Assembly (NCBI RefSeq): GCF_000830885.1
Contig: NZ_CP006951.1
Coordinates: 372,001-436,000, forward strand
From: Dehalococcoides mccartyi CG5
GTDB taxonomy: Bacteria > Chloroflexota > Dehalococcoidia > Dehalococcoidales > Dehalococcoidaceae
Direction of reading: 5' to 3'
DNA: 64,000 bases
Below are positions 1-64,000 of this stretch, one piece after another. Each line of letters opens with the position of its first letter. The stretch's first letter is position 1. A program made the position numbers and the translations under genes. Below the pieces are notes generated by a model that saw nothing but the letters and a program-made list of their open reading frames with translations, ran no database searches and had not been told where the DNA came from.

Positions 1-992
1 CCGCGTAATATTACCAGACGTGACGCCTCAATGGCATGGGAGTAAGGGAAGGCATAGCCCAGTCCTTTGAGTATATCAGGCATAAACTGGATAGAAAACC
101 AGGTGCCGGATACTATGGCAAGAGGCATGGAGAAAAACCAGCTGATAGATTCTGACTGGTTTTCGCTTTTGGAAAATCCGGCAATTACCATGCCTATGCC
201 TATGCTGGATAATCCTGTCAGGAAGAATATCAGGAAAGCCAAAGCTATATTACCCATTATATCCATGCCGAACAGGTAACCCAGCAACATGAAAAATATA
301 ATTTGGATTATACAGATAAGGGTCATGCTAAGCGAATATCCCAGTATGAAATCCACAGGGCGGCTGGGGGTAGTCAGCATCCTTGACATAAAACCTTTTT
401 CTTTATCCCGTACTATTATTCTGGCAGAGGTGGGTATGAGTATAAGCAGCCCGAATACGATAATACCGGGTGAGATAAAATCTATGTTGGTTATCTTGTT
501 TTCAATATTTACCGGCTGGGCATTTACGTTCAGGGGTATTTCTATTTTAGCAAAGGCGCGGGTAACCACGTTTAGCTGTGAGAGTATTTCACTTGCAGCC
601 TGAATATCACTTTCGTCATAGGTTACATCAAGATATATGTTACCGCCTGTTCCTGCCCAGAGCTTGCTTACTTCCTGTCCGAACCCGGCCGGGATTATGA
701 TGTATGCCCGTATGTCAGACTGTTTAAGCTGGGTCAGAGCCTCTTCAGGGGTGTTTATATAAATAATTTCATAGCTGGGTACTTCGGAGAGGGCCTCATC
801 TGCAAATGCACTGGAAAGCGGGGTCTGGTCATTATCTACTACCCCAATCTGGTAACTGGCACTGCCTCCACCGGAGAAAGCAAAACCGAAAAGAAGCATA
901 AACATAAGGGGGAAACCCAGCAGAAAACCCAGCGCCATGGGATCACGATATGTTTCCTTGAGGGCGCGGATACCTAACTCCCAGAATCTCAT
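1..992 (-). CDS. ABC-2 type transporter permease (3' end beyond window)
   Basis: Membrane subunit of a drug- or lipid-type ABC exporter. Reading starts with MRFWELGIRALKETYRDP at 992 and stays open to the window edge, so about 330 residues are visible and the C-terminus is missing. A first membrane segment lies near residues 19-38. A long extracytoplasmic domain follows (about 40-165), then several hydrophobic helices beginning near FISPGIIVFGLLILIP. This is the usual ABC-2 layout with a large loop after helix 1. Its ATG overlaps the stop codon of the upstream ATPase gene by four bases, so the two are translationally coupled. The substrate cannot be told from sequence. Confidence 0.9.
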   Translation of the reverse strand, partial: MRFWELGIRALKETYRDPMALGFLLGFPLMFMLLFGFAFSGGGSASYQIGVVDNDQTPLSSAFADEALSEVPSYEIIYINTPEEALTQLKQSDIRAYIIIPAGFGQEVSKLWAGTGGNIYLDVTYDESDIQAASEILSQLNVVTRAFAKIEIPLNVNAQPVNIENKITNIDFISPGIIVFGLLILIPTSARIIVRDKEKGFMSRMLTTPSRPVDFILGYSLSMTLICIIQIIFFMLLGYLFGMDIMGNIALAFLIFFLTGLSSIGIGMVIAGFSKSENQSESISWFFSMPLAIVSGTWFSIQFMPDILKGLGYAFPYSHAIEASRLVILR

Positions 993-1939
993 TCCCGTAG
1001 CTCCTTTCCGGTCAGTTTCAGGTAAACATCTTCAAGGCTGGGGTCTTTTATCTGGGCGGAGCGAATTGTCGCCCCGGCATTTTGCAGGCGGTTTACTATC
1101 TCGTTAAATTCCAGATGCTCTGCCGAAATGGAAAGAGTGCCGCCTGAAAACTCCACTTTGGGGTAGAAATTCTTCAAATCAGCCACCATTCTTTGGGAGA
1201 TATTAAATGCCTGTACCCTCATGGTGGGTTCTTTTATCAGGCTTTGTTTCAGTTCTACCGGTGTGCCCAAAGCAACTATCCTGCCTTGATCCATAATGCC
1301 TATACGGTCTGCCAGGTGGTCTGCTTCTTCCATGTAGTGGGTGGTAAGGAGTATGGTCTTCTTCCCTTTTAAGGATTCTATATATTCCCACATGGCGTGG
1401 CGTACCTGCGGATCCAAGCCCAAAGTGGGTTCGTCCAGAAAGACTACATCCGGGTTATGGATAAGTGCCATCATTATGCTTAGGCGGCGCTTCATACCTC
1501 CGGAAAAGGTGTGTACCTGACTTTTAGCCCTGTCTTCCAGCCCCATTATTTCCAGAAAGCGGGGTATCCATTCCTTGAGTTTTGCAGGGTCTATATGGTT
1601 CAGTTTGCCGAAGAGTCCCAGATTTTCTACCGGGGTCAGGTGGTCTGAAATGGCGGTTTCCTGTGGGGAACTGCCGATAATAGATTTGACTTGGTAGCCT
1701 TGGGTGTTTATATCAAAACCCATTACCCGGGCTGTTCCGCTGGTGGGTTTTAACAAACAGCAAAGCATATTGATGGTGGTGCTTTTGCCTGCTCCGTTTG
1801 GTCCCAGCAGGGCAAACAGTTCACCCTTGCGGATGTTCAGGTTGAGTTTGTCCACCGCCAGAAGCTGCCCGTAGGAACGGCTTAAATCCAGAGTTTCAAT
1901 AGCCGGTATATCCGGCTGTGCTTTTGAAGTGGCGGCCAT
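989..1939 (-). CDS. ABC transporter ATP-binding protein
   Basis: ATPase subunit of an ABC-2 exporter (DrrA/CcmA-like family). Walker A is GPNGAGKS, the signature is TFSGGMKRRLS, Walker B is VVFLDEPTLGLDP, and the switch histidine lies in LLTTHYMEEADHLADR. A C-terminal extension of about 90 residues is typical of exporters of this family. I place the start at 1939 (MAATSKAQP, 316 residues), where GGGAGG lies seven bases upstream. The frame stays open to 2032, but that extension would run into the promoter of the divergent gene. It forms an operon with the permease that follows. Confidence 0.93.
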   Translation of the reverse strand: MAATSKAQPDIPAIETLDLSRSYGQLLAVDKLNLNIRKGELFALLGPNGAGKSTTINMLCCLLKPTSGTARVMGFDINTQGYQVKSIIGSSPQETAISDHLTPVENLGLFGKLNHIDPAKLKEWIPRFLEIMGLEDRAKSQVHTFSGGMKRRLSIMMALIHNPDVVFLDEPTLGLDPQVRHAMWEYIESLKGKKTILLTTHYMEEADHLADRIGIMDQGRIVALGTPVELKQSLIKEPTMRVQAFNISQRMVADLKNFYPKVEFSGGTLSISAEHLEFNEIVNRLQNAGATIRSAQIKDPSLEDVYLKLTGKELRE

Positions 1940-1995
1940 ATATGTGCCTCCCATCTCAAATAATGGCCTAATTATAGCACAAGGCAGGTGTTTTT

Positions 1996-2023
1996 TTGAC
2001 AAAATGCAGGCCTGTATTATAAG
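1996..2023 (+). promoter_or_regulatory. Promoter of the MaoC-like gene pair
   Basis: TTGACA at 1996-2001 and TATAAG at 2018-2023 with a 16-base spacer; an overlapping TATTAT lies at 2015-2020. The expected transcription start is near 2030, only about three bases before the ATG at 2033, and no Shine-Dalgarno sequence is present. The mRNA is therefore probably leaderless. Confidence 0.6.
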
Positions 2024-2032
2024 CTTGGCCAA

Positions 2033-2455
2033 ATGCCGAATATCAAATATACTCTGGAAGATTTACGGGTTAATCCCGGTTTAAAATTGCCGCCTTTCAA
2101 TTTGGTTATTGAACGGGGTCTGGTAGACCGTTTTTGCAGGGCTACCGGTGATGACGGGGCGAACTGGCAGAATGAGGCTCCGCCTGTACTGGCACTTACT
2201 TTGGGTTTCGGGCAGATGCTGGAAGTTATTTCGGCAGATGATATTACCGTCCTTCACGGCTCAAGTGAACTGGAAAGCCTGAAACCGCTTGAAGTGGGAC
2301 AGGAGGTAACGGTGGAGACCAGCCTTTTAAGCTTGAGGGAACGGCCGGGTAAAATGGGACTGTCGTCATTTCTTAATTTTGAAATGCAGGTAACAAATAA
2401 ACAGGGAGAGCTGCTGGCCAGAGTTTGCCAGCTGGCTATAGTTTATTCAGCATGA
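2033..2455 (+). CDS. MaoC-like dehydratase, non-catalytic-type subunit (HadA-like)
   Basis: Hot-dog-fold protein of 140 residues, resembling the N-terminal half of MaoC/hydratase-2 enzymes. The region that normally carries the catalytic Asp/His pair reads FCRATGDDGANW, with no His at the expected place, so this subunit is probably structural or substrate-binding. The next gene overlaps it (ATGA) and keeps the full motif, so together they look like a heterodimeric (R)-3-hydroxyacyl dehydratase or enoyl-CoA hydratase, as in mycobacterial HadAB. The role, for instance in fatty-acid elongation, is inference. Start chosen at the first ATG after a near-consensus promoter. Confidence 0.75.
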   Translation: MPNIKYTLEDLRVNPGLKLPPFNLVIERGLVDRFCRATGDDGANWQNEAPPVLALTLGFGQMLEVISADDITVLHGSSELESLKPLEVGQEVTVETSLLSLRERPGKMGLSSFLNFEMQVTNKQGELLARVCQLAIVYSA

Positions 2456-2865
2456 CCAGTGTTTTTGAAAATATAACCGAAGGGCAGGAGATAGCCTGCC
2501 AAACGCTTATTTTAAGTAGCCGTGATCTGGTTGTCTGGGCAGGGGCTTCAGGGGACTATAATCCCATTCATTATGATAAAGATCTGGCTCTGAAAAAAGG
2601 CTTACCGGGAGTGGTAGTACCGGGGCAGTTGGCGGGGGCTATGCTTGGCAAATTGGCATCTGGTTTTGCCCGTCCCTCAGGCAGGCTTGCCAAACTGTCG
2701 CTCAGCTATAAAAAGATGATGCCACTGGGTGAAAGTCTTGTTCTTAAGGGCATAGTATCTTCAAAGACAGATACCCCGGAAAGTAAAACCCTAGGCCTGA
2801 AGCTCTGGGCGGAAGATACGGCGGGAGATAAAACTGTTACGGCATCAGCTGTTATAGTTTATTAG
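2452..2865 (+). CDS. MaoC-like dehydratase, catalytic-type subunit (HadB-like)
   Basis: Single hot-dog domain of 137 residues. It carries the hydratase-2 motif ASGDYNPIHYDKDLA, with Asp and His in the catalytic positions, followed by GLPGVVVPGQLAGAML as in MaoC proteins. I start it at ATG 2452, which overlaps the stop of the preceding subunit gene (ATGA). The expected reaction is reversible hydration of trans-2-enoyl-CoA or -ACP. The pair stands alone with no other lipid genes adjacent, so the substrate is open. Its last bases overlap the end of the convergent acetyltransferase gene. Confidence 0.8.
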   Translation: MTSVFENITEGQEIACQTLILSSRDLVVWAGASGDYNPIHYDKDLALKKGLPGVVVPGQLAGAMLGKLASGFARPSGRLAKLSLSYKKMMPLGESLVLKGIVSSKTDTPESKTLGLKLWAEDTAGDKTVTASAVIVY

Positions 2866-3412
2866 CTGGGCAATCTTCAGCCTGAAGTGATTTGTGTTTC
2901 AGCCAGTCTGCCTTTGAAAGTCCCATCAGCATAAACCGGTGCAGGCCCGATTCCTTTTCTCCACAAGGCTTAAAACCGCATTTTCTAAATGATTGCTGGG
3001 CGCGGATATTGCTCTGGAGAGTCTTCAGGTGAAGCCTTTTCAGGCTGGTTTTTTCAAACACATAGTCAATCATCAACCCCAGAGCGTCATTGCCATAACC
3101 CTTGCCCCAGTATTCCTTTTGCCCAATCATTATGCCCACTTCGGCTTCACTGGCGGCTATGTCCAGATTGTAGCAGGCACAGTAGCCGATGTATTCCCCC
3201 CGAAGGGTTTCAATGCCGAATTGCACCCGCAGGGATAAGGAATTTTCCAGTACGAATATATATTCGCCCAGAAATGTTCTGAAGGATATAGTCAGGGGTT
3301 CAGCCGCATCAAGATGGCTTAACTCAGGGTCAGTTTGCCATGCATAATCAAGCGAAGCATCTTCCAGACGCTTGTCTCTCAGCCGGGTCAGCTTTCCCTG
3401 AGTGTGTATCAC
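2852..3412 (-). CDS. GNAT-family N-acetyltransferase (RimJ/RimL-like)
   Basis: 186 residues with the GNAT core: GIMIGQKEYWGKGYGNDAL contains the acetyl-CoA pyrophosphate-binding Q/RxxGxG/A-type loop (here YWGKGYG), then RLHLKTLQSNIRAQQSFRKCGF as in RimJ/RimL-type enzymes. The substrate is unknown; ribosomal-protein N-termini or small amines are typical. It starts with GTG at 3412, just after the stop of the HEAT-repeat gene, and is the last gene of the tldD operon. Its 3' end overlaps the convergent MaoC gene by 14 bases. Confidence 0.85.
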   Translation of the reverse strand: MIHTQGKLTRLRDKRLEDASLDYAWQTDPELSHLDAAEPLTISFRTFLGEYIFVLENSLSLRVQFGIETLRGEYIGYCACYNLDIAASEAEVGIMIGQKEYWGKGYGNDALGLMIDYVFEKTSLKRLHLKTLQSNIRAQQSFRKCGFKPCGEKESGLHRFMLMGLSKADWLKHKSLQAEDCPANKL

Positions 3413-3415
3413 ATC

Positions 3416-4366
3416 TTACTCTTCAGGTGAAATGGCAGGCATACCGGCAGCAGATTCGTCTGCCTCTATATCTGTCAGTGCGGTAGTTATCATTTCCCGG
3501 ATAGCCTGGCTGGAGGTGCTTTCCAGATTTTCTGTCAGCCCTTTTTTGGCGTCCTGGCCGCCAATCTTAGCCAGCGCCTGTATTGATGCCAGCTGGACTT
3601 CCATATCAGGGTCTTCAATCATGGAGACCAATTTAGGTATGAAACGTTCCAAGCAGAGTTCTCCGGCGGCTACTGCCGCTTCATAACGGAGGTCGTTATT
3701 ATCATTGTTCAGTTCAGATGTGATTACAGACTCCCATTGGTCACTGGCGTTTTGTCCCATGGCATAGACAGCACCTACTCTGAGTAGGTGTTCAGGGCTG
3801 TTGTGGGCTTGGGAAATAGCTGTGATTACCTGCGGCTGACCGAAAGGCGACACTGATTCCAGTGCTCTGCGTCTTAGTTCCACCGGCAGATTGGTATTTT
3901 TGAAAATTGCCAGCAAACTGGTTTGGAGCAACTGGCTGGTTTTTTCGGGGAGCTGTCCGAATTCACCCATCATACTGTAACGCCCCAGAGCGGCAGTGGC
4001 GGCTATGCGAACCTCCATAGAAGGGTCTTCGCTTGATAAAGACAACAAATGGTCAACCAGAGACGGGCGGTTACATTCCCAAAGACCGTCAACGGATTTA
4101 GCCCGTACCTCAGGGTTCGGGTCATGCATGGTTCTGACAAAAATACTGTCAAAATCCAGAGAAACATCATCTTCGGCCAGTTCACCCAGCCGGCTGACTA
4201 TATCCAGCCGTCTTTCGGGGCTCATACCTGTCCAGAAATCCTTGAAAGCGGCTATCTCCTGGTTATTGAGGTCAGATAGCAGGGCTAAGTCAGTATGTTT
4301 CAGGCTAGTGTTTTCATCTGCCAGTCTCTCAAAGAGTTCGCTTATTTCCGGGTTTTCTTGGCTCAT
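3416..4366 (-). CDS. HEAT-repeat protein
   Basis: 316-residue alpha-helical repeat protein. Repeats of about 31-37 residues recur, for example DPNPEVRAKSVDGLWE, DPSMEVRIAATAALGRY, NDNNDLRYEAAVAAGEL and DPDMEVQLASIQALAKIG, each with the D-x-x-x-VR-x-A-A pattern of PBS-lyase/HEAT repeats. There is no catalytic motif, signal peptide or membrane segment, so it is probably a cytoplasmic scaffold or adaptor. Its ATG overlaps the stop of the PAC2 gene (TGATG), so production is coupled to that protein. Partners are unknown; the neighbours suggest the PAC2 or TldD/PmbA proteins. Confidence 0.88.
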   Translation of the reverse strand: MSQENPEISELFERLADENTSLKHTDLALLSDLNNQEIAAFKDFWTGMSPERRLDIVSRLGELAEDDVSLDFDSIFVRTMHDPNPEVRAKSVDGLWECNRPSLVDHLLSLSSEDPSMEVRIAATAALGRYSMMGEFGQLPEKTSQLLQTSLLAIFKNTNLPVELRRRALESVSPFGQPQVITAISQAHNSPEHLLRVGAVYAMGQNASDQWESVITSELNNDNNDLRYEAAVAAGELCLERFIPKLVSMIEDPDMEVQLASIQALAKIGGQDAKKGLTENLESTSSQAIREMITTALTDIEADESAAGMPAISPEE

Positions 4367-5196
4367 CAGTTGTTACTCGCTTCCTCGTTGTCATCATCAT
4401 CAGTATCAAGGTCATCATCGTCATCTTCTTCACCGCTTTCCCAGATAGGTTCGGTGAAATAGTCTATGTAATCCTCCATAGCTTCGGCTGCAATCTGGGA
4501 TACATGCTGCTTGGCCTCAGAGGCTATCTGTTCCAGTTCGGTAACATCAACCCCCAGTTGGAGTAATTTGGACAAAATTTGAACGATTACCAAAGCTGCC
4601 ATGGGATTTTGCAGGCGGGAAGCATAGCTGGGTACTTCCCCCAGCAGACACACCCCGTCCATATTGCGTTCTTTGGCTACACCCAGCAGCAGGCCGTTAA
4701 GGCCGGAAATCTGGAGATTGCCGCTTCCGCTCAATCCCCGTTCTATCAATTCATTGGCTACCTGAGTGTTGGTGCCCACTGCCCATGCCCGGGGTTGTTC
4801 GCTGTGGTGAATACGGGTCAGGGCGGCGGCAAATGTATAAATCCTTTTAACACCGAAACGCTGGCCTACGTCCAGAATCAAGTTAGCCAGTTCGTAACTT
4901 TTGGTAGAAGGTTGGTCTTCGCCTATGAAGAGGATAATGTCGTTATCCTGTTTATTTTTCAGGTAATAAAAACGATTTTGGGGGAATTGAGGTTCTTCAA
5001 CCACCCCGTCCTTTACCAGCACACCTATCGGGTCAAAGAAGCTGGGAGAATCTATTTCGGCCAGTTCTTTAAACTCCAGTTTACGTACCAGGTATGTCGC
5101 CACAATCAGGGCGACATTGCTGATGCCCGGCCAAGCGGCCAGCAGGCAGGGAGACTTGAGTTTCGGTCTGGAATTTAGCTTGTATTTTTTGTCCAT
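4366..5196 (-). CDS. PAC2-family protein with acidic tail
   Basis: 276 residues resembling the PAC2 (proteasome-assembly-chaperone-2-like) family. Visible features are the N-terminal SPCLLAAWPGISNVALIVATYL, a central GVKRIYTFAAALTR, and LNGLLLGVAKERNMDGVCLLGEVPSYA, which are typical of archaeal and actinobacterial PAC2 proteins. The last 25 or so residues are almost only Asp and Glu, an unusual acidic tail. The family is thought to be a chaperone or ligand-binding scaffold with no known enzyme activity. It sits between pmbA and the HEAT gene in one operon. No proteasome gene is visible in this window. Confidence 0.82.
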   Translation of the reverse strand: MDKKYKLNSRPKLKSPCLLAAWPGISNVALIVATYLVRKLEFKELAEIDSPSFFDPIGVLVKDGVVEEPQFPQNRFYYLKNKQDNDIILFIGEDQPSTKSYELANLILDVGQRFGVKRIYTFAAALTRIHHSEQPRAWAVGTNTQVANELIERGLSGSGNLQISGLNGLLLGVAKERNMDGVCLLGEVPSYASRLQNPMAALVIVQILSKLLQLGVDVTELEQIASEAKQHVSQIAAEAMEDYIDYFTEPIWESGEEDDDDDLDTDDDDNEEASNN

Positions 5197-5209
5197 ATAT
5201 CTGTCTCTC

Positions 5210-6511
5210 TTATTTGGCAGCTACGGACAGGTTCGGGAAATACATGGATGGGGTGAAAAGTTCACCGTCCAGCCAGCGTCCGTCACTGCCGATGGCATTT
5301 ATAGTTTTAAGTGCACTATATATATTCCCGGAGAGCATGGTGTCTTTTACCCGCCCGGTAATCTGTCCATTTTCTATTTTATAACCCAGCAGTACGTTTC
5401 CGGAGAAATCACCACCCAGCACATTTCCTTGTTCCGCTCCCATCATAAATTCTACTACCAAACCCTCTTTAATATCTGAAACCATTTCTTCAAATGAAAG
5501 TGTGCCGGGCTTTATCATCAGGGCGCTGAAACCGGGAGCCGGCTGTCCGCCATGTCTTTCGGCATTGCCGGTACTTTTGGCTTTGGCTAAAGCGGCAGTG
5601 CGGAGGTCATAAATAAAGTTTTTAATAACCCCGTTTTCCACCATGGGTGTAATTTGGCTGGCTGTGCCCTCGTCGTCAAAGGGGCGTGAGTTCGGGCTGA
5701 AGCTCTGGGTAGGGTCATCAACCAGATTAAAGGCAGGGTCAAACATCTGCTCACCCAGTTTTCCGGCCAGCGGTGAAGCTTTTTCCTGTACCAGTTTGCC
5801 GTTAAGTGCGGCGGACAGGGCAGGGATAATGGTGCTGGCAACCCCGTGGGGAGTAAAAATAACCGGCATCTCCCTGCTTTGAAGAGGTACATTTTGTCGG
5901 GCGCGCTTTAGCTGTTTGCTGACCAGATTTACCACTTCCAGGCTGGAGCGGATAGGGCGGCAGGAGCTAAACCCGTCACCTACAAAAAGCATATCCGTAC
6001 CGCGTACCAGCGTGCCCTCCAACCCCATGGAAAAGAGACTCTTTTTAAAACTGATATCTGCCCCGCTGGTATTTAGCAGGCTTACTTTTCGGGTGCTTTT
6101 GGTCAGGCTGGAGCTACAGATAAGTTCACTGTTTATATCAAGCAATCCGGCTACCATTTCTTTGCCCAGATTTACCATCTCTTCCAGACTTACGGTTTCT
6201 ACCTCAGGGTCAAATATTTTAACCTCCGGGTAGGTTTGAGAGGCAGGAAATTGGAAATGGGCTGTCTGGCCGTAAGCGGCGGTTTCAAGTGCCATATTCA
6301 CCAGCCTCGGCCAATCTGCTGGGTTGGAGCTGGCGGCATAGCCAATCTTGCCGTCTTTAACAATACGCAAAGCCAGGCTAAGGCTTTGTTTAGATTCAAT
6401 ATTTTTTAGCTGATTGGATTCAAAATGGATTGGGGTGGATTCAGATTCCACCATAAAACATTCGGCCTGTTCGGCCACTTTTTTGGCTTGTTCAAGTATT
6501 TTTTCAAGCAT
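5210..6511 (-). CDS. pmbA: PmbA/TldE-type metalloprotease-family subunit
   Basis: 433-residue member of the TldD/PmbA (U62) family. PmbA-like features include SLALRIVKDGKIGYAASSN near the N-terminus, PVIFTPHGVAS in the middle and GVIKNFIYDLRTAALAKA near the C-terminal third. It lacks the HExxxH zinc motif seen in its partner, as expected for the TldE/PmbA half of a TldD-TldE heterodimer. That heterodimer degrades unfolded peptides and processes microcin-type peptides in other bacteria. I choose ATG 6511, with AGGTGG eight bases upstream inside the end of tldD; GTG at 6523 is the alternative. Confidence 0.9.
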   Translation of the reverse strand: MLEKILEQAKKVAEQAECFMVESESTPIHFESNQLKNIESKQSLSLALRIVKDGKIGYAASSNPADWPRLVNMALETAAYGQTAHFQFPASQTYPEVKIFDPEVETVSLEEMVNLGKEMVAGLLDINSELICSSSLTKSTRKVSLLNTSGADISFKKSLFSMGLEGTLVRGTDMLFVGDGFSSCRPIRSSLEVVNLVSKQLKRARQNVPLQSREMPVIFTPHGVASTIIPALSAALNGKLVQEKASPLAGKLGEQMFDPAFNLVDDPTQSFSPNSRPFDDEGTASQITPMVENGVIKNFIYDLRTAALAKAKSTGNAERHGGQPAPGFSALMIKPGTLSFEEMVSDIKEGLVVEFMMGAEQGNVLGGDFSGNVLLGYKIENGQITGRVKDTMLSGNIYSALKTINAIGSDGRWLDGELFTPSMYFPNLSVAAK

Positions 6512-6512
6512 A

Positions 6513-7889
6513 TCAGGCACCACCTACCAGGCATTTCTGAATACGGATATGGGGTGAGCCGTTTGAAACCGGCAGGGGAGACTGACCGCTCTTGCCGCAG
6601 CCGCCGCCCTGATTCATATCCAGGTCATTGCCTATCATATCTATATTATGCAGAGTATCAAATACGTTCCCGGACAGAACTACCGGCCTTAATGCTTCGG
6701 CTATCTTGCCGTCCCTTATCATATAGGCTTCCCCTGAGGAGAAGGTAAACATTTCCATGCTGGTGGTTCCGCCGTACCAATTCTTTACATAAATGCCTTC
6801 TTTTACCCCGTCCAGCATTTCTTCCAGAGTGGATACGCCGGGTTCTATATAGGTATTGCTCATGCGCACAATGGGGGCATAGCGGTAAGATATGGCTCTG
6901 GCGTTACCGGAGAGGGGTTCATTCATCTTGGCGGCGGTCTCTCGCGAATGAAGGCGTCCGGTAAGCTTGCCCTCGCGGATAAGATAATTCTTGGTTGCGG
7001 CTACCCCTTCATCATCGTATTTATAGCTGCCCCGAAGGTCAGGCATGGTGGGGTTGTCTATGATATTCAGTATTTTCGGACCGAATTTTTTGCCTAAGAC
7101 CATTACTTCACGCATCTGGGGGTTTTCATATATATGGTCTGCTTCCGATAAATGCCCGAAGGCCTCGTGGACAAACACTCCCGCCAGTATGGGGTCAAGT
7201 ATTACGGTATATTCACCGCCTTTTACCTTTGGGGCGGAGAGGAGTTTTACGGCATGTTCGGTCATGTCTTTTATCTGGGAGTGAAGCCCGGTTATGGCGT
7301 TGTAGTTGCCGCGGCTGCCCACCGAGATATTTGACTGCTGGAGTTCACCATCTCCAGACGCAATGGCGGTGGCGTTAAAATTTATATCTGAGCGTGATTG
7401 TTCTATAACGCTCCCGCGGGAGTTTACATAAAAACGGCGGCGATAGCCGTCTGAAAAGCGGATAAACGAGGTTTTTATACCCTTAGTCTGCCAGATAAGG
7501 TCTTTGTATTCGTCCAGTATCCGTTTTTTGTCTTCAAGCGGGCGTTCCACCGAACTCTGGGATAGTTCGTCCGTCTGGGCATAGGTAACTGAAGGTGCAG
7601 ATGCGAACTGGCTCTGGGTGGAACCGGCCAGAGAGGCCTGATGAATAGCCAGATCTATCCGCTTGCGGATATCATCCAGACTGTTAAAGCTTACAAAACC
7701 CCAGCCGCCATTTACCAGTGCCCGAACGTTGCCGCCCAGGTCACTGCCGCGTCCGGCAGTATCCAGATTTTGCCCTCGGTAAGAGATATAACTGCTGGTG
7801 CTCTCTTCCAGGTGGATTTCCAGATAGTCTGCCCGGTAGTGGTATAGCTGTTGAGAAAGCTCGTGGGCAATATTTCGGAGTTCAGTCAA
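6513..7889 (-). CDS. tldD: TldD-type zinc metalloprotease
   Basis: About 458 residues. The catalytic zinc motif HEAFGH (HExxxH) is present in GVFVHEAFGHLSEAD, and the C-terminal part has GGCGKSGQSPLPVSNGSP, as in TldD proteins. I choose a TTG start at 7889 because AAGGTG lies five bases upstream. The longer reading to 7949 would run through the -35 and -10 boxes. It is the first gene of the operon tldD-pmbA-PAC2-HEAT-GNAT. The family role is an intracellular protease acting on small or unfolded peptides together with PmbA; the substrate here is unknown. Confidence 0.9.
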   Translation of the reverse strand: MTELRNIAHELSQQLYHYRADYLEIHLEESTSSYISYRGQNLDTAGRGSDLGGNVRALVNGGWGFVSFNSLDDIRKRIDLAIHQASLAGSTQSQFASAPSVTYAQTDELSQSSVERPLEDKKRILDEYKDLIWQTKGIKTSFIRFSDGYRRRFYVNSRGSVIEQSRSDINFNATAIASGDGELQQSNISVGSRGNYNAITGLHSQIKDMTEHAVKLLSAPKVKGGEYTVILDPILAGVFVHEAFGHLSEADHIYENPQMREVMVLGKKFGPKILNIIDNPTMPDLRGSYKYDDEGVAATKNYLIREGKLTGRLHSRETAAKMNEPLSGNARAISYRYAPIVRMSNTYIEPGVSTLEEMLDGVKEGIYVKNWYGGTTSMEMFTFSSGEAYMIRDGKIAEALRPVVLSGNVFDTLHNIDMIGNDLDMNQGGGCGKSGQSPLPVSNGSPHIRIQKCLVGGA

Positions 7890-7920
7890 GGTGGTCACCT
7901 TTAGATAGTATTCTAGTCTA

Positions 7921-7949
7921 AGTTTAAACTGGGGCAGTTGGCTTGTCAA
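7921..7949 (-). promoter_or_regulatory. Promoter of the tldD operon
   Basis: On the minus strand, TTGACA (7944-7949) and TAAACT (7921-7926) are separated by exactly 17 bases. Transcription should begin near 7914, giving a leader of about 25 bases that contains AAGGTG before the TTG start of tldD. Confidence 0.7.
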
Positions 7950-7988
7950 TTTATTGTTGGGTTTTCAGCCTTGATAGCTGGGCGGGCA

Positions 7989-8018
7989 TTGACTAATGAT
8001 GGGTAAAAGGGCTACGAT
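7989..8018 (+). promoter_or_regulatory. Promoter of the UDP-GlcNAc operon
   Basis: TTGACT (7989-7994), an 18-base spacer and TACGAT (8013-8018). The expected transcription start is at 8025-8026, directly at the ATG of the mutase gene (8027), and no Shine-Dalgarno is seen, so the mRNA is probably leaderless. Confidence 0.55.
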
Positions 8019-8026
8019 TTAGCCAT

Positions 8027-9319
8027 ATGGGATTATTCGGAACTTCCGGCATCCGCCGCGTGGTGGATGACCGTTTGATGGAAATAGCTCTTAAGGTGGG
8101 GTTTTCTGTAGGGAAACGCTATCGTAGAGTAGTTTTGGCGGGTGACAGCCGTACTTCTACACCGGCTATCAAGCGTATACTGAGCGGGGCTTTGGTTGCC
8201 GCCGGGGCAGATGTGATTGACATCGGATTGGTGCCGACACCTACTTTGGCCTTTATTGCCAGAGATTTTGATGCAGGGCTGATGGTGACTGCTTCGCACA
8301 ATCCGGCTGAATACAACGGTATTAAGTTTCTCAATCCTGACGGCTCGGCTTTCAGTTATCTGCAGCAGCAGGAAATAACCAAAGATGTGGAATCAAGCCG
8401 TTCTCCCTCCCTCAAATGGGACAGTTTCGGCCAGATAAATGCTTTTCCGTGTACAGTTGAAAAGCATATGGAACATATACTTAGCTACCTGCCGGACAAA
8501 TGCCGCCTTAAAGTGGTGGTGGATTGCGGCGGCGGGGCAGCATCCGTGATAACCCCATGGCTGCTTCAGCGTATGGGCAGCCGGGTGATTTCCCTGAATG
8601 ATACTACCCATGGGTTTTTCCCTCACCCGCCTGAGCCATTGGCTGAAAACCTTACCGGGCTTATCCAGACAGTTAGGGAAAGTGATGCCGATTTGGGTAT
8701 TGCCCATGACGGTGATGCTGACCGGATGGTGGCGGTGGATAAACACGGCAACTTTATCTCCGGTGACAAAATGCTGGTGGTTTTTGCCAGAGCGGCCAAG
8801 GCGGATAAAGTGGTTACCACTCTTGACGCTTCCATGTCAGTAGAGGAGATGGGTTTTAAAGTTATACGAACAGCTATAGGTGACAACTACGTCTCAGAAG
8901 AGCTTAAGAGGCAGGGTAATTTCGGGGGTGAACCCTGCGGTGCATGGGTCTTCCCTGAAAGCTCTCTTTGCCCTGACGGTATTTATGCCGCCGCCAGATT
9001 GTTAAATCTGGTTTCACGCCAGCCCTTGGCGGAACTGATTTCAGATATACCGGAATACTCCATGAAGCGGGGGAGTGTGGCCGGTGGCGGTTTGAATTTG
9101 TCTCTGGTAGAGGAATCACTTCAGTGCCTGAATCCGCTTTCATCCAGCTTGCTGGACGGGATTAAACTCAATCTTAAAGATGGCTGGCTGCTTATCCGCC
9201 CTTCGGGTACAGAGCCTAAAATCCGCCTGACGGCAGAAGCCAAAACTCCTGAACAGTGCGAAACTATTTATCAAACAGGTCTTAAATGCCTGAAGAGCTG
9301 TCTTTCCCGGGAGAAATAA
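8027..9319 (+). CDS. glmM: Phosphoglucosamine mutase / phosphohexomutase
   Basis: 430-residue alpha-D-phosphohexomutase. The phosphoserine loop is TASHNPAEYNG, the metal-binding loop DGDADRMVAVD, the sugar-binding loop GGEPCGAWVFPE, and the phosphate-binding loop RPSGTEPKIR, all in the family order. Given the glmS and two GlmU-like genes downstream, it most likely converts glucosamine-6-P to glucosamine-1-P, although archaeal-type relatives are often broad in substrate. It is the first gene of a four-gene operon with gaps of 1, 17 and 0 bases. Confidence 0.88.
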   Translation: MGLFGTSGIRRVVDDRLMEIALKVGFSVGKRYRRVVLAGDSRTSTPAIKRILSGALVAAGADVIDIGLVPTPTLAFIARDFDAGLMVTASHNPAEYNGIKFLNPDGSAFSYLQQQEITKDVESSRSPSLKWDSFGQINAFPCTVEKHMEHILSYLPDKCRLKVVVDCGGGAASVITPWLLQRMGSRVISLNDTTHGFFPHPPEPLAENLTGLIQTVRESDADLGIAHDGDADRMVAVDKHGNFISGDKMLVVFARAAKADKVVTTLDASMSVEEMGFKVIRTAIGDNYVSEELKRQGNFGGEPCGAWVFPESSLCPDGIYAAARLLNLVSRQPLAELISDIPEYSMKRGSVAGGGLNLSLVEESLQCLNPLSSSLLDGIKLNLKDGWLLIRPSGTEPKIRLTAEAKTPEQCETIYQTGLKCLKSCLSREK

Positions 9320-9320
9320 A

Positions 9321-10523
9321 ATGAAGGCAGTCATATTGGCGGCAGGCGAAGGCAGCCGCATGCGTCCCCTGACCTTTACCCGTCCCAAGGTTATGCTTCC
9401 CATTGCGGGCAAGCCTATTTTGGAGCACCTTTTGATGGAGGTCAGCGCCGCCGGTATAAAAGAATTTGTACTGGTAGTGGGTTACCGTGATGAGCAGGTG
9501 CGTTCATATTTTGCGGATGGTGCAAAATGGGGCGTAAAAATCAGCTATTGCCAGCAGACCCGCCAGCTTGGCACTGCCCATGCCCTGAAACAGCTTGAAA
9601 ATCAGCTTGAGGGCAATTTTCTGGTTATGAACGGGGATATACTGGCTGAGTCAGCTGATATTTCCGCTCTGGCCGCAGGTTCTGAAACTACTCTTAGTGT
9701 GCTTGAGGTATCAGACCCAAGCAGTCTGGGAGTGCTTGAAACAGACGGGGACAGAGTAAGATGCATCCATGAAAAGTCTGCCAATCCCCCTGCTAATCTG
9801 GCAAATGCCGGTCTTTACCTGTTTACCCCAAGGATATTTAAAGCTATTTCCGACACTCCCCTCTCACCGCGGGGTGAATATGAAATAACCTCATCTATCC
9901 AGCTTCTTATTGATAACGGCACAGAGGTAGGTTACCGCCGTCTTGTTTACTGGCAGGACGTCAGCTACCCGTGGGATTTGCTGGATGTAAATGCTTCCAT
10001 GCTTAAAAACCTTGCCCCTTGTGTATATGGTACAGTAGAGGAAAATGTGGTTATCAAGGGGACGGTGGAAATAGGCGAAGGCAGCCTTGTCCGTTCGGGT
10101 GCATATATAGAAGGGCCGGTATTAATCGGCAAAAACTGTGACATAGGTCCGAACTGTTATATCCGCCCCTCTACCTCCATAGGGGATAATTGCCGGGTTG
10201 GGGCTTCGGTTGAGATAAAAAACTCTATTATTATGGATAACACCAAAATCCCCCACCTTAATTACGTGGGGGACAGTGTTATCGGGCAAAACTGCAATCT
10301 GGGTGCCGGAACCAAGCTGGCAAATCTGCGTTTTGACGGAGCAGATATTATTGCCGGAGGTGTCAATACCCGCCGCCGTAAGCTGGGGGCTGTACTGGGA
10401 GACGGGGTTGAAACCGGTATTAACGTAAGCCTTAATCCGGGCGTCCTTATAGGCTCCGGCAGCCGTATAGGACCCGGTGCGGTTGTGAGCGGGCTTGTTG
10501 AGCCGAACTCATATATCGGATAA
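9321..10523 (+). CDS. GlmU-like bifunctional nucleotidylyltransferase/acetyltransferase (paralogue 1)
   Basis: 400 residues. An N-terminal nucleotidylyltransferase domain (about 1-230) carries LAAGEGSRMRPLT, PKVMLPIAGKP and the metal-binding NGD at 104-106. The C-terminal left-handed beta-helix (about 240-400) is made of hexapeptide repeats. The segment PHLNYVGDSVIGQNCNLGAG keeps His312 and Tyr315, the pair used for acetyl transfer in E. coli GlmU and in the archaeal Sulfolobus enzyme ST0452. I therefore infer that it acetylates glucosamine-1-P and makes UDP-GlcNAc. The architecture is closer to archaeal sugar-1-P nucleotidylyltransferases than to classical GlmU. Confidence 0.85.
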   Translation: MKAVILAAGEGSRMRPLTFTRPKVMLPIAGKPILEHLLMEVSAAGIKEFVLVVGYRDEQVRSYFADGAKWGVKISYCQQTRQLGTAHALKQLENQLEGNFLVMNGDILAESADISALAAGSETTLSVLEVSDPSSLGVLETDGDRVRCIHEKSANPPANLANAGLYLFTPRIFKAISDTPLSPRGEYEITSSIQLLIDNGTEVGYRRLVYWQDVSYPWDLLDVNASMLKNLAPCVYGTVEENVVIKGTVEIGEGSLVRSGAYIEGPVLIGKNCDIGPNCYIRPSTSIGDNCRVGASVEIKNSIIMDNTKIPHLNYVGDSVIGQNCNLGAGTKLANLRFDGADIIAGGVNTRRRKLGAVLGDGVETGINVSLNPGVLIGSGSRIGPGAVVSGLVEPNSYIG

Positions 10524-10540
10524 GGCGGGGAGAGTAAAAT

Positions 10541-11722
10541 ATGAAACAGGCAGTTATACTGGCGGCTGGTGAGGGACAACGCCTGCGGCCTTTTACCGCC
10601 AGCAAATCAAAGGTGATGCTGTCTATTGCGGGCAAGCCCCTGCTTGAGTATGTTATTGAATCCCTTGCCCAAAACGGCATTCGGGATATTATTCTGGTAG
10701 TGGGCTACAAACGGGAACGTATATTTGACTATTTAGGGCAGGGCGGGCGTTTTGGAGTACAGATAAGCTATGTCCAGCAGCCAAACCAGCTGGGTACAGC
10801 CCATGCCCTCAGACAGGTAAAAGATAAAATAAAAGGGGATTTTCTGGTTCTGAATGGAGATCAGCTTATCAAGCCGTCAACTATAAGGGAGTTTGTAAAA
10901 CAGCCGCCGCAGGCAGTTATGGTAAAAGCCATAAACGGCGAAGACCCCAGCCGTTACGGGGTAGTAACTTCTTCGGGCGGACTTCTAACCTCCATAGAGG
11001 AAAAACCCAGCATAGCCAAAAGCAATTTTATAAATACCGGCATTTACTCTTTTTCAAGGGCAGTGTTTGACTATATTGGTGAGCATCTGGATATGCCGGT
11101 GGTGCTGCAGTCCATGCTCAAAGACGGGCTGGATATACATGTAGCAGAAAGCCAAGGAGCCTGGCTGGATATAGTCTACCCTTGGGATATGCTAAAACTT
11201 AATGCGGTGGTATCAGCCGAACTTAAACCCGGAGTAGCCGGCACTATTGAAAGCGGCGTGGTTATGAAGGGGCCGGTGCGGATTGGCAAGAATACGGTTA
11301 TCCGTTCAAATTCGTATATCGTGGGGCCGGTAATAATAGGTGAAGGCTGTGATATAGGCCCGAGTGTCTGTATTTACCCTTCCACCAGTATTGCAGATAA
11401 TGTAACAGTAGCTCCCTTCAGCCAGATAAAGAATAGCTTGATTTACAGCGGCAACAGTATCGGAGTGGCTTCGGTTATTGAAGATTCGGTCATAGACCGG
11501 GGTTGTGTGATTTGCGGCCAGTTCAGTGCTCCCTCCGCCGAGATAGAAACCCGGATAAATGATGGATTACATAAAATAAAAGTCGGGACTATGATGGGTG
11601 AAGGCTGCACCGTAGGGAATGCCGTAGTCCTTCAGAGCGGTACAGTAGTGGGCAATTCAACCCGTATAGCTCCTTTGAGAACCCTGTCAGGCAATATTCC
11701 TGACGGCAGTCTGGTGGTATAG
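10541..11722 (+). CDS. GlmU-like sugar-1-P nucleotidylyltransferase (paralogue 2, acetyltransferase site lost)
   Basis: 393 residues, a tandem paralogue of the preceding gene. The nucleotidylyltransferase domain is intact (LAAGEGQRLRPFT, SKVMLSIAGKP, LNGDQL) and a beta-helix follows. Where paralogue 1 has the His/Tyr acetyltransferase segment, this protein reads NSIGVASVIEDSVIDRGC, with neither residue. It is probably only a nucleotidylyltransferase, or a partner of paralogue 1; the sugar and nucleotide are unknown. Start at ATG 10541, preceded by GGGGAGAG. Its stop codon abuts the ATG of glmS. Confidence 0.83.
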   Translation: MKQAVILAAGEGQRLRPFTASKSKVMLSIAGKPLLEYVIESLAQNGIRDIILVVGYKRERIFDYLGQGGRFGVQISYVQQPNQLGTAHALRQVKDKIKGDFLVLNGDQLIKPSTIREFVKQPPQAVMVKAINGEDPSRYGVVTSSGGLLTSIEEKPSIAKSNFINTGIYSFSRAVFDYIGEHLDMPVVLQSMLKDGLDIHVAESQGAWLDIVYPWDMLKLNAVVSAELKPGVAGTIESGVVMKGPVRIGKNTVIRSNSYIVGPVIIGEGCDIGPSVCIYPSTSIADNVTVAPFSQIKNSLIYSGNSIGVASVIEDSVIDRGCVICGQFSAPSAEIETRINDGLHKIKVGTMMGEGCTVGNAVVLQSGTVVGNSTRIAPLRTLSGNIPDGSLVV

Positions 11723-13504
11723 ATGTGCGGTATTGTGGGGTACACCGGTAAACGGCAGGCACAGGGTGTTCTGTACGATTGTTTGTGCCGGCTGGAATAC
11801 AGGGGTTATGATTCCTGCGGCATAGCCGTAAACACCCCTGAGGTACAGGTTTTTAAAGATGCAGGTAAAGTCCATGACATACTCCAAAATGCCCCCCTGT
11901 TTAAGGGTACAGCCGGTTTGGGGCATACCCGCTGGGCTACCTGCGGTGAACCCACCCAAATAAATGCCCATCCCCATACAGACTGCACCGGTAAAATCTG
12001 TCTGGTGCATAATGGGGTAATAAACAATTATTCACAACTGCTGAAACGGCTTGAAGGTAACGGCCATAAGATAGTTTCAGATACGGATACCGAGCTTATT
12101 GCCCATTTGATAGAGGAGTACGATAAGGGAGATTTGGAAGAGGCTGTTCGCCTGGCAGTCAAAGAGATAGAGGGTTCGTACGCTCTGGTAGTTATGCGTT
12201 CGGGGGAAAATACCCTGGTAGTAGTGCGGCAGGACAGCCCTTTGGTTATAGGGGTAGGTGACGGAGAATATCTGGTAGCTTCAGATGTACCTGCCATTTT
12301 GGGGTATACCAACCGGGTTATATATCTGGATGAGGGCGACATTGGCACTATAAGCCCGGACAGCCTGAAAATCCGCCGAAACGGTGGGTATATCGTTCCG
12401 TTGGTGGAAAAAGTAAACTGGACTCAGGATGAATCACAGAAAGCCGGCTACAGCCACTATATGCTCAAGGAAATACACGAACAGCCCCGGGTAATTCAAA
12501 ACACCCTGATAAATATGCCTCTGCCGGAGTCTTTTAACAAATCTGAGATACTGGAGCAGAGCCGCAAAACCGGCATACTTTTTCTGGCCTGCGGCAGTTC
12601 CTATCACGCAGCCCTGACTGCCCGTTATCTGGTAGAAGAACATTTGAATATACCTGTTCGGCTGGAGATAGCTTCGGAGTTCAACTATATGCATCGTTTG
12701 CTGCCCTGCAAGCTGGCAGTAGTGCTTACCCAGTCCGGTGAAACCGCAGATGTTTTACGGGCGATGCGCCGTTTGAAGCAAGCCGGCTGTATGGTAGTGG
12801 CTATCACTAACGTGGCAGGCAGTACTGCTGCCCGTTTGGCAGACCATACTATATATACTCAGGCCGGGCCGGAAATAGGGGTGGCGGCTACCAAGAGTTT
12901 TATTGCCCAGCTGATAGTCCTGTATGCTTTGTGTTTTGCCGGTGCATCTGCCGCTAATATCCGTTACCAGGATTATCTAAGCACTATGCGGCTTTTACCC
13001 AGTGTTGTCCAGAGCATACTTGGCAGTCATCAGAATATTAAAGATGCGGCAGTAGAAGTAGCCAAGTCTAAAAGTGCTTTTTTTATAGGGCGTGGGATAA
13101 ACTATCCCATTGCTTTGGAAGGTGCTCTGAAACTTAAAGAGATTTCATACATTCATGCGGAGGGTTATGCGGCAGGGGAACTGAAACACGGGCCGTTTGC
13201 TTTGCTTTCTCCGGAAACACCGGTACTGGCGCTGGTAAGCCGTGACCAAACCTATGAAGCTATGCTGACCGGACTCAGGGAAATAAAGGTGCGTCGTGCC
13301 CCTCTGATTGTTATAGGTGAAGCCGGAGACGAGCAATTGGGTCAGCTGGCAGACCGGGTGATAAGTCTGCCGTCTTTCAACCGCCTGTTTAATCCGATAC
13401 TCTTTACAGTAGTACTCCAACTATTGGCTTATTATGTTGCTTTGGAGCTGGGCTGTTCCATAGATACCCCCCGCAACTTGGCTAAGAGTGTCACTGTCGA
13501 ATAG
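11723..13504 (+). CDS. glmS: Glutamine-fructose-6-phosphate aminotransferase
   Basis: 593 residues. The N-terminal glutamine amidotransferase domain starts MCGIVGYTG, giving the catalytic Cys after Met removal, and includes GHTRWATCGEP and HNGVINN. Two SIS domains follow (LACGSSYHAALTARYL; FIGRGINYPIALEGALKLKEISYIHAE split across the second), and the C-terminus LAKSVTVE is characteristic. It makes glucosamine-6-P, the first committed step to UDP-GlcNAc. It is the last gene of the mutase and GlmU-like operon, with no gap after the preceding stop codon. Confidence 0.96.
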   Translation: MCGIVGYTGKRQAQGVLYDCLCRLEYRGYDSCGIAVNTPEVQVFKDAGKVHDILQNAPLFKGTAGLGHTRWATCGEPTQINAHPHTDCTGKICLVHNGVINNYSQLLKRLEGNGHKIVSDTDTELIAHLIEEYDKGDLEEAVRLAVKEIEGSYALVVMRSGENTLVVVRQDSPLVIGVGDGEYLVASDVPAILGYTNRVIYLDEGDIGTISPDSLKIRRNGGYIVPLVEKVNWTQDESQKAGYSHYMLKEIHEQPRVIQNTLINMPLPESFNKSEILEQSRKTGILFLACGSSYHAALTARYLVEEHLNIPVRLEIASEFNYMHRLLPCKLAVVLTQSGETADVLRAMRRLKQAGCMVVAITNVAGSTAARLADHTIYTQAGPEIGVAATKSFIAQLIVLYALCFAGASAANIRYQDYLSTMRLLPSVVQSILGSHQNIKDAAVEVAKSKSAFFIGRGINYPIALEGALKLKEISYIHAEGYAAGELKHGPFALLSPETPVLALVSRDQTYEAMLTGLREIKVRRAPLIVIGEAGDEQLGQLADRVISLPSFNRLFNPILFTVVLQLLAYYVALELGCSIDTPRNLAKSVTVE

Positions 13505-13511
13505 GTCTTAT

Positions 13512-13964
13512 TCAGACTACGAATAGACCGGTAAGATCCGTCTGGTCAATTATATGCCCTTCCATAGCTTTCAGCAGATCTGCCTGATGGCAACTGGCCT
13601 TCAGCTTAAGTTCAGTATCCAGAGCAAAGAGACGGAAATGGTAGTGGTGTACCCGGTTGGGCGGGGGATAAGGCCCGGTATAACCTGTCTCTCCCTCACT
13701 GTTCAGCCCTTGGCGGACTCCATCCGGCAAGTTGGGTTCAGTAGGGACAGCTTCAGGCAGACCAACACGGTTAGGCGGAATATTGTAGATAAGCCAGTGG
13801 GTAAAGGCTTTGGATGTGTCAGGGTCTTCCAATACAAGAGCCAGACTTTTAGTATCCGGCGGCAGTTGCATCCAGTGGACTGGCGGTGAAATATTGCTAC
13901 CCAAACCGGAAAAACGGCGGGGAATATACTCTCCGCAAGCAAAAGCACTACTACCCAGAAGCAT
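13512..13964 (-). CDS. YbhB/YbcL-type PEBP family protein
   Basis: 150 residues of the phosphatidylethanolamine-binding/Raf-kinase-inhibitor-like family. Signature segments are GLGSNISPPVHWMQLP and LALVLEDPDTSKAFTHWLIYNIP, followed by GYTGPYPPPNRVHHYHFRLFALD. It is probably a cytoplasmic ligand-binding protein; function in bacteria is unclear. I choose ATG 13964 because GAGGAG lies six bases upstream; the reading frame extends to 13994 but would overlap the HAD gene. It is cotranscribed with that gene. Confidence 0.9.
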   Translation of the reverse strand: MLLGSSAFACGEYIPRRFSGLGSNISPPVHWMQLPPDTKSLALVLEDPDTSKAFTHWLIYNIPPNRVGLPEAVPTEPNLPDGVRQGLNSEGETGYTGPYPPPNRVHHYHFRLFALDTELKLKASCHQADLLKAMEGHIIDQTDLTGLFVV

Positions 13965-13975
13965 ATCCGTCTCCT

Positions 13976-14680
13976 CTAAGTATTGTCTATGCAATACTCC
14001 AGTTCACCCAGACCGCTTATCCTTCGGCAATCATTTAAATCAAGGTAACAGTTACGCCGGTCAAGTAATACAGGATTAAGCCCTACATTCATAGCTCCTA
14101 TATAATCTACCTGATATTGGTCACCTATGTATAGTACCTCTTTGGCGGTAAGGCCGCTTTTTCTTAGAGCCGCCTGAAAGATAAGTGGATTGGGCTTGGT
14201 TACGCCCACCTCCTGTGATATGACCACTGTTTCCAGATAGGTATTGAGTCCGGTCTTGTTAAACAGTTCTGACATATCTCTATCTGCGTTTGAAATAAGC
14301 CCTATTTTCAGGTTTCTGGACTTTAAATTTTTCAGGCAAGGAATTACGTCTTCATAGAGAATCATTTCCCATTTCAGGTTTTTCCAGCGGCTGATAAGGG
14401 TATTTATGAGTTCAGGTTTGGCTTCAATGCCTATTTCCTCCAGAATAATCCGGTAGTAGTGGCTCCAGACCGCAAACTGTTCCGGTTTTTCCCGCAGGCT
14501 TATGGGTTTTTGGGCGTTTTGCAGGTAAAAATATTCGTCCGCCTTGTTCATAGGCAGGTAGAGGTCATTCTCATTTATCGGGTAGTTCATATCAGCCAGC
14601 AGTTTAACGGTCATCTCTTCACGGCTGGGCTGGTAGCCTATCAGGGTATTGTACAGGTCAAAGAAAACACCTTTTATCAT
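13976..14680 (-). CDS. HAD-superfamily hydrolase
   Basis: 234 residues. HAD motif I is FFDLYNTL, motif II LISNAD, motif III Lys in VTKPNP, and motif IV YIGDQYQVD. The residue two positions after the nucleophilic Asp is Tyr rather than the Asp used as acid/base in phosphatases. A Tyr here is also seen in haloacid dehalogenases and some uncharacterised HAD members. Start at ATG 14680 with TGGAG six bases upstream; the TTG at 14692 is less likely. Substrate unknown. Confidence 0.88.
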   Translation of the reverse strand: MIKGVFFDLYNTLIGYQPSREEMTVKLLADMNYPINENDLYLPMNKADEYFYLQNAQKPISLREKPEQFAVWSHYYRIILEEIGIEAKPELINTLISRWKNLKWEMILYEDVIPCLKNLKSRNLKIGLISNADRDMSELFNKTGLNTYLETVVISQEVGVTKPNPLIFQAALRKSGLTAKEVLYIGDQYQVDYIGAMNVGLNPVLLDRRNCYLDLNDCRRISGLGELEYCIDNT

Positions 14681-14710
14681 CGGGCACTCCAAGGCAATAT
14701 TTTATATTCC

Positions 14711-14740
14711 ATTCTAGACTAATAAAATCAGTTAAAGCAA
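14711..14740 (-). promoter_or_regulatory. Promoter of the HAD-PEBP gene pair
   Basis: Minus strand TTGCTT (14735-14740), an 18-base spacer and TAGAAT (14711-14716). It lies back to back with the lysA promoter. Confidence 0.45.
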
Positions 14741-14780
14741 ATTCAGCCGGGCTGAGGATAAATTTTAATGGCAATATTCA

Positions 14781-14810
14781 TTGACGCAGCTGAGTAAGCA
14801 CTGGTATGAT
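14781..14810 (+). promoter_or_regulatory. Promoter of lysA
   Basis: TTGACG (14781-14786), an 18-base spacer and TATGAT (14805-14810). Only eight bases separate the -10 box from the ATG at 14819 and there is no Shine-Dalgarno, so the transcript is likely leaderless. Confidence 0.55.
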
Positions 14811-14818
14811 AAGCAATT

Positions 14819-16123
14819 ATGGAACCAAGAATACAGGTATTCCCCAAAAACACTGAAGTAAAAAATAATCATCTGATTATCGGCGGGGTAGATGTTGCCG
14901 GGCTTTGTGCCAAATATGGCACGCCGCTGTATATTTTTGACGAACTTACCATCCGTCAGAATTGCCGTGATTTCAAGCGTGAGTTTTCACGCCGCTATGC
15001 AGACAGCTCTATCAGCTATGCTTCGAAAGCCTTTTTGCATCCGGCTTTGCTTAAAATACTGGCTGAAGAAGGCATGAGTCTGGATGTGGTTTCCGGCGGA
15101 GAGCTCTCCGTTGCCAACAACGCCGGTTTTCCTATGGATATGGTTTATTTGCACGGAAACAACAAATCTGCCGAAGAACTAAGGCTGGCACTTCGTCTGC
15201 ATGTGGGGCGGATTGTGGTAGACAGTTTTGATGAAATAAAACTCCTGTCAAAACTGGCAGATGAGAGCGGGCATATACCGGATATATTACTCAGGATAAC
15301 TCCCGGAGTAGATGCCCATACTCATCAACATATTACCACCGGCAAGCTGGATTCCAAATTTGGTTTCCCCCTGTTTCAGGCAGCTGAAGCGGTAGGTTTA
15401 GCTATGGCTCAGGCCAGCTTAAATCTGGTAGGTTTCCATTTCCATATCGGTTCCCAGATATTTGAAACCCAGCCCTTCCTTGACGCTATAGATCTGGTGC
15501 TGGATTTTGCCGCACAGGTGCAGGAACGTTATGGTTTTGATATAGAGGAACTGGATATTGGCGGTGGCTACGGCGTTCAGTACGAAGTAGACAAGCCGGC
15601 ACCTCCCATATCTGCTTATGCAGAGGCTATCGGAGCCAAAGTGGTATCCAAATGCCGCAGTTTGAAGCTGACTCCTCCCAGTCTGAATATAGAACCGGGA
15701 CGGGCCATTATAGCTCAGGCAGGTGTGGCTTTATATACGGTAGGGGTGATAAAAGATATTCCCGGCATTCGTTTGTATGCCTCGGTTGACGGGGGCATGG
15801 GGGATAATATCCGCCCGGCTCTTTACGAGGCTAAATATGAGGCAGTGGTGGCAAATAACGTCCAGTCAGCTGAAAAGGAAAAGGTAACTATAGCCGGTAA
15901 GTTTTGCGAATCCGGCGATATACTTATAAGAGATATTGAACTGCCTTCCCTCAGGACAGGTGACATACTGGCAGTTCCCTGTTGCGGGGCTTACTGTCTG
16001 CCTATGTCCAGCAATTACAATGGTTACCATCGCCCGGCGGTAGTAATGCTGAAAAACGGTGAAGACCGCCTGATACGGCGGCGTGAAACCGTGGAAGACC
16101 TTAGCCGTCTGGATTCGGTCTAA
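14819..16123 (+). CDS. lysA: Diaminopimelate decarboxylase
   Basis: 434 residues, PLP-dependent fold-III decarboxylase making L-lysine from meso-diaminopimelate. The PLP lysine sits in SYASKAFLHPAL, the phosphate-binding glycines in LDIGGGYGVQY, the substrate-binding arginine in NIEPGRAII, and the dimer-contributed active-site Cys in GKFCESGDIL. YNGYHRP near the C-terminus is also typical. No other lysine genes are nearby; holB and ricT follow on the same strand. Confidence 0.95.
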   Translation: MEPRIQVFPKNTEVKNNHLIIGGVDVAGLCAKYGTPLYIFDELTIRQNCRDFKREFSRRYADSSISYASKAFLHPALLKILAEEGMSLDVVSGGELSVANNAGFPMDMVYLHGNNKSAEELRLALRLHVGRIVVDSFDEIKLLSKLADESGHIPDILLRITPGVDAHTHQHITTGKLDSKFGFPLFQAAEAVGLAMAQASLNLVGFHFHIGSQIFETQPFLDAIDLVLDFAAQVQERYGFDIEELDIGGGYGVQYEVDKPAPPISAYAEAIGAKVVSKCRSLKLTPPSLNIEPGRAIIAQAGVALYTVGVIKDIPGIRLYASVDGGMGDNIRPALYEAKYEAVVANNVQSAEKEKVTIAGKFCESGDILIRDIELPSLRTGDILAVPCCGAYCLPMSSNYNGYHRPAVVMLKNGEDRLIRRRETVEDLSRLDSV

Positions 16124-16136
16124 GCCGGATTTTCAT

Positions 16137-17168
16137 ATGTGGCGGATAATAGGGCAGGATAAGGTAGTCTCCTTTCTGAGTAACAGCCTCAGTCAAGACA
16201 AGCTTAGCCATGCTTATGTATTTCATGGCCCGTCAGGGGTGGGTAAAAAGCGGATGGCTCTCACCTTTGCCCAAGCACTAAATTGTCAGGCTTCACCGCC
16301 CCCCTGTCAGGAATGTTCGGTTTGCGGGCGTATTTTGTCTAGAAATCACCCTGATATTATCCACCTGGAGCTTCTTTCGGCTGAAGATGCGTCTGACGGC
16401 AAAGCTAAAGCTGAAATAGGTGTCAAACAGATAGAAGATATCCAGCATGCCGCCAGTTTGCCCCCATTTGAAGGTAAGTACAAGGTTTTTATTATCCATC
16501 AGGCAGAAAAACTTTCACTGGAGTCTTCAAACCGTCTTTTAAAAACACTGGAAGAAACCGGTTCCCAAAATATATTTATTTTACTTACCGCTGATAAATC
16601 GCTCCTGTTACCCACAGTAATTTCACGTTGCCAGATTTTGGAATTAAGATACGTTGAGATAAATCTTATCCGTGAGGCTCTGCTCAAGCAGGGTTTAGAT
16701 GCGGAAAAAGCAGAGCTTCTGTCCCACCTCAGTCACGGCAGGGTGGGCTGGGCTATGGAAGTGGCTTCGTCTCCTGAAATACTGGAAGAACGTAAGGCAA
16801 ATATTGAAAAAATCATATGGATACTGGGGCAGGACGAAGAAGAACGCTTTGATTATGCCTCAGATTTATCAAATCTGTTTGGTCAAAACCGCACGGCGGC
16901 TGAAGCTATACTGGATATGTGGCTGGACGTATTTAGAGATATGCTTCTCCTGAAGGCTGATGCCAACCAAAACATGACTAATATTGATTATAAAGATATA
17001 CTATACATGGCCTCAGACAAACTTGGGCTTACAGACATACGTATAGCTATAGATAATATACTCAAGACCGAAGACCGGTTGCGGGCGAATGCCAATCCTA
17101 GACTTTGTCTGGAAGTGCTGATGCTCAGTTTACCCTTTGTAAAGGAAGGAACTGTAAAAAATGGTTGA
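16137..17168 (+). CDS. holB: DNA polymerase III delta' subunit
   Basis: 343-residue clamp-loader AAA+ protein. The start is MWRIIGQDKVVSFLSNSL at 16137, 13 bases after lysA; an in-frame upstream ATG at 16083 lies inside lysA and is ignored. The P-loop region reads FHGPSGVGKKRMALTFA, and a four-Cys zinc module follows (CQASPPPCQECSVCGRIL). The sensor-1 SRC motif is at VISRCQILEL. It loads the sliding clamp with DnaX and HolA. Followed by ricT with an overlap, the same order as holB-yaaT in Firmicutes. Confidence 0.92.
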   Translation: MWRIIGQDKVVSFLSNSLSQDKLSHAYVFHGPSGVGKKRMALTFAQALNCQASPPPCQECSVCGRILSRNHPDIIHLELLSAEDASDGKAKAEIGVKQIEDIQHAASLPPFEGKYKVFIIHQAEKLSLESSNRLLKTLEETGSQNIFILLTADKSLLLPTVISRCQILELRYVEINLIREALLKQGLDAEKAELLSHLSHGRVGWAMEVASSPEILEERKANIEKIIWILGQDEEERFDYASDLSNLFGQNRTAAEAILDMWLDVFRDMLLLKADANQNMTNIDYKDILYMASDKLGLTDIRIAIDNILKTEDRLRANANPRLCLEVLMLSLPFVKEGTVKNG

Positions 17169-17994
17169 TATTGTAAAGATACGCTATAAACAAGCCGGCA
17201 AGATATATTACTTTGACCCGGCCGGTTTTGAACTTTACCCGTATGATTGCGTAGTGCTGGAAACCAGCCGGGGTGAAGAACTGGGCTGGGTGGTTGCCTC
17301 TCCCTCCCAAGTGGAAGAAAGCAGTCTGGAACAGCCCTTGAAGCCGGTTATACGTCTGGCTACCGCTGAAGATATGAACCGTGAACGCCAGCTTGAAGAA
17401 AAGAACCAGAGTGCGGTTGCGGAATGTATAGAGCTGGTAAACAAGCTTAATTTGCCTATGAAACTTATACGGGCGGAATACAGCCTGGACGAAAATCACG
17501 TAACCATTTATTTTTCAGCCGAAGACAGGGTGGATTTTCGGGAACTGGTCAGGGAAATATCACGCAAGCTGAGAGTCAGGGTGGAGCTTCGGCAGATTGG
17601 TCCGCGTGATGAGGCCAAGATGGTGGGCGGTTACGGAAGGTGCGGACGGGAACTTTGTTGCTGCAGTTTCCTGAGTGAGTTTGATCCGGTGTCTATAAAG
17701 ATGGCCAAAGAGCAGAATCTACCGCTAAATCCCCAGAAGATTTCAGGTGTTTGCGGAAGGCTTCTTTGTTGTTTGGACTATGAATATGAAACCTACAAGG
17801 CAGCCAAAGCCAAAATGCCCAAGGACGGGCTGAAAGTATCTACTCCGGTGGGTAAAGGCGAAGTGGTTGGCGGTAATCCCCTTGAAGAGATGGTATTTGT
17901 CCTGCTGGAAAGCGGAGCTAATGCCGAGGTGGCTTTAAAAGATATTCGCCCTGATAAAGAAGGCCGCCGCCCTGATGCCCCGTTACACCACTAG
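17161..17994 (+). CDS. ricT: PSP1-domain protein, RicT/YaaT-like
   Basis: 277 residues. The PSP1 domain contains the cysteine-rich stretches GYGRCGRELCCCSF and SGVCGRLLCCLDYEYE, matching RicT (YaaT), which in Bacillus binds a 4Fe-4S cluster with RicA and RicF and regulates RNase Y-dependent mRNA processing. The ATG at 17161 overlaps the end of holB and is preceded by GGAAGGA. RicA and RicF genes are not visible in this window. Its stop region overlaps the convergent HNH gene by 12 bases. Confidence 0.92.
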   Translation: MVDIVKIRYKQAGKIYYFDPAGFELYPYDCVVLETSRGEELGWVVASPSQVEESSLEQPLKPVIRLATAEDMNRERQLEEKNQSAVAECIELVNKLNLPMKLIRAEYSLDENHVTIYFSAEDRVDFRELVREISRKLRVRVELRQIGPRDEAKMVGGYGRCGRELCCCSFLSEFDPVSIKMAKEQNLPLNPQKISGVCGRLLCCLDYEYETYKAAKAKMPKDGLKVSTPVGKGEVVGGNPLEEMVFVLLESGANAEVALKDIRPDKEGRRPDAPLHH

Positions 17995-18513
17995 TTTCGG
18001 TTCATCTCCTAGCCCAAGGTAAGGCCGCCATTCATGGCGGATATTGGCGTTTGCTCTGGGTAGCGAATACCCGTAACGATACTGTGGCACTCCCGGAGTG
18101 CACATAAGCTTCATATGAGCCTGTTCAGGAGTGCGCCCGGCTTTATGGCGGTTGCAGTGCAGGCAGGCGGCTACTACGTTTTCCCAAACATGAGGCCCTC
18201 CCTGATGCTTGGGGTTAACATGGTCTATGGTCAGTTCCAGATCTTTGCGTCCGCAGTACTGGCAGGTGTGTTTGTCACGGCTGAATATCTCAGCCCGGTT
18301 CAGTTTGGGGCGGAGCGGCGGGTGTTTTATGAGGCAGGATAGCCGTATGACTGAGGGCAGAGCGAAATGGTCTTTTTCAGAGTGCCAGAAGCCTAAGCCA
18401 TCTTCCAGCATTTCGGCTTTGCTCTGGTACACAAGCAAAACAGCCCGCCGTATATGGCATACGTTTAGTGGCTGGTAATCCTGGTTCAAGACCAGTACCT
18501 GATGGTTGTCCAT
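17983..18513 (-). CDS. HNH endonuclease family protein
   Basis: 176 residues. The N-terminal VLVLNQDYQPLNVCHIRRAV is typical of a widespread HNH family. The nuclease core has CQYCGR, the motif LTIDHVNPKHQGG, NVVAACLHCNRHKAGRTP, with two CxxC pairs for structural zinc and the His/Asn/His triad. It is probably a housekeeping nuclease of unknown target; such genes are common in Chloroflexota and Cyanobacteria and are not tied to a mobile element here. ATG 18513 is chosen over the TTG one codon upstream; the Shine-Dalgarno is weak. Confidence 0.88.
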   Translation of the reverse strand: MDNHQVLVLNQDYQPLNVCHIRRAVLLVYQSKAEMLEDGLGFWHSEKDHFALPSVIRLSCLIKHPPLRPKLNRAEIFSRDKHTCQYCGRKDLELTIDHVNPKHQGGPHVWENVVAACLHCNRHKAGRTPEQAHMKLMCTPGVPQYRYGYSLPRANANIRHEWRPYLGLGDEPKLVV

Positions 18514-18584
18514 CAAACACCGCTTCTCCCGAAAAGATTATGCTTATTCTAAACAAAATCCTACAGCAGGGCAAGTCTGTTCGC

Positions 18585-19994
18585 TTAGCGTTGGGGGCGG
18601 GTGGTCCTCATACGGGATACAGGGCGCTGCTTCTGTTGCCCGGTACTGTCACAGCGGAAGTTGGGGGCGGTAATGTTAAATACCATACTTATCTGGGGGT
18701 CAACGAAGCGCGAGCTTATGGCCACCTCTATTTCACTCAGCTGGCATCTGGTAGTAATTACGGTGGCCAGACGGCGGTTATAGCGGTAATTTATTACCTG
18801 ATAGAGTTTTTCCTGCGCCCAGGGAGTGCTGGACTGTTCCCCGAAATCATCCAGTACCAGTAGTTTGGCGTTTTTAACCGCATCAAACATCTGGTCATAT
18901 GAAGTTTTGCTTTCAGGACTGAAGGTGGAACGCAGGTGGTCTAAAAATTCGGGCACAACCACAAACATGGCAGGTTTGCCTTGGCGGTAACGTTCATTGA
19001 CAATGGCGGATGCCAGATGGGTCTTGCCGCAGCCCGTTTCCCCTTGAAACACCAACCAGCTTTCCGGATTTCGGGAAAAATCCAGTGCCAAGTTATAGGC
19101 GGCATCTATATTCTGGCGTTGTTCCGGAGTCAGGTTTGACCGCTTGTGGTCATAATTTTCAAAGGTCATTTTCTTTTGAAGTGCCAATGCATTATCCCAG
19201 CGGTATTCCAGACTGTCCTCCGGGTTTGGGGCAACTGTGTATATTTTAGATATGGATTTATCCAAAAGACGGCTCTGGATACGGGGATCAAGCTCATTTA
19301 TGGGGGTAGACAGAGTGATAATGGTGGGTAACTCCTGACTAAAGCGGTAAGTGAGCAACTGGTCAAGTTTTTCTTTTGACCATTCCGAACCACTCTGGAC
19401 GGTCAGGTCATCTATCACTAACAGGGGGGCATTTTTGAGTATATCAAAGCTCTGGCTGTAACCGGCATCACTGTCAGGCTCAAAAGATTTTTTTAGGTCA
19501 TCTATCAGTTCGGATGCTCTTTTGTAGAGAACCGGCTGTCCCGTGGAAAGGCGTCTGTTGGCAATGGCGGCAGCCAGATGGGTTTTGCCCGCACCGCTTG
19601 GTCCGGTGAAAACCAGCCAGCCGGTGGGGTTGGAGGCGAAATCCAGAGCTGCCTCGTAAGCCTGTTTAAATGTGTCCTGACTGTGGGGTTCGTCAGTCTT
19701 GCCCAGAGAATTCAGCTTTTCAAAGGTATACTTATACAAGCCTCCCAGACAGCTATATGTCAGCAGGCGTTTTTCCCGGTCTGCACCGGATTCGGACTGG
19801 GTACACTGGCAGGGGACTACCCGGCTGAAATCCGTTACCCCTTCGGCTGAAACAGGGTATACGAATTTAGCCCCTTTACATAACGGGCACAGGTTTTCTT
19901 CGGCCGCCTTTACCGCCTTATCTTTGGACGAGGTGGTCGTACAATTGGCCTTTGTATTTATCTGTTTCCCCAGTATTTCCTTTATGTGTTCCAC
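18585..19994 (-). CDS. Tandem DnaC/IstB-like AAA+ ATPase (two ATPase domains in one chain)
   Basis: 469 residues. An N-terminal zinc module (Cys36, Cys39, Cys62, Cys64) precedes two homologous AAA+ domains. Domain 1 has Walker A GPSGAGKTHLA at 131-141 and Walker B LLVIDDL at 191-197. Domain 2 has GETGCGKTHLA at 318-328 and LLVLDDFG at 378-385. The segments before each P-loop are clearly duplicated (AYEAALDFASNPTGWLVF and AYNLALDFSRNPESWLVF). Single-domain DnaC/DnaI helicase loaders are about 230-310 residues, so this is an internal duplication. It lies directly after dnaD and dnaB, so it probably loads DnaB. GTG start at 19994, inside the end of dnaD. Confidence 0.88.
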   Translation of the reverse strand: MEHIKEILGKQINTKANCTTTSSKDKAVKAAEENLCPLCKGAKFVYPVSAEGVTDFSRVVPCQCTQSESGADREKRLLTYSCLGGLYKYTFEKLNSLGKTDEPHSQDTFKQAYEAALDFASNPTGWLVFTGPSGAGKTHLAAAIANRRLSTGQPVLYKRASELIDDLKKSFEPDSDAGYSQSFDILKNAPLLVIDDLTVQSGSEWSKEKLDQLLTYRFSQELPTIITLSTPINELDPRIQSRLLDKSISKIYTVAPNPEDSLEYRWDNALALQKKMTFENYDHKRSNLTPEQRQNIDAAYNLALDFSRNPESWLVFQGETGCGKTHLASAIVNERYRQGKPAMFVVVPEFLDHLRSTFSPESKTSYDQMFDAVKNAKLLVLDDFGEQSSTPWAQEKLYQVINYRYNRRLATVITTRCQLSEIEVAISSRFVDPQISMVFNITAPNFRCDSTGQQKQRPVSRMRTTRPQR

Positions 19995-20628
19995 TGTTTT
20001 TTCCCTGACTTGACCAATTTTCCAGTATTCGTTCTATATAGCGCCAGTTGTGTTTATTCAGGCTGACAGCCTCTTTTATGGCTTCGGCAATCCATTCTTC
20101 GGGATACAGCTTTTCAGCTTCTTTCAGATTGTCTGCCAGCATGGGGGTCAGCAAACCTATATTCTGTTCGTAAAGTTTAAATATATTGGGTTGTCCGGTT
20201 TTGCCGGTTATTACTTCTGCTGTTACTTCTTTTAAACCGGGTAAAGCCAGACTGCCATTTTTTATTTTTTCCACTACGGCTGTATCAGCTTCAGTATTAA
20301 TAAAATAAAGCTGGTGGTTGTGTTTTCCGCTTTTCAGTTCCAGCCCCAGCAGGGTTCCCCGTTCCACCGCCATTTTGAGGGCTTTCTCCAGTGATTGCAA
20401 GCTTTCGTTTGGGGTTTTGCCCAAAGTGTTCATCAGGGTTTCTTCTGCCCCCAGTTCGGCCAGAGTGGTGTATCTGGGGTAGCCCTTTTTGGCCTGAACA
20501 AGGCTGAATACCGCTAGACTTACCTTAAGTTCTGCCGGGTCTTCAATCAGCGGCGCTACCCGGTGGATAAAATAACGGGATACGGGAGTAAACTCCTGTC
20601 TGACAGGGACGGGCGGCGGGTTACTCAT
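19918..20628 (-). CDS. DnaD-domain replication initiation protein
   Basis: 236 residues. The C-terminal DnaD/DnaB-II domain is clear: FKLYEQNIGLLTPMLADNLK, then YPEEWIAEAIKEAV, NKHNWRYIERILENW. The N-terminal half (about 1-130) is probably a winged-helix region. In Firmicutes DnaD acts at origin remodelling and helicase loading. The ATG overlaps the dnaB stop (ATGA), and its 3' end overlaps the ATPase gene by 77 bases, so dnaB, dnaD and the ATPase are tightly coupled. Confidence 0.9.
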   Translation of the reverse strand: MSNPPPVPVRQEFTPVSRYFIHRVAPLIEDPAELKVSLAVFSLVQAKKGYPRYTTLAELGAEETLMNTLGKTPNESLQSLEKALKMAVERGTLLGLELKSGKHNHQLYFINTEADTAVVEKIKNGSLALPGLKEVTAEVITGKTGQPNIFKLYEQNIGLLTPMLADNLKEAEKLYPEEWIAEAIKEAVSLNKHNWRYIERILENWSSQGKNSGTHKGNTGETDKYKGQLYDHLVQR

Positions 20629-22001
20629 AAGAAGCTGGGCTCCGTACTTGACCCCAGATTTTCAAAACGGGTCAGGTCATGGCGGAAGCGGCACTTTACA
20701 GTACCGATAGGGCCGTTACGGTGTTTAGCTATTATGATATCTGCGATTTCACGCGGGTATTCCTGATCCGGGTGAAGGTTTGCCCATTCCTCTTCTTTAT
20801 AATAAAACTCGTCACGGTATATAAATACCACTATATCCGCATCCTGTTCAATAGAACCTGATTCACGCAAATCTGAAAGCTGAGGCTGATGGGATGAGCG
20901 GAACTCCGGGGCACGGGAAAGCTGGGAAATGGCTATAACCGGCACATTCAGTTCGCGGGCAATGCCTTTTAGTGAGCGCGAGATATAGCTTATTTCCTGT
21001 ACCCGGTTTTCTTTGGTATTGCCTTCACCCTGAATGAGCTGAAGATAGTCCACAATAATAAGGTCTATATTTTGTTCGTAGCGTAGCCGCAGGGCTTTAC
21101 TGCGTATTTCGGCTACCCTTATCTGGGGCGAATCATCTATAAAAATGGGTGCTTCGGAAAGTACGCCGATGGCATCCATTATTTTGCGTTCTTCATCAGG
21201 GTTGCTTTCATTCAGGCGGATGGAACGGGAATTTACGGCGGCTTCATTGGAGAGCAAACGCTGTACCAGAGACTCCCGTGACATTTCCAGACTGAAGATA
21301 GCGGTGCAGGCTCTCTGTTCAACCGCTGCATTTCGGGCGATATTCAGAGCAAGAGAGGTTTTGCCCATGGAAGGGCGTCCGGCCATAATAATAAGGTCTG
21401 AACGCTGAAGCCCGCCTAAAAAGGTATCCATACCGGTCAGCCCGGTAAGCACATGGGGAATAGCCTGATAGCCCTCACTGCCGGGGGCAGGTACGGGTTC
21501 AAAATACTTGTCTAAAATATTTTTAATATGGGTAAAGCCCAAGCTTGAGCGTTCATGGCGAAGGCGGAATAGCAGGTCTTCGGCTTTGCCCAGAGAATCC
21601 GAGACATCAGGGTCGGCTTTGAAACCCAGTTCGCTTATTTTCTGCCCGGCGTCAATAAGCTGGCGCATAACCGAAAGGCGGTAAACTATGCGGGCATAAT
21701 GTTCAATATCCAGGGAGGTGGGTACTACCGAAACCACATGGCTCAGGTAGGCTGACCCTCCGCATTTTTCCAGCTTGCCCAGCCGTTCCAGTTCCTGGGC
21801 TACGGTAACCTGATTGATGGCATCACTGCGGCCGTACAAGGACATGCAGGCCTCAAAAATAAGGCGGTTGGGTTCGGTGAAGAAATCCTGCGGCTTCAAG
21901 ATGGGTATGATATCAAAAATAGCCTGCCCGTCTATCAGCAAGGAACCGCTTACCGACTCCTCGGCATCTACATCGTATGGCGGCAGCTTGGAATCAAGCA
22001 A
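20625..22001 (-). CDS. dnaB: Replicative DNA helicase
   Basis: 458 residues. N-terminal collar domain (DAEESVSGSLL...), then RecA-like motor with Walker A in IIMAGRPSMGKTSLALNIA, Walker B LIIVDYLQLI and the C-terminal SDLRESGSIEQDADIV motif, all diagnostic of DnaB. It starts with TTG at 22001; AGGAGA for this start lies in the last codons of rplI, eight bases upstream. The rplI-dnaB order is widely conserved. Confidence 0.97.
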   Translation of the reverse strand: MLDSKLPPYDVDAEESVSGSLLIDGQAIFDIIPILKPQDFFTEPNRLIFEACMSLYGRSDAINQVTVAQELERLGKLEKCGGSAYLSHVVSVVPTSLDIEHYARIVYRLSVMRQLIDAGQKISELGFKADPDVSDSLGKAEDLLFRLRHERSSLGFTHIKNILDKYFEPVPAPGSEGYQAIPHVLTGLTGMDTFLGGLQRSDLIIMAGRPSMGKTSLALNIARNAAVEQRACTAIFSLEMSRESLVQRLLSNEAAVNSRSIRLNESNPDEERKIMDAIGVLSEAPIFIDDSPQIRVAEIRSKALRLRYEQNIDLIIVDYLQLIQGEGNTKENRVQEISYISRSLKGIARELNVPVIAISQLSRAPEFRSSHQPQLSDLRESGSIEQDADIVVFIYRDEFYYKEEEWANLHPDQEYPREIADIIIAKHRNGPIGTVKCRFRHDLTRFENLGSSTEPSFL

Positions 22002-22457
22002 CTAAGTATTCTCCTCAGCAGTGACTGCCAGATTTATCTTGGAAGACAGGTCTTTGTTAAAGCGGATAACAACTTCATAGTTGCCCAGCTGGCGGATAGG
22101 TTCAGCCAACTCCAGTTTGCGCTTGTCTATGGTCTTGCCAGTTTGTTTTTCAATCTCAGCGGCAATCACAGTTGTAGTTATCTGCCCGTAGAGTTTGTCT
22201 TTTGCTCCGGTTTTAGCTTTTAGATTTACCTTGGCTCCGTCCAGATTTTTAGCCAATTCTACCATTTCAGCTTCAGCCTTGGCTTTGCGGCGTTCTTCCG
22301 CTGCCTGTTTGGCTGCAATCTCACTCTTTACTGCGGCAGAAGCCGGCATGGCCAGTTTGTTAGGTATAAGATAATTTCGGGCATAGCCGTCATTTACTTC
22401 TTTTATATCTCCGGTTTTTCCTCTGCCGGGTACATCTTTCAGAAAAACAACCTTCAT
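22002..22457 (-). CDS. rplI: Ribosomal protein bL9
   Basis: 151 residues. Begins [21 protein letters not shown] and continues [13 protein letters not shown], the bL9 signature, then the long connecting helix (residues about 45-75, rich in Ala, Glu and Lys) and the C-terminal rRNA-binding domain. It binds 23S rRNA domain V near L1. AAAAGGGG lies upstream of the ATG, and a TATAAT-type -10 box at 22480-22485 on the minus strand suggests its own promoter after trxB, though no good -35 box is visible. Confidence 0.97.
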
Positions 22458-22526
22458 GCCAACCCCTTTTTAATTTACTATTATACTGGAAAAGCGGAGT
22501 AGTTTTGTACCCTTAAATAATTAAAT

Positions 22527-23447
22527 TTACAGGTCAAGATACCGCTTGGCGGAAAGAGCGGCAACCGCTCCGTCTCCGGCAGCGGATATAACCTGCCTTA
22601 TTGAGCCGCTTCGGATATCACCGGCAGAGAGTATGCCGCTTACTGACGTTTCCATCTGGTCATTTACCAGAATACTGCCGTTTTTGTCCATATCCACCAC
22701 CCCCTTCAGGTAGGTGGTATTCGGCTGTAAGCCCACGGCTACAAAGAGTCCGTCTATCGGCAGGGTGGAGGTTTTTAGGGTCTTCAAGTTATTTAGGCTG
22801 AGTGACTGAATACTATCCTGCCCGTTTATGGAAGTGACTACGGTATCCAGCACCAGTTCAATATTGCTTTTGTTTTTAGCTTTATCCATTAACACCGCAT
22901 CTGCCCGGAAACCTTGGCGGCGGTGAATCAGGTAAACTTTTTTGGCAAACTCGGACAGGTGAAGGGCTTCGTAAAAGGCCATATTACCGCCTCCCACTAC
23001 CGCAACAACCTTGTCATTGTAGAAAGGGGCATCGCAAGTGGCACAGTAGGAGACTCCCCGCCCGGAAAACTCCTCTTCTCCGGGCACTTCCAGTTTATTG
23101 CGTTCGGTCCCCCCGCAGATAATAATACAACGTCCGCTCAGGCCGCCTGTTTCAGTGACAACCTCAAAGTGGTCTTTGGTTTTATGAATGGCATTTACTT
23201 CAGCCGAAGTTATCTCCACTCCGTATTTTTCGGCCTGTATTTGCATCTGCTGGGTCAGGTCAAAACCGGTGATGCCCTCCGGAAAGCCGGGGTAGTTATC
23301 CACTTTTTCCGAACGGGTTATTTGCCCGCCTACAAAAGCACGTTCAATAACCAGTGTCTTTAGCTTTGACCGTCCGGTATACAAGGCAGCAGTTAGTCCG
23401 GCCGGGCCGCCACCTATAATTATTACGTCATACAGGAGTGTTGACAT
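22527..23447 (-). CDS. trxB: Thioredoxin reductase
   Basis: 306-residue FAD/NADPH flavoprotein. FAD-binding [15 protein letters not shown] near the N-terminus, redox-active CATC in [18 protein letters not shown]-binding [13 protein letters not shown], and the C-terminal FAD motif [22 protein letters not shown]. It reduces thioredoxin. I choose ATG 23447 because AAGGAGA lies about eight bases upstream within the plsX end; a longer frame to 23501 lacks such a site. It overlaps the 3' end of plsX by 20 bases. Confidence 0.95.
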
Positions 23448-24471
23448 TTTTGGGGTCTCCTTCCGTGCCTGCTTTAGTACGGGACTTGATATCTTCGGCA
23501 ATCAGCTTGTCCACGCCTTTTTCAGCAGTGCGTTTGGCCAGCCCGATGGCATTTTTTATTGCCCGGGCGTGGCTTCGTCCATGAGCAACTATGATGGTTC
23601 CTTTTACTCCCAGTAAGCAGGCACCGCCACATTCTTCAAAATCCATACCTTTTACCATAGAGCCCAAGCCCACGTCAGCCAGCAAAGCCCTGCCCCGCAG
23701 GTGGGCGGCGCTGTCAATGGCGTGGCCTACTTTACGGACCTTAAGCAAAGCATCTCCCAGCCCTTCAAGGGTTTTAAGCACAATATTTCCGGTAAAGCCG
23801 TCCGTCACAATCACGTCAGCCTTGTTCAGGGATATATCATGCCCCTCTATATTGCCGATGAAGTTGAGCTTGCTTTTTTTAAGTAACTGGTGGGTTTCCA
23901 GTGTGAGTTTGGTGCCTTTAGCTTCTTCTTCACCGTTATTCAGTAAGCCTATTCTGGGGTTTTCGAGTCCCAACACCTGTTTGGCATATATATTGCCCAA
24001 ATGGGCGAATTCATCCAGATGGTTGGGGCGGCACTCTGCATTAGCTCCCGCATCTATCAGCAGTGAAGGGATATGGGGGCGGGTGGTAATGATGGCACCC
24101 AGTGCAGGGCGTTCAACCCCCTCTATTTTCCCAAGAATAAAAAAGGCTGCCGCTAAAACCGCACCGGTGTTGCCGGCAGAGATAAAGGCGTCTGCCTTGC
24201 CCTGTTTAACCAGAGAAGTGCCTATTACAATAGCTGACTTAGGTTTGCCTTTGATAGCTTCCACAGCGTGTTCATTAAAAGTTACGGTTTGAGGGCAGTG
24301 GACTATCTCTATGGGCAGTTTTTTCAGGTAATGCCCGGCATGTACATGGATAACCTCTTTTTTGCCCAGCAGGATAAGGCCTATTTTGTACTCTTGGGCA
24401 GCCTTGAGGGCACCTTTGATAATTTCCTTTGGGGCGTAGTCACCCCCGTCTACATCTACCGCTATTATCAT
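23428..24471 (-). CDS. plsX: Phosphate acyltransferase PlsX
   Basis: 347 residues. Starts [21 protein letters not shown], the PlsX N-terminus, with [38 protein letters not shown] and [20 protein letters not shown] as further family segments. It converts acyl-ACP to acyl-phosphate for glycerolipid synthesis (with PlsY, not in this window). It is usually paired with fabD or fabH, which are absent here; instead trxB overlaps its end. Confidence 0.95.
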
Positions 24472-24510
24472 TTATATCCTCTTAGAAATTCATCTTAATT
24501 AAAACCGGGA

Positions 24511-25362
24511 CTATACTTTTTCCCGGAGAAAAGGGGTATCAAACCCCCGAAAGTTGGTGGGCTTGGCAGTTGTATTTATATTCGTGTCCTGCCGAAGCAG
24601 TAAAGCCACACCCCATGCCCCGGTTATTTCCGGCCGGGGAGGGACTATCAGTGAAAAGCCCAGTTCTTCTTCAAAGGCTTTCTTCATGGCAGGGTTTCGG
24701 GCAACTCCTCCCTGAAAAACTACCGGCTGGCGGATTTCTTTGTGAAGCCCCAGGTCGTTTAAATAATTTCTGGCAAGAGCTTTACATAAACCATAAACAA
24801 TATCCGGACGGCTACTGCCGGTCTGCTGGAAGTGAATCATATCTGATTCAACAAATACAGTACAGCGGCCTTTCAGTTCAATGGGGTTTTGGCTAAACTG
24901 AGCCAGTTGACCCATGTCCTCCAGTGAGAGATCCAGACGGCGGGACTGGTGTTCCAGAAAACTGCCGGTGCCGGCGGCGCAGATGGTATTCATGGCAAAA
25001 TCCACTACAAAACCGTTTTCCAGCAGTATAAGTTTACTGTCCTGCCCGCCAATTTCTATCACCGTTTTCACTTCCGGTATCAGGTGGGCGGCAGCTTTGG
25101 CCTGTGAGCTGATTTCGTTTTTTAGCATATCCGCACCCACTGTTTCGGCTACCAGTTCACGGGCACTGCCTGTCACCGCCACCCCCAGCACTCGGGTGCT
25201 TTCCGGTAAACGGGACTGCAATTGCCTTAGTGCCAGTCTAAGGGTATTTAACGGATCTCCGGCGGTAGGCAGATATACCCAGTCTGTCAGTTCAGCAGAT
25301 TGTGACAGGCATATTACTTTTGTAGATACAGAACCGCTATCAATACCCAGAAAAATGTTCAT
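24511..25362 (-). CDS. BadF/BadG/HgdC-type ATPase, 2-hydroxyacyl-CoA dehydratase activator-like
   Basis: 283 residues of the ASKHA-fold activator family. The phosphate-binding start is FLGIDSGSVSTKVI, with IEIGGQDSKLI and the C-terminal VFQGGVARNPAMKKAFE. Cys128 (NTICAAGTGSF) and Cys167 (LKGRCTVFVESDM) match the two Cys ligands that bridge a 4Fe-4S cluster between subunits in HgdC. In known systems it transfers electrons, driven by ATP, to a dehydratase or benzoyl-CoA reductase. No such partner gene is next to it, so its target is unknown. Confidence 0.88.
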   Translation of the reverse strand: MNIFLGIDSGSVSTKVICLSQSAELTDWVYLPTAGDPLNTLRLALRQLQSRLPESTRVLGVAVTGSARELVAETVGADMLKNEISSQAKAAAHLIPEVKTVIEIGGQDSKLILLENGFVVDFAMNTICAAGTGSFLEHQSRRLDLSLEDMGQLAQFSQNPIELKGRCTVFVESDMIHFQQTGSSRPDIVYGLCKALARNYLNDLGLHKEIRQPVVFQGGVARNPAMKKAFEEELGFSLIVPPRPEITGAWGVALLLRQDTNINTTAKPTNFRGFDTPFLREKV

Positions 25363-25387
25363 CTAAATAACCTATGGCCGAAAGGGT

Positions 25388-26581
25388 TCAAGCAGACGGC
25401 CGGGTAGATTTTTGAAACTCTGTTTTTACTTTATCCAGATTGGTTGAGTTACTAAATAAATCGGCTGCGGTCATAGCCATAGCCTTGGCGGCATCCAGCG
25501 CACCCTTTAGACCGTTCACCGAACAGGCAGCGGATGCAAATTCTTCCGTGTGTCCGGAGACTTCTTTGCGGGTAATGGCATAATATCCGTGCAGGCTTGG
25601 CAAAATCTGGCTGACATTGCCCATATCGGTACTGCCAAAATTCATATCCGAGTTTTCAAGCAGAGTTTTACGACCAAGCAGATCCATGTTTTTTACATAT
25701 AAATTTGCCAGTGCCATGTTGTTATTCATGGGTGCATATATGGATTTATCAAAGCGGTACTCCAAACGGGCACCGGTAGCTTGGGCGGCAGACTTGAAGC
25801 AGTCCAGTACCCTGTCCATCAGCTCTTTCAGGTAAGGCATAGTTTGAGAACGTATCAGGAAAGTGCCGGCAGAATGTCCGGGTACGATGTTGGCAGCTTT
25901 ACCCCCATCGGTAATAATGCCGTGAATGCGGGCGCTGGGCTCTATATGCTGGCGGAGTGAATTCAGACTGGTATAAGCCAGTACTATGGCATCAAGTGCG
26001 TTTATGCCTTTGTCAGGGTGGGCCGCGGCATGAGCCTCTTTACCGAAATACTCCACATTTAGGGTAACACAGGCAAGTGCTTGGGTAGTGGCAATATCTT
26101 CATTACCGGGGTGGGCTATGAGAGCCGAGTCCAGTTCTTTAAATATCCCTTTTTCCACCATCTGTATTTTGCCTCCGCTAAGTTCTTCAGCCGGAGTGCC
26201 TATCAGACAAACAGTCCCCCCGCAAAGCTTGGCAGCCAGACAGGAGGCTACGGCTGCACCTGCCGCCGAGGTGGCAATAAGGTTATGGCCGCAGGCATGT
26301 CCCAGTTGGGGCAGGGCGTCATATTCAGCCAGAAAACCTATAACCGGTGTTCCATGACCAAAAGTGGCTTTAAAGGCAGTATTAAGGCCGCCTATGTTTT
26401 TTTCAATGCTGAAATTTTGGCTGGACAGATATTCACAAAGCCATTCTACTGCTTTATGTTCCTGATAGCCCAGCTCCGGGTTGGCATGCAGCTTCAGAGA
26501 CAGCTCTTCCAAACTGCCTTTTTCAGTGTTAATCATTTTAATGATGGCACTTTTGATATCGGCAAGATTGTTATCTGACAT
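25388..26581 (-). CDS. M20 family (M20D-like) metallopeptidase/amidohydrolase
   Basis: 397 residues. The metal-binding GHACGHNLIATSAAGAAVA and the catalytic Glu in GTPAEELSGGK fit the M20D group (aminoacylase, AbgB-like), as does SSTDMGNV-type segment GSTDMGNVSQILPSLHG near the C-terminus. The substrate is probably an N-acyl or p-aminobenzoyl amino acid or a dipeptide. It is the promoter-proximal gene of the minus-strand group that continues to plsX. ATG at 26581, with a TATAAT -10 box seven bases upstream and no Shine-Dalgarno. Confidence 0.9.
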   Translation of the reverse strand: MSDNNLADIKSAIIKMINTEKGSLEELSLKLHANPELGYQEHKAVEWLCEYLSSQNFSIEKNIGGLNTAFKATFGHGTPVIGFLAEYDALPQLGHACGHNLIATSAAGAAVASCLAAKLCGGTVCLIGTPAEELSGGKIQMVEKGIFKELDSALIAHPGNEDIATTQALACVTLNVEYFGKEAHAAAHPDKGINALDAIVLAYTSLNSLRQHIEPSARIHGIITDGGKAANIVPGHSAGTFLIRSQTMPYLKELMDRVLDCFKSAAQATGARLEYRFDKSIYAPMNNNMALANLYVKNMDLLGRKTLLENSDMNFGSTDMGNVSQILPSLHGYYAITRKEVSGHTEEFASAACSVNGLKGALDAAKAMAMTAADLFSNSTNLDKVKTEFQKSTRPSA

Positions 26582-26588
26582 TGGCCTG

Positions 26589-26594
26589 ATTATA
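26589..26594 (-). promoter_or_regulatory. -10 box of the M20 peptidase gene
   Basis: Minus strand TATAAT ends seven bases before the ATG at 26581. The -35 region (TGGTAT at 26612-26617, 17-base spacer) is poor. A start of transcription at the ATG itself would make this another leaderless mRNA. Confidence 0.4.
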
Positions 26595-26710
26595 TCCCAA
26601 ACCAGCCCGAAATACCATTTGCTGGCCCACCGGAGAGGATTAAAATGTGTTTTTTAACCGTTTCGGCAAGGATGGATTAGGCTATTTGGAGCTTTAATGG
26701 GGGTTTGGTC

Positions 26711-26739
26711 TTGGCTTGTTTAGCATTATGGTGTAAAAT
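26711..26739 (+). promoter_or_regulatory. Promoter of uvrA
   Basis: TTGGCT (26711-26716), a 17-base spacer and TAAAAT (26734-26739). Transcription would start near 26746, within the possible SOS box, giving a leader of about 50 bases with AGGAG before the GTG start. Confidence 0.55.
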
Positions 26740-26743
26740 ATTA

Positions 26744-26757
26744 GAACACATGTTTTG
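26744..26757 (+). promoter_or_regulatory. Possible LexA (SOS) operator of uvrA
   Basis: GAACACATGTTTTG resembles the Gram-positive LexA box (GAAC, four bases, GTTC): left half GAAC, centre ACAT fitting the R-N-R-Y consensus, right half GTTT. It sits at the predicted transcription start of uvrA, where a repressor would block transcription. uvrA is a classical SOS gene. Inference from one site only. Confidence 0.4.
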
Positions 26758-26794
26758 ATTTGGTTAGCTAATAAATGAACAGGAGACTTTGCCG

Positions 26795-29629
26795 GTGGCT
26801 CAGGAATATATAAAAATTAAAGGTGCCCGCGAACACAACCTCAAAAACATAGATGTCCAAATTCCCCGTGACAAACTGGTGGTTGTGACCGGGCTTTCAG
26901 GGTCAGGTAAGAGCTCTTTGGCTTTTGATACCGTTTATGCCGAAGGGCAGCGCCGCTATATGGAGTCTCTTTCCTCTTATGCCCGCCAGTTTCTGGGCAG
27001 AATGGAAAAACCGGACGTAGACCATATAGAGGGGCTTTCACCGGCTATCGCCATTGACCAGAAAGGGGTCAGCCACAACCCCCGTTCTACGGTAGGCACA
27101 GTGACTGAAATATATGATTACTTGCGTTTGCTGTTTGCCCGTACCGGACACCCTCATTGCCCGGAGTGCGGCAAGGAGATTTCTGCCCAGAGCGTGGAAC
27201 AGATAACCGATGCAGTCCAGCTGTTACCTGAGGGTGCCAAGATACTCATTCTGGGACCGCTGGTAAGGGGACGCAAGGGTGAGTATACCCAGATGTTTAA
27301 AGACCTCCGCAAATCAGGCTACGCCAGAGTTAGGGTGGACGGGCAGATTAAAGATTTGTCCGAAGATATAGAACTGGATAAAAACAAAAAACATGATATA
27401 GAAGCGGTGGTAGACCGTCTGGTGGTTGGTCAGGCGGGCTCACAGGGACGTGTTGCGGATTCGGTTGAAACTGCTCTGAAGCTGGGCGGGGGGCTGGTGG
27501 TAATATCGGTGGTGGACGGGCAGGATATGCTTTTTTCCGAAAAATTTTCCTGTGCGGATTGCGGTGTAAGCCTGGGTGAAATAGAACCCCGAACTTTTAG
27601 TTTCAATACTCCCCATGGCGCCTGCCAGACGTGTATGGGGCTGGGTGCCAAGATGGAGCTTGACCCTGAGCTGATTATACCGGACAAAAATCAGTCTCTG
27701 GCGGACGGGGCTATCAGTCCTTATCAGAACCAGAACTGGTACTTCGGACAGGTGGAAGATTTGGCCCGCAGGGCGGGTTTTTCGCTCAACAAGCCTGTTT
27801 CCACTTTTACTCCTGAACAAATGCAGTTATTGCTCTACGGTGAGGGTGGTGATATTCATAAATACCGCAACCGCTACGGGCGTGTAAGGGAATACACCAG
27901 TGGTTTTGAAGGGGTTATACCCCGTCTGGACAGACTTTACCGTGATAGTGAGTCTCAGGGAGTACGGGAGAGTATTGAAAAATATATGCTGGCTAGCCCC
28001 TGTCAGGCTTGCGGAGGCAAAAGGCTTCGCAAGGAAGCCCTGTCAGTAAAGATAGGCGAACGCAACATTGCCGATGTGGCGGGTATGTCCGTAGATGAAC
28101 AGTTTAAATGGGCAAATGAACTGGCTGGCAAAAATACCCTGTTTAGCAAACGGGAACAGCTTATAGCCGCCCAGATACTCAAAGAGATACGTTCACGTTT
28201 GGGGTTCTTAAATAACGTGGGTCTGGAATATCTAACTATAGACCGTATCGCCGGAACTTTGTCCGGCGGTGAAGCCCAGCGGATACGTTTGGCCTCACAG
28301 ATTGGCTCCGGCCTGATGGGGGTGCTATACGTTTGTGACGAACCTACCATAGGCTTGCACCCGGCAGATGATACCCGTCTGGTGGAAACCCTGCAGAAAC
28401 TGCGTGATTTGGGCAATACCATACTGGTAGTGGAGCACGATGAATCTGTGATGAGGGCGGCGGACTATATTATAGATATGGGGCCGGGGGCGGGTGAACA
28501 CGGCGGGCGGGTAGTGGCTACCGGCAATATCAGCGAAATAATGCAAAACCCGGCTTCACTTACCGGCCAGTATCTATCCGGCGCCAAGGTAATACCTGTG
28601 CCCGAAAAACGGCGGGATGGTAACGGGCAGGAACTGCTCATACAGGGTGCCCGCCAGAATAATCTTAAAAATATAGACGTACATATCCCTCTGGGCAAGC
28701 TGGTTTGCGTCAGCGGCGTTTCTGGCAGTGGCAAGTCCACTCTGGTTACCGATATTCTTTTCAAACATCTGGCTCAGGTATTTTACGGGGCTAAAGACAG
28801 GGCCGGCGGGTCAGATTCTATAACCGGCACGGAGCACATTGACAAGATAATAGAAATAAATCAGTCGCCCATCGGGCGGACACCCCGTTCAAATCCGGCT
28901 ACCTATACAGGGGCATTTACCAATATACGGGAATTGTTTGCGTCAGTGCCCGAATCCAAGGTAAAGGGTTACGGGCCGGGGCGGTTTTCATTTAACATAA
29001 AAGGTGGACGCTGCGAAACCTGTGGCGGAGAGGGTTATATCCAGATAGAAATGCAATTTCTGCCGGATGTGACTGTTCCCTGTGAAGTTTGCCACGGGGC
29101 ACGTTATAACCGCGAAGTGCTGGAGATAAAATTTAAAGATAAAAACATTGCAGACGTACTGGATATGACAGTGGACAGGGCGCTGGAGTTTTTTGAAAAT
29201 TTCCCCAAAATCAGCTCCAAACTGCAAACCATGCAGGATGTGGGTTTGGGGTATATCCGCATAGGTCAGCCGGCACCTACATTGTCGGGGGGTGAGGCCC
29301 AGCGTATCAAACTGGCAACCGAACTTTCCAAACGGGCTACCGGGCGGACTTTATACATACTGGACGAACCTACTACCGGGCTTTCTTTTGAAGATGTGGC
29401 GGCACTTCTGCGGGTGCTTCAGCGGCTGGTAGACAGCGGCAATACTGTGGTAGTTATTGAGCACCAGCTGGATGTTATCAAGAATGCAGACTGGATAATA
29501 GACCTAGGGCCGGGTGCAGGCATAAAAGGCGGGCAGATTGTAGCTGAGGGTATACCTGAAGATGTTGCCTTGAATAAAGCCTCCGTGACCGGCAAATACC
29601 TGCGGCGGGTTTTACCGAAACTGAAATAG
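26795..29629 (+). CDS. uvrA: Excinuclease ABC subunit A
   Basis: About 944 residues, the usual UvrA length. Two ABC ATPase modules: Walker [15 protein letters not shown] and [11 protein letters not shown], signatures [13 protein letters not shown] and [13 protein letters not shown], and zinc fingers including [27 protein letters not shown] and [10 protein letters not shown]. It recognises bulky DNA lesions with UvrB. I prefer GTG 26795 ([15 protein letters not shown]), with AGGAG nine bases upstream; TTG 26789 would leave only three bases. It has its own promoter with a possible SOS box. Confidence 0.97.
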
Positions 29630-29643
29630 ACTTAATCAGTTAT

Positions 29644-29660
29644 CGCCTGTTTGCCAGGCG
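29644..29660 (+). other. Small hairpin after uvrA
   Basis: CGCCTG, loop TTTGC, CAGGCG, followed by TTTAC. This could attenuate transcription between uvrA and the HD gene, but the T tract is too short for a confident terminator. Confidence 0.25.
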
Positions 29661-29702
29661 TTTACTGCAAATTTGCCAAGACTAATCAAAGGGGACAGAA
29701 AT

Positions 29703-30254
29703 ATGGACAGGCAATTGGCTTTGGCTGAAGTAGAAAAACGGGTAGACAATAAGAATCTGGTCAAACATATGCTGGCTACTGAAGCAGTTATGAAAGGTTT
29801 GGCCGGGTATTTTGGTGAGAACCAGGATGAATGGGCTATGGCTGGGCTTATTCATGATATAGATTTGGGTGAAGTAAAAGACGATATGTCACTTCACAGC
29901 AAACGGAGTGCCGAAATTGCTGCCAGTTTGGGTGCAGGTAAAGCTGTTTGTCAGGCTATTCTGGTGCATAACTCTGCACATGGTATTATCCCCGATAGCC
30001 GTATGGAAAAAGCCTTGTTCTGTGCTGACCCTATTACCGGGCTTATTACCGCCGCTGCTCTGGTCAGGCCGGACAAAAAGCTGGCCTGTGTGGAAGCCAA
30101 AAGTGTGGCTAAACGTTTCAAGGAAAAGTCCTTTGCTGCCGGTGCAAACCGTGAGCAGATTGCCAGTTGTTCAAGTTTGGGTCTGGAACTGGATGAGTTC
30201 ATCCGCCTGTCCCTAAGCGCCATGCAGTCTGTTTCTTCTGATTTAGGGCTGTAA
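29703..30254 (+). CDS. HD-domain protein
   Basis: 183 residues. The HD motif is WAMAGLIHDIDLGEV, with an upstream His in LVKHMLATEAVMKGLA and a later AILVHNSAHG, giving the metal-ligand pattern of small HD hydrolases. These single-domain proteins resemble YedJ/HDIG-type putative phosphohydrolases; the substrate is unknown. ATG 29703 is preceded by AAAGGGGA. It follows uvrA by 73 bases and may share its transcript. Confidence 0.88.
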   Translation: MDRQLALAEVEKRVDNKNLVKHMLATEAVMKGLAGYFGENQDEWAMAGLIHDIDLGEVKDDMSLHSKRSAEIAASLGAGKAVCQAILVHNSAHGIIPDSRMEKALFCADPITGLITAAALVRPDKKLACVEAKSVAKRFKEKSFAAGANREQIASCSSLGLELDEFIRLSLSAMQSVSSDLGL

Positions 30255-30279
30255 CTGCTTTCTAATAATTACGAACCCT

Positions 30280-30309
30280 TTGCAATTTGCCCTGTTTAGG
30301 TAATATAAT
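30280..30309 (+). promoter_or_regulatory. Promoter of the XRE regulator gene
   Basis: TTGCAA (30280-30285), an 18-base spacer and TATAAT (30304-30309). Transcription would start near 30316, about 47 bases before the ATG. Confidence 0.5.
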
Positions 30310-30362
30310 TCTAACATAGGCGTTTGATAATACTCAGCGGAAAGGGCAAAGGAAAAGACTAC

Positions 30363-30566
30363 ATGATACTGCGCACCCGGATTAAGGAACTGCGGGCAAG
30401 ATATAATCTTACCCAATCTGAGCTGGCCGAAACAGTAGGGGTCAGCCGCCAGACCATGCTTTACCTTGAAAAGGGCAAGTATAATCCCTCGCTTATTCTG
30501 GCCCACAAAGTAGCCAAAGCCCTGCATGCAGATATAGAAGACGTATTTATCCTGCGGGACGTTTAG
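30363..30566 (+). CDS. Small XRE/Cro-type transcriptional regulator
   Basis: 67 residues, nearly all one helix-turn-helix: [29 protein letters not shown], then a short C-terminal tail ending [12 protein letters not shown]. This matches stand-alone XRE proteins of the YgzD/YozG type, often autoregulators or partners of a membrane protein, which is not visible here. ATG 30363 is preceded by AAGGA. Its stop overlaps the convergent sbcC end by four bases. Confidence 0.9.
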
Positions 30567-33142
30567 TTTAGGCGGATAGCTGAGCCGGATGGGGTTTTGT
30601 CTATCTCAATGCGGGTGGGGAATGAATCTTTCAGGTCATCTATATGGGTTATGACCAGTATCTTGTCAAACTCGTTCTGAATAGAGTTTATGGCCTCTTT
30701 CAGGCGCTCAATGCCGGTAGTGTCCTGTGTGCCAAATCCCTCATCAATGATAAGTGTCCGCAAAGGTGCGCCCAGACGGTTTGCCAGCAAGTGTGACAGG
30801 GCAATCCTGATCGCAAAATCTATCCTGAAAGCCTCACCGCCGCTAAAGGTTTCATAGTTGCGGGTGCCAAGTTCATCCGAGATATTTATATCCAGAGTTT
30901 CGGTTTGGTCTCCCTTTTTGGTGGAACGCTGGGTTTCTATGCTAAGGTGCATGCGGCCGTCAGTCATACGCGACAGCAACAGGTCAGCTCCGTTTTCCAG
31001 TTCAGGCAGGGTGTCTTCAATAAGCATAGTCTGGATTCCGTCTTTTTTGCCGAAAGCTCTGACCAGTTTACCGAAATAATTTATTTCTTGAGTGGTCTGG
31101 TCTTTCTCTTGTGCTTGCTTTTTCAGCTTTTTCTCCAGCTCATTTATCTGTTCTGCTTTCTGGCTGAGTGAACCCAGTTGTTGCCTCAGGGCATCCTGCC
31201 TTTGACTGAGTGACTTATATTCAGTTTCGGCTTCTCCCAGTTCTTTTTCAAGCACCGGTAATTCCGCCAGCTCTTTAAGCAGGGTCTGCTGTTCATTTAG
31301 TTTATTATCACGCCGGACTGTCAGCTCTGCCAGTGCAGAGGATGCCTTTTTTAGACTGTCATTTTCCAGCGGCAGGCGGTTAATTGCTTCGTCAAGTTTA
31401 CGTTTCTTTTCTTCAAAAGGGGTCAAATCAGCCAGATTCTGCTGGTTTCGGGTATATTCGGCATTATCAAAATTTAGTCCCTGTATTTCTTTTTCGACTA
31501 CTGCCAGACTGGCCTGCTCCGCAGTGGCATAGCTCCGTTCGTTCAGTTGTTTCTCAATACCTGCAATCAGGTTTCTGCCTTCCGCCGCCTTTATTTCAGC
31601 CTCTTTAGCCTCCGCAATCCCTTTGTCCAGTAGACTTATCTGTCTTTCATACTGTTTGTGGCTATGACTCAGGCGGTTAGTTTCGGTTTCAATGTACTTA
31701 AGCAAGGCTTGTATATCTGATTGCATCTGGCTCAGTTTTTCCTGCAGATCTGCTTGCAGGTTTTTTTGGGTATCCTGTTCCGTCTTGTATTTGCCAAACA
31801 CCAGCTTGAGCTTGTCTTGTCCCAGTTCAGTTTCGCATAGAGGGCAGTTACAGCGGTTTTCACCCGCTTCAGCCAGCAGGTTCAGTTTTTCTTCAAGTGC
31901 GTTTACCTCTTTGACGGCAACGGCGTGTTCAGTTTCCAGTCTGGCCAGGCTGCTTTGCAGATTAAGCAGCTTGTTCTGTTGGATTTTCAGTTCCGCCTCT
32001 TCAGTTTCCAACCGGGTTTTCAGTTGGTCTGATTGGGTTTTTTCTTTTTCCAGTATCACCAGAGTTTGAGCAGTGTCTTGCCTGAATTTCAGGCGTTCCT
32101 GATATTTCCCCAAGGTATTTTTAAGATTGTTTTCTTCTTTGTAAACGGCATCTTCAAGGGGCTTTTTGGTATTTTCCAGTTGCCTTAGTTTAGCCAGTAT
32201 CCGGTTGTGTTTATCATACAGGCTTTGGCAGACGGAGTATTCCTGAAAACCTTTAAAGATTGCTTCCTTTTGGGCAGAGAGTGTTTCAAAAGTGCTGATA
32301 CGCTGTTTTATTTCTTGCAGGGTTTGAATCCAGCGGGATTGGTCTTTGGAAATATCCTTCAGGTCGTTATCCAACTGGCGGCAGGTATTTTGTTTGGTGT
32401 CAAAGCTATGTTTCTTGTGCCGCATAATTTCCAGCTCGGCAAGCTGAATTTTTAATTTGCCTTCACCTTCGGCCAGGTCTTGACGGGTATGATTTAGGGC
32501 TTCTTCCAGTTCCGGTCTGGACTTCAGACTTTCTTTGCCATCTTCAATACTCTGTTCAATCTGCAGGTTTTTGGTTTCTGCTTCACGTACAGCCTGTCTG
32601 GCCAAATCTTCCAGCTGGTCATATATTTCTAACCCCAGTATGTTGGCCAGCACTTCTTTACGTTTGCCGGGGGGTTGCTGGGTAAACTGGTTGGCATGTC
32701 CCTGCCTCAGAAAGGCGCTGTTTATAAAGGTGTCATAGTCCATATGGAGTATGGAGATTATCTTTTTCTCAGTCTGGGTCAGGGTGTCTCCGGTTATATT
32801 CCGGGGTTTTTCATCTTGGAGTGAAAAAAGGCTTAACAGGCTTTGTCCATTTGTCCCTGCCTTTTTGGGGCGTTGGCGCTGGCGGATAACCTGATAAAGT
32901 TCACCTGAAATTTCAAAATCAAGGCTGACTTCTGCTTCCTGCTCGTTTAGGGAAATCACATCATCGTCACTCTTAGCCCGGCTTTTTCCCCAGAGCGCCC
33001 AGGTAATGGCATCTATCAGGGCGGATTTGCCTGCCCCGTTTTGACCGCAGATACAGGCAGTATGTATCCCGTTAAAAGAAAAAGGCGGTATTTCGCCCCG
33101 GTAACACATAAAGTTTTTTATTTTGAGTTTGACAGGAATCAT
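30563..33142 (-). CDS. sbcC: SbcC/Rad50-like ATPase
   Basis: 859 residues, an SMC-like DNA-repair ATPase of Rad50 length and shorter than E. coli SbcC. The N-terminal P-loop is [21 protein letters not shown]. Long coiled coils follow (about 180-700), with a zinc hook CPLC in [14 protein letters not shown] near the middle. The C-terminal signature is [22 protein letters not shown] and Walker B is [14 protein letters not shown]. It normally works with the nuclease SbcD/Mre11; no such gene is adjacent or anywhere in this window. ATG with GGAG six bases upstream. Confidence 0.93.
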
Positions 33143-33257
33143 AAAGCTCTCCAGTTTTACTGCCTATATTCTAGCATAAAAACCAAAATTTAAAGCCATT
33201 TGTATGACAGAATGGTATTGAAATATTTGCGGCATAGTATTATTGGGCCAATGGATA

Positions 33258-33289
33258 TAAAAAAGCCCCTGTCAGTTGCGACAGGGGCT
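33258..33289 (-). terminator. Rho-independent terminator after rpoD
   Basis: Ten-base-pair perfect stem AGCCCCTGTC / GACAGGGGCT (33264-33273 and 33280-33289) with a six-base loop. On the minus strand it is followed by a run of T. It ends the ppsA-dgt-dnaG-rpoD transcript before sbcC. Confidence 0.88.
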
Positions 33290-33312
33290 GGATTAGAATA
33301 CCGGTCAGGTGG

Positions 33313-34875
33313 TTATTCCAGATAATCCTTAAGTTTGCGGCTGCGGCTGGGGTGGCGGAGTTTCCGCAGAGCCTTGGCCTCTATCTGGCGGATACGTTCA
33401 CGGGTTACGTTAAACTCTTTACCCACTTCTTCCAGAGTGCGGCTTCGGCCATCTTCCAGTCCGAAGCGGAGCTGAAGTACCCGGCGTTCACGCGGGGTCA
33501 GGCTGCCCAGAACAGTATCTATTTGCTCCTTTAGCAACTGGCGTGAAGCGGCATCCGGCGGTGCCAGTGCGTTCTGGTCTTCAATAAAGTCTCCCAGATG
33601 GCTATCTTCTTCTTCGCCGATGGGAGATTCCAGTGAAACCGGCAACTGGGATACCTTGGCAATTTCTCGTACTTTTTCCGGCGGTAGGTCCATCTCAAGG
33701 GCTATTTCGTCCGGGGTAGGTTCACGCCCAAGCTTTTGGGACAGCTGGCGGCTTATTGAAAGCAGCTTGTTAATGGTTTCTACCATATGAACAGGTATGC
33801 GTATAGTTCTGGCTTGGTCTGCAATAGCCCGGGTAATGGCCTGGCGTATCCACCATGTGGCATAAGTGGAAAACTTGAAACCGCGGTGGAAGTCAAACTT
33901 TTCCACTGCACGGATAAGACCGATATTACCTTCCTGTATAAGGTCAAGCAGAGGCATGCCCCTGCCAATGTGTTTCTTGGCCACACTGACCACCAGGCGG
34001 AGGTTGGCCTGAATAAGATGGCGTTCAGCCCGTTTAGCGTCTATTTCAAGGTTATCCAGATAATACTTCAGGCTTGCTTCATGCCGTTCCAGATGATTTA
34101 TAAAGGTAGTATCGTAAGTGTGATCTGATATTTCGGGTATAGTCATTTTTTCGGGTATGGCATCCAGCACAACCTTGGGCAGGAGGGAGCTGTTTATAGC
34201 CAGATTGATAAAAGACTGTTCTATCTCCGCCATACTCTTGCCGGTATTATCCGAGATATTTTTGGTGAGTTGCTGGTCAATCTCGTGGTCAATAGCTGTC
34301 CTTAGTTTGGGGTTGTGGATAATGGTTTTCAAACTGGCGGAAGTATCCATCCCCAATTCCTGTCCCAGTTGGAACAGGACTTCGGTAGCTTGGGCAAGCT
34401 CCCTGAGCATGCACAGGAAAGATTCGGCGGCAGACGGGTAACGCCCGCGTTTTTCCAGACACTCCTGGCGGATTTCGCGAATGCGTTTGCCTTCTTCCAT
34501 TTTCTTGGCCAGAGTTTTTTCATCTTCGGCCGAAAGAAGGGGTACCCGGCCTATTTCATGCAGATACATACGTACCGGATCATCTACTATACCCTGGGTG
34601 TCTATCTGTTCAAGGGGTATGTCAAGATCAATATTCAGCGGGCTGATTTCTTCATCGGTATCCGGTATCAGGTCTGCTTCGGCTGCCAGTTCTTCTTCGG
34701 TGAGCTCGGCGGGTATGTCTGTATCAGCTATATCCTTGAGGTCAGGCTCTGCCAGTTTGTCGCCTTCAGCTTCGGCATCCTGTTCATCATGGATATTTGC
34801 CAGCCCTTGTTCCGCATCCTTGTCGTCATCAATATCGTCAGGGCTAAACTCTTTCTTATCTTTCTCAGCGGGCAT
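33313..34875 (-). CDS. rpoD: Primary sigma factor (sigma-70)
   Basis: 520 residues. An acidic N-terminal region (about 1-80) leads to region 1.2 ([21 protein letters not shown]), region 2 ([36 protein letters not shown]), region 3 ([14 protein letters not shown]) and region 4 ([25 protein letters not shown] split over 4.1-4.2). This is the housekeeping sigma. The ATG directly follows the dnaG stop, and its AGGAGA lies inside the last codons of dnaG. Confidence 0.97.
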
Positions 34876-36642
34876 TTATTGTCTCCTCTGTTTCTGGTTT
34901 CGTCTGTCTTTAAGACTGAATACACTCCGCAGTTCTTCGTTGACCTTTACACACTGGTCATTCAGCGCCTGGTATTCAGTTGTTTCCGGCTGGTTGATTT
35001 CGCTTAAGGCCTGGTTAAGTTTTACCGCCAAGTTCCGGAGGTATCTTTCTCTCAGCCTCAGGCATAGGTCGTAAAACTTATCCTCTATATTATCATTTGC
35101 CGGATTTTTATTCATCAAGTTGTCATAATATTCCCGCAGGTTTTCATCAAGGCAAGGCCGCAGGTTGTCCTTTTCAGCGGACTGATTATAAATCGCCAGC
35201 AGTTCCCGGTACTGGGGTATCTCAAGATACTCAGGGTGCAGGTTATAGGCGAAACGGGTAACCTCCGCTGATGTGAAAAGCAGGCTTAAGGCATACTCCT
35301 CAAGGGCGGGGTTTTTGGGGGCTTGGCCTGATGGGGCTTCTTTTTCCGTAACTTTGGCATTACGGGTTTCATTCTTCAGTTTTTTCAGCCGTTCAAGTAT
35401 ACGGTTCTGGCTGGTGCTTACTATTTCGGCCAATTTGCCAAGATAATGGGACTGGCGTACTCCATCTTCCATTTTAGATATAATGGGTAAAAGGTGGTCA
35501 GTCAGTTTAGACTTGCCTGCGGCTGAATTCAGGTCAAGCCCTCTTTGGCTGTGTTCAAATATATAGTCCAGCAGTGGGCGGGCATTATCCAGTATCTCCT
35601 GCCAACTCTGGGGTGAATGGCGGATAAGCTCGTCAGGGTCTTTGCCTCCTTCAGGTACTGCTACCCGTATTTCAGACTCCATCTGGTTTTCATAATCTAT
35701 AGCCCTTAAGGTAGCCTCTTCGCCGGCCGAATCCGAGTCCAGCCCCAATACTAAGTTTTTGGTCTGGCGTTTTATTAAAGCTATTTGGCGTTCGGTGAGG
35801 GCAGTTCCCATGCAGGCTACCGTATTGGTAAAACCGCCTTGGTGGGACATGATGGCATCCATATAGCCTTCCACTATGATTGCCCGGTTATTTTCCCGAA
35901 TGCTGGCTGAAGCCAGATGCAGGCCGTACAGCAGGCTGCTTTTGTCAAAGAGATCTGTCTGGGGGGAATTACGGTATTTGGGCTGGGAGTTATCCATAAC
36001 CCGTGCCCCGAAACCGGCTATCTGCCCTTTGTAGTTGGCAATGGGGTAAATAATATTATTCCGGAAGCGGTCATGAATCCGTCCCTCATCAGAGCGGACT
36101 ATTACCCCGGCCTTCAGCAGGTCTTCATCTGAATAGCTGCGTTCCTTCAGGTAGTCATAAAGCCCCTGCCAGTCCGCCAGGGCGTATCCCAGCTGGAAAT
36201 CTGCCAGGGATTGTTCATTTAGGCCGCGGGAGTTTAGGTAGATACGGGCATTTTCCGCCTGAGGGCTGTTTAAAAGCAGGTTATGGTAATACTGGGCGGC
36301 GGACAGATTTATTTCATACAGGCGGTCTCTTTGGTCTTTGATTGCCGGGTTTATCTGGCTGGGCAGGCTTACGCCGGCTTTTTCAGCCAGCAGTTCCAGT
36401 GCGGCCTTGAAATCCAGTCCTTCTTTTTTCATTACAAAAGCGAAGATGTCACCGCCGGTATTGCATGCGCCGAAGCAGTGCCAGTTTTGGGCTTCGGGGT
36501 AAACGAAAAAAGAGCCGTGTTTTTCGCTGTGAAACGGGCAAATTCCGCGCATAGTGCGGCCGGCTTTGGTCAGTTTAGTATACTGACCTATAAAGCTGAC
36601 AATATCCAGTTTTTGCTTTATTTCTTCTACTGCGTCATTCAT
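34876..36642 (-). CDS. dnaG: DNA primase
   Basis: 588 residues. The N-terminal zinc finger has Cys35, His38, Cys56 and Cys60 (ICPFHSEKHGS; HCFGACNTGGD). The last pair is C-x3-C, one residue longer than the common C-x2-C. The Toprim core follows (IIVEGYMDAIMSHQGG; LVLGLDSDSAGEEA), then a helicase-binding C-terminal domain. It makes RNA primers. dnaG precedes rpoD, as in the macromolecular-synthesis operon of other bacteria, but rpsU is absent. Confidence 0.97.
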   Translation of the reverse strand: MNDAVEEIKQKLDIVSFIGQYTKLTKAGRTMRGICPFHSEKHGSFFVYPEAQNWHCFGACNTGGDIFAFVMKKEGLDFKAALELLAEKAGVSLPSQINPAIKDQRDRLYEINLSAAQYYHNLLLNSPQAENARIYLNSRGLNEQSLADFQLGYALADWQGLYDYLKERSYSDEDLLKAGVIVRSDEGRIHDRFRNNIIYPIANYKGQIAGFGARVMDNSQPKYRNSPQTDLFDKSSLLYGLHLASASIRENNRAIIVEGYMDAIMSHQGGFTNTVACMGTALTERQIALIKRQTKNLVLGLDSDSAGEEATLRAIDYENQMESEIRVAVPEGGKDPDELIRHSPQSWQEILDNARPLLDYIFEHSQRGLDLNSAAGKSKLTDHLLPIISKMEDGVRQSHYLGKLAEIVSTSQNRILERLKKLKNETRNAKVTEKEAPSGQAPKNPALEEYALSLLFTSAEVTRFAYNLHPEYLEIPQYRELLAIYNQSAEKDNLRPCLDENLREYYDNLMNKNPANDNIEDKFYDLCLRLRERYLRNLAVKLNQALSEINQPETTEYQALNDQCVKVNEELRSVFSLKDRRNQKQRRQ

Positions 36643-36643
36643 A

Positions 36644-37681
36644 TCAGTCTGCCAGATTAAGTTCTTTGGCCAGTCTCAGGGCAAAAAGGTCGGTCATGCC
36701 CGCAATATAATCAGCCACTCTGCGTTCGGGTTTGTCCGACAGGGCTATATATTCCGCTGGCAACAAATCCTGATGGCCTACCAGATATTTGTATAAAAGG
36801 CGGACTATTTCCCGCTCGTGCTCAGCCTTGCGGTCTTTGCTTTGGTATACCTGCTCAAAAAGGAAATCCCGGAGGGTATTGCTGGCATCCAGTACCTTGT
36901 TACTCATGGTAAGCACCGGTTCTTGACCGGGCAGTAAGCCCGTGCATGACCAAGAGTTTTTAATAATATCACACACCATGGTGTTTATCCGATGGGAGTG
37001 GGTATTGCCCAATACCGATACTGCACCTAGCGGCAGGTCATTGGCCTTGATAATACCTGCCCGTACCGAGTCCAGAATGTCATGGTTTATATAGGCAACC
37101 GCATCTGCGATACGGCAAATCTGGCCTTCAAAGGTGGCAGCTTTATTATGGGTTTCCCCCAGTATGTTTGAACGTGATTTGGAGTGGTTGAGTATGCCGT
37201 CACGTACCTCCCAGCTGAGGTTTAAGCCATGCCCGTTTTTTTCCAGCAGGTCTACCACCCGCAGGCTTTGTTCGTTATGGTGGAAACCCTTGGGGAAAAG
37301 TTCGTTTAAAACCTCTTCGCCGGCATGTCCGAAGGGGGTATGCCCAAGATCATGCCCCAGACAAATAGCCTCGGTAAGGTCTTCATTAAGGTTGAGTGCC
37401 CGGGCAATAGTCCGGGCTATCTGGGTGACCTCCAGAGTATGGGTAAGGCGGGTCACAAAATGGTCACCCAAAGGGGCAATGAAGACCTGGGTTTTGTGCT
37501 TTAAGCGGCGAAAAGCCTTGGAATGTATAATCCGGTCCCGGTCACGCTGAAAACAGGTGCGAACCGGGTCCGGGTCTTCTGGTTTTTGCCTGCCACGAGA
37601 AAGGCGGCTTTTAACCGCGTAAGGGGAGAGGGTCTCCTCTCTGGCTTCAATGCGCTCCCTTATGCGAAGCTCGCTAATCAT
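36644..37681 (-). CDS. dgt: dGTPase-like HD phosphohydrolase
   Basis: 345 residues. The family N-terminal segment RDRIIHSKAFRRLKHKTQVF is followed by TRLTHTLEVTQIARTIARAL and the HD motif ICLGHDLGHTPFGHAGE. This is the dNTP triphosphohydrolase family (COG0232), which hydrolyses dGTP or other dNTPs to nucleoside and triphosphate. It overlaps the ppsA stop by four bases (ATGA) and lies just before dnaG, so dNTP pool control may be linked to replication, which is inference. Confidence 0.93.
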   Translation of the reverse strand: MISELRIRERIEAREETLSPYAVKSRLSRGRQKPEDPDPVRTCFQRDRDRIIHSKAFRRLKHKTQVFIAPLGDHFVTRLTHTLEVTQIARTIARALNLNEDLTEAICLGHDLGHTPFGHAGEEVLNELFPKGFHHNEQSLRVVDLLEKNGHGLNLSWEVRDGILNHSKSRSNILGETHNKAATFEGQICRIADAVAYINHDILDSVRAGIIKANDLPLGAVSVLGNTHSHRINTMVCDIIKNSWSCTGLLPGQEPVLTMSNKVLDASNTLRDFLFEQVYQSKDRKAEHEREIVRLLYKYLVGHQDLLPAEYIALSDKPERRVADYIAGMTDLFALRLAKELNLAD

Positions 37682-39954
37682 TTAATCTTTAATTTGGCCT
37701 CTGCCTTGGCAATAATCTCACGGGTAGTGCCTATCATGTCAGGGCTGACAGAAACCGAGGTTATACCCCAGGAGACCAGCTTTTCAGTCAGTTCGGGGTA
37801 AACCGAAGGTGCCTGTCCGCAGATGGATGCGGTAATACCGCGACGGGCGGCGGTGGTAACGGCTTTTTCTAAAGCCACCAGAACCGCCTCATTGCGTTCG
37901 TCAAAGGTCTCACGCAGCATTTCGCTGTCACGGTCAACACCGAGTATCAGCTGGGTAAGGTCATTTGAGCCTATAGATATGCCGTCAATACCGGCATCAA
38001 TAAACTTGTCAATTAGGAAGATATTGGAGGGAACTTCCACCATCATCCAGAGTTTGAAATCCGGGCCGCGTTTCAGGCCTTCATCTTCCAGTATCCGTTT
38101 TACTTTTACAAGTTCATCTACCGTTCGTACAAATGGAAGCATAACGTAGACATTCGGATAGTCCTTGCGTACCCGTTTGATGGCTTCAATTTCCATCTTG
38201 AATACTTCAATATCTTTAATATAGCGGGAAACACCGCGGTAACCCAGCATAGGGTTTTCTTCTTGGCCTTCGTATTTGTCACCGCCCAACAGGTCACGGT
38301 ATTCATTGGTTTTGAAATCATTGGTGCGGTAAACCACCGGGCGGGGATAGAAAGCCTTGGCGAAGGAAAGAACTCCTGCGTACACCTGCTGGATATATTC
38401 CTCTTGCTGACCCATTTCTATCATATAGCGGGGGTGCTTGCCTATCTGGCTGAATATAAATTCGGCTCTCAGCAAACCCACACCGTCTACATTGCGGGCG
38501 GCTACTTTGTCAGCCAGCTCAGGCTGAGCCAAGTTTACATAAACACGGGTCTTGGTGCGGATAGCCTCACGTACAATGGAAGCGATATTGCTGGTTTTTA
38601 CGTTTCGGGTAACCTTGCCGTTATAAACCTTGCCATGAGTACCGTCAACGGTGATCATCTGGTCGTTTTTAAGTACCTTGGTGGCTTCGCCAGTACCCAC
38701 TACGCAGGGGATGCCCAGTTCACGGCTGACAATGGCAGCATGGGAAGTGCGTCCGCCGCGGTTGGTTACAATGGCTGCTGCCCGTTTCATAGCCGGCACA
38801 AAGTCAGGGGTGGTCATTTCGGCTACCAGAATATCACCCGGAAGTACCAGGTCTATCTCAGAGGGGTCCTGAAGTATTTTGACTCCGCCGGTGGCCAGAC
38901 CGGGTGAAGCAGCCGCACCCTGCAGCATAATGGGGGCATCAATTTCGGGCTCCAGTTCGCTGGCATCTTTCAGGGCAGTAACCGGGCGGGACTGGACAAT
39001 ATAAATTTCGTTTTCTTCTTTAGCCCACTCAATATCCTGAGGGCCTTTGTAATGGTTTTCAATAAGCATAGCCAGTTTGGCCAGCGTAATAATATCGTCT
39101 TCGGTGATTTTCTGCTGTTCTTGCTTGGTGGAGGGGACTGGTTGCCAGTAATTGTTGCCGGATTCGTCTTCGGCACCGGAGGTTGAGTTGCCGTTTTTAC
39201 GAACAAGCCGCCTTTCCTGATGGCTGATAGTCCGTGAAAGAACTGCAGGGCCTTCTTTATCTAAAATATAAAGGTCCGGTGTGATTTCCCCTGACACCAG
39301 ACCTTCCCCCAGACCATATATAGCTTCAATAACTATTTTAGTGGGGTCTGAAGTAATGGGTTCAATAGTGAAGCATACTCCGGAAGCCTGCGACTGTACC
39401 ATTTTCTGTACCGGTACGGCTATGCCTACCTGCAGATGATCGAAGTTTTGCTGTACCCGGTAGTAAATAGCTCTGGCTTCAAACAAGGAAGCCCAGCATT
39501 TCTGAACGGCTACCACAACTTCGTCGCCGCCCTCTATATTAAGGTAAGTGCTTTGCTGTCCGGCAAAAGATGCTTCAGGTAAATCCTCAGCAGTAGCTGA
39601 TGACCGTACCGCTACCAGACCTTGCCCCATTTTTTTATAGGCGGTTTTAATCTGAGTGGCAAGTCCGGGGGGCATGGGGGTGGAAAGAATCATTTCCTTT
39701 ACGATATTAGCAACAACAGAGAGTTGTTTGGAATCATTGATATCCAGTGACTCAAGAGCCTTACTGATAGCAGGGTGAAGGTTTGAGCTGTTTATGAAGT
39801 CAAAATAGGCATTGGCTGTTACGATATATCCGGGTGGGACGGGGATGCCAGCGTTAGTCATTTCGCCTAAATTAGCGCCTTTACCGCCGACCAGAGGGAT
39901 ATCGTTCTTCGTAACTTCGTTAAACCAGACAATAGCCTCATGACCTTTTTGCAT
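37678..39954 (-). CDS. ppsA: Phosphoenolpyruvate synthase
   Basis: 758 residues. The N-terminal ATP-grasp domain has LVGGKGANLGEMTNAGIPVP and VRSSATAEDLPEASFAGQQ. The swivelling domain carries the phosphorylated His in GGRTSHAAIVSRELGIPCVVG, and the C-terminal PEP-binding barrel ends with SICGQAPSVYPEL with the catalytic Cys. It makes PEP from pyruvate and ATP, a gluconeogenic step expected of an organism growing on acetate. First gene of the ppsA-dgt-dnaG-rpoD operon; AAGGAGAT lies upstream of the ATG. Confidence 0.94.
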   Translation of the reverse strand: MQKGHEAIVWFNEVTKNDIPLVGGKGANLGEMTNAGIPVPPGYIVTANAYFDFINSSNLHPAISKALESLDINDSKQLSVVANIVKEMILSTPMPPGLATQIKTAYKKMGQGLVAVRSSATAEDLPEASFAGQQSTYLNIEGGDEVVVAVQKCWASLFEARAIYYRVQQNFDHLQVGIAVPVQKMVQSQASGVCFTIEPITSDPTKIVIEAIYGLGEGLVSGEITPDLYILDKEGPAVLSRTISHQERRLVRKNGNSTSGAEDESGNNYWQPVPSTKQEQQKITEDDIITLAKLAMLIENHYKGPQDIEWAKEENEIYIVQSRPVTALKDASELEPEIDAPIMLQGAAASPGLATGGVKILQDPSEIDLVLPGDILVAEMTTPDFVPAMKRAAAIVTNRGGRTSHAAIVSRELGIPCVVGTGEATKVLKNDQMITVDGTHGKVYNGKVTRNVKTSNIASIVREAIRTKTRVYVNLAQPELADKVAARNVDGVGLLRAEFIFSQIGKHPRYMIEMGQQEEYIQQVYAGVLSFAKAFYPRPVVYRTNDFKTNEYRDLLGGDKYEGQEENPMLGYRGVSRYIKDIEVFKMEIEAIKRVRKDYPNVYVMLPFVRTVDELVKVKRILEDEGLKRGPDFKLWMMVEVPSNIFLIDKFIDAGIDGISIGSNDLTQLILGVDRDSEMLRETFDERNEAVLVALEKAVTTAARRGITASICGQAPSVYPELTEKLVSWGITSVSVSPDMIGTTREIIAKAEAKLKIK

Positions 39955-40183
39955 TAGTCGATCTCCTTCATCTATGACGGTTCAGGTAGTTTATGATAGC
40001 ACACCCAGACATTTAAAATCATTATTCTGGAGCTCTGTATTATTCCACAAACTCCCCCATCTTTGCAAAGTTTTGCTTGAGAAATATTGATATAGGTTAG
40101 AGGGATGTAGAGTATTAAGGATTTGGGCTAATATGTCTACAATACTGCCAGAGGTCATAGATTGTTATAGATAGGCACGCAAA

Positions 40184-40212
40184 TTGACACCCCTTTTCTT
40201 TGGGGGTAGAAT
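40184..40212 (+). promoter_or_regulatory. Promoter of the bifunctional-nuclease-family gene
   Basis: TTGACA (40184-40189), a 17-base spacer and TAGAAT (40207-40212). The leader is about 32 bases and contains AGGAGG before the ATG at 40252. The spacer includes a small CCCC/GGGG inverted repeat. Confidence 0.7.
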
Positions 40213-40251
40213 TCATGGTACGCCGTCAGGCAAACTTAGGAGGCAGATAAA

Positions 40252-40821
40252 ATGATAGAAATGACGATAGACAGTATAAGGGTTAGCCTGATGAATTATC
40301 AGAGAGTGGTACTGCTTAAGGAAAAAACGGCTGACCGCTATCTGCCTATTTGGATTGGCACAGCCGAGGCTGAGGCTATTGCGGTAAAACTCCAGGGTGT
40401 CGCCGTCCCCCGTCCCCTTACCCATGACCTGCTGGGTACAGTTATAGATGTACTGGGTGCAAAGGTGCGCTCTATAGTGGTAGATGACCTGAAAAATGAC
40501 ACCTTCTACGCCAAGGTATTACTTGAAGTAGACGGTGAACAAATGGAGATAGATTGCCGCCCTTCAGATGCGCTGGCACTGGCGGTAAGAGTAAATGTAC
40601 CTATATATGCGGCAGACAGCGTACTGGAAAAAGCCAGTATCATGCTGGACCGTGAACAGGATAAACGGGCTATGGACGAAATGGATTTGCCCGAACCTCC
40701 ATCCGGCGGCAAAGGTGAAAAAACCCGTAAGGCCAGTGACGAAGAGATTAAGCGTCTATCAGCCTTCCGTGACTTTGTAGATAACCTGGACCTTGAAGAT
40801 TTTGACAAGCGCAAATCCTGA
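40252..40821 (+). CDS. Bifunctional nuclease family protein (DUF151)
   Basis: 189 residues. The BFN/DUF151 domain spans about 1-135: QRVVLLKEKTADRYLPIWIG, EAEAIAVKLQGV, RPLTHDLLGTVIDVLGAKV and EIDCRPSDALALAVRVNVPIYAA are signature segments. Family members show DNase and RNase activity in plants, but the bacterial role is poorly known. A charged C-terminal tail of about 50 residues follows. ATG 40252 with AGGAGG upstream. It has its own promoter and precedes the atp operon promoter by 25 bases. Confidence 0.9.
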   Translation: MIEMTIDSIRVSLMNYQRVVLLKEKTADRYLPIWIGTAEAEAIAVKLQGVAVPRPLTHDLLGTVIDVLGAKVRSIVVDDLKNDTFYAKVLLEVDGEQMEIDCRPSDALALAVRVNVPIYAADSVLEKASIMLDREQDKRAMDEMDLPEPPSGGKGEKTRKASDEEIKRLSAFRDFVDNLDLEDFDKRKS

Positions 40822-40846
40822 ATAGTATTAGTACAGGGCAGTTTTC

Positions 40847-40875
40847 TTGACCTAAAGAACTAATTCTGGTATGCT
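40847..40875 (+). promoter_or_regulatory. Promoter of the atp operon
   Basis: TTGACC (40847-40852), a 17-base spacer and TATGCT (40870-40875). Transcription should start near 40882, giving a leader of about 15 bases before the ATG of the first gene, with GAGG in it. Confidence 0.6.
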
Positions 40876-40896
40876 ACTTTGCGTTTTGAGGCTGTA

Positions 40897-41112
40897 ATGA
40901 ACAAATGGGGTACAGGTCTTCAGTATCTTGGTTTGGGCTGGTATATGGCCCTTGTTATATTGCTGGGGACACTGGGTGGCAGATGGCTGGATCAAGCCCT
41001 TGGTCTTGAACCCGTGTTCTTGCTGGCCGGTCTTTTAATCGGAGTTTTTCTGGCCTTTTACGGCGTTTATCGGTTGCTGCCGAAGATAACTAACAACGGT
41101 AAAGGGAATTAA
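40897..41112 (+). CDS. atpZ: AtpZ/AtpI-like ATP synthase accessory membrane protein
   Basis: 71 residues with two membrane helices (GWYMALVILLGTLGGRWLDQ and FLLAGLLIGVFLAFYGVYRLL) joined by a short loop with GLEP, the layout of AtpZ/AtpQ or AtpI proteins that head F-type ATPase operons. Such proteins help c-ring assembly or carry Mg/Ca in other bacteria. I start it at ATG 40897 with GAGG five bases upstream; a TTG at 40879 in the same frame is too close to the promoter. Confidence 0.82.
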   Translation: MNKWGTGLQYLGLGWYMALVILLGTLGGRWLDQALGLEPVFLLAGLLIGVFLAFYGVYRLLPKITNNGKGN

Positions 41113-41114
41113 CA

Positions 41115-42059
41115 GTGCCAAAGAAAAAGATTTTAGGTATGCCCAAACAAGTCTTCTGGCCAGTGATGATAGTTATACTGGCAATTTTAGTTGTCGGGTT
41201 TTTATCCGGCCCTATAGGTATCGCCCTCTTTGGTGATCTTGGATTTCCTGACTGGATGAAAATTACTACCCCCAAACCGGAGTTACCTTCCGCCGAACTT
41301 TTCAGTATTGGTCCTGTGGCAATCACCAACACTATTCTTACGGCATGGATTACCATTCTGGTATTGGTGGGACTGAGTGTTGCCGCCACCCGCAAGATGA
41401 AGCTTATTCCCGGACGTCTTCAGGGTGCGCTGGAAATGGTACTCAGCTGGATTTACAATATGTGTGTAGATGCTGCCGGTGAGAAATTTGGTCGCAAGTT
41501 TTTCCCTCTGGTGGCCACTATCTTCCTATTTATTATAGTAAACGCATGGATGAATCTTTTGCCCGGTTACAATACCATATTTATTGAATTGGGCAACGGT
41601 CACGAAGCCCATCTTCTTCGCGGCGCCAATACCGATATTAACCTGCCTCTGGCTCTGGCTGCTATCACCTTTTTCATGGTGGAGTATTGGGGCATAAAGA
41701 CTCTGGGCGGTTTTCACTACCTCAGCAAATTTTTCAACTTCAAACCCCTGATAAACGCTTTCAGGCATAAAGAAGGGGTTATCGGCATATTTAATGGGGT
41801 TATTTCCATTTTTGTGGGTTTACTGGAATTCTTTCTGGAGTTTGTCCGTATCATCAGCCTGACCTTCCGTCTCTTTGGCAACATGATAGGCGGCGAAATC
41901 CTTATACTTATGATTACGTTCCTTGCGCCTTTTATTATCGGCATACCGTTCTACGGTCTTGAAATGCTGGTAGGTTTTGTACAGGCGCTGGTGTTCTGTA
42001 ACTTGGCTCTGGTCTTCTCATTGATAGCGGTTACGCCTCATGGGGAAGAAACTCATTAA
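41115..42059 (+). CDS. atpB: ATP synthase F0 subunit a
   Basis: 314 residues with a GTG start at 41115. Membrane helices fill the protein; the key helix has LTFRLFGNMIGGEILILM, with the essential stator Arg in FRLFGN, and FVQALVFCNLALVF near the C-terminus. It forms the half-channels for ions next to the c ring. Somewhat longer than the E. coli subunit because of an N-terminal extension of about 60 residues before the first conserved helix. Confidence 0.96.
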   Translation: MPKKKILGMPKQVFWPVMIVILAILVVGFLSGPIGIALFGDLGFPDWMKITTPKPELPSAELFSIGPVAITNTILTAWITILVLVGLSVAATRKMKLIPGRLQGALEMVLSWIYNMCVDAAGEKFGRKFFPLVATIFLFIIVNAWMNLLPGYNTIFIELGNGHEAHLLRGANTDINLPLALAAITFFMVEYWGIKTLGGFHYLSKFFNFKPLINAFRHKEGVIGIFNGVISIFVGLLEFFLEFVRIISLTFRLFGNMIGGEILILMITFLAPFIIGIPFYGLEMLVGFVQALVFCNLALVFSLIAVTPHGEETH

Positions 42060-42099
42060 TTTAGTATTACGCAATTAGAACAAGGGAGGAAAAACAATA

Positions 42100-42330
42100 G
42101 TGGAAGCTGATGTAATCAAACTCTTAGCGGCTGGCCTGGCAATGGGTCTGGGTGCAATTGGCCCCGGTATCGGTGTAGGTATTCTGGGTTTTGGTGCTTT
42201 GCAGGCTATCGGCCGCAATCCTGAAGCCAAGGGTTCTATCTTCACCAACATGATCCTTTTGGTGGCTTTCGCTGAGTCCATCGCCATCTTTGCGCTGGTT
42301 ATCTCTATCGTACTTATTTTCGTTGCCTAA
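42100..42330 (+). CDS. atpE: ATP synthase F0 subunit c
   Basis: 76 residues, two-helix hairpin. Helix 1 is glycine-rich (GLGAIGPGIGVGILGFGALQA), the polar loop is GRNPEAKG, and the ion-binding Glu59 lies in LLVAFAESIAIF. The Gln found in helix 1 of sodium-type c subunits is Val26 here, so proton coupling is more likely, although Ser60 is present. GTG start at 42100 with AGGGAGGA upstream. Confidence 0.96.
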   Translation: MEADVIKLLAAGLAMGLGAIGPGIGVGILGFGALQAIGRNPEAKGSIFTNMILLVAFAESIAIFALVISIVLIFVA

Positions 42331-42354
42331 GGGGCATAATACAGGAGGAAACCG

Positions 42355-42864
42355 GTGGAAAAACTGGCAGAACTGGGAATAAATATACCTTCTTTCATAG
42401 CCCAGATTGTAAACTTCGGTTTACTCTTAGGTCTGCTGTATCTGTTTGCCTATAAGCCCATTCTGGCCAAACTTGACGAGCGTTCTACCCGTATCAAGGA
42501 AAGCATGGAACGGACAGACCAGGTAAAGGAACAGGCTCAAAAAGCGGAAGAAGAGTTTAAAAAGAAGATTGGCGAAGCCAGTCAGCAGGGCCAGCTGGTA
42601 ATTGAACGGGCTGTAAAGACCGGTGATGAAATTCGCCAGAAGGCCATAGAAGAAGCCAAGGCTGAGGCTGAGGCCATGCTTAGCCGCGCCCGGACTGAAA
42701 TACGTCAGGAACGTGATGAAGTGGTTGACCAGTTACGCAAGGAATTTGCTGAATTGACCATTTTGGCGGCCGGCAAGGTTATTGACCAATCTCTGGATAA
42801 GAAAGCACATCAGGCGCTTATTGACAGTGTGCTTGAAAATAGCACCGACCTGCGGAAGAATTAA
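42355..42864 (+). CDS. atpF: ATP synthase F0 subunit b
   Basis: 169 residues. One N-terminal membrane helix (FIAQIVNFGLLLGLLYLFAY), then KPILAKLDERSTRIKESMER and a long charged coiled coil to the C-terminus. It is the peripheral stalk. GTG start at 42355 with AGGAGG. Only one b-type gene is present, so the stalk should be a homodimer. Confidence 0.95.
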   Translation: MEKLAELGINIPSFIAQIVNFGLLLGLLYLFAYKPILAKLDERSTRIKESMERTDQVKEQAQKAEEEFKKKIGEASQQGQLVIERAVKTGDEIRQKAIEEAKAEAEAMLSRARTEIRQERDEVVDQLRKEFAELTILAAGKVIDQSLDKKAHQALIDSVLENSTDLRKN

Positions 42865-42884
42865 AAGAGAGCAACGGAGAAGCA

Positions 42885-43427
42885 GTGGCCAAAAGAGTTT
42901 ATGCTATAGCCATGCGCTATGCGCAGGCGTTACACGAACTGGCAAAGGAGCAGAAGTCTCTGGATAAATGGCAGGAGGATTTACAAAATCTTTCTCGCCT
43001 TACAGAGGACGCTTCGGTTGATGAGTTTCTCAGCAACCCCAAAATTGTCTCTGCCCGGAAACACGCAGTCCTTGCCAAGCTCAGTGATATAGATCCGCTG
43101 ATGTTGAACCTGGTGGATATGCTGGTAGCTACCCGCAGGCTAGGTATCATGAGGGCTATCTCAGGTGAGTACAACCGATTGCTGAACGAGGCCAGAGGGG
43201 TGGAAGACGCTATCGTAACCACCGCCAAGCCTGCCAGTGAGGCAGATACTGAAATAATCAGGCAACAGTTAAGCAAAATAACTGGTAAAAAGATAAACAT
43301 ATTAACTGCAACAGATCCCGGATTGATAGCTGGTTTGAAAGCCAGAATCGGGGATAAACTGATAGATGGTTCTATCAGCCGGAGGCTGGTTTTACTGCAA
43401 AACGAAATCAGTCAGGGACGTATTTGA
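42885..43427 (+). CDS. atpH: ATP synthase F1 subunit delta
   Basis: 180 residues of the OSCP/delta family: YAQALHELAKEQKSLDKWQED at the N-terminus and the C-terminal LTATDPGLIAGLKARIGDKLIDGSISRRL with the conserved G-x3-RIGD pattern. It links F1 to the b stalk. GTG start at 42885 with GGAG upstream; located between atpF and atpA as usual. Confidence 0.95.
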   Translation: MAKRVYAIAMRYAQALHELAKEQKSLDKWQEDLQNLSRLTEDASVDEFLSNPKIVSARKHAVLAKLSDIDPLMLNLVDMLVATRRLGIMRAISGEYNRLLNEARGVEDAIVTTAKPASEADTEIIRQQLSKITGKKINILTATDPGLIAGLKARIGDKLIDGSISRRLVLLQNEISQGRI

Positions 43428-43449
43428 TAACCCTCAGGAGGTGGCGTAA

Positions 43450-44961
43450 TTGAGCGCACGTGGTCAAGATATAGTATCTATCATTAAAGAGCAGATAAAG
43501 GAATTCGGTGCTCCGGTCAGCATGACCAGCGTCGGTTCGGTTATCGAAGTAGGCGATGGTATCGCCCGTATTCATGGTCTTTCCAACGCCAAGTACAACG
43601 AACTGCTGGAATTCCCCGGCGGGGTTCTGGGCATTGCCCTTAACCTTGAAGAAGACAGCGTGGCTGCGGTTATTCTGGGTGAAGATTCCAATATCAAAGA
43701 AGGCGACGAAGTAAAGGCTACCGGCCGGATTTCTGAAATTACGGTTGGTAAAGGAATGATTGGCCGCGTAGTAGACCCCTTAGGCCGCCCTTTGGACGGT
43801 AAAGGGCCTATCAAGGCCGAATCAACCCGCCCCCTTGAGCGCATCGCCCCCAACGTGGTTGACCGTAAGTCAGTAAACACCCCGGTTCAGACCGGTATCA
43901 AGGCCATTGATGCCATGATACCCATCGGCCGTGGTCAGCGTGAGTTGATTATTGGTGACCGTTCAACCGGTAAAACCGCCATTGCTCTGGATACCATTAT
44001 TAACCAGAAGGGCGGAGATCTGGTTTGTATTTATGTAGCTATCGGCCAGAAAGCCTCAAAAGTAGCCCGGATTGTGGCTTTACTTGAGCAGTACGGCGCT
44101 ATGGAGCATACTATTGTGGTAGCGGCAAATTCCTCTGATGCGGTAGCTTTGCAGTATTTGGCGCCATATGCCGGCTGTGCTATCGGTGAGGAATTTATGG
44201 AACAGGGTAAAGATGCTCTGGTGGTCTACGATGACCTTACCAAGCATGCGTGGGCTTATCGCCAGCTTTCGCTCCTCCTTCGTCGCCCCCCTGGACGTGA
44301 AGCTTACCCGGGTGATTTGTTCTACCTGCATAGTCGTTTGCTGGAGAGGGCTGCCCGTCTTAATGATAAGCTTGGCGGCGGTTCACTGACCGCTTTGCCC
44401 ATTATTGAAACTCAAGCCGGAGACGTTTCGGCTTATGTACCTACTAACGTTATTTCCATTACAGATGGCCAGATCTACCTTGAGCCTGATATGTTTAATG
44501 CTGGTATCCGCCCTGCGGTTAACGTGGGTATATCGGTATCCCGCGTAGGTTCAAGTGCCCAGACCAAAGCCATGAAAAAGGTTGCCGGCAAGCTGAAAAT
44601 GGACATGGGTCAGTATCGTGAACTGGCCGCTTTTGCCCAGTTTGGTACTTCCGAACTGGATAAATCCACCCGGATGCAGCTTGAACGTGGTCAGCGGGTT
44701 ACTGAAGTTCTCAAACAGGGTCAGTACCAGCCTGTGCCTGCGGCTAAACAGGTAGCCATTCTGTATGCCACTCTTAACGGTTATCTTGATAATATTGAAG
44801 TTGGTAAAGTGCGTGATTATGAAAGCGGGCTTTATCGTTTCCTTGAGGCGAATTTTGCTTCGGTGTTGACTGCTATTGCCAAGGAAAATGTTATCTCTGC
44901 CGATACCGAGAAAACTCTTAAAACCGCTTTGGATGAGTACAAGAAGGGTTTAGTAGTATAA
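43450..44961 (+). CDS. atpA: ATP synthase F1 subunit alpha
   Basis: 503 residues. P-loop [35 protein letters not shown], and the signature [17 protein letters not shown]. It is the non-catalytic nucleotide-binding subunit. TTG start at 43450, with GGAGG upstream; the N-terminus [16 protein letters not shown] fits the family. Confidence 0.98.
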
Positions 44962-44985
44962 ATTTCGAACCTGGCGGGAAGTTAA

Positions 44986-45843
44986 ATGGCTAATTTAAGA
45001 ATAATTAAAAGGCGTATCCGCAGTGTCCGTAACATAGCCAAGATTACCCGGGCTATGGAAATGATTGCGGCCTCTAAAATGAAGAAGGCCCAGGAACGCG
45101 GTCTGGCTGGTAGGCCTTACAGTGAAAAGATAACCGAAGTTATAGCGGCTTTGGCGGCTTTGCCCCAAAGTGGTGAAATTTTGCATCCGCTACTTGAACG
45201 CAGGCCAGTCAAAAAGATAGCCATACTCCACATAACCCCTGACAGGGGTCAGTGTGGCGGTCTGGTTGCCAATATTAACCGCAAGACTGGTACTTTTATC
45301 ATGGAGCAAAAGGTTCCCGTTTCTGCCGTAGTTGTAGGGCGTAAAGGGGTGGATTTTATCCGCCGTATAAGGCAGCAAATGCGGGCAGAATTTATAAATC
45401 TGGGCGATAAACCCGATTATCTGGATACTCTTCCCATTTCCAGAGTTATTATGGATGACTTCATGAGTGGGGAAATTGATCAGGTCTTTATCGCCTATAC
45501 TCAGTTCGTAAGCACCGCTATACAGAATCCCGTGCTTGAGCAGCTGCTGCCGGTAGTGCCGGTTGAGTTTCCTCCCGGCCAAAATCTGGAATATATTTAT
45601 GAGCCGGAATCAGCTGCTGTTTTGAATTCACTTTTACCCCGTTTTGTTGAGATGAGTGTTTATCATGCCATTTTGGAATCCATTGCTTCAGAGCAATCAG
45701 CCCGGATGGTAGCTATGCGAAATGCTACCGATAATGCCAAAGAACTTATCGGCGAACTTACACTGGTCTACAACAAGGCGCGTCAGGAATCTATTACTAA
45801 TGAGCTTTTGGACATCGTCGGCGGAGCTGCCGCGCTGGCCTAA
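44986..45843 (+). CDS. atpG: ATP synthase F1 subunit gamma
   Basis: 285 residues. The N-terminal helix RIIKRRIRSVRNIAKITRAMEMIAASKMKKA (residues 5-35) and C-terminal ARMVAMRNATDNAKELIGEL form the rotor coiled coil; TPDRGQCGGLVANINR is the family core. ATG start, between atpA and atpD. Confidence 0.97.
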   Translation: MANLRIIKRRIRSVRNIAKITRAMEMIAASKMKKAQERGLAGRPYSEKITEVIAALAALPQSGEILHPLLERRPVKKIAILHITPDRGQCGGLVANINRKTGTFIMEQKVPVSAVVVGRKGVDFIRRIRQQMRAEFINLGDKPDYLDTLPISRVIMDDFMSGEIDQVFIAYTQFVSTAIQNPVLEQLLPVVPVEFPPGQNLEYIYEPESAAVLNSLLPRFVEMSVYHAILESIASEQSARMVAMRNATDNAKELIGELTLVYNKARQESITNELLDIVGGAAALA

Positions 45844-45849
45844 TTCTAG

Positions 45850-47253
<1,404 letters not shown>

Positions 47254-47277
47254 GTATTATTACTGGCAGGTAAAAAA

Positions 47278-47700
47278 TTGGCTAAATTAAAGCTGGACAT
47301 AGTAACTGCGGAACGTTCGGTTTTTTCCGAAGAGGTAGATGTGGTGGTTGCCCCCGGTATTGAGGGTGAAATGGCCATACTACCCCATCATGCCCCGCTG
47401 ATGACAGCTTTGCAGGCGGGGGAACTCAAGGCCAAAATAGGCACAGAGGAATATTCTCTGGTAGTTTCCGGCGGTTTCCTTGAGGTACGTCCTGACAGAG
47501 TAGTTGTACTGGCAGATAGTGCCGAAAGGGCTGAGGAGATTGACATTGCCCGGGCTATCGAAGCTAAGAAAAGGGCTGAGGCCAGTATGGCTGACAAATA
47601 TGTGCCCGGTATGCTGGCTGCCGAAACAGAGGCTTCACTCAGACGGGCGATGGTTCGTCTGAAGGTGGCCGAGAAACGGCGGAAACACCCTCAAGTCTAG
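47278..47700 (+). CDS. atpC: ATP synthase F1 subunit epsilon
   Basis: 140 residues. N-terminal beta-sandwich ([39 protein letters not shown]) and a C-terminal helical pair rich in Ala, Arg and Glu. It couples and inhibits the rotor. TTG start at 47278. Last gene of the operon, followed by a terminator. Confidence 0.96.
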
Positions 47701-47723
47701 TTCATATAACACTCATAAATGAT

Positions 47724-47755
47724 AAAAGCCCCTCTGAACAAGGGGCTTTTTGTTT
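47724..47755. terminator. Terminator between atpC and rimM (possibly bidirectional)
   Basis: Ten-base-pair stem AAAAGCCCCT / AGGGGCTTTT (47724-47733 and 47741-47750) with a seven-base loop. T runs lie on the plus side, and the A run serves the minus strand. It separates the convergent atp and rpsP-rimM operons. Confidence 0.88.
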
Positions 47756-47774
47756 GGGATGATAAAACTAAAAG

Positions 47775-48284
47775 CTAATCAAGTAAACCGGGAATGGGGT
47801 CAATAATTATTTTACCGGTTTTCAGGTTTATTTCTTTTACTACGTCCTTGATTGCTGGTATCAAGGCTTCTTTAACACCGTAACTGCTTACGTATATATC
47901 GTTAGAGGGCATATGCAGTATTTCTTTTATCTGCCCAATCTTAACTCCTGACAGATCCACCACTTCCAGCCCTATCAACTGAAAGTCATAGTAAACGCCC
48001 TCAGGCAGTTCCTTCAAAGCGGAGGCAGGTATTTCCACCAGAGCGTCCTTGAGTTCCAGAGCGGTATCAATATCGTCTATTCCGCTCAAATGAACAATAA
48101 CCTGGGCTTTTTGCCAGTTAGTCTGGCTGATGGTATACAGCTTGCGTCCTACCAGCAGTTCATTCCCGGCATCAAAGCGTTCGGGGAAATCCGTCAGCAC
48201 CCCAATCTTGAGGCCGCCACTTATTCCCCATACTCCCAGCACTTTACCTATTAAAATATATTCTTCTTGAGTCATTTCCTTCAC
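47775..48284 (-). CDS. rimM: 16S rRNA processing protein RimM
   Basis: About 169 residues. Begins (after MTQEEYI) with [27 protein letters not shown], the RimM N-terminal domain, then the PRC-barrel segment [19 protein letters not shown] and a C-terminal [13 protein letters not shown]. It helps 30S maturation at the 16S head. GTG 48284 or ATG 48275 could be the start; neither has a well-placed Shine-Dalgarno. A long hairpin lies just upstream. The order rpsP-khpA-rimM is the usual one, but trmD and rplS do not follow here. Confidence 0.94.
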
Positions 48285-48291
48285 ATATTAA

Positions 48292-48338
48292 TAAGGTCAA
48301 CCCGAACCGCGGCGCAAGGCCGGGAGGGGTTGACCTTA
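48292..48338 (-). other. Long hairpin upstream of rimM
   Basis: Perfect 12-base-pair inverted repeat TAAGGTCAACCC / GGGTTGACCTTA (48292-48303 and 48327-48338) around a GC-rich 23-base loop that can fold further. It lies in the khpA-rimM gap, immediately before the rimM start, and lacks a T run, so it looks like an RNA processing or translation-control element and not a terminator. Confidence 0.6.
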
Positions 48339-48362
48339 AATAGGCCTGGTTCTGTTATTTAA

Positions 48363-48590
48363 CTAAAGAATTTCAAGACGGGCGCGTTTGCCGGCCTTGG
48401 CAGCCTTGACCCGAATGAGAGTGCGCATTGCCTGAGCAATCCTGCCCTGCTTGCCGATAATCCTGCCCTTATCTACATCGGCTACCTTAAGAGTAAGTTT
48501 GATGCCTTCTTCTTCAGGTTCCTCTGTCACTACTACATCATTTGGCTCGTCAGCTAGCGATTTGGCGATGTACTCGACAAGTTCTTTCAT
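48363..48590 (-). CDS. khpA: KH-domain RNA-binding protein KhpA
   Basis: 75 residues, a single KH domain with GRIIGKQGRIAQAMRTLI containing the GxxG loop (GKQG). KhpA usually dimerises with KhpB (Jag) and binds many RNAs; in Gram-positive cocci it affects cell size. Start MKELVEYIAKSLADEP at 48590 with GGAGAT nearby. Between rpsP and rimM, as in many bacteria. Confidence 0.94.
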   Translation of the reverse strand: MKELVEYIAKSLADEPNDVVVTEEPEEEGIKLTLKVADVDKGRIIGKQGRIAQAMRTLIRVKAAKAGKRARLEIL

Positions 48591-48605
48591 GGGATCTCCT
48601 TCTGT

Positions 48606-48854
48606 TTAGTTAGAATTAACGATGCCGGCCTTCTTTAAAAGACGGGCAACCGTATCCGTAGGTTGAGCACCTTTGCCAATCCAGTAGAGGACTTTTTCTG
48701 CGTTTATGATTACAGTTTCAGGATTAGTCATGGGGTTGTAGGTGCCGACAAGGTCCGTATAAGTGGCATCACGCGGCGAACGGGCCTCAGTGACGATTAT
48801 CCGGTAGCAAGGCTTCTTGGGGGCTCCGATACGAGTGAGTCTGATTTTCAACAT
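48606..48854 (-). CDS. rpsP: Ribosomal protein bS16
   Basis: 82 residues beginning [21 protein letters not shown], with the family segment [18 protein letters not shown] and the C-terminal [17 protein letters not shown]. It stabilises the 30S body. First gene of the rpsP-khpA-rimM operon, transcribed from a strong promoter about 30 bases upstream. Confidence 0.97.
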
Positions 48855-48884
48855 GATTGTTTACCGCTTACCTTTTTTGCTGGT

Positions 48885-48913
48885 ATTATGACTTATCGTA
48901 GCCAAGCTGTCAA
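48885..48913 (-). promoter_or_regulatory. Promoter of the rpsP operon
   Basis: Minus strand TTGACA (48908-48913), a 17-base spacer and CATAAT (48885-48890). The leader is about 24 bases. A GGGG/CCCC hairpin lies upstream at about 48920-48942. Confidence 0.75.
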
Positions 48914-48975
48914 ATATGCCTTTGGGGCTGTCTAACCCCAAGGGGGGATAAATATATACAAATTATCTCTGTAGT

Positions 48976-48998
48976 TATCTAAAAATATTAGATATAAT
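48976..48998 (+). promoter_or_regulatory. Inverted repeat and -10 box of the endonuclease V gene
   Basis: TATCTAA, five bases, TTAGATA (48976-48994) is a perfect seven-base inverted repeat that overlaps TATAAT at 48993-48998, which itself abuts the ATG. It looks like an operator over a promoter. If the -10 box is used, transcription would begin near 49005, so the real start may be the in-frame GTG at 49005. Confidence 0.4.
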
Positions 48999-49670
48999 AT
49001 GAATGTGAAAATTAAAAAGCTTCATAATTGGGATATGACACCCACCGAGGCAATACTTCTTCAGCGTGAACTTGCCCAAAAAGTGTCTGCTTGCGGCACT
49101 CTTTCTAGCATAAGCTTGGTTGCCGGGGCAGATGTCTGGCACAGTCGCACTTCAGGTATGGGCAGGGCGGCAGTAGTGGTGCTGAGCTATCCGGATATGA
49201 ATCTGGTGGAGGTGAGCCGCTCCGAAGGGGATTGCCATATTCCTTATATACCCGGTTTATTGTCATTCAGAGAAATGCCACTTTTACTTTCCGCTTTTGA
49301 GGGTCTGGAAAGCATGCCCGACTTTATTCTTATGGACGGGCAGGGGCTGGCTCATCCCAGACGGCTTGGCATTGCTTCGCATCTGGGGCTTTTTTTAAAT
49401 AAACCGGTAATCGGTTGCGCCAAGAGCCGTCTGGTCGGCGAGTATGCACCTCTGGCTGATGAGGCTGGAAGTTACTCCGACTTGTATCATAACAGCCAGC
49501 TGGTAGGACGGGTGCTGCGTACCCGCAGGGGGGTAAACCCTTTGTTCATATCAGTAGGGCACAAAATTTGCCTTGAAGAAGCTTGCAGCCGGGTTGCAGA
49601 TTGTTGCCGGGGGTACCGTTTGCCTGAACCCCTCCGCCATGCTCATTTGGCGGCTGCCCAGCTGATTTAA
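48999..49670 (+). CDS. nfi: Endonuclease V
   Basis: 223 residues. It cleaves next to deaminated bases such as deoxyinosine. The metal and active-site residues are visible: Asp in VAGADVWH, Glu in PYIPGLLSFREMP, Asp in LMDGQGLAHPRRLGIASHLG, and a C-terminal PLRHAHLAA. CAKSRLVGEYAP is also a family segment. ATG 48999 is the first start but lies against a TATAAT box; GTG 49005 is the alternative. Confidence 0.93.
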   Translation: MNVKIKKLHNWDMTPTEAILLQRELAQKVSACGTLSSISLVAGADVWHSRTSGMGRAAVVVLSYPDMNLVEVSRSEGDCHIPYIPGLLSFREMPLLLSAFEGLESMPDFILMDGQGLAHPRRLGIASHLGLFLNKPVIGCAKSRLVGEYAPLADEAGSYSDLYHNSQLVGRVLRTRRGVNPLFISVGHKICLEEACSRVADCCRGYRLPEPLRHAHLAAAQLI

Positions 49671-49780
49671 AATATATCCGGTATTATCATATCCGGCTAT
49701 AAATGGTATTCTATATCATACGGATTTGAGCGTACAGGCTAACCACACCCGTTTTCAAGCGTTATATTAAAAGAGGTATT

Positions 49781-50867
49781 ATGCAAGATATATTGAGTGA
49801 ACTTAAGGGCCGCATTTTTTCTGACATGGTGCGACTTTGACGTTTCTGCTAAAGAACTGGAAATAACTGAACTTGAAACTGCCTCCAGCAACCCTGATTT
49901 TTGGCAAGATCAGCAAAATGCCCAAAAGGCTATGAAAAAACTGGCCGCCAACAAACGTACTTCAGAGCTTTGGCGGGGTTTGGAACGGCGTATAAACGAC
50001 CTGACCGAACTTGCGGTATTGTCCCGTGAAGACCCGTCGTTGAGTAATGAGATAGAACATGAAATCAGTGGTTTAACTGCTGAGCTGGATAGTCTGGAAG
50101 TAGGCTTGGCTTTTTCCGGCCAGTATGACAACCGAAACGCCCTGCTTACGGTGCATGCCGGAGCGGGCGGGGTGGAATCTCAGGATTGGGCAGGTATGCT
50201 GCTACGTATGTTTATGCGTTGGGCTGAAAAGAAGGGTTTTGGTATGGAAATACTTGACCAGAGCCTCGGTGAAGAGGCCGGCATAAAGAGCGCCACTTTG
50301 CAGATAGAGGGTGAATACGCTTACGGTTTTCTGAAAAGTGAACATGGGGTGCACCGCCTGATAAGGCTTTCTCCCTTTGATGCCGACCATGCCCGCCATA
50401 CTTCATTTGCGCTGGTAGAGATTATGCCTGAAGCTGAAGACAGTGTAGATATTGATATAAAACCGGAAGATATAAAAATTGATATGTTCCGTTCCAGCGG
50501 TCCGGGGGGGCAAAACGTTCAGAAGGTTTCAACGGCAGTACGGGTTACTCACATACCTTCGGGTATTGTGGTTGCCAGCCAGACAGAGCGCAGCCAGCAC
50601 CAGAATCGTGAAATTGCCATGAGGATACTGGCCTCCAAACTGCTGGCAGTGGAGATTGCCAAACGGGCGGAAGAGCGCGCCAAGCTTAAGGGTGAACGCA
50701 TTTCTGCCGAATGGGGTAGCCAGATACGCAGTTACGTCCTTCACCCCTACAAAATGGTTAAAGACCACCGCACAGATTATGAAGTGGGTAATGCCGAAGC
50801 TGTGCTGGAAGGTGAACTGGACGGCTTTATAAGCGCCTACCTTCGGCAGAATATAGGAAGGGAATAA
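49781..50867 (+). CDS. prfB: Peptide chain release factor 2 (programmed +1 frameshift)
   Basis: About 361 residues after frameshift. The zero frame starts with ATG 49781 (MQDILSELKGRIFSDMVRL) with AGAGG upstream and stops at in-frame TGA 49838-49840. Translation must skip T 49838 and continue with GACGTTTCT (DVSAKELEI) to 50867. The slip codon and stop are CTT TGA C, as in E. coli prfB. SPF (RLSPFDADHARHTSF) and GGQ (SSGPGGQNVQ) motifs confirm RF2, which terminates at UGA and UAA and so regulates its own frameshift. Its stop overlaps the next gene's ATG. Confidence 0.96.
49835..49841 (+). promoter_or_regulatory. prfB: RF2 +1 programmed frameshift site
   Basis: CTTTGAC: ribosomes with peptidyl-tRNA on CTT slip to TTT when RF2 is scarce. 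The internal Shine-Dalgarno-like element upstream is weak (GGTG three bases before CTT, where E. coli has AGGGGG). Confidence 0.9.
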
Positions 50868-52093
50868 TGAAAAAACAGTTACTGGCACTGGGGCTTATGC
50901 TGGGAATACTGCTTGGAGGCTTGGTTCCGTCCACGCTAACTGCCCAAAGTCCCATTACTATAGATAAAAGCAGCGTAAATATTACCTTCCCCAGCAATAT
51001 TGGATTCAGTCTAACTGCCAGCAGCATTAGCAATATTACCGATATACGGCTGTATTATACCGTTGACCGCAAAACTTTTTCAGAGGTATATAGTGAGTTT
51101 GTCTTAAATTTTACCCCTGACACTACCGTAAATGCATCATATTCATGGGATATGCGCTATACCGGCGGTATGCCGCCGGGTGCCCGTGTTAACTACTGGT
51201 ACCGGATAACAGATGAAGCTGGAAATATCCTTACCAGCCCCAGCCAGACAGTTGTGTATGAAGATGCCCGTTTTGACTGGCAGAGTATTTCGGAGGGTAT
51301 GCTGGAGCTGTACTGGTACAATGGGGAACAATCTTTTGCGGATGAACTTATGGAATCAGCCCAGGCAGCACTTTTGCGTTTGGCGGCAGATACCGGTGCT
51401 GAACTGCAGGATAAGGTTACACTGTATATTTACGCAAACTCCGCCGACCTCCAGAGTGCCATGGTATTCCCCTCTGAATGGACCGGCGGCGTGGCCTATC
51501 CTGCTTTCAATGTGATTGCTATAGGCATAGCACCATATGATGTTGACTGGGGCAAACGGGCTATCACCCATGAGCTGGCGCATCAGGTAACCAGCCAGAT
51601 GACTTCTAACCCTTACTGTGATTTGCCTGTATGGCTGAACGAAGGCATTTCTATGTATGCCGAGGGTAATCTGGAAGCAGTATATGTCAATTATCTTGTC
51701 TGGGCCATTGGTCAGGATAAACTTATTTCAGTCAAAAGCCTGTGCAGCCCTTTTTCAGCCAATTCAGCAGATGCTTATTTGTCTTATGCCGAAAGTTTTA
51801 CCCTGGTAAATTATCTCATCACCTATTACGGCCCGGAGAAATTTTCGGCTTTGCTGGAAACCTTTCATCAGAGTGCCGGTTATGACGAAGCTTTGCTGGC
51901 TGTTTACGGTTTTGATATACAAGGCTTAAATACCCTGTGGCAGGCCACTTTGAAAAACGGTGCTATCGAAATTCAACCGCCAAGGTCTATCATTCTGACT
52001 CCCGGGCTGGCGGTGCTTCTGACGCTGGTGGCAGGGGGCAGTATTATAACCGCTTTCTGGTTATGGAGTAACAGGGTTGTCTCCCGTACCTAG
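50867..52093 (+). CDS. Exported, membrane-anchored gluzincin-type metallopeptidase (MA-like)
   Basis: 408 residues. A signal peptide (MKKQLLALGLMLGILLGGLV...LTAQ) is followed by an Ig-like beta region (about 30-135). The peptidase domain has the zinc motif HELAH at 235-239 and a third ligand candidate Glu259 in VWLNEGISMYAEG. A C-terminal membrane helix (LAVLLTLVAGGSIITAFWLW) precedes a short basic tail, so the enzyme domain faces outside. The ATG overlaps the prfB stop. Substrate unknown; the family includes peptidase-MA-like proteins common in Chloroflexota. Confidence 0.85.
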   Translation: MKKQLLALGLMLGILLGGLVPSTLTAQSPITIDKSSVNITFPSNIGFSLTASSISNITDIRLYYTVDRKTFSEVYSEFVLNFTPDTTVNASYSWDMRYTGGMPPGARVNYWYRITDEAGNILTSPSQTVVYEDARFDWQSISEGMLELYWYNGEQSFADELMESAQAALLRLAADTGAELQDKVTLYIYANSADLQSAMVFPSEWTGGVAYPAFNVIAIGIAPYDVDWGKRAITHELAHQVTSQMTSNPYCDLPVWLNEGISMYAEGNLEAVYVNYLVWAIGQDKLISVKSLCSPFSANSADAYLSYAESFTLVNYLITYYGPEKFSALLETFHQSAGYDEALLAVYGFDIQGLNTLWQATLKNGAIEIQPPRSIILTPGLAVLLTLVAGGSIITAFWLWSNRVVSRT

Positions 52094-52763
52094 CATACGT
52101 GATTTGCCGCTTGCCGAAAGGCCCAGAGAAAGGCTTCAGAGCCTAGGGGCGGGGGCACTTTCTTCGGCAGAACTTCTGGCGGTTATTTTAGGGCGTGGAG
52201 TGGCAGGTGAACCTGTTTTGCAGAGTGCCCAGCGTTTGATTGCGCATTTTGGCGGGCCTTCAGGTATTGCTTGTGCCAGTGTTGAGGAACTTTCAAAATT
52301 AAAAGGTATCGGTCTGGCCAAGGCCTGCCAGCTGAAAGCCGCTTTTGAACTAGCCAAGCGGGCAGGCGGGATTAAAGGCGAATACCAGCCCTGTATCAAA
52401 ACCCCTGAAGATGTGTTTCAGCTAATATATCCTCTGGTATGTGACGAAAAAAAAGAATATTTTTTCTGCCTGATGCTGGATGTAAAAAGCCGGCTTATTC
52501 GGGTAGGACATATATCCGTAGGCAGTCTGGAAGAAAGTGTGGTGCATCCCCGTGAGGTTTTTAAAGAAGCACTTTCTGCCAGTGCCGCATCTGTAATATT
52601 GGCGCACAACCATCCCTCCGGAGATACCGAACCCTCCCATGATGATATCGGGTTATCTGCCCGGCTGAGAGAAGCCGGAGGCATAATGGGGATAGAGGTA
52701 CTTGACCATATAATTATAGGGGGACAAAGCTTTACCAGTTTAAAAAGACAGGGGCTTTTATAA
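52077..52763 (+). CDS. radC: RadC-family JAB-domain protein
   Basis: 228 residues. An N-terminal helix-hairpin-helix region (LSKLKGIGLAKACQLKAAFEL) is followed by the JAMM/MPN domain with the metal site in VILAHNHPSGDTEPSHDD. RadC has no proven role in repair. TTG start at 52077, eight bases after GGAG, overlapping the previous gene by 17 bases. Confidence 0.94.
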   Translation: MSPVPSIRDLPLAERPRERLQSLGAGALSSAELLAVILGRGVAGEPVLQSAQRLIAHFGGPSGIACASVEELSKLKGIGLAKACQLKAAFELAKRAGGIKGEYQPCIKTPEDVFQLIYPLVCDEKKEYFFCLMLDVKSRLIRVGHISVGSLEESVVHPREVFKEALSASAASVILAHNHPSGDTEPSHDDIGLSARLREAGGIMGIEVLDHIIIGGQSFTSLKRQGLL

Positions 52764-54358
52764 TGATGAAAAAAATACTGCTTATAATCCTTTCGGTCTG
52801 TCTCAGTTTCAGTTTGCTTCTAAGCGGCTGTGGCTATGCACCGGAAGATAACACTATGCCCACAGGTAACAACGTCCTTACACTGGTGGGGCAGGAACCA
52901 TATACCCTTGACCCTGCCAAGGTAAGTGACAGCGGTTCGGTTACCTATATTTATCAGATATTCAGCGGGTTGTTGAAAATGGGTGATGATCTTACTCCTG
53001 TTGCGGATATTGCACAGAGTTGGGAAGTAAGCCCTGATGGGCTTACCTATACATTTTATTTAAAACCAAATGTGAAATTTCATAACGGCCGTGTCTTGAC
53101 TGCTGCAGATTTTAAATACTCTTGGGAGAGGGCAGCCAGCCCGGCCACTGCCTCTAATACGGTGCTGACCTTTCTTGGGGATATTCAGGGCGTAACCGAA
53201 ATGGTGCAGGGACAGGCAAACTCCATTTCGGGTGTGACCGTGGTAGATGACCTGACTTTAAAAGTAAAACTGGTATCCCCCTGCAGTTTTTTCCTCTCAA
53301 AAATTTCATATGTAACTGCTTTCGTGGTGGACAAGGATAATGTATCCCAAGGTAGTGACTGGTGGAAAAAACCGGTAGGTACCGGTCCGTTTATGCTCCC
53401 GGAACTTACCCAGGGGAATTATATTATGCTAAACAGCAACCCTGACTATTATGATACCCCGGCCAAGATTTCCAGTGTTATTTTCCGTCTCCAGTCCGGC
53501 CAACCCATGGATTTATATGAAGTGGGCGGGATAGATGTGGCAGGTGTAAGTGCTGATTATCTGGCCAAAGCCACTGACCCTGACGGGGTTTTTTCAGCTG
53601 ATTTGCAGGTAGTGCCTCAACTTAGTTTTTACTATTTTGCCTATGTTACCAGTAAAGCCCCCTTTGACGACCCCAAGATTCGTCAGGCTTTCAGCATGGC
53701 GGTAGACAAAGCCCGTATTATAGAGCTAAGCTACAAGGGAAGTGTCAGCGTGGCTGAAGGCATTTTGCCGCCGGGTATGCCCGGTTACAATCCTGACCTG
53801 TCTGGGCTTGAGTATAATCCGGAACGTGCCCGTGAACTTATTGCGGAGTCTTCCTATGGCAGTGTGGAAAATCTGCCCACTATTACCCTGACAGCCTCAG
53901 GCTGGGGAGGGTTGCTTCCGGTGGAACTGGAAGCGGTGATTGACCAGTGGAGGCAAAATCTGGGGGTAGAAGTGGTGGTACGCCAGATTGATATGGAACG
54001 TTTCCTTTATGACCTTCAGACTGAAAAAGACAACCTCTACTATTCCGGCTGGGTGGCAGATTACCCCCACCCGCAGGATTTTCTGTCAGTGCTTTTTGAG
54101 ACCACTTCATCTTACAACAGCGGAGATTACTCTAACCCTGAGGTAGACGCACTGCTTGTGCAGGCGGCTGCCACTCTGGATACGGAAGAAAGTATGCAGC
54201 TTTATGCTCAGGCAGAACAAATACTGATAAATGATGCTGCTTGCCTGAGCTTTTGGTTTGGCAAGAACTACGTGTTAGTCAAACCCTATGTAAAGGGCTA
54301 CAAGCTGAATGCAATGGGTATCCCCATACTTACGGAAGTTACCCTTGAAGCTCACTAA
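52763..54358 (+). CDS. Extracellular solute-binding lipoprotein (family 5, peptide-type)
   Basis: 531 residues. Lipoprotein signal with lipobox LLLSGC near residue 27, then the SBP family-5 fold: YTLDPAKVSDSGSVTYIYQIF, LTYTFYLKPNVKFHNGR and FYYFAYVTSKAPFDDPKIRQAFSMAVDK (split across the hinge). It binds oligopeptides, nickel or similar ligands outside the membrane. No permease or ATPase genes are adjacent, so it either works with a transporter elsewhere or is an orphan. Its ATG overlaps the radC stop. Confidence 0.92.
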   Translation: MMKKILLIILSVCLSFSLLLSGCGYAPEDNTMPTGNNVLTLVGQEPYTLDPAKVSDSGSVTYIYQIFSGLLKMGDDLTPVADIAQSWEVSPDGLTYTFYLKPNVKFHNGRVLTAADFKYSWERAASPATASNTVLTFLGDIQGVTEMVQGQANSISGVTVVDDLTLKVKLVSPCSFFLSKISYVTAFVVDKDNVSQGSDWWKKPVGTGPFMLPELTQGNYIMLNSNPDYYDTPAKISSVIFRLQSGQPMDLYEVGGIDVAGVSADYLAKATDPDGVFSADLQVVPQLSFYYFAYVTSKAPFDDPKIRQAFSMAVDKARIIELSYKGSVSVAEGILPPGMPGYNPDLSGLEYNPERARELIAESSYGSVENLPTITLTASGWGGLLPVELEAVIDQWRQNLGVEVVVRQIDMERFLYDLQTEKDNLYYSGWVADYPHPQDFLSVLFETTSSYNSGDYSNPEVDALLVQAAATLDTEESMQLYAQAEQILINDAACLSFWFGKNYVLVKPYVKGYKLNAMGIPILTEVTLEAH

Positions 54359-54429
54359 AGTAGTCTGAAAAGCGGTCTGAAGGGGCGTAAGCCCATTCGG
54401 CTGTTTGGGTGCGGGTGTGCTTAAATAAA

Positions 54430-54475
54430 AAACCCTGATTCGGGAGGTAAAAATCCCGGTCAGGGTTTACTTTTG
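54430..54475. terminator. Hairpin terminator between the lipoprotein gene and tRNA-Ser
   Basis: Nine-base-pair stem AAACCCTGA / TCAGGGTTT (54430-54438 and 54460-54468) with an inner CGGGA/TCCCG stem. On the minus strand it is followed by a clear T run (TTTTTTATTT), so it ends the tRNA-Ser transcript. The plus side has only ACTTTT and may be weaker. Confidence 0.75.
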
Positions 54476-54482
54476 GAATAAA

Positions 54483-54572
54483 TGGCGGAGGGGGTGGGAT
54501 TCGAACCCACGGTTCCCTTTCAGGAACAACGGTTTTCAAGACCGTCACCATAGACCGCTCGGACACCCCTCC
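54483..54572 (-). tRNA. tRNA-Ser (anticodon UGA)
   Basis: 90 bases with encoded CCA at the 3' end. The acceptor stem GGAGGGG pairs with CCCCTCC, the anticodon loop CTTGAAA sits in the stem ACGGT/ACCGT, and a long variable arm (GTTCCTGAAAGGGAAC) precedes the T arm with GGTTCGAATCC. The anticodon is at 54536-54538. Convergent with the lipoprotein gene. Confidence 0.97.
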
Positions 54573-54639
54573 ATGACCTTAAAAAGAAGCTAAAATGAGT
54601 GTTTTAGGCTGACTTAACGAGTTAACATAACTGTGATTT

Positions 54640-54708
54640 GCTAACCATTTGCTAACGGAATTTTTTAAAAGGGCATTTGTTAAATTTCTGCTAACCACGC
54701 TGCTAACC
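54640..54708. repeat. Cluster of four GCTAAC direct repeats
   Basis: GCTAACC/G at 54640, 54651, 54690 and 54702: two pairs, spaced 11 and 12 bases within each pair, that is about one helical turn. They lie between a strong minus-strand promoter and tRNA-Ser. Possibly a protein-binding site array; no integrase gene is nearby. Confidence 0.55.
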
Positions 54709-54741
54709 ATTTTGTTTATCATTTGAACAAGTTGCGGGCAT

Positions 54742-54770
54742 ATTATACCTGCTGGCAAATCCTGCGTCAA
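54742..54770 (-). promoter_or_regulatory. Strong promoter upstream of tRNA-Ser
   Basis: Minus strand TTGACG (54765-54770), a 17-base spacer and TATAAT (54742-54747). Transcription should start near 54735, about 160 bases before the tRNA. A 47-codon reading frame (ATG 54722 to 54579) with no Shine-Dalgarno lies in the leader; I do not call it a gene. Confidence 0.65.
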
Positions 54771-54832
54771 AGCTGAGTGCTTAAACCTGTCTAAATGGAT
54801 ACCAGTTTTGACGAACTGGATAAAAATGTCTT

Positions 54833-55192
54833 TTATCTGGTATTTAAAAGATGGGTAGTTTTCCGGGTATTTCGTTCAATATCTATAAAACACTGTAAAA
54901 GCTCTGCGGTAGCATAAATGAGAATACCCTGTAATAACGAAGCCAGAATACCCAACATACCGGCGAAAACTGAAAAAGCCGTTGCGCTATCAATATGGAT
55001 GAGACCGTCGCCTGCCATGATAGTGGTTGAAGCAATAATGCCTGCCAAAGTGATGAGTATAGCCAGTATTTTTATAACTTTTATTACCAATTGGAGTGCC
55101 GGGTATCTGCTTTTCACGTTTCGGGTTTTACCTTCCAAATTCGGGGTTTGTTTTACCGCGTTTTTATATCTGCGGTACGGGCAGGCGGGCAA
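54833..55192 (-). CDS. Small two-helix membrane protein of unknown function
   Basis: Up to 119 residues from TTG 55192; GTG 55117 would give 94 residues and no start has a good Shine-Dalgarno. Two hydrophobic helices (ILAILITLAGIIASTTIMAG and FSVFAGMLGILASLLQGILIYA) are followed by AELLQCFIDIERNTRKTTH, a tail seen in many small hypothetical membrane proteins. I do not recognise a function. It may be cotranscribed with the zinc-ribbon frame upstream. The N-terminal 25 residues look unlike a protein and may not be translated. Confidence 0.55.
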   Translation of the reverse strand: MPACPYRRYKNAVKQTPNLEGKTRNVKSRYPALQLVIKVIKILAILITLAGIIASTTIMAGDGLIHIDSATAFSVFAGMLGILASLLQGILIYATAELLQCFIDIERNTRKTTHLLNTR

Positions 55193-55210
55193 GCCTGAAT
55201 CGGGTCTGGT

Positions 55211-55405
55211 TTAATGTTTCTTTGACTGGTGAGTTTTATGAACGGAAACTTTTTGGAAACCGTTTATTTGGGTTGTAGCTACTTTTCTGAATTTGTATCC
55301 GCATCTATCGCACTTGAAGGATTGCCCCAAAAGCCAGTCCATTATTCTTGGCTGGGTATGAAAATTATGGCAATCACATTTCGGGCAGACCTTTTGAACG
55401 GGCAG
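55211..55405 (-). pseudogene. Zinc-ribbon reading frame without a normal start codon
   Basis: An open frame of 64 codons with two cysteine knuckles, VCPKCDCHNFH and FKCDRCGYKFRK, about 18 residues apart, a typical small zinc ribbon. Between the upstream in-frame TAA and the first Cys the only possible start is CTG 55405. The first ATG (55342) would lose the first knuckle. It overlaps the 3' end of the aminotransferase gene by 32 bases. It is either a decayed gene, or a product made with a non-standard start or by frameshifting from the upstream gene. Confidence 0.4.
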
Positions 55406-56516
55406 GGTATGCTGTTATAAAGTTTTCAAATATCTCTAGTACTTCAGGGAAATTTGCCCGTCCGAATCCAATGCGGAAGTGATTTTGGCCGTAATTGTAA
55501 ACCTCTGACGGCAAAATCATGATGCCTGTTTTTTCTAAAACCTGCTGGCAAAAGTCCATGCAGGGGGTGATTTTATTCAGGCGGGGAAAGCAGACAGAAC
55601 CGGCTTTGGGCTTTACCCAGCTGAAATCCTGCTTGTGTCTGCCCATAAAACCTTCAAGAAGTTTCAGATTTTGATTTAGTCTTCCCAGCTGGGCAGATAC
55701 GATGGTATCTTTATTGCGCAGGGCGATTATAGACAATATTTCAGCTGTGGCACTGCCGCAGATGGTAGTATAGTCTTTGAAACCGGCCATTTTTGATAAC
55801 ATGTCTTTATCCCGGCAGGCAAGCCATCCGCTTCGCAGTCCCGGCAGACCGAATGATTTGGAAAGACCGCCCAGACTTACAGACATGCCAGATTTGTCAC
55901 AGGCGGCCGGGAGGCGGTTTTGAGGTGAGTACTCCAGCAAGCGGTACATTTCGTCTGAAAAGTGCCATAAATTATGTTGGCATATTATTTCTGTTATTAG
56001 GGCGTAATCTCTGGTGTCAGGCATTGCCCCGGTGGGGTTATGGGGGAAATTGGTTATTATCAGGCGGGTGTTGGGGCGGATATTTCGGCTAAGGAACTCG
56101 GGGTTAAACCGCCAGCCGTTTTCCTCTTCAGGTTTCCAGTAACTGACTTCACAGCCAAGGCTTTCTGCCAGCTGGTATAGTGACTGGTAACCGGGAAAGG
56201 TGCAGATAACATGGTCACCCTTTTCCAACAGGCAGTTCAAAGCTATAAATATGCCTTCTTCGGGCACGGTAGTCAGGATATCAGACGGGGTAATGTGTTC
56301 GTACAGTTTGGCTATTTCTTTTCTGAGCAGGGGGTAACCGTCTGAATAGGTATATCCCAGCTTCAGGTTTTGCCAGAGACTGCGGCACTCAGCGTCTGCC
56401 AATGACAGCAGGTCTTCAAGTCCCAGAGATTCGCAGTCAGAGCTTGACATAAGATATCTGGCTGAAAACTCATGCTTAGCAAAGTAACGTTCCAGTTCAA
56501 AGGGTTTTATATCCAA
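55374..56516 (-). CDS. Class I/II PLP-dependent aminotransferase
   Basis: 380 residues of the fold-I aminotransferase family. Segments include YTYSDGYPLLRKEIAKLYE, TNFPHNPTGAMPD, the PLP lysine in GGLSKSFGLPGLRSGWLA, and HFRIGFGRANFPE with the substrate-binding Arg. The substrate is not evident. TTG start at 56516 with AAAGGG eight bases upstream, 15 bases after the serS stop, so the two are cotranscribed. Confidence 0.92.
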   Translation of the reverse strand: MDIKPFELERYFAKHEFSARYLMSSSDCESLGLEDLLSLADAECRSLWQNLKLGYTYSDGYPLLRKEIAKLYEHITPSDILTTVPEEGIFIALNCLLEKGDHVICTFPGYQSLYQLAESLGCEVSYWKPEEENGWRFNPEFLSRNIRPNTRLIITNFPHNPTGAMPDTRDYALITEIICQHNLWHFSDEMYRLLEYSPQNRLPAACDKSGMSVSLGGLSKSFGLPGLRSGWLACRDKDMLSKMAGFKDYTTICGSATAEILSIIALRNKDTIVSAQLGRLNQNLKLLEGFMGRHKQDFSWVKPKAGSVCFPRLNKITPCMDFCQQVLEKTGIMILPSEVYNYGQNHFRIGFGRANFPEVLEIFENFITAYPARSKGLPEM

Positions 56517-56531
56517 TACAAAGGCCCTTTC

Positions 56532-57773
56532 CTAGCGGATAACGTCCACTCCCATAAACGGGCGGAGTACTTCAGGAATTACAATGCTTCCGTCCGGTTG
56601 CTGATAGTTTTCTATAACCGATATCATCACTCTGGGCAGGGCCAGACCTGATCCGTTCAGGGTGTGGACGAATTCGGGTTTGGCTTCGGAGGTGCGGCGG
56701 AAGCGGACATTAGCCCGCCTGCCCTGAAAGTCTGTGCAGTTGGAACAGGATGAAACCTCCAGCCATTCGTCAACTCCGGGTGAATACATTTCAATATCAT
56801 AAGACTTGGCTGAACCGAAGCTTATATCAGCGGTGACCAGCTGTTTAAGGCGGTAGGGTATTTTGAGGGCGTCTGCTATTTCTTCCGCATCTGCCACCAT
56901 CTTTTCCAGTTCGGCAAAAGAATCTTCCGGTTTGCAGTATTTATAGAGTTCAACCTTGTCAAACTGATGCAGCCGCTTAATGCCGCGTACATCCTTGCCG
57001 GCGGACATTTTCTCACGGCGGAAACAGGCGGTGTAGGCTACATAATGAATGGGCAACTGCTCTGCGGAGAGTATTTCATCACGGTGCAGATTGGTTAAGG
57101 GGGCTTCAGCGGTAGGCACCCACCAGTAGTCTTCCTCTGCGTCATGATAGAGATTGTCAGCAAATTTGGGCAGGTTGCCCGAAGCTACCAGACACTCTCT
57201 TTTTATCATATAGGGGGGGTAGATCTCGGTATAATCGTGTTTTCGGGTATGCAGGTCTAACATAAAGGCAATAAGGGCTCTTTGAAGGCGGGCACCCGCG
57301 CCTTTCAAGATATAGAAACGTGAACCCGAAAGTTTGATACCCCGGTCAAAGTCTATAATATCCAGGGCTTCACCCAGTTCCCAATGAGGTTTGGGAGTGA
57401 AACTGAAATTGCGTTTTTCTCCCCTGTAATAAAGGACTACATTTTCGCTTTCATCTTTGCCAACAGGCACAGACGGGTCAGGAATATTGGGTACTCTGAG
57501 CAATCGGTCAGTCAGCTTTTCATCTACCTGTGAAAGTTCGGACTCAAGTGTACTTATCTGCCCGCGTAAAACCCGCCCCTCTTCAATGGCGGTCTCATCC
57601 CTCTGTTTGGCCATTATTTTACGTTTGGCACGAAGGTTATCCAATTCCTGAGTGAGGTTACGGCGGCTGTTATCCAGTTCCAGTATTTCAGCAATGGGGG
57701 CATCGGTATTCCGGTCTGCCACTGCCTTGCGTACCAGTTCAGGATTTTCTCTTATAAATTTCAAATCAAGCAT
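56532..57773 (-). CDS. serS: Seryl-tRNA synthetase
   Basis: 413 residues. N-terminal coiled-coil arm (about 30-100) for the long variable arm of tRNA-Ser, then the class II core: motif 2 YTACFRREKMSAGKDVRGIKRLHQF and motif 3 LNGSGLALPRVMISVIENYQQ. Charges tRNA-Ser, one of which lies 2 kb away. ATG with GGAG upstream. Confidence 0.97.
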   Translation of the reverse strand: MLDLKFIRENPELVRKAVADRNTDAPIAEILELDNSRRNLTQELDNLRAKRKIMAKQRDETAIEEGRVLRGQISTLESELSQVDEKLTDRLLRVPNIPDPSVPVGKDESENVVLYYRGEKRNFSFTPKPHWELGEALDIIDFDRGIKLSGSRFYILKGAGARLQRALIAFMLDLHTRKHDYTEIYPPYMIKRECLVASGNLPKFADNLYHDAEEDYWWVPTAEAPLTNLHRDEILSAEQLPIHYVAYTACFRREKMSAGKDVRGIKRLHQFDKVELYKYCKPEDSFAELEKMVADAEEIADALKIPYRLKQLVTADISFGSAKSYDIEMYSPGVDEWLEVSSCSNCTDFQGRRANVRFRRTSEAKPEFVHTLNGSGLALPRVMISVIENYQQPDGSIVIPEVLRPFMGVDVIR

Positions 57774-57804
57774 GAAAGTTCTCCTTCTGCCAGAGTAATC
57801 TAAA

Positions 57805-59301
57805 TTATTCCTGTGTTTTAGTGTCTTCCCGGTCCTTCAGGGCAGGAAATAGAATAACCTCGCGGATAGAGTCATGGTTGGTAAAGAGCATCACCAGACG
57901 GTCAATACCCACACCCAGACCGCCGGTGGGCGGCATACCGTATGCCAGAGCGGCCAAAAAGTCTTCATCCACGCTTTCAGATTCGTCCGTGCGTAGCTGA
58001 CTGCGTTTTTCAAGCTGTTCTTTAAAACGTGCCCTTTGCTCTACCGGGTCATTCAGTTCGGAAAAAGCGTTGGCTATTTCCATATTTGCGCAGATGGCCT
58101 CAAACCGCTCTGTCAGGCGGGGGTCTTCCGGTTTCTGTTTGGCAAGGGGAGACATGGCCACAGGGTGGTCAGTAAGGAAAGTGGGTTGAACAAGGTGGGG
58201 TTCTACAAATTCACCTACCAGCTCATCTACCAGTTTCCCCCAGTCTTTGGCGGGGTCTACTTTGAGTTTGCGGCGGGTCATTTCTGCTGCCAGTGTTTCT
58301 TTGGTGGGGAAATCAAAAAAGTCTATGCCGGCATATTGTTTTACAGCATCACGCATGGTCAGGCGGGGCCACGGGGGAGTAAAGTCCAGGGTAATATCTC
58401 CAAACGGCAGGGTGTATCCACCGCTAATCTCTTTGACCACGCTTGAAACCATTTCCTCAAGAAAATCCATAACGTCTTTATAGTTAGCGTAAGCCTGGTA
58501 GCTTTCCATCATGGTAAATTCGGGGTTATGCCTGGTGGAGATGCCTTCGTTACGGAAAATACGCCCAATTTCATACACCCTGTCAAAACCGCCCACTATC
58601 AGCCTTTTCAGGTGCAGTTCCAGAGCTATTCGCATATAAAAATCACAGTTCAAAGCCTGATGATGGGTAATAAACGGGCGTGCAAGTGCCCCGCCTGCCT
58701 CAGGCTGAAGAACAGGTGTTTCTACTTCCAGAAACCCTTTAGCATTCATAAAGGCACGTATAACACTGATAACCCGGCTGCGGGTCAGGAAGGTCTGGCG
58801 GGCATCTGCGTTGGAAATCAGGTCAAGGTAACGCTGGCGGTAGCGTTTCTCCACATCCTGCAGGCCGTGCCATTTCTCAGGCAGAGGCAGGAGTGATTTT
58901 GAAAGCATACTTACTTTGGTAGCAGCCAGACTGGGCTCACCAGTGCGGGTACGCATCAGGCTACCCTCTACCCCGATAAAATCACCCAAATCCAAGTCTT
59001 TAAGCAGTTCTATACTGGCTTCGTCAAGGTCATTCTGACGGAAAAAAATCTGCATTTTACCACTGCCGTCACGTATATCCATAAAGGAAATCTTGCCCAT
59101 ATCACGGCGGTTCATTATCCGTCCGGCAAGCTTAAGGACTTCCTTCAGATGATTTTCCTGTGTTTCAATCTCAACCAGCAAAGCAACTGCCTGTGCGCTG
59201 GTATGGCTGGGATGAAAAGTGGACGGATAAGGGTTGATACCCCGGCTCTTTATCCGTTCAAGTTTTTCCATCTTTTGAGCGTTTAAATATTCTTCCGGCA
59301 T
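57805..59301 (-). CDS. lysS: Lysyl-tRNA synthetase (class II)
   Basis: 498 residues. OB-fold anticodon-binding domain (LAGRIMNRRDMGKISFMDIRDGSGKMQIF), then the class II core with motif 2 (VYEIGRIFRNEGISTRHNPEFTMMESYQAY) and motif 3 (GGLGVGIDRLVMLFTN). ATG 59301 with its own promoter. serS and the aminotransferase follow with gaps of 31 and 15 bases, so the three probably form an operon. Confidence 0.97.
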   Translation of the reverse strand: MPEEYLNAQKMEKLERIKSRGINPYPSTFHPSHTSAQAVALLVEIETQENHLKEVLKLAGRIMNRRDMGKISFMDIRDGSGKMQIFFRQNDLDEASIELLKDLDLGDFIGVEGSLMRTRTGEPSLAATKVSMLSKSLLPLPEKWHGLQDVEKRYRQRYLDLISNADARQTFLTRSRVISVIRAFMNAKGFLEVETPVLQPEAGGALARPFITHHQALNCDFYMRIALELHLKRLIVGGFDRVYEIGRIFRNEGISTRHNPEFTMMESYQAYANYKDVMDFLEEMVSSVVKEISGGYTLPFGDITLDFTPPWPRLTMRDAVKQYAGIDFFDFPTKETLAAEMTRRKLKVDPAKDWGKLVDELVGEFVEPHLVQPTFLTDHPVAMSPLAKQKPEDPRLTERFEAICANMEIANAFSELNDPVEQRARFKEQLEKRSQLRTDESESVDEDFLAALAYGMPPTGGLGVGIDRLVMLFTNHDSIREVILFPALKDREDTKTQE

Positions 59302-59335
59302 AGACTACTCTCTTGCATCTGGGATTTTCAAAGCT

Positions 59336-59364
59336 ATTATATGCTATCACTGCGGCTAAGGCAA
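59336..59364 (-). promoter_or_regulatory. Promoter of the lysS operon
   Basis: Minus strand TTGCCT (59359-59364), a 17-base spacer and TATAAT (59336-59341); leader of about 28 bases to lysS. There is no room for a T-box. Confidence 0.65.
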
Positions 59365-59449
59365 AGATAGACCCTCTGGTTTGATTGGTGAGTTAAAACT
59401 GCTTAAGGTATAAAAGAGGCAGGCAGTATACATATAGACCGGATAATAT

Positions 59450-59477
59450 TTGAAATGTGATATAAAAGTGCTATAAT
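59450..59477 (+). promoter_or_regulatory. Promoter of the small membrane protein gene
   Basis: TTGAAA (59450-59455), a 16-base spacer and TATAAT (59472-59477). Transcription should start near 59484, about 47 bases before the ATG at 59531. Confidence 0.6.
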
Positions 59478-59530
59478 TGCTGGCGTTCTGGAAAAATGTC
59501 ACAAATAATACAAAATGGATAGAAAAACGT

Positions 59531-59710
59531 ATGGATGTATCAGAGTCTATCGTCCCTATTATCGTAGGTATAGTGCAGGCGGTTTTAATTGTTGTATTGA
59601 TAGCTTTGGGTATATATAGTTTGAGAAATAATAAATACGGAAAACAGTTTGAAGCAAAAGATATTCAAGCTGGTGAATCACGCGAAGAAAAGTTTATTAG
59701 CCGGGATTAG
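59531..59710 (+). CDS. Small single-helix membrane protein
   Basis: 59 residues. One membrane helix (IVPIIVGIVQAVLIVVLIALGIYSL) is followed by a charged cytoplasmic tail (RNNKYGKQFEAKDIQAGESR). No known family is recognised. ATG 59531 is chosen because the frame upstream begins inside the -10 box; the Shine-Dalgarno is weak. A clear promoter of its own and a single-gene layout between recO and lysS support it as a real gene. Confidence 0.6.
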   Translation: MDVSESIVPIIVGIVQAVLIVVLIALGIYSLRNNKYGKQFEAKDIQAGESREEKFISRD

Positions 59711-59723
59711 TTATCTTTTATTC

Positions 59724-60485
59724 TCATAAATCAGCCAAGCGGAGGCTATCCAGCCAGAGAAGGGCTTTGGGCTCTTTTTCCAACACAAAGCGGATATTGG
59801 CACGTATTGCTAGCTCCAGTTCCGACAATATCTCCCGGTTAATCTTCAGGCGGCAGATACTGGAGAAGCTGTTTTCCTGTATATAACGCAATACTTTCAC
59901 CGTATTTACCGAAACAGGCATACCGATTTGGGTGTTTCGGCAGTTCGGGCAAATTACCCCGCCGCTTTCCGGGCTGTAGTAATTTATGGTCGCCTGCAGT
60001 TTTTTATGGCAATTGGCACATTCGCGGAGTTCCGGTTTGTAGCCACTACTTGCCAGAAGGTTTATTTCAAAATATTTTAAACACAATTCAGGCTGAGAGC
60101 CATTATCCAGTTCCTCCAGAGTGGAGAGCAAGAGCTGAAACATGGCAGGGTTGGCAGCTTCCTCCGGCGAGAAATGGTAAGCCAGCTCACAGGCATAAAA
60201 AGCCATGGCGGATAGTTGAAGGCTGTTGCGGATATTAAGAAAACTCTGGATAGTCTGGCTGCCGGTTATCGTATCTATAGCTTTGCCTCTGGCAAGCGAT
60301 ACCTCTGAGTAGCATAAAAGCTCCAGATGGCCTGAAAGTTTGCTCTTGGTCTTTCTGACGCTCTTGGCAAAGCCCTGTATCAACCCCAGATCCGGAGTAA
60401 GCAAGCTTAAAATACGGTCAGCTTCACCGCATTTTGTTTTACGGACTATTATGGCTTTGGTCTTAAAGTCATGGGGTTTGGTCAT
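59724..60485 (-). CDS. recO: DNA repair protein RecO
   Basis: 253 residues. N-terminal OB fold (KTKAIIVRKTKCGEADRILSLLTPDLGLIQGFAKSV), helical middle, and a four-Cys zinc site (CANCHKKLQ and CPNCRNTQ). It anneals single strands and loads RecA with RecR, which is 2 kb upstream on the same strand. The two are separated by alkD and corA. Confidence 0.93.
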   Translation of the reverse strand: MTKPHDFKTKAIIVRKTKCGEADRILSLLTPDLGLIQGFAKSVRKTKSKLSGHLELLCYSEVSLARGKAIDTITGSQTIQSFLNIRNSLQLSAMAFYACELAYHFSPEEAANPAMFQLLLSTLEELDNGSQPELCLKYFEINLLASSGYKPELRECANCHKKLQATINYYSPESGGVICPNCRNTQIGMPVSVNTVKVLRYIQENSFSSICRLKINREILSELELAIRANIRFVLEKEPKALLWLDSLRLADL

Positions 60486-60583
60486 TTAAATCTGTCTTTT
60501 CGGTTTTTCTAAAGGTATTGGGATAAACTCTAGGCTTTCACTGAATGATATTATATGTTTGAGCAGAAAAGGTAAAGCCACAT

Positions 60584-61306
60584 TCAGGCATCAGTCGGTT
60601 TTTTCCTGCTGCCGGACAAACGTTCCTGAATCTGGGGGCTTTTCAATTCACGCAAGGCATCAGTGGCTATAAATCTGGCACTTCTGGTGTTTTGGGCAAG
60701 TATTTCCTCTCCCAGAGTTATGGCCGCTTTATTCAGGCTGAGATTGCGTTTTCCTATCTGGCGGAGTGCCCAGTTAACAGATTTTTTTACATAATTGCGC
60801 TCGTCAGATGCTTCTGCCAGCAGGCGGGGGAAGAACAAGACAAATTTTTCGTCCGGGGCTTTTTTGTCATGAACTGCCAGAGCTGTCAGTAAAACAAAGC
60901 CAGCCCGTTTTACATATTCTTCTTCACGGTAGGTCCATTTCAAAGCCTGTTCGTAGGCAAAAGGGGTTTTGTACCAGAGATTGTTGCAACATAGGTCGCA
61001 GATATCCCACGAATCTATATCTTTTACCCAAGTTTCCATTTCCTGCGGGCTTACCTTCCGGCTTTCAGCAACCAAGCTGGCCATTATCCGGGCTTCGTGT
61101 ATGCCTGAATCCCAGAGTAACATGGCAAGCGGGTGGTTATGTCCGGCCTGCACGATAAGGCGGCGGATATCCTTTCCACTAACCCCCAGAGTATTGGCAC
61201 TGGATATGCCGAAGCGGCTCATTCCGGCCGCATTATCTGCATTTGCCAGAGCTTTCAGCTGGGTTATCAGTTCGGTATATTCCTCTTGAATTTCTATATT
61301 TGCCAA
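60584..61306 (-). CDS. DNA alkylation repair enzyme, AlkD-like
   Basis: 240 residues of HEAT-like helices: VSGKDIRRLIVQAG, HEARIMASLVAESRKVS, DSWDICDLCCNNLW and NYVKKSVNWALRQIGKRN match the AlkD/AlkC glycosylase family, which excises 3-methyladenine and 7-methylguanine without base flipping. The conserved Trp/Asp of the active site fit SWDICD. TTG start at 61306, two bases after the corA stop, so translation is coupled. Confidence 0.9.
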   Translation of the reverse strand: MANIEIQEEYTELITQLKALANADNAAGMSRFGISSANTLGVSGKDIRRLIVQAGHNHPLAMLLWDSGIHEARIMASLVAESRKVSPQEMETWVKDIDSWDICDLCCNNLWYKTPFAYEQALKWTYREEEYVKRAGFVLLTALAVHDKKAPDEKFVLFFPRLLAEASDERNYVKKSVNWALRQIGKRNLSLNKAAITLGEEILAQNTRSARFIATDALRELKSPQIQERLSGSRKKPTDA

Positions 61307-61307
61307 T

Positions 61308-62372
61308 TTAAAGCCATTTCTTTCTCTTAAAAAAAGATAACAGCAGCAAAACTATGGCCAGCATGAAAATGAGTATGCCGGGATATCCCCAGCTGAGACG
61401 GAGTTCCGGAATATCAAAATTCATGCCGTATATGCCTACAATGAAGGTCAGGGGGATAAAGATAGAGGCGAAAATGGTTAAAACCTTCATGACTTCATTC
61501 ATGCGGTTGGAAAGGCTGGAGAGATAAATATCTATCATGTTGGAAAGCATATCCCGATAGGTTTCACCGGTATCTATCAGCTGGATAAGGTGGTCATAAA
61601 TATCCCGGAAATATACATGGCTGTTTTTATCTATCAGAGGGTTTTCTGTGCGTTCGATGGATGCAATGGTCTCTCTGACCGGCCAGATAGATTTGCGGAT
61701 AAAGAGCATTTCCTTTTTTGCACCTGAAATCTGTTTGAGGGTTTGGGAAGACGGGGTGGACAAAAGCTGTTCTTCTATTTCGTCCAGATAGTCTCCGAAT
61801 CCCTCCAGCAAGCTGAAATATCCGTCTACTACCATGTCCAGTATGGAGTAGAGCAGATAGTCAGATCCAAGTTTGCGAAGCCGCCCGTTGTCAGATTTCA
61901 AACGCTCCTGAATGGGGTTTAAAATATCACTCTGATGTTCCTGAAAACTAATCAGATAGTTATTACCCAGCACCAGGCTGATGTGCTCGGAACGGGTTTT
62001 TTTAAGTTCGGAGTCCCAGTATAAGGCTTTGATAACGGCAAAGAAGTAATTGCCGTAGTCTTCCAGTTTGGGGCGTTGTTCGGTATTGACTACATCTTCA
62101 ATGGTAAGGGGGTGGAGGCTAAAGCATTTGCCCAGTTCCTCCACCATGGCGGTATCCTGAAGCCCGTTTACCTTTATCCAGACTATGCCTTTGGACTGTT
62201 TAATCTGAGTAATACAATCAGCCATGGTTTTTACGGGCAGAGGTTGATATGAATCCGGAGTGTAGGAGTGCAGGCTGAGGCTGGCCTTTTCTGTTTTCCC
62301 TTCGCCTATAAATACTACCGAACCGGGCAGCATGCCCGCTTTCTGGGAATACTTTTTAGATTGTCTGGTCAT
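61308..62372 (-). CDS. corA: CorA-family magnesium/cobalt transporter
   Basis: 354 residues. A large cytoplasmic N-terminal funnel domain, then two C-terminal membrane helices. The GMN signature is in IVGIYGMNFDIPE and the basic C-terminus is FFKRKKWL. It forms a pentameric Mg2+ channel. I choose ATG 62372, with AGGAGG six bases upstream; the frame opens further to 62396. Confidence 0.95.
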   Translation of the reverse strand: MTRQSKKYSQKAGMLPGSVVFIGEGKTEKASLSLHSYTPDSYQPLPVKTMADCITQIKQSKGIVWIKVNGLQDTAMVEELGKCFSLHPLTIEDVVNTEQRPKLEDYGNYFFAVIKALYWDSELKKTRSEHISLVLGNNYLISFQEHQSDILNPIQERLKSDNGRLRKLGSDYLLYSILDMVVDGYFSLLEGFGDYLDEIEEQLLSTPSSQTLKQISGAKKEMLFIRKSIWPVRETIASIERTENPLIDKNSHVYFRDIYDHLIQLIDTGETYRDMLSNMIDIYLSSLSNRMNEVMKVLTIFASIFIPLTFIVGIYGMNFDIPELRLSWGYPGILIFMLAIVLLLLSFFKRKKWL

Positions 62373-62410
62373 AGCCTTCCTCCTTTGGTGATTCAATCAG
62401 GAAAGGCAAA

Positions 62411-63025
62411 CTAAAAGTTCTGGCGTCCCTCCATGGCTCGGCTTAAAGTTACATCGTCAGCATATTCCAGTTCTGTCCCGAAGGGTAAGCCCCGTGCCAG
62501 TCTGGTCACTTTTATACCCAGTGGGGTTATCAGCCGCGAAAGGTACATGGCGGTGGCTTCACCTTCGGTAGTGGGATTGGTAGCCAGAATAATCTCTTCT
62601 ACCTGACCATTATCCAGCCGAACCATAAGCTCGTTTATACGTATGTTCTGGGAGGTTATCCCTTCGGTGGGGGAAATAGCTCCATGCAGTACATGGTAGT
62701 ATCCGCGGTAGACACCTACATGTTCAAGAGCCAGAATATCCTGAGGCTGTTCAACCACGCAAATCTTATTTGTTTCGCGTTTGGTATTCTGGCAAATGGG
62801 GCAAAGCTCACTATCAGCCACGTTACAGCAAATGCGGCACTGGCTTATCTGGTTTTTTATATTGCGGATAGTGTCTGAGAGGGAAATAACCTGATCTTCA
62901 GGTGCCCGCATAAGGTAAAATGCCAGACGCTGGGCGCTTTTCGGGCCTATACCCGGCAGTTTGCCCAGTGAATCTATCAGCTTGTTTACCACACCGGCCG
63001 TAGACGGTAAAGAAGTGTCCTTCAA
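62411..63025 (-). CDS. recR: Recombination protein RecR
   Basis: 204 residues. The helix-hairpin-helix [19 protein letters not shown], the zinc finger [16 protein letters not shown], and the Toprim domain ([33 protein letters not shown]). It acts with RecO in gap repair. TTG start at 63025 with AGGAGA five bases upstream. The dnaX-ybaB-recR order is widely conserved. Confidence 0.96.
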
Positions 63026-63046
63026 AAAAATCTCCTGCCGAACTTT

Positions 63047-63352
63047 TTACATAAGACCCGGAATTTTGACATCTCCTATAAGTCCCTGCATCTGCTTGGA
63101 GCCTTCTTTTTTGGTCTCTTCGTAAGCATCATTGAAAGCTTTGGTAAGGGCATTTTCCAGATCCTTGGGTTTGGCCGGATTGATAATTTCAGATGAAATA
63201 CTGAGGGACAGCACTTTTTGCTGGCCGTTCATCTTTATCTTGATAGCACCCTTGGCGCTTTCAGTCTCCACCACTATTTTTGCCAGTTCCTTCTGAGCTT
63301 TATCCAGCTTAGACTTAAGCTCCATGGCTTGCTTAATCATGTTCATGTTCAC
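63047..63352 (-). CDS. YbaB/EbfC nucleoid-associated protein
   Basis: About 101 residues of the YbaB/EbfC family: MIKQAMELKSKLDKAQKELAKIVVE at the N-terminus, the beta segment AIKIKMNGQQKVLSLSISSEI, and a C-terminal helix ending MQGLIGDVKIPGLM. It dimerises and binds DNA. Start GTG 63352 or ATG 63346 or 63340 after GGAGG; the choice changes only four residues. It lies between dnaX and recR. Confidence 0.94.
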   Translation of the reverse strand: MNMNMIKQAMELKSKLDKAQKELAKIVVETESAKGAIKIKMNGQQKVLSLSISSEIINPAKPKDLENALTKAFNDAYEETKKEGSKQMQGLIGDVKIPGLM

Positions 63353-63355
63353 GTT

Positions 63356-64000
63356 TTACTTTTCCTCCACTGATATAATCTGGGCGCCCAGTTTCTGAGC
63401 TTGTTTTACCAAATGGTTGGTTTCGGCTTCAGATATGCATACCAGGGTGCATGTCTTGCCTACAAAATTTGAAATAAGTTCTGCAGTCACCTTACGGTTT
63501 TCCAGTTCTTCAATCTTGTCCTTGTGGTACTTGTATTTAAAGGACAGGGTGACTATATTTTTATCCATAGAAACCGGGCGGACACCGGCACTGCGGAGTA
63601 TGGCCACTGCCGCTGACCGTTTTAGATTGTCCGGTGCCTGATCCAGTATGCTTTTCCAGCTGACTTTAAGCTGTTCTATTATATCCCCAGCTCCAATAAG
63701 CACTTTTTCTTCCTCTTTGGGCGGGGCAGGGGCGGTGTATTTGGGTTTTTCCTCAATCGGAATAGCCGCTCTGGTAAGTTTGGGTGCAGATTCCTTAGTG
63801 TGAGGCTTGGGAGTAGCTGCGGTTTCTGCAGATGTATTCGGTTTAGTTAAGGTTTCCGTTTTGGGTTCTTTGGTGGGTATATTATTAGATGCTGCTGTCT
63901 TGGGTGCTTCTAACGGAGCAGGTTTATCAGCTTTAACAGCCGGTATTTCGTCTTTGGGTTTATTTGGAAGCGGTACGGTATTTTCATCCAGAGAAGCGTC
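63356..64000 (-). CDS. dnaX: DNA polymerase III gamma/tau subunit, C-terminal part (5' end beyond window)
   Basis: The last 214 residues of DnaX. The window edge is in frame at GAC 64000-63998. A linker of about 100 residues rich in Pro, Lys, Ala and Thr (for example EAPKTAASNNIPTKEP) is followed by a tau-type C-terminal domain (WKSILDQAPDNLKRSAAVAILRS; VTLSFKYKYHKDKIEEL). The AAA+ ATPase part lies outside. No frameshift or slippage run is seen in the visible part. First visible gene of the dnaX-ybaB-recR operon. Confidence 0.9.
   Translation of the reverse strand, partial: DASLDENTVPLPNKPKDEIPAVKADKPAPLEAPKTAASNNIPTKEPKTETLTKPNTSAETAATPKPHTKESAPKLTRAAIPIEEKPKYTAPAPPKEEEKVLIGAGDIIEQLKVSWKSILDQAPDNLKRSAAVAILRSAGVRPVSMDKNIVTLSFKYKYHKDKIEELENRKVTAELISNFVGKTCTLVCISEAETNHLVKQAQKLGAQIISVEEK

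Follow-up and report, generated by a model that had tools for sequence, protein, structure and literature searches.

In Dehalococcoides mccartyi CG5, two tandem genes encode paralogous GlmU-like proteins, P1 and P2, and it has to be asked how the acetyl-transfer and nucleotidyl-transfer reactions of GlmU are divided between them. The answer bears on which enzyme produces UDP-GlcNAc in Dehalococcoides-type cells. Both genes lie in a stretch of 64,000 nucleotides (contig NZ_CP006951.1, positions 372,001 to 436,000 of the forward strand), called the window here, to which the coordinates given for the CG5 genes refer. In an initial annotation of the window, P1 was proposed to keep the acetyl-transfer site and P2 to have lost it, P2 being either a nucleotidylyltransferase for another sugar or a partner of P1 in a hetero-oligomer. 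Here, we compared both proteins with family models, solved and predicted structures and their relatives in Dehalococcoidia and Thermoplasmatota.

Results

The two paralogues are part of a tight operon on the forward strand, a compact unit with the gene order glmM-P1-P2-glmS. The first gene (8027-9319) encodes an archaeal-type phosphoglucosamine mutase, GlmM (TIGR03990 Arch_GlmM; 464.8 bits against a curated cut-off of 439), and is followed by P1 (9321-10523, 400 aa), a GlmU-type protein with a nucleotidyltransferase (NTase) domain and a left-handed beta-helix acetyltransferase domain with an intact His/Tyr site. P2 (10541-11722, 393 aa) is a paralogue with the nucleotidyltransferase only, its acetyltransferase domain being degenerate, and glmS (11723-13504) encodes glutamine--fructose-6-phosphate aminotransferase (TIGR01135, 709.7 bits). 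The coordinates initially given for both tandem reading frames were correct, and the junction sequences place the start of P1 one base beyond the glmM stop and the stop of P2 directly against the ATG of glmS. P1 and P2 are 38% identical over their full length (BLASTP, E 2e-92).

In the 1.36 Mb genome, proteins with an NTP_transferase domain (PF00483) number only three; besides P1 and P2, there is what looks like a mannose-1-phosphate guanylyltransferase relative scoring below its family cut-off, and neither GalU nor RmlA was found. No canonical GlmU was matched in this genome at E 1e-60 and a Glycos_transf_4 protein (MraY/WecA type) is absent from it, which is in keeping with a peptidoglycan-free cell.

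Against TIGR03992, the model of archaeal-type bifunctional GlmU with a curated cut-off of 292.1, P1 scores 562.5 bits, with a match that spans 1-393 of 393 positions, and carries both the His/Tyr pair and the NTase residues expected of a member. P2 also exceeds the cut-off, with 332.6 bits, and lacks the acetyl-transfer His/Tyr; automatic annotation therefore names it bifunctional, which the P2 sequence contradicts. Both proteins fall far below the cut-off of the canonical GlmU model TIGR01173 (366.85), with 184.3 bits for P1 and 135.7 for P2. The predicted single-chain models of P1 and P2 both show the plan of ST0452 of Sulfolobus tokodaii (PDB 2ggo, 5z09, 5z0a), which is the best solved match for either protein in sequence and in predicted fold. 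In these models the NTase domain is predicted well and the C-terminal beta-helix of P2 weakly, with a pLDDT of about 40-60 from residue 330. The P2 model matches 5z09 with a VIA Z of 33.6 over 367 residues at an rmsd of 9.1, a high value that is probably due to the way the domains are oriented or to the poor prediction of the end.

The acetyl-transfer segment of P1, P311-H312-L-N-Y315-V-G-D318 (10251-10274, forward strand), lies directly opposite PHLSYVGD of ST0452, so that H312/Y315 correspond to H308/Y311, which we take to be the acetyl-transfer residues of that enzyme. In the BLASTP alignment of P1 with P2 this segment is crossed without gaps (P1, IKNSIIMDNTKIPHLNYVGDSVIG; P2, IKNSLIYSGNSIGVASVIEDSVID), and at the position of PHLNYVGD P2 reads GVASVIED (G308-V309-A-S-V312-I-E-D315; 11462-11485, forward strand), Val309 and Val312 replacing His312 and Tyr315. 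We aligned 142 distinct P1 and P2 relatives from Dehalococcoidia and Thermoplasmatota together with the window proteins and ST0452, and the His-Tyr pair was present in 67/67 P1-type and 0/77 P2-type proteins, a difference far beyond chance. Other positions of the site follow the same division: practically all P1 have Asn at the position of ST0452 Asn331 and Lys at that of Lys354, where P2 mostly has Ser or Ala and a variable residue, respectively. The proposed retention of the acetyltransferase site in P1 and its loss in P2 were thus borne out, and the loss is an ancient, clade-wide difference and no local mutation.

We also looked for the His/Tyr pair elsewhere in P2. Next to the ungapped alignment of the segment itself, no conserved relocated His was seen. 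One conspicuous histidine, H344, lies downstream in a hairpin region predicted with low confidence and is kept by 27/39 P2 proteins from bacteria and 9/38 from archaea. A replacement by a histidine elsewhere in P2 was rejected, because this hairpin is poorly conserved and because no beta-helix His is conserved across P2. A relocated acetyl-transfer site is therefore unlikely.

The near-invariant residues of P2 lie mostly in the NTase domain (GxGxR, K24, D107, E154-K155 and W208-x-D210), and their roles are presumably those established in the chemistry of the sugar-1-phosphate nucleotidyltransferase superfamily. The nucleotide-binding signature, GxGxR (G10, G12, R14) with K24 (10568-10612, forward strand), is found in every alignment row that has letters there, which is nearly all of the 77 P2 rows, and each of the two metal-ligand aspartates, D107 and the D210 of W208-x-D210, is kept in 76/77. 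With a PF00483 match of 145.6 bits, P2 belongs to this family by domain as well as by catalytic residues and still looks like an enzyme. The motif GT[AG]HA, which Staphylococcus aureus GlmU has too, occurs in 70/77 P2 proteins versus 11/47 bacterial P1, and a loop SxRGExE that is nearly invariant in P1 is missing from P2. Over 666 pairs of bacterial species, identity within the NTase domain is 55% for P1 and 53% for P2, and within the beta-helix 66% for P1 and 50% for P2, so that relaxation is limited to the beta-helix of P2.

P1 of the source genome has all NTase catalytic residues (GxGxR, K23, D106 and D213). Among bacterial P1, the second metal ligand, residue 213 (9957-9959), is Asp in 28/47 and otherwise mainly N, E, H or T. 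Some genomes carry P1 without P2, and in such genomes the residue is mostly other than Asp: G009 (a complete genome), G032, G025 and G035 have T, H, T and E, respectively, in its place. Loss of the residue in P1 hence does not track the presence of P2. If the second metal-ligand Asp is needed, cells with P1 only must use another enzyme; otherwise, the residue is a poor marker. The idea that P1 lost its NTase function once P2 had taken over found no support, as the NTase domain of P1 is conserved as well as that of P2 and the loss of D213 does not go with the presence of P2.

Two of the genomes that were read carry additional gene copies. Genome G010 has two different P1 genes (L178:5053-6261 and L179:6765-7979), one with the second metal-ligand Asp and one with Thr, and only the Thr form adjoins glmM. 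In G009, two glmS genes with identical scores (C1:749584-751362 and 753161-754939) lie 3.6 kb apart, and a third is located elsewhere in the genome.

In a maximum-likelihood tree of 130 proteins, a branch with an SH-aLRT support of 100 sets all P2 proteins, bacterial and archaeal, apart from P1 and ST0452. The bacterial P2 form a single group among the P2 proteins (SH-aLRT 99), and the bacterial P1 are nested among archaeal P1. This topology fits one duplication before both lineages shared these genes. A transfer from archaea to Dehalococcoidia would be the direction suggested by this quick tree, which samples two phyla and ST0452.

P2 is present in 27 of the 148 Dehalococcoidia genomes, and P1 in all 27. 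The two genes adjoin each other in 25 of these; in the exceptions, G006 and G091, P1 lies on a different contig from P2, in G091 as a fragment. In Thermoplasmatota, glmS directly adjoins P2 in 19/19 loci read, and many of these loci continue with glmM and P1 (P2-glmS-glmM-P1 or P2-glmS-P1). P2 and glmS also stay together in genomes of the same family from whose locus P1 has moved away (L177, L181). Canonical GlmU (E <= 1e-60) was detected in 0/27 P2 genomes versus 74/148 genomes of the class, a zero overlap with a hypergeometric chance of 4e-10, uncorrected for shared ancestry. Together, this linkage and the lack of overlap with canonical GlmU indicate that P2 belongs with amino-sugar synthesis and that the lineages concerned use P1 and P2 in place of GlmU.

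A division of the two GlmU reactions was also met elsewhere in the class. Genome G083 encodes a P1 (L184:4882-6174, reverse strand) of which the NTase signature is ruined, LMGSDDSSM replacing LAAGxGxR, and the acetyltransferase site VPHLSYVGD is intact, along with a canonical GlmU reduced to the NTase (L196:992-2119, forward strand); it is the mirror image of the P2 split. Split or truncated canonical GlmU appears in several Dehalococcoidia families, either as an acetyltransferase-only protein of about 250 aa with HxxYxGD and no NTase domain (L197:2407-3198, L198:2251-3048 and L201:2140-2889) or as an NTase-only protein without the acetyl-transfer motif (L199:2701-3738 and L200:977-2140). Dividing both reactions is thus recurrent in Dehalococcoidia.

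Discussion

The explanation towards which we lean, at somewhat better than an even chance, is that P1 acetylates and that P2 is a competent, NTase-only uridylyltransferase of the UDP-GlcNAc pathway with a structural beta-helix. Both proteins would go back to a single, old duplication of a GlmU of archaeal type. P1, best read as a bifunctional or at least acetylating GlmU, would have kept the acetyltransferase, which forms GlcNAc-1-P from GlcN-1-P and acetyl-CoA, next to its NTase domain, and P2 would have lost the acetyltransferase and survived as a dedicated UTP:GlcNAc-1-P (sugar-1-phosphate) uridylyltransferase, converting GlcNAc-1-P and UTP to UDP-GlcNAc, perhaps beside the NTase domain of P1. 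The beta-helix of P2 may have been retained as an assembly domain, for folding and oligomerisation and not for catalysis, and the glmM-P1-P2-glmS operon would encode the pathway from Fru-6-P to UDP-GlcNAc within which P1 and P2 act. We infer that P2 is active, that it uses GlcNAc-1-P with UTP and that its beta-helix has this role. Two sets of observations speak against this reading: the NTase domain of P1 in the source genome is apparently intact, so that P2 would be redundant unless its kinetics or substrate differ, and there are the genomes having P1 only, with an altered second metal-ligand Asp, as well as the SxRGExE loop that P2 misses.

Several other roles for P2 were weighed. It might be a regulatory or structural partner that forms hetero-oligomers with P1 via the beta-helices and senses UDP-GlcNAc or tunes P1, as would agree with the tandem compact layout, with P2 occurring only alongside P1 in Dehalococcoidia and with a shared fold that has GMPPA/GMPPB, the multi-subunit eIF2B and VTC1-KJC2 among its structural matches. 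A precedent is GMPPA, the inactive feedback paralogue and non-catalytic partner of GMPPB (PMC11228364). We nevertheless judge this role rather unlikely, since a non-catalytic subunit would not need the full NTase catalytic set that P2 has, both metal-ligand aspartates included, and archaeal P2 often stays with glmS rather than beside P1. A more elaborate arrangement, in which P2 represents a cross-domain GlmU subfamily in an obligate mixed complex with P1, maybe coupling GlmS, whose gene is the constant neighbour of P2, to the output of UDP-GlcNAc, appears distinctly improbable; if true, it would mean a feedback-controlled GlmS-GlmU assembly in archaea and in peptidoglycan-free bacteria.

Alternatively, P2 could serve surface glycans as an NTase for a different sugar (e.g. 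UDP-Glc, UDP-GalNAc or a dTDP-sugar) and merely share the operon. Its pocket is indeed unlike that of P1, with no SxRGExE loop, Tyr139 for Leu136 and Thr166 for Ala163, and Pro, Ser or Ala precedes Gly-Asp in most relatives; moreover, no GalU or RmlA was found in the genome, the sole other NTP_transferase being mannose-1-phosphate guanylyltransferase-like. Of the initial proposal, the nucleotidylyltransferase stands, its catalytic residues being conserved, but the link of P2 to glmS, glmM and P1 in bacteria as well as archaea, and a GlmU-like GT[AG]HA motif in most P2 proteins, weaken the case for another sugar, and we consider this alternative unlikely. Finally, the missing acetyl-transfer site could be taken as a sign that P2 is a functionless, decaying duplicate, which is hardly credible given that 77 distinct P2 sequences, found in both bacteria and archaea, are open and conserved, form an ancient clade and keep their NTase residues nearly without variation.

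The pair offers a clean case of a bifunctional enzyme that lost one of its halves after duplication, and it is retained in bacteria and archaea. In these genomes it takes the place of canonical GlmU, which elsewhere is an essential enzyme and drug target. Neither TIGR03992 nor a pair of paralogous GlmU proteins in archaea turned up in literature searches. P2 is an uncharacterised subfamily to which the TIGR03992 model gives the name 'bifunctional'; the present analysis corrects an annotation that labels P2 a bifunctional acetyltransferase against the evidence of its sequence.

Among known systems, canonical GlmU (TIGR01173) resembles the pair in its two-domain plan, the GxGxR loop and GT[AG]HA, and P1 shares its acetyl-transfer motif HxxYxGD, but P1 and P2 lie far under the cut-off of that model, and none of the 148 genomes of the class has canonical GlmU (E <= 1e-60) together with P2. 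The split canonical GlmU proteins described above likewise divide both reactions between proteins; they are truncated and of canonical descent, whereas P2 is of full length with a degenerate beta-helix. The GDP-mannose pyrophosphorylase subunits GMPPA and GMPPB, close structural matches of P2, are also a paralogous pair with NTase and beta-helix, but the NTase residues are intact in both window paralogues and it is the acetyltransferase that P2 has lost instead. To our knowledge, the GMPP proteins have no acetyltransferase. ST0452 has the His308/Tyr311 site in common with P1, within whose clade it falls, and differs from P2, where neither the SxRGExE loop nor the acetyl-transfer site is kept. 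In the mutant ST0452 chain 5z09, Asn replaces Tyr97; at the corresponding position of P1, residue 104 (9630-9632), P1 has Asn, and so by nature do 46/47 of the bacterial P1 proteins.
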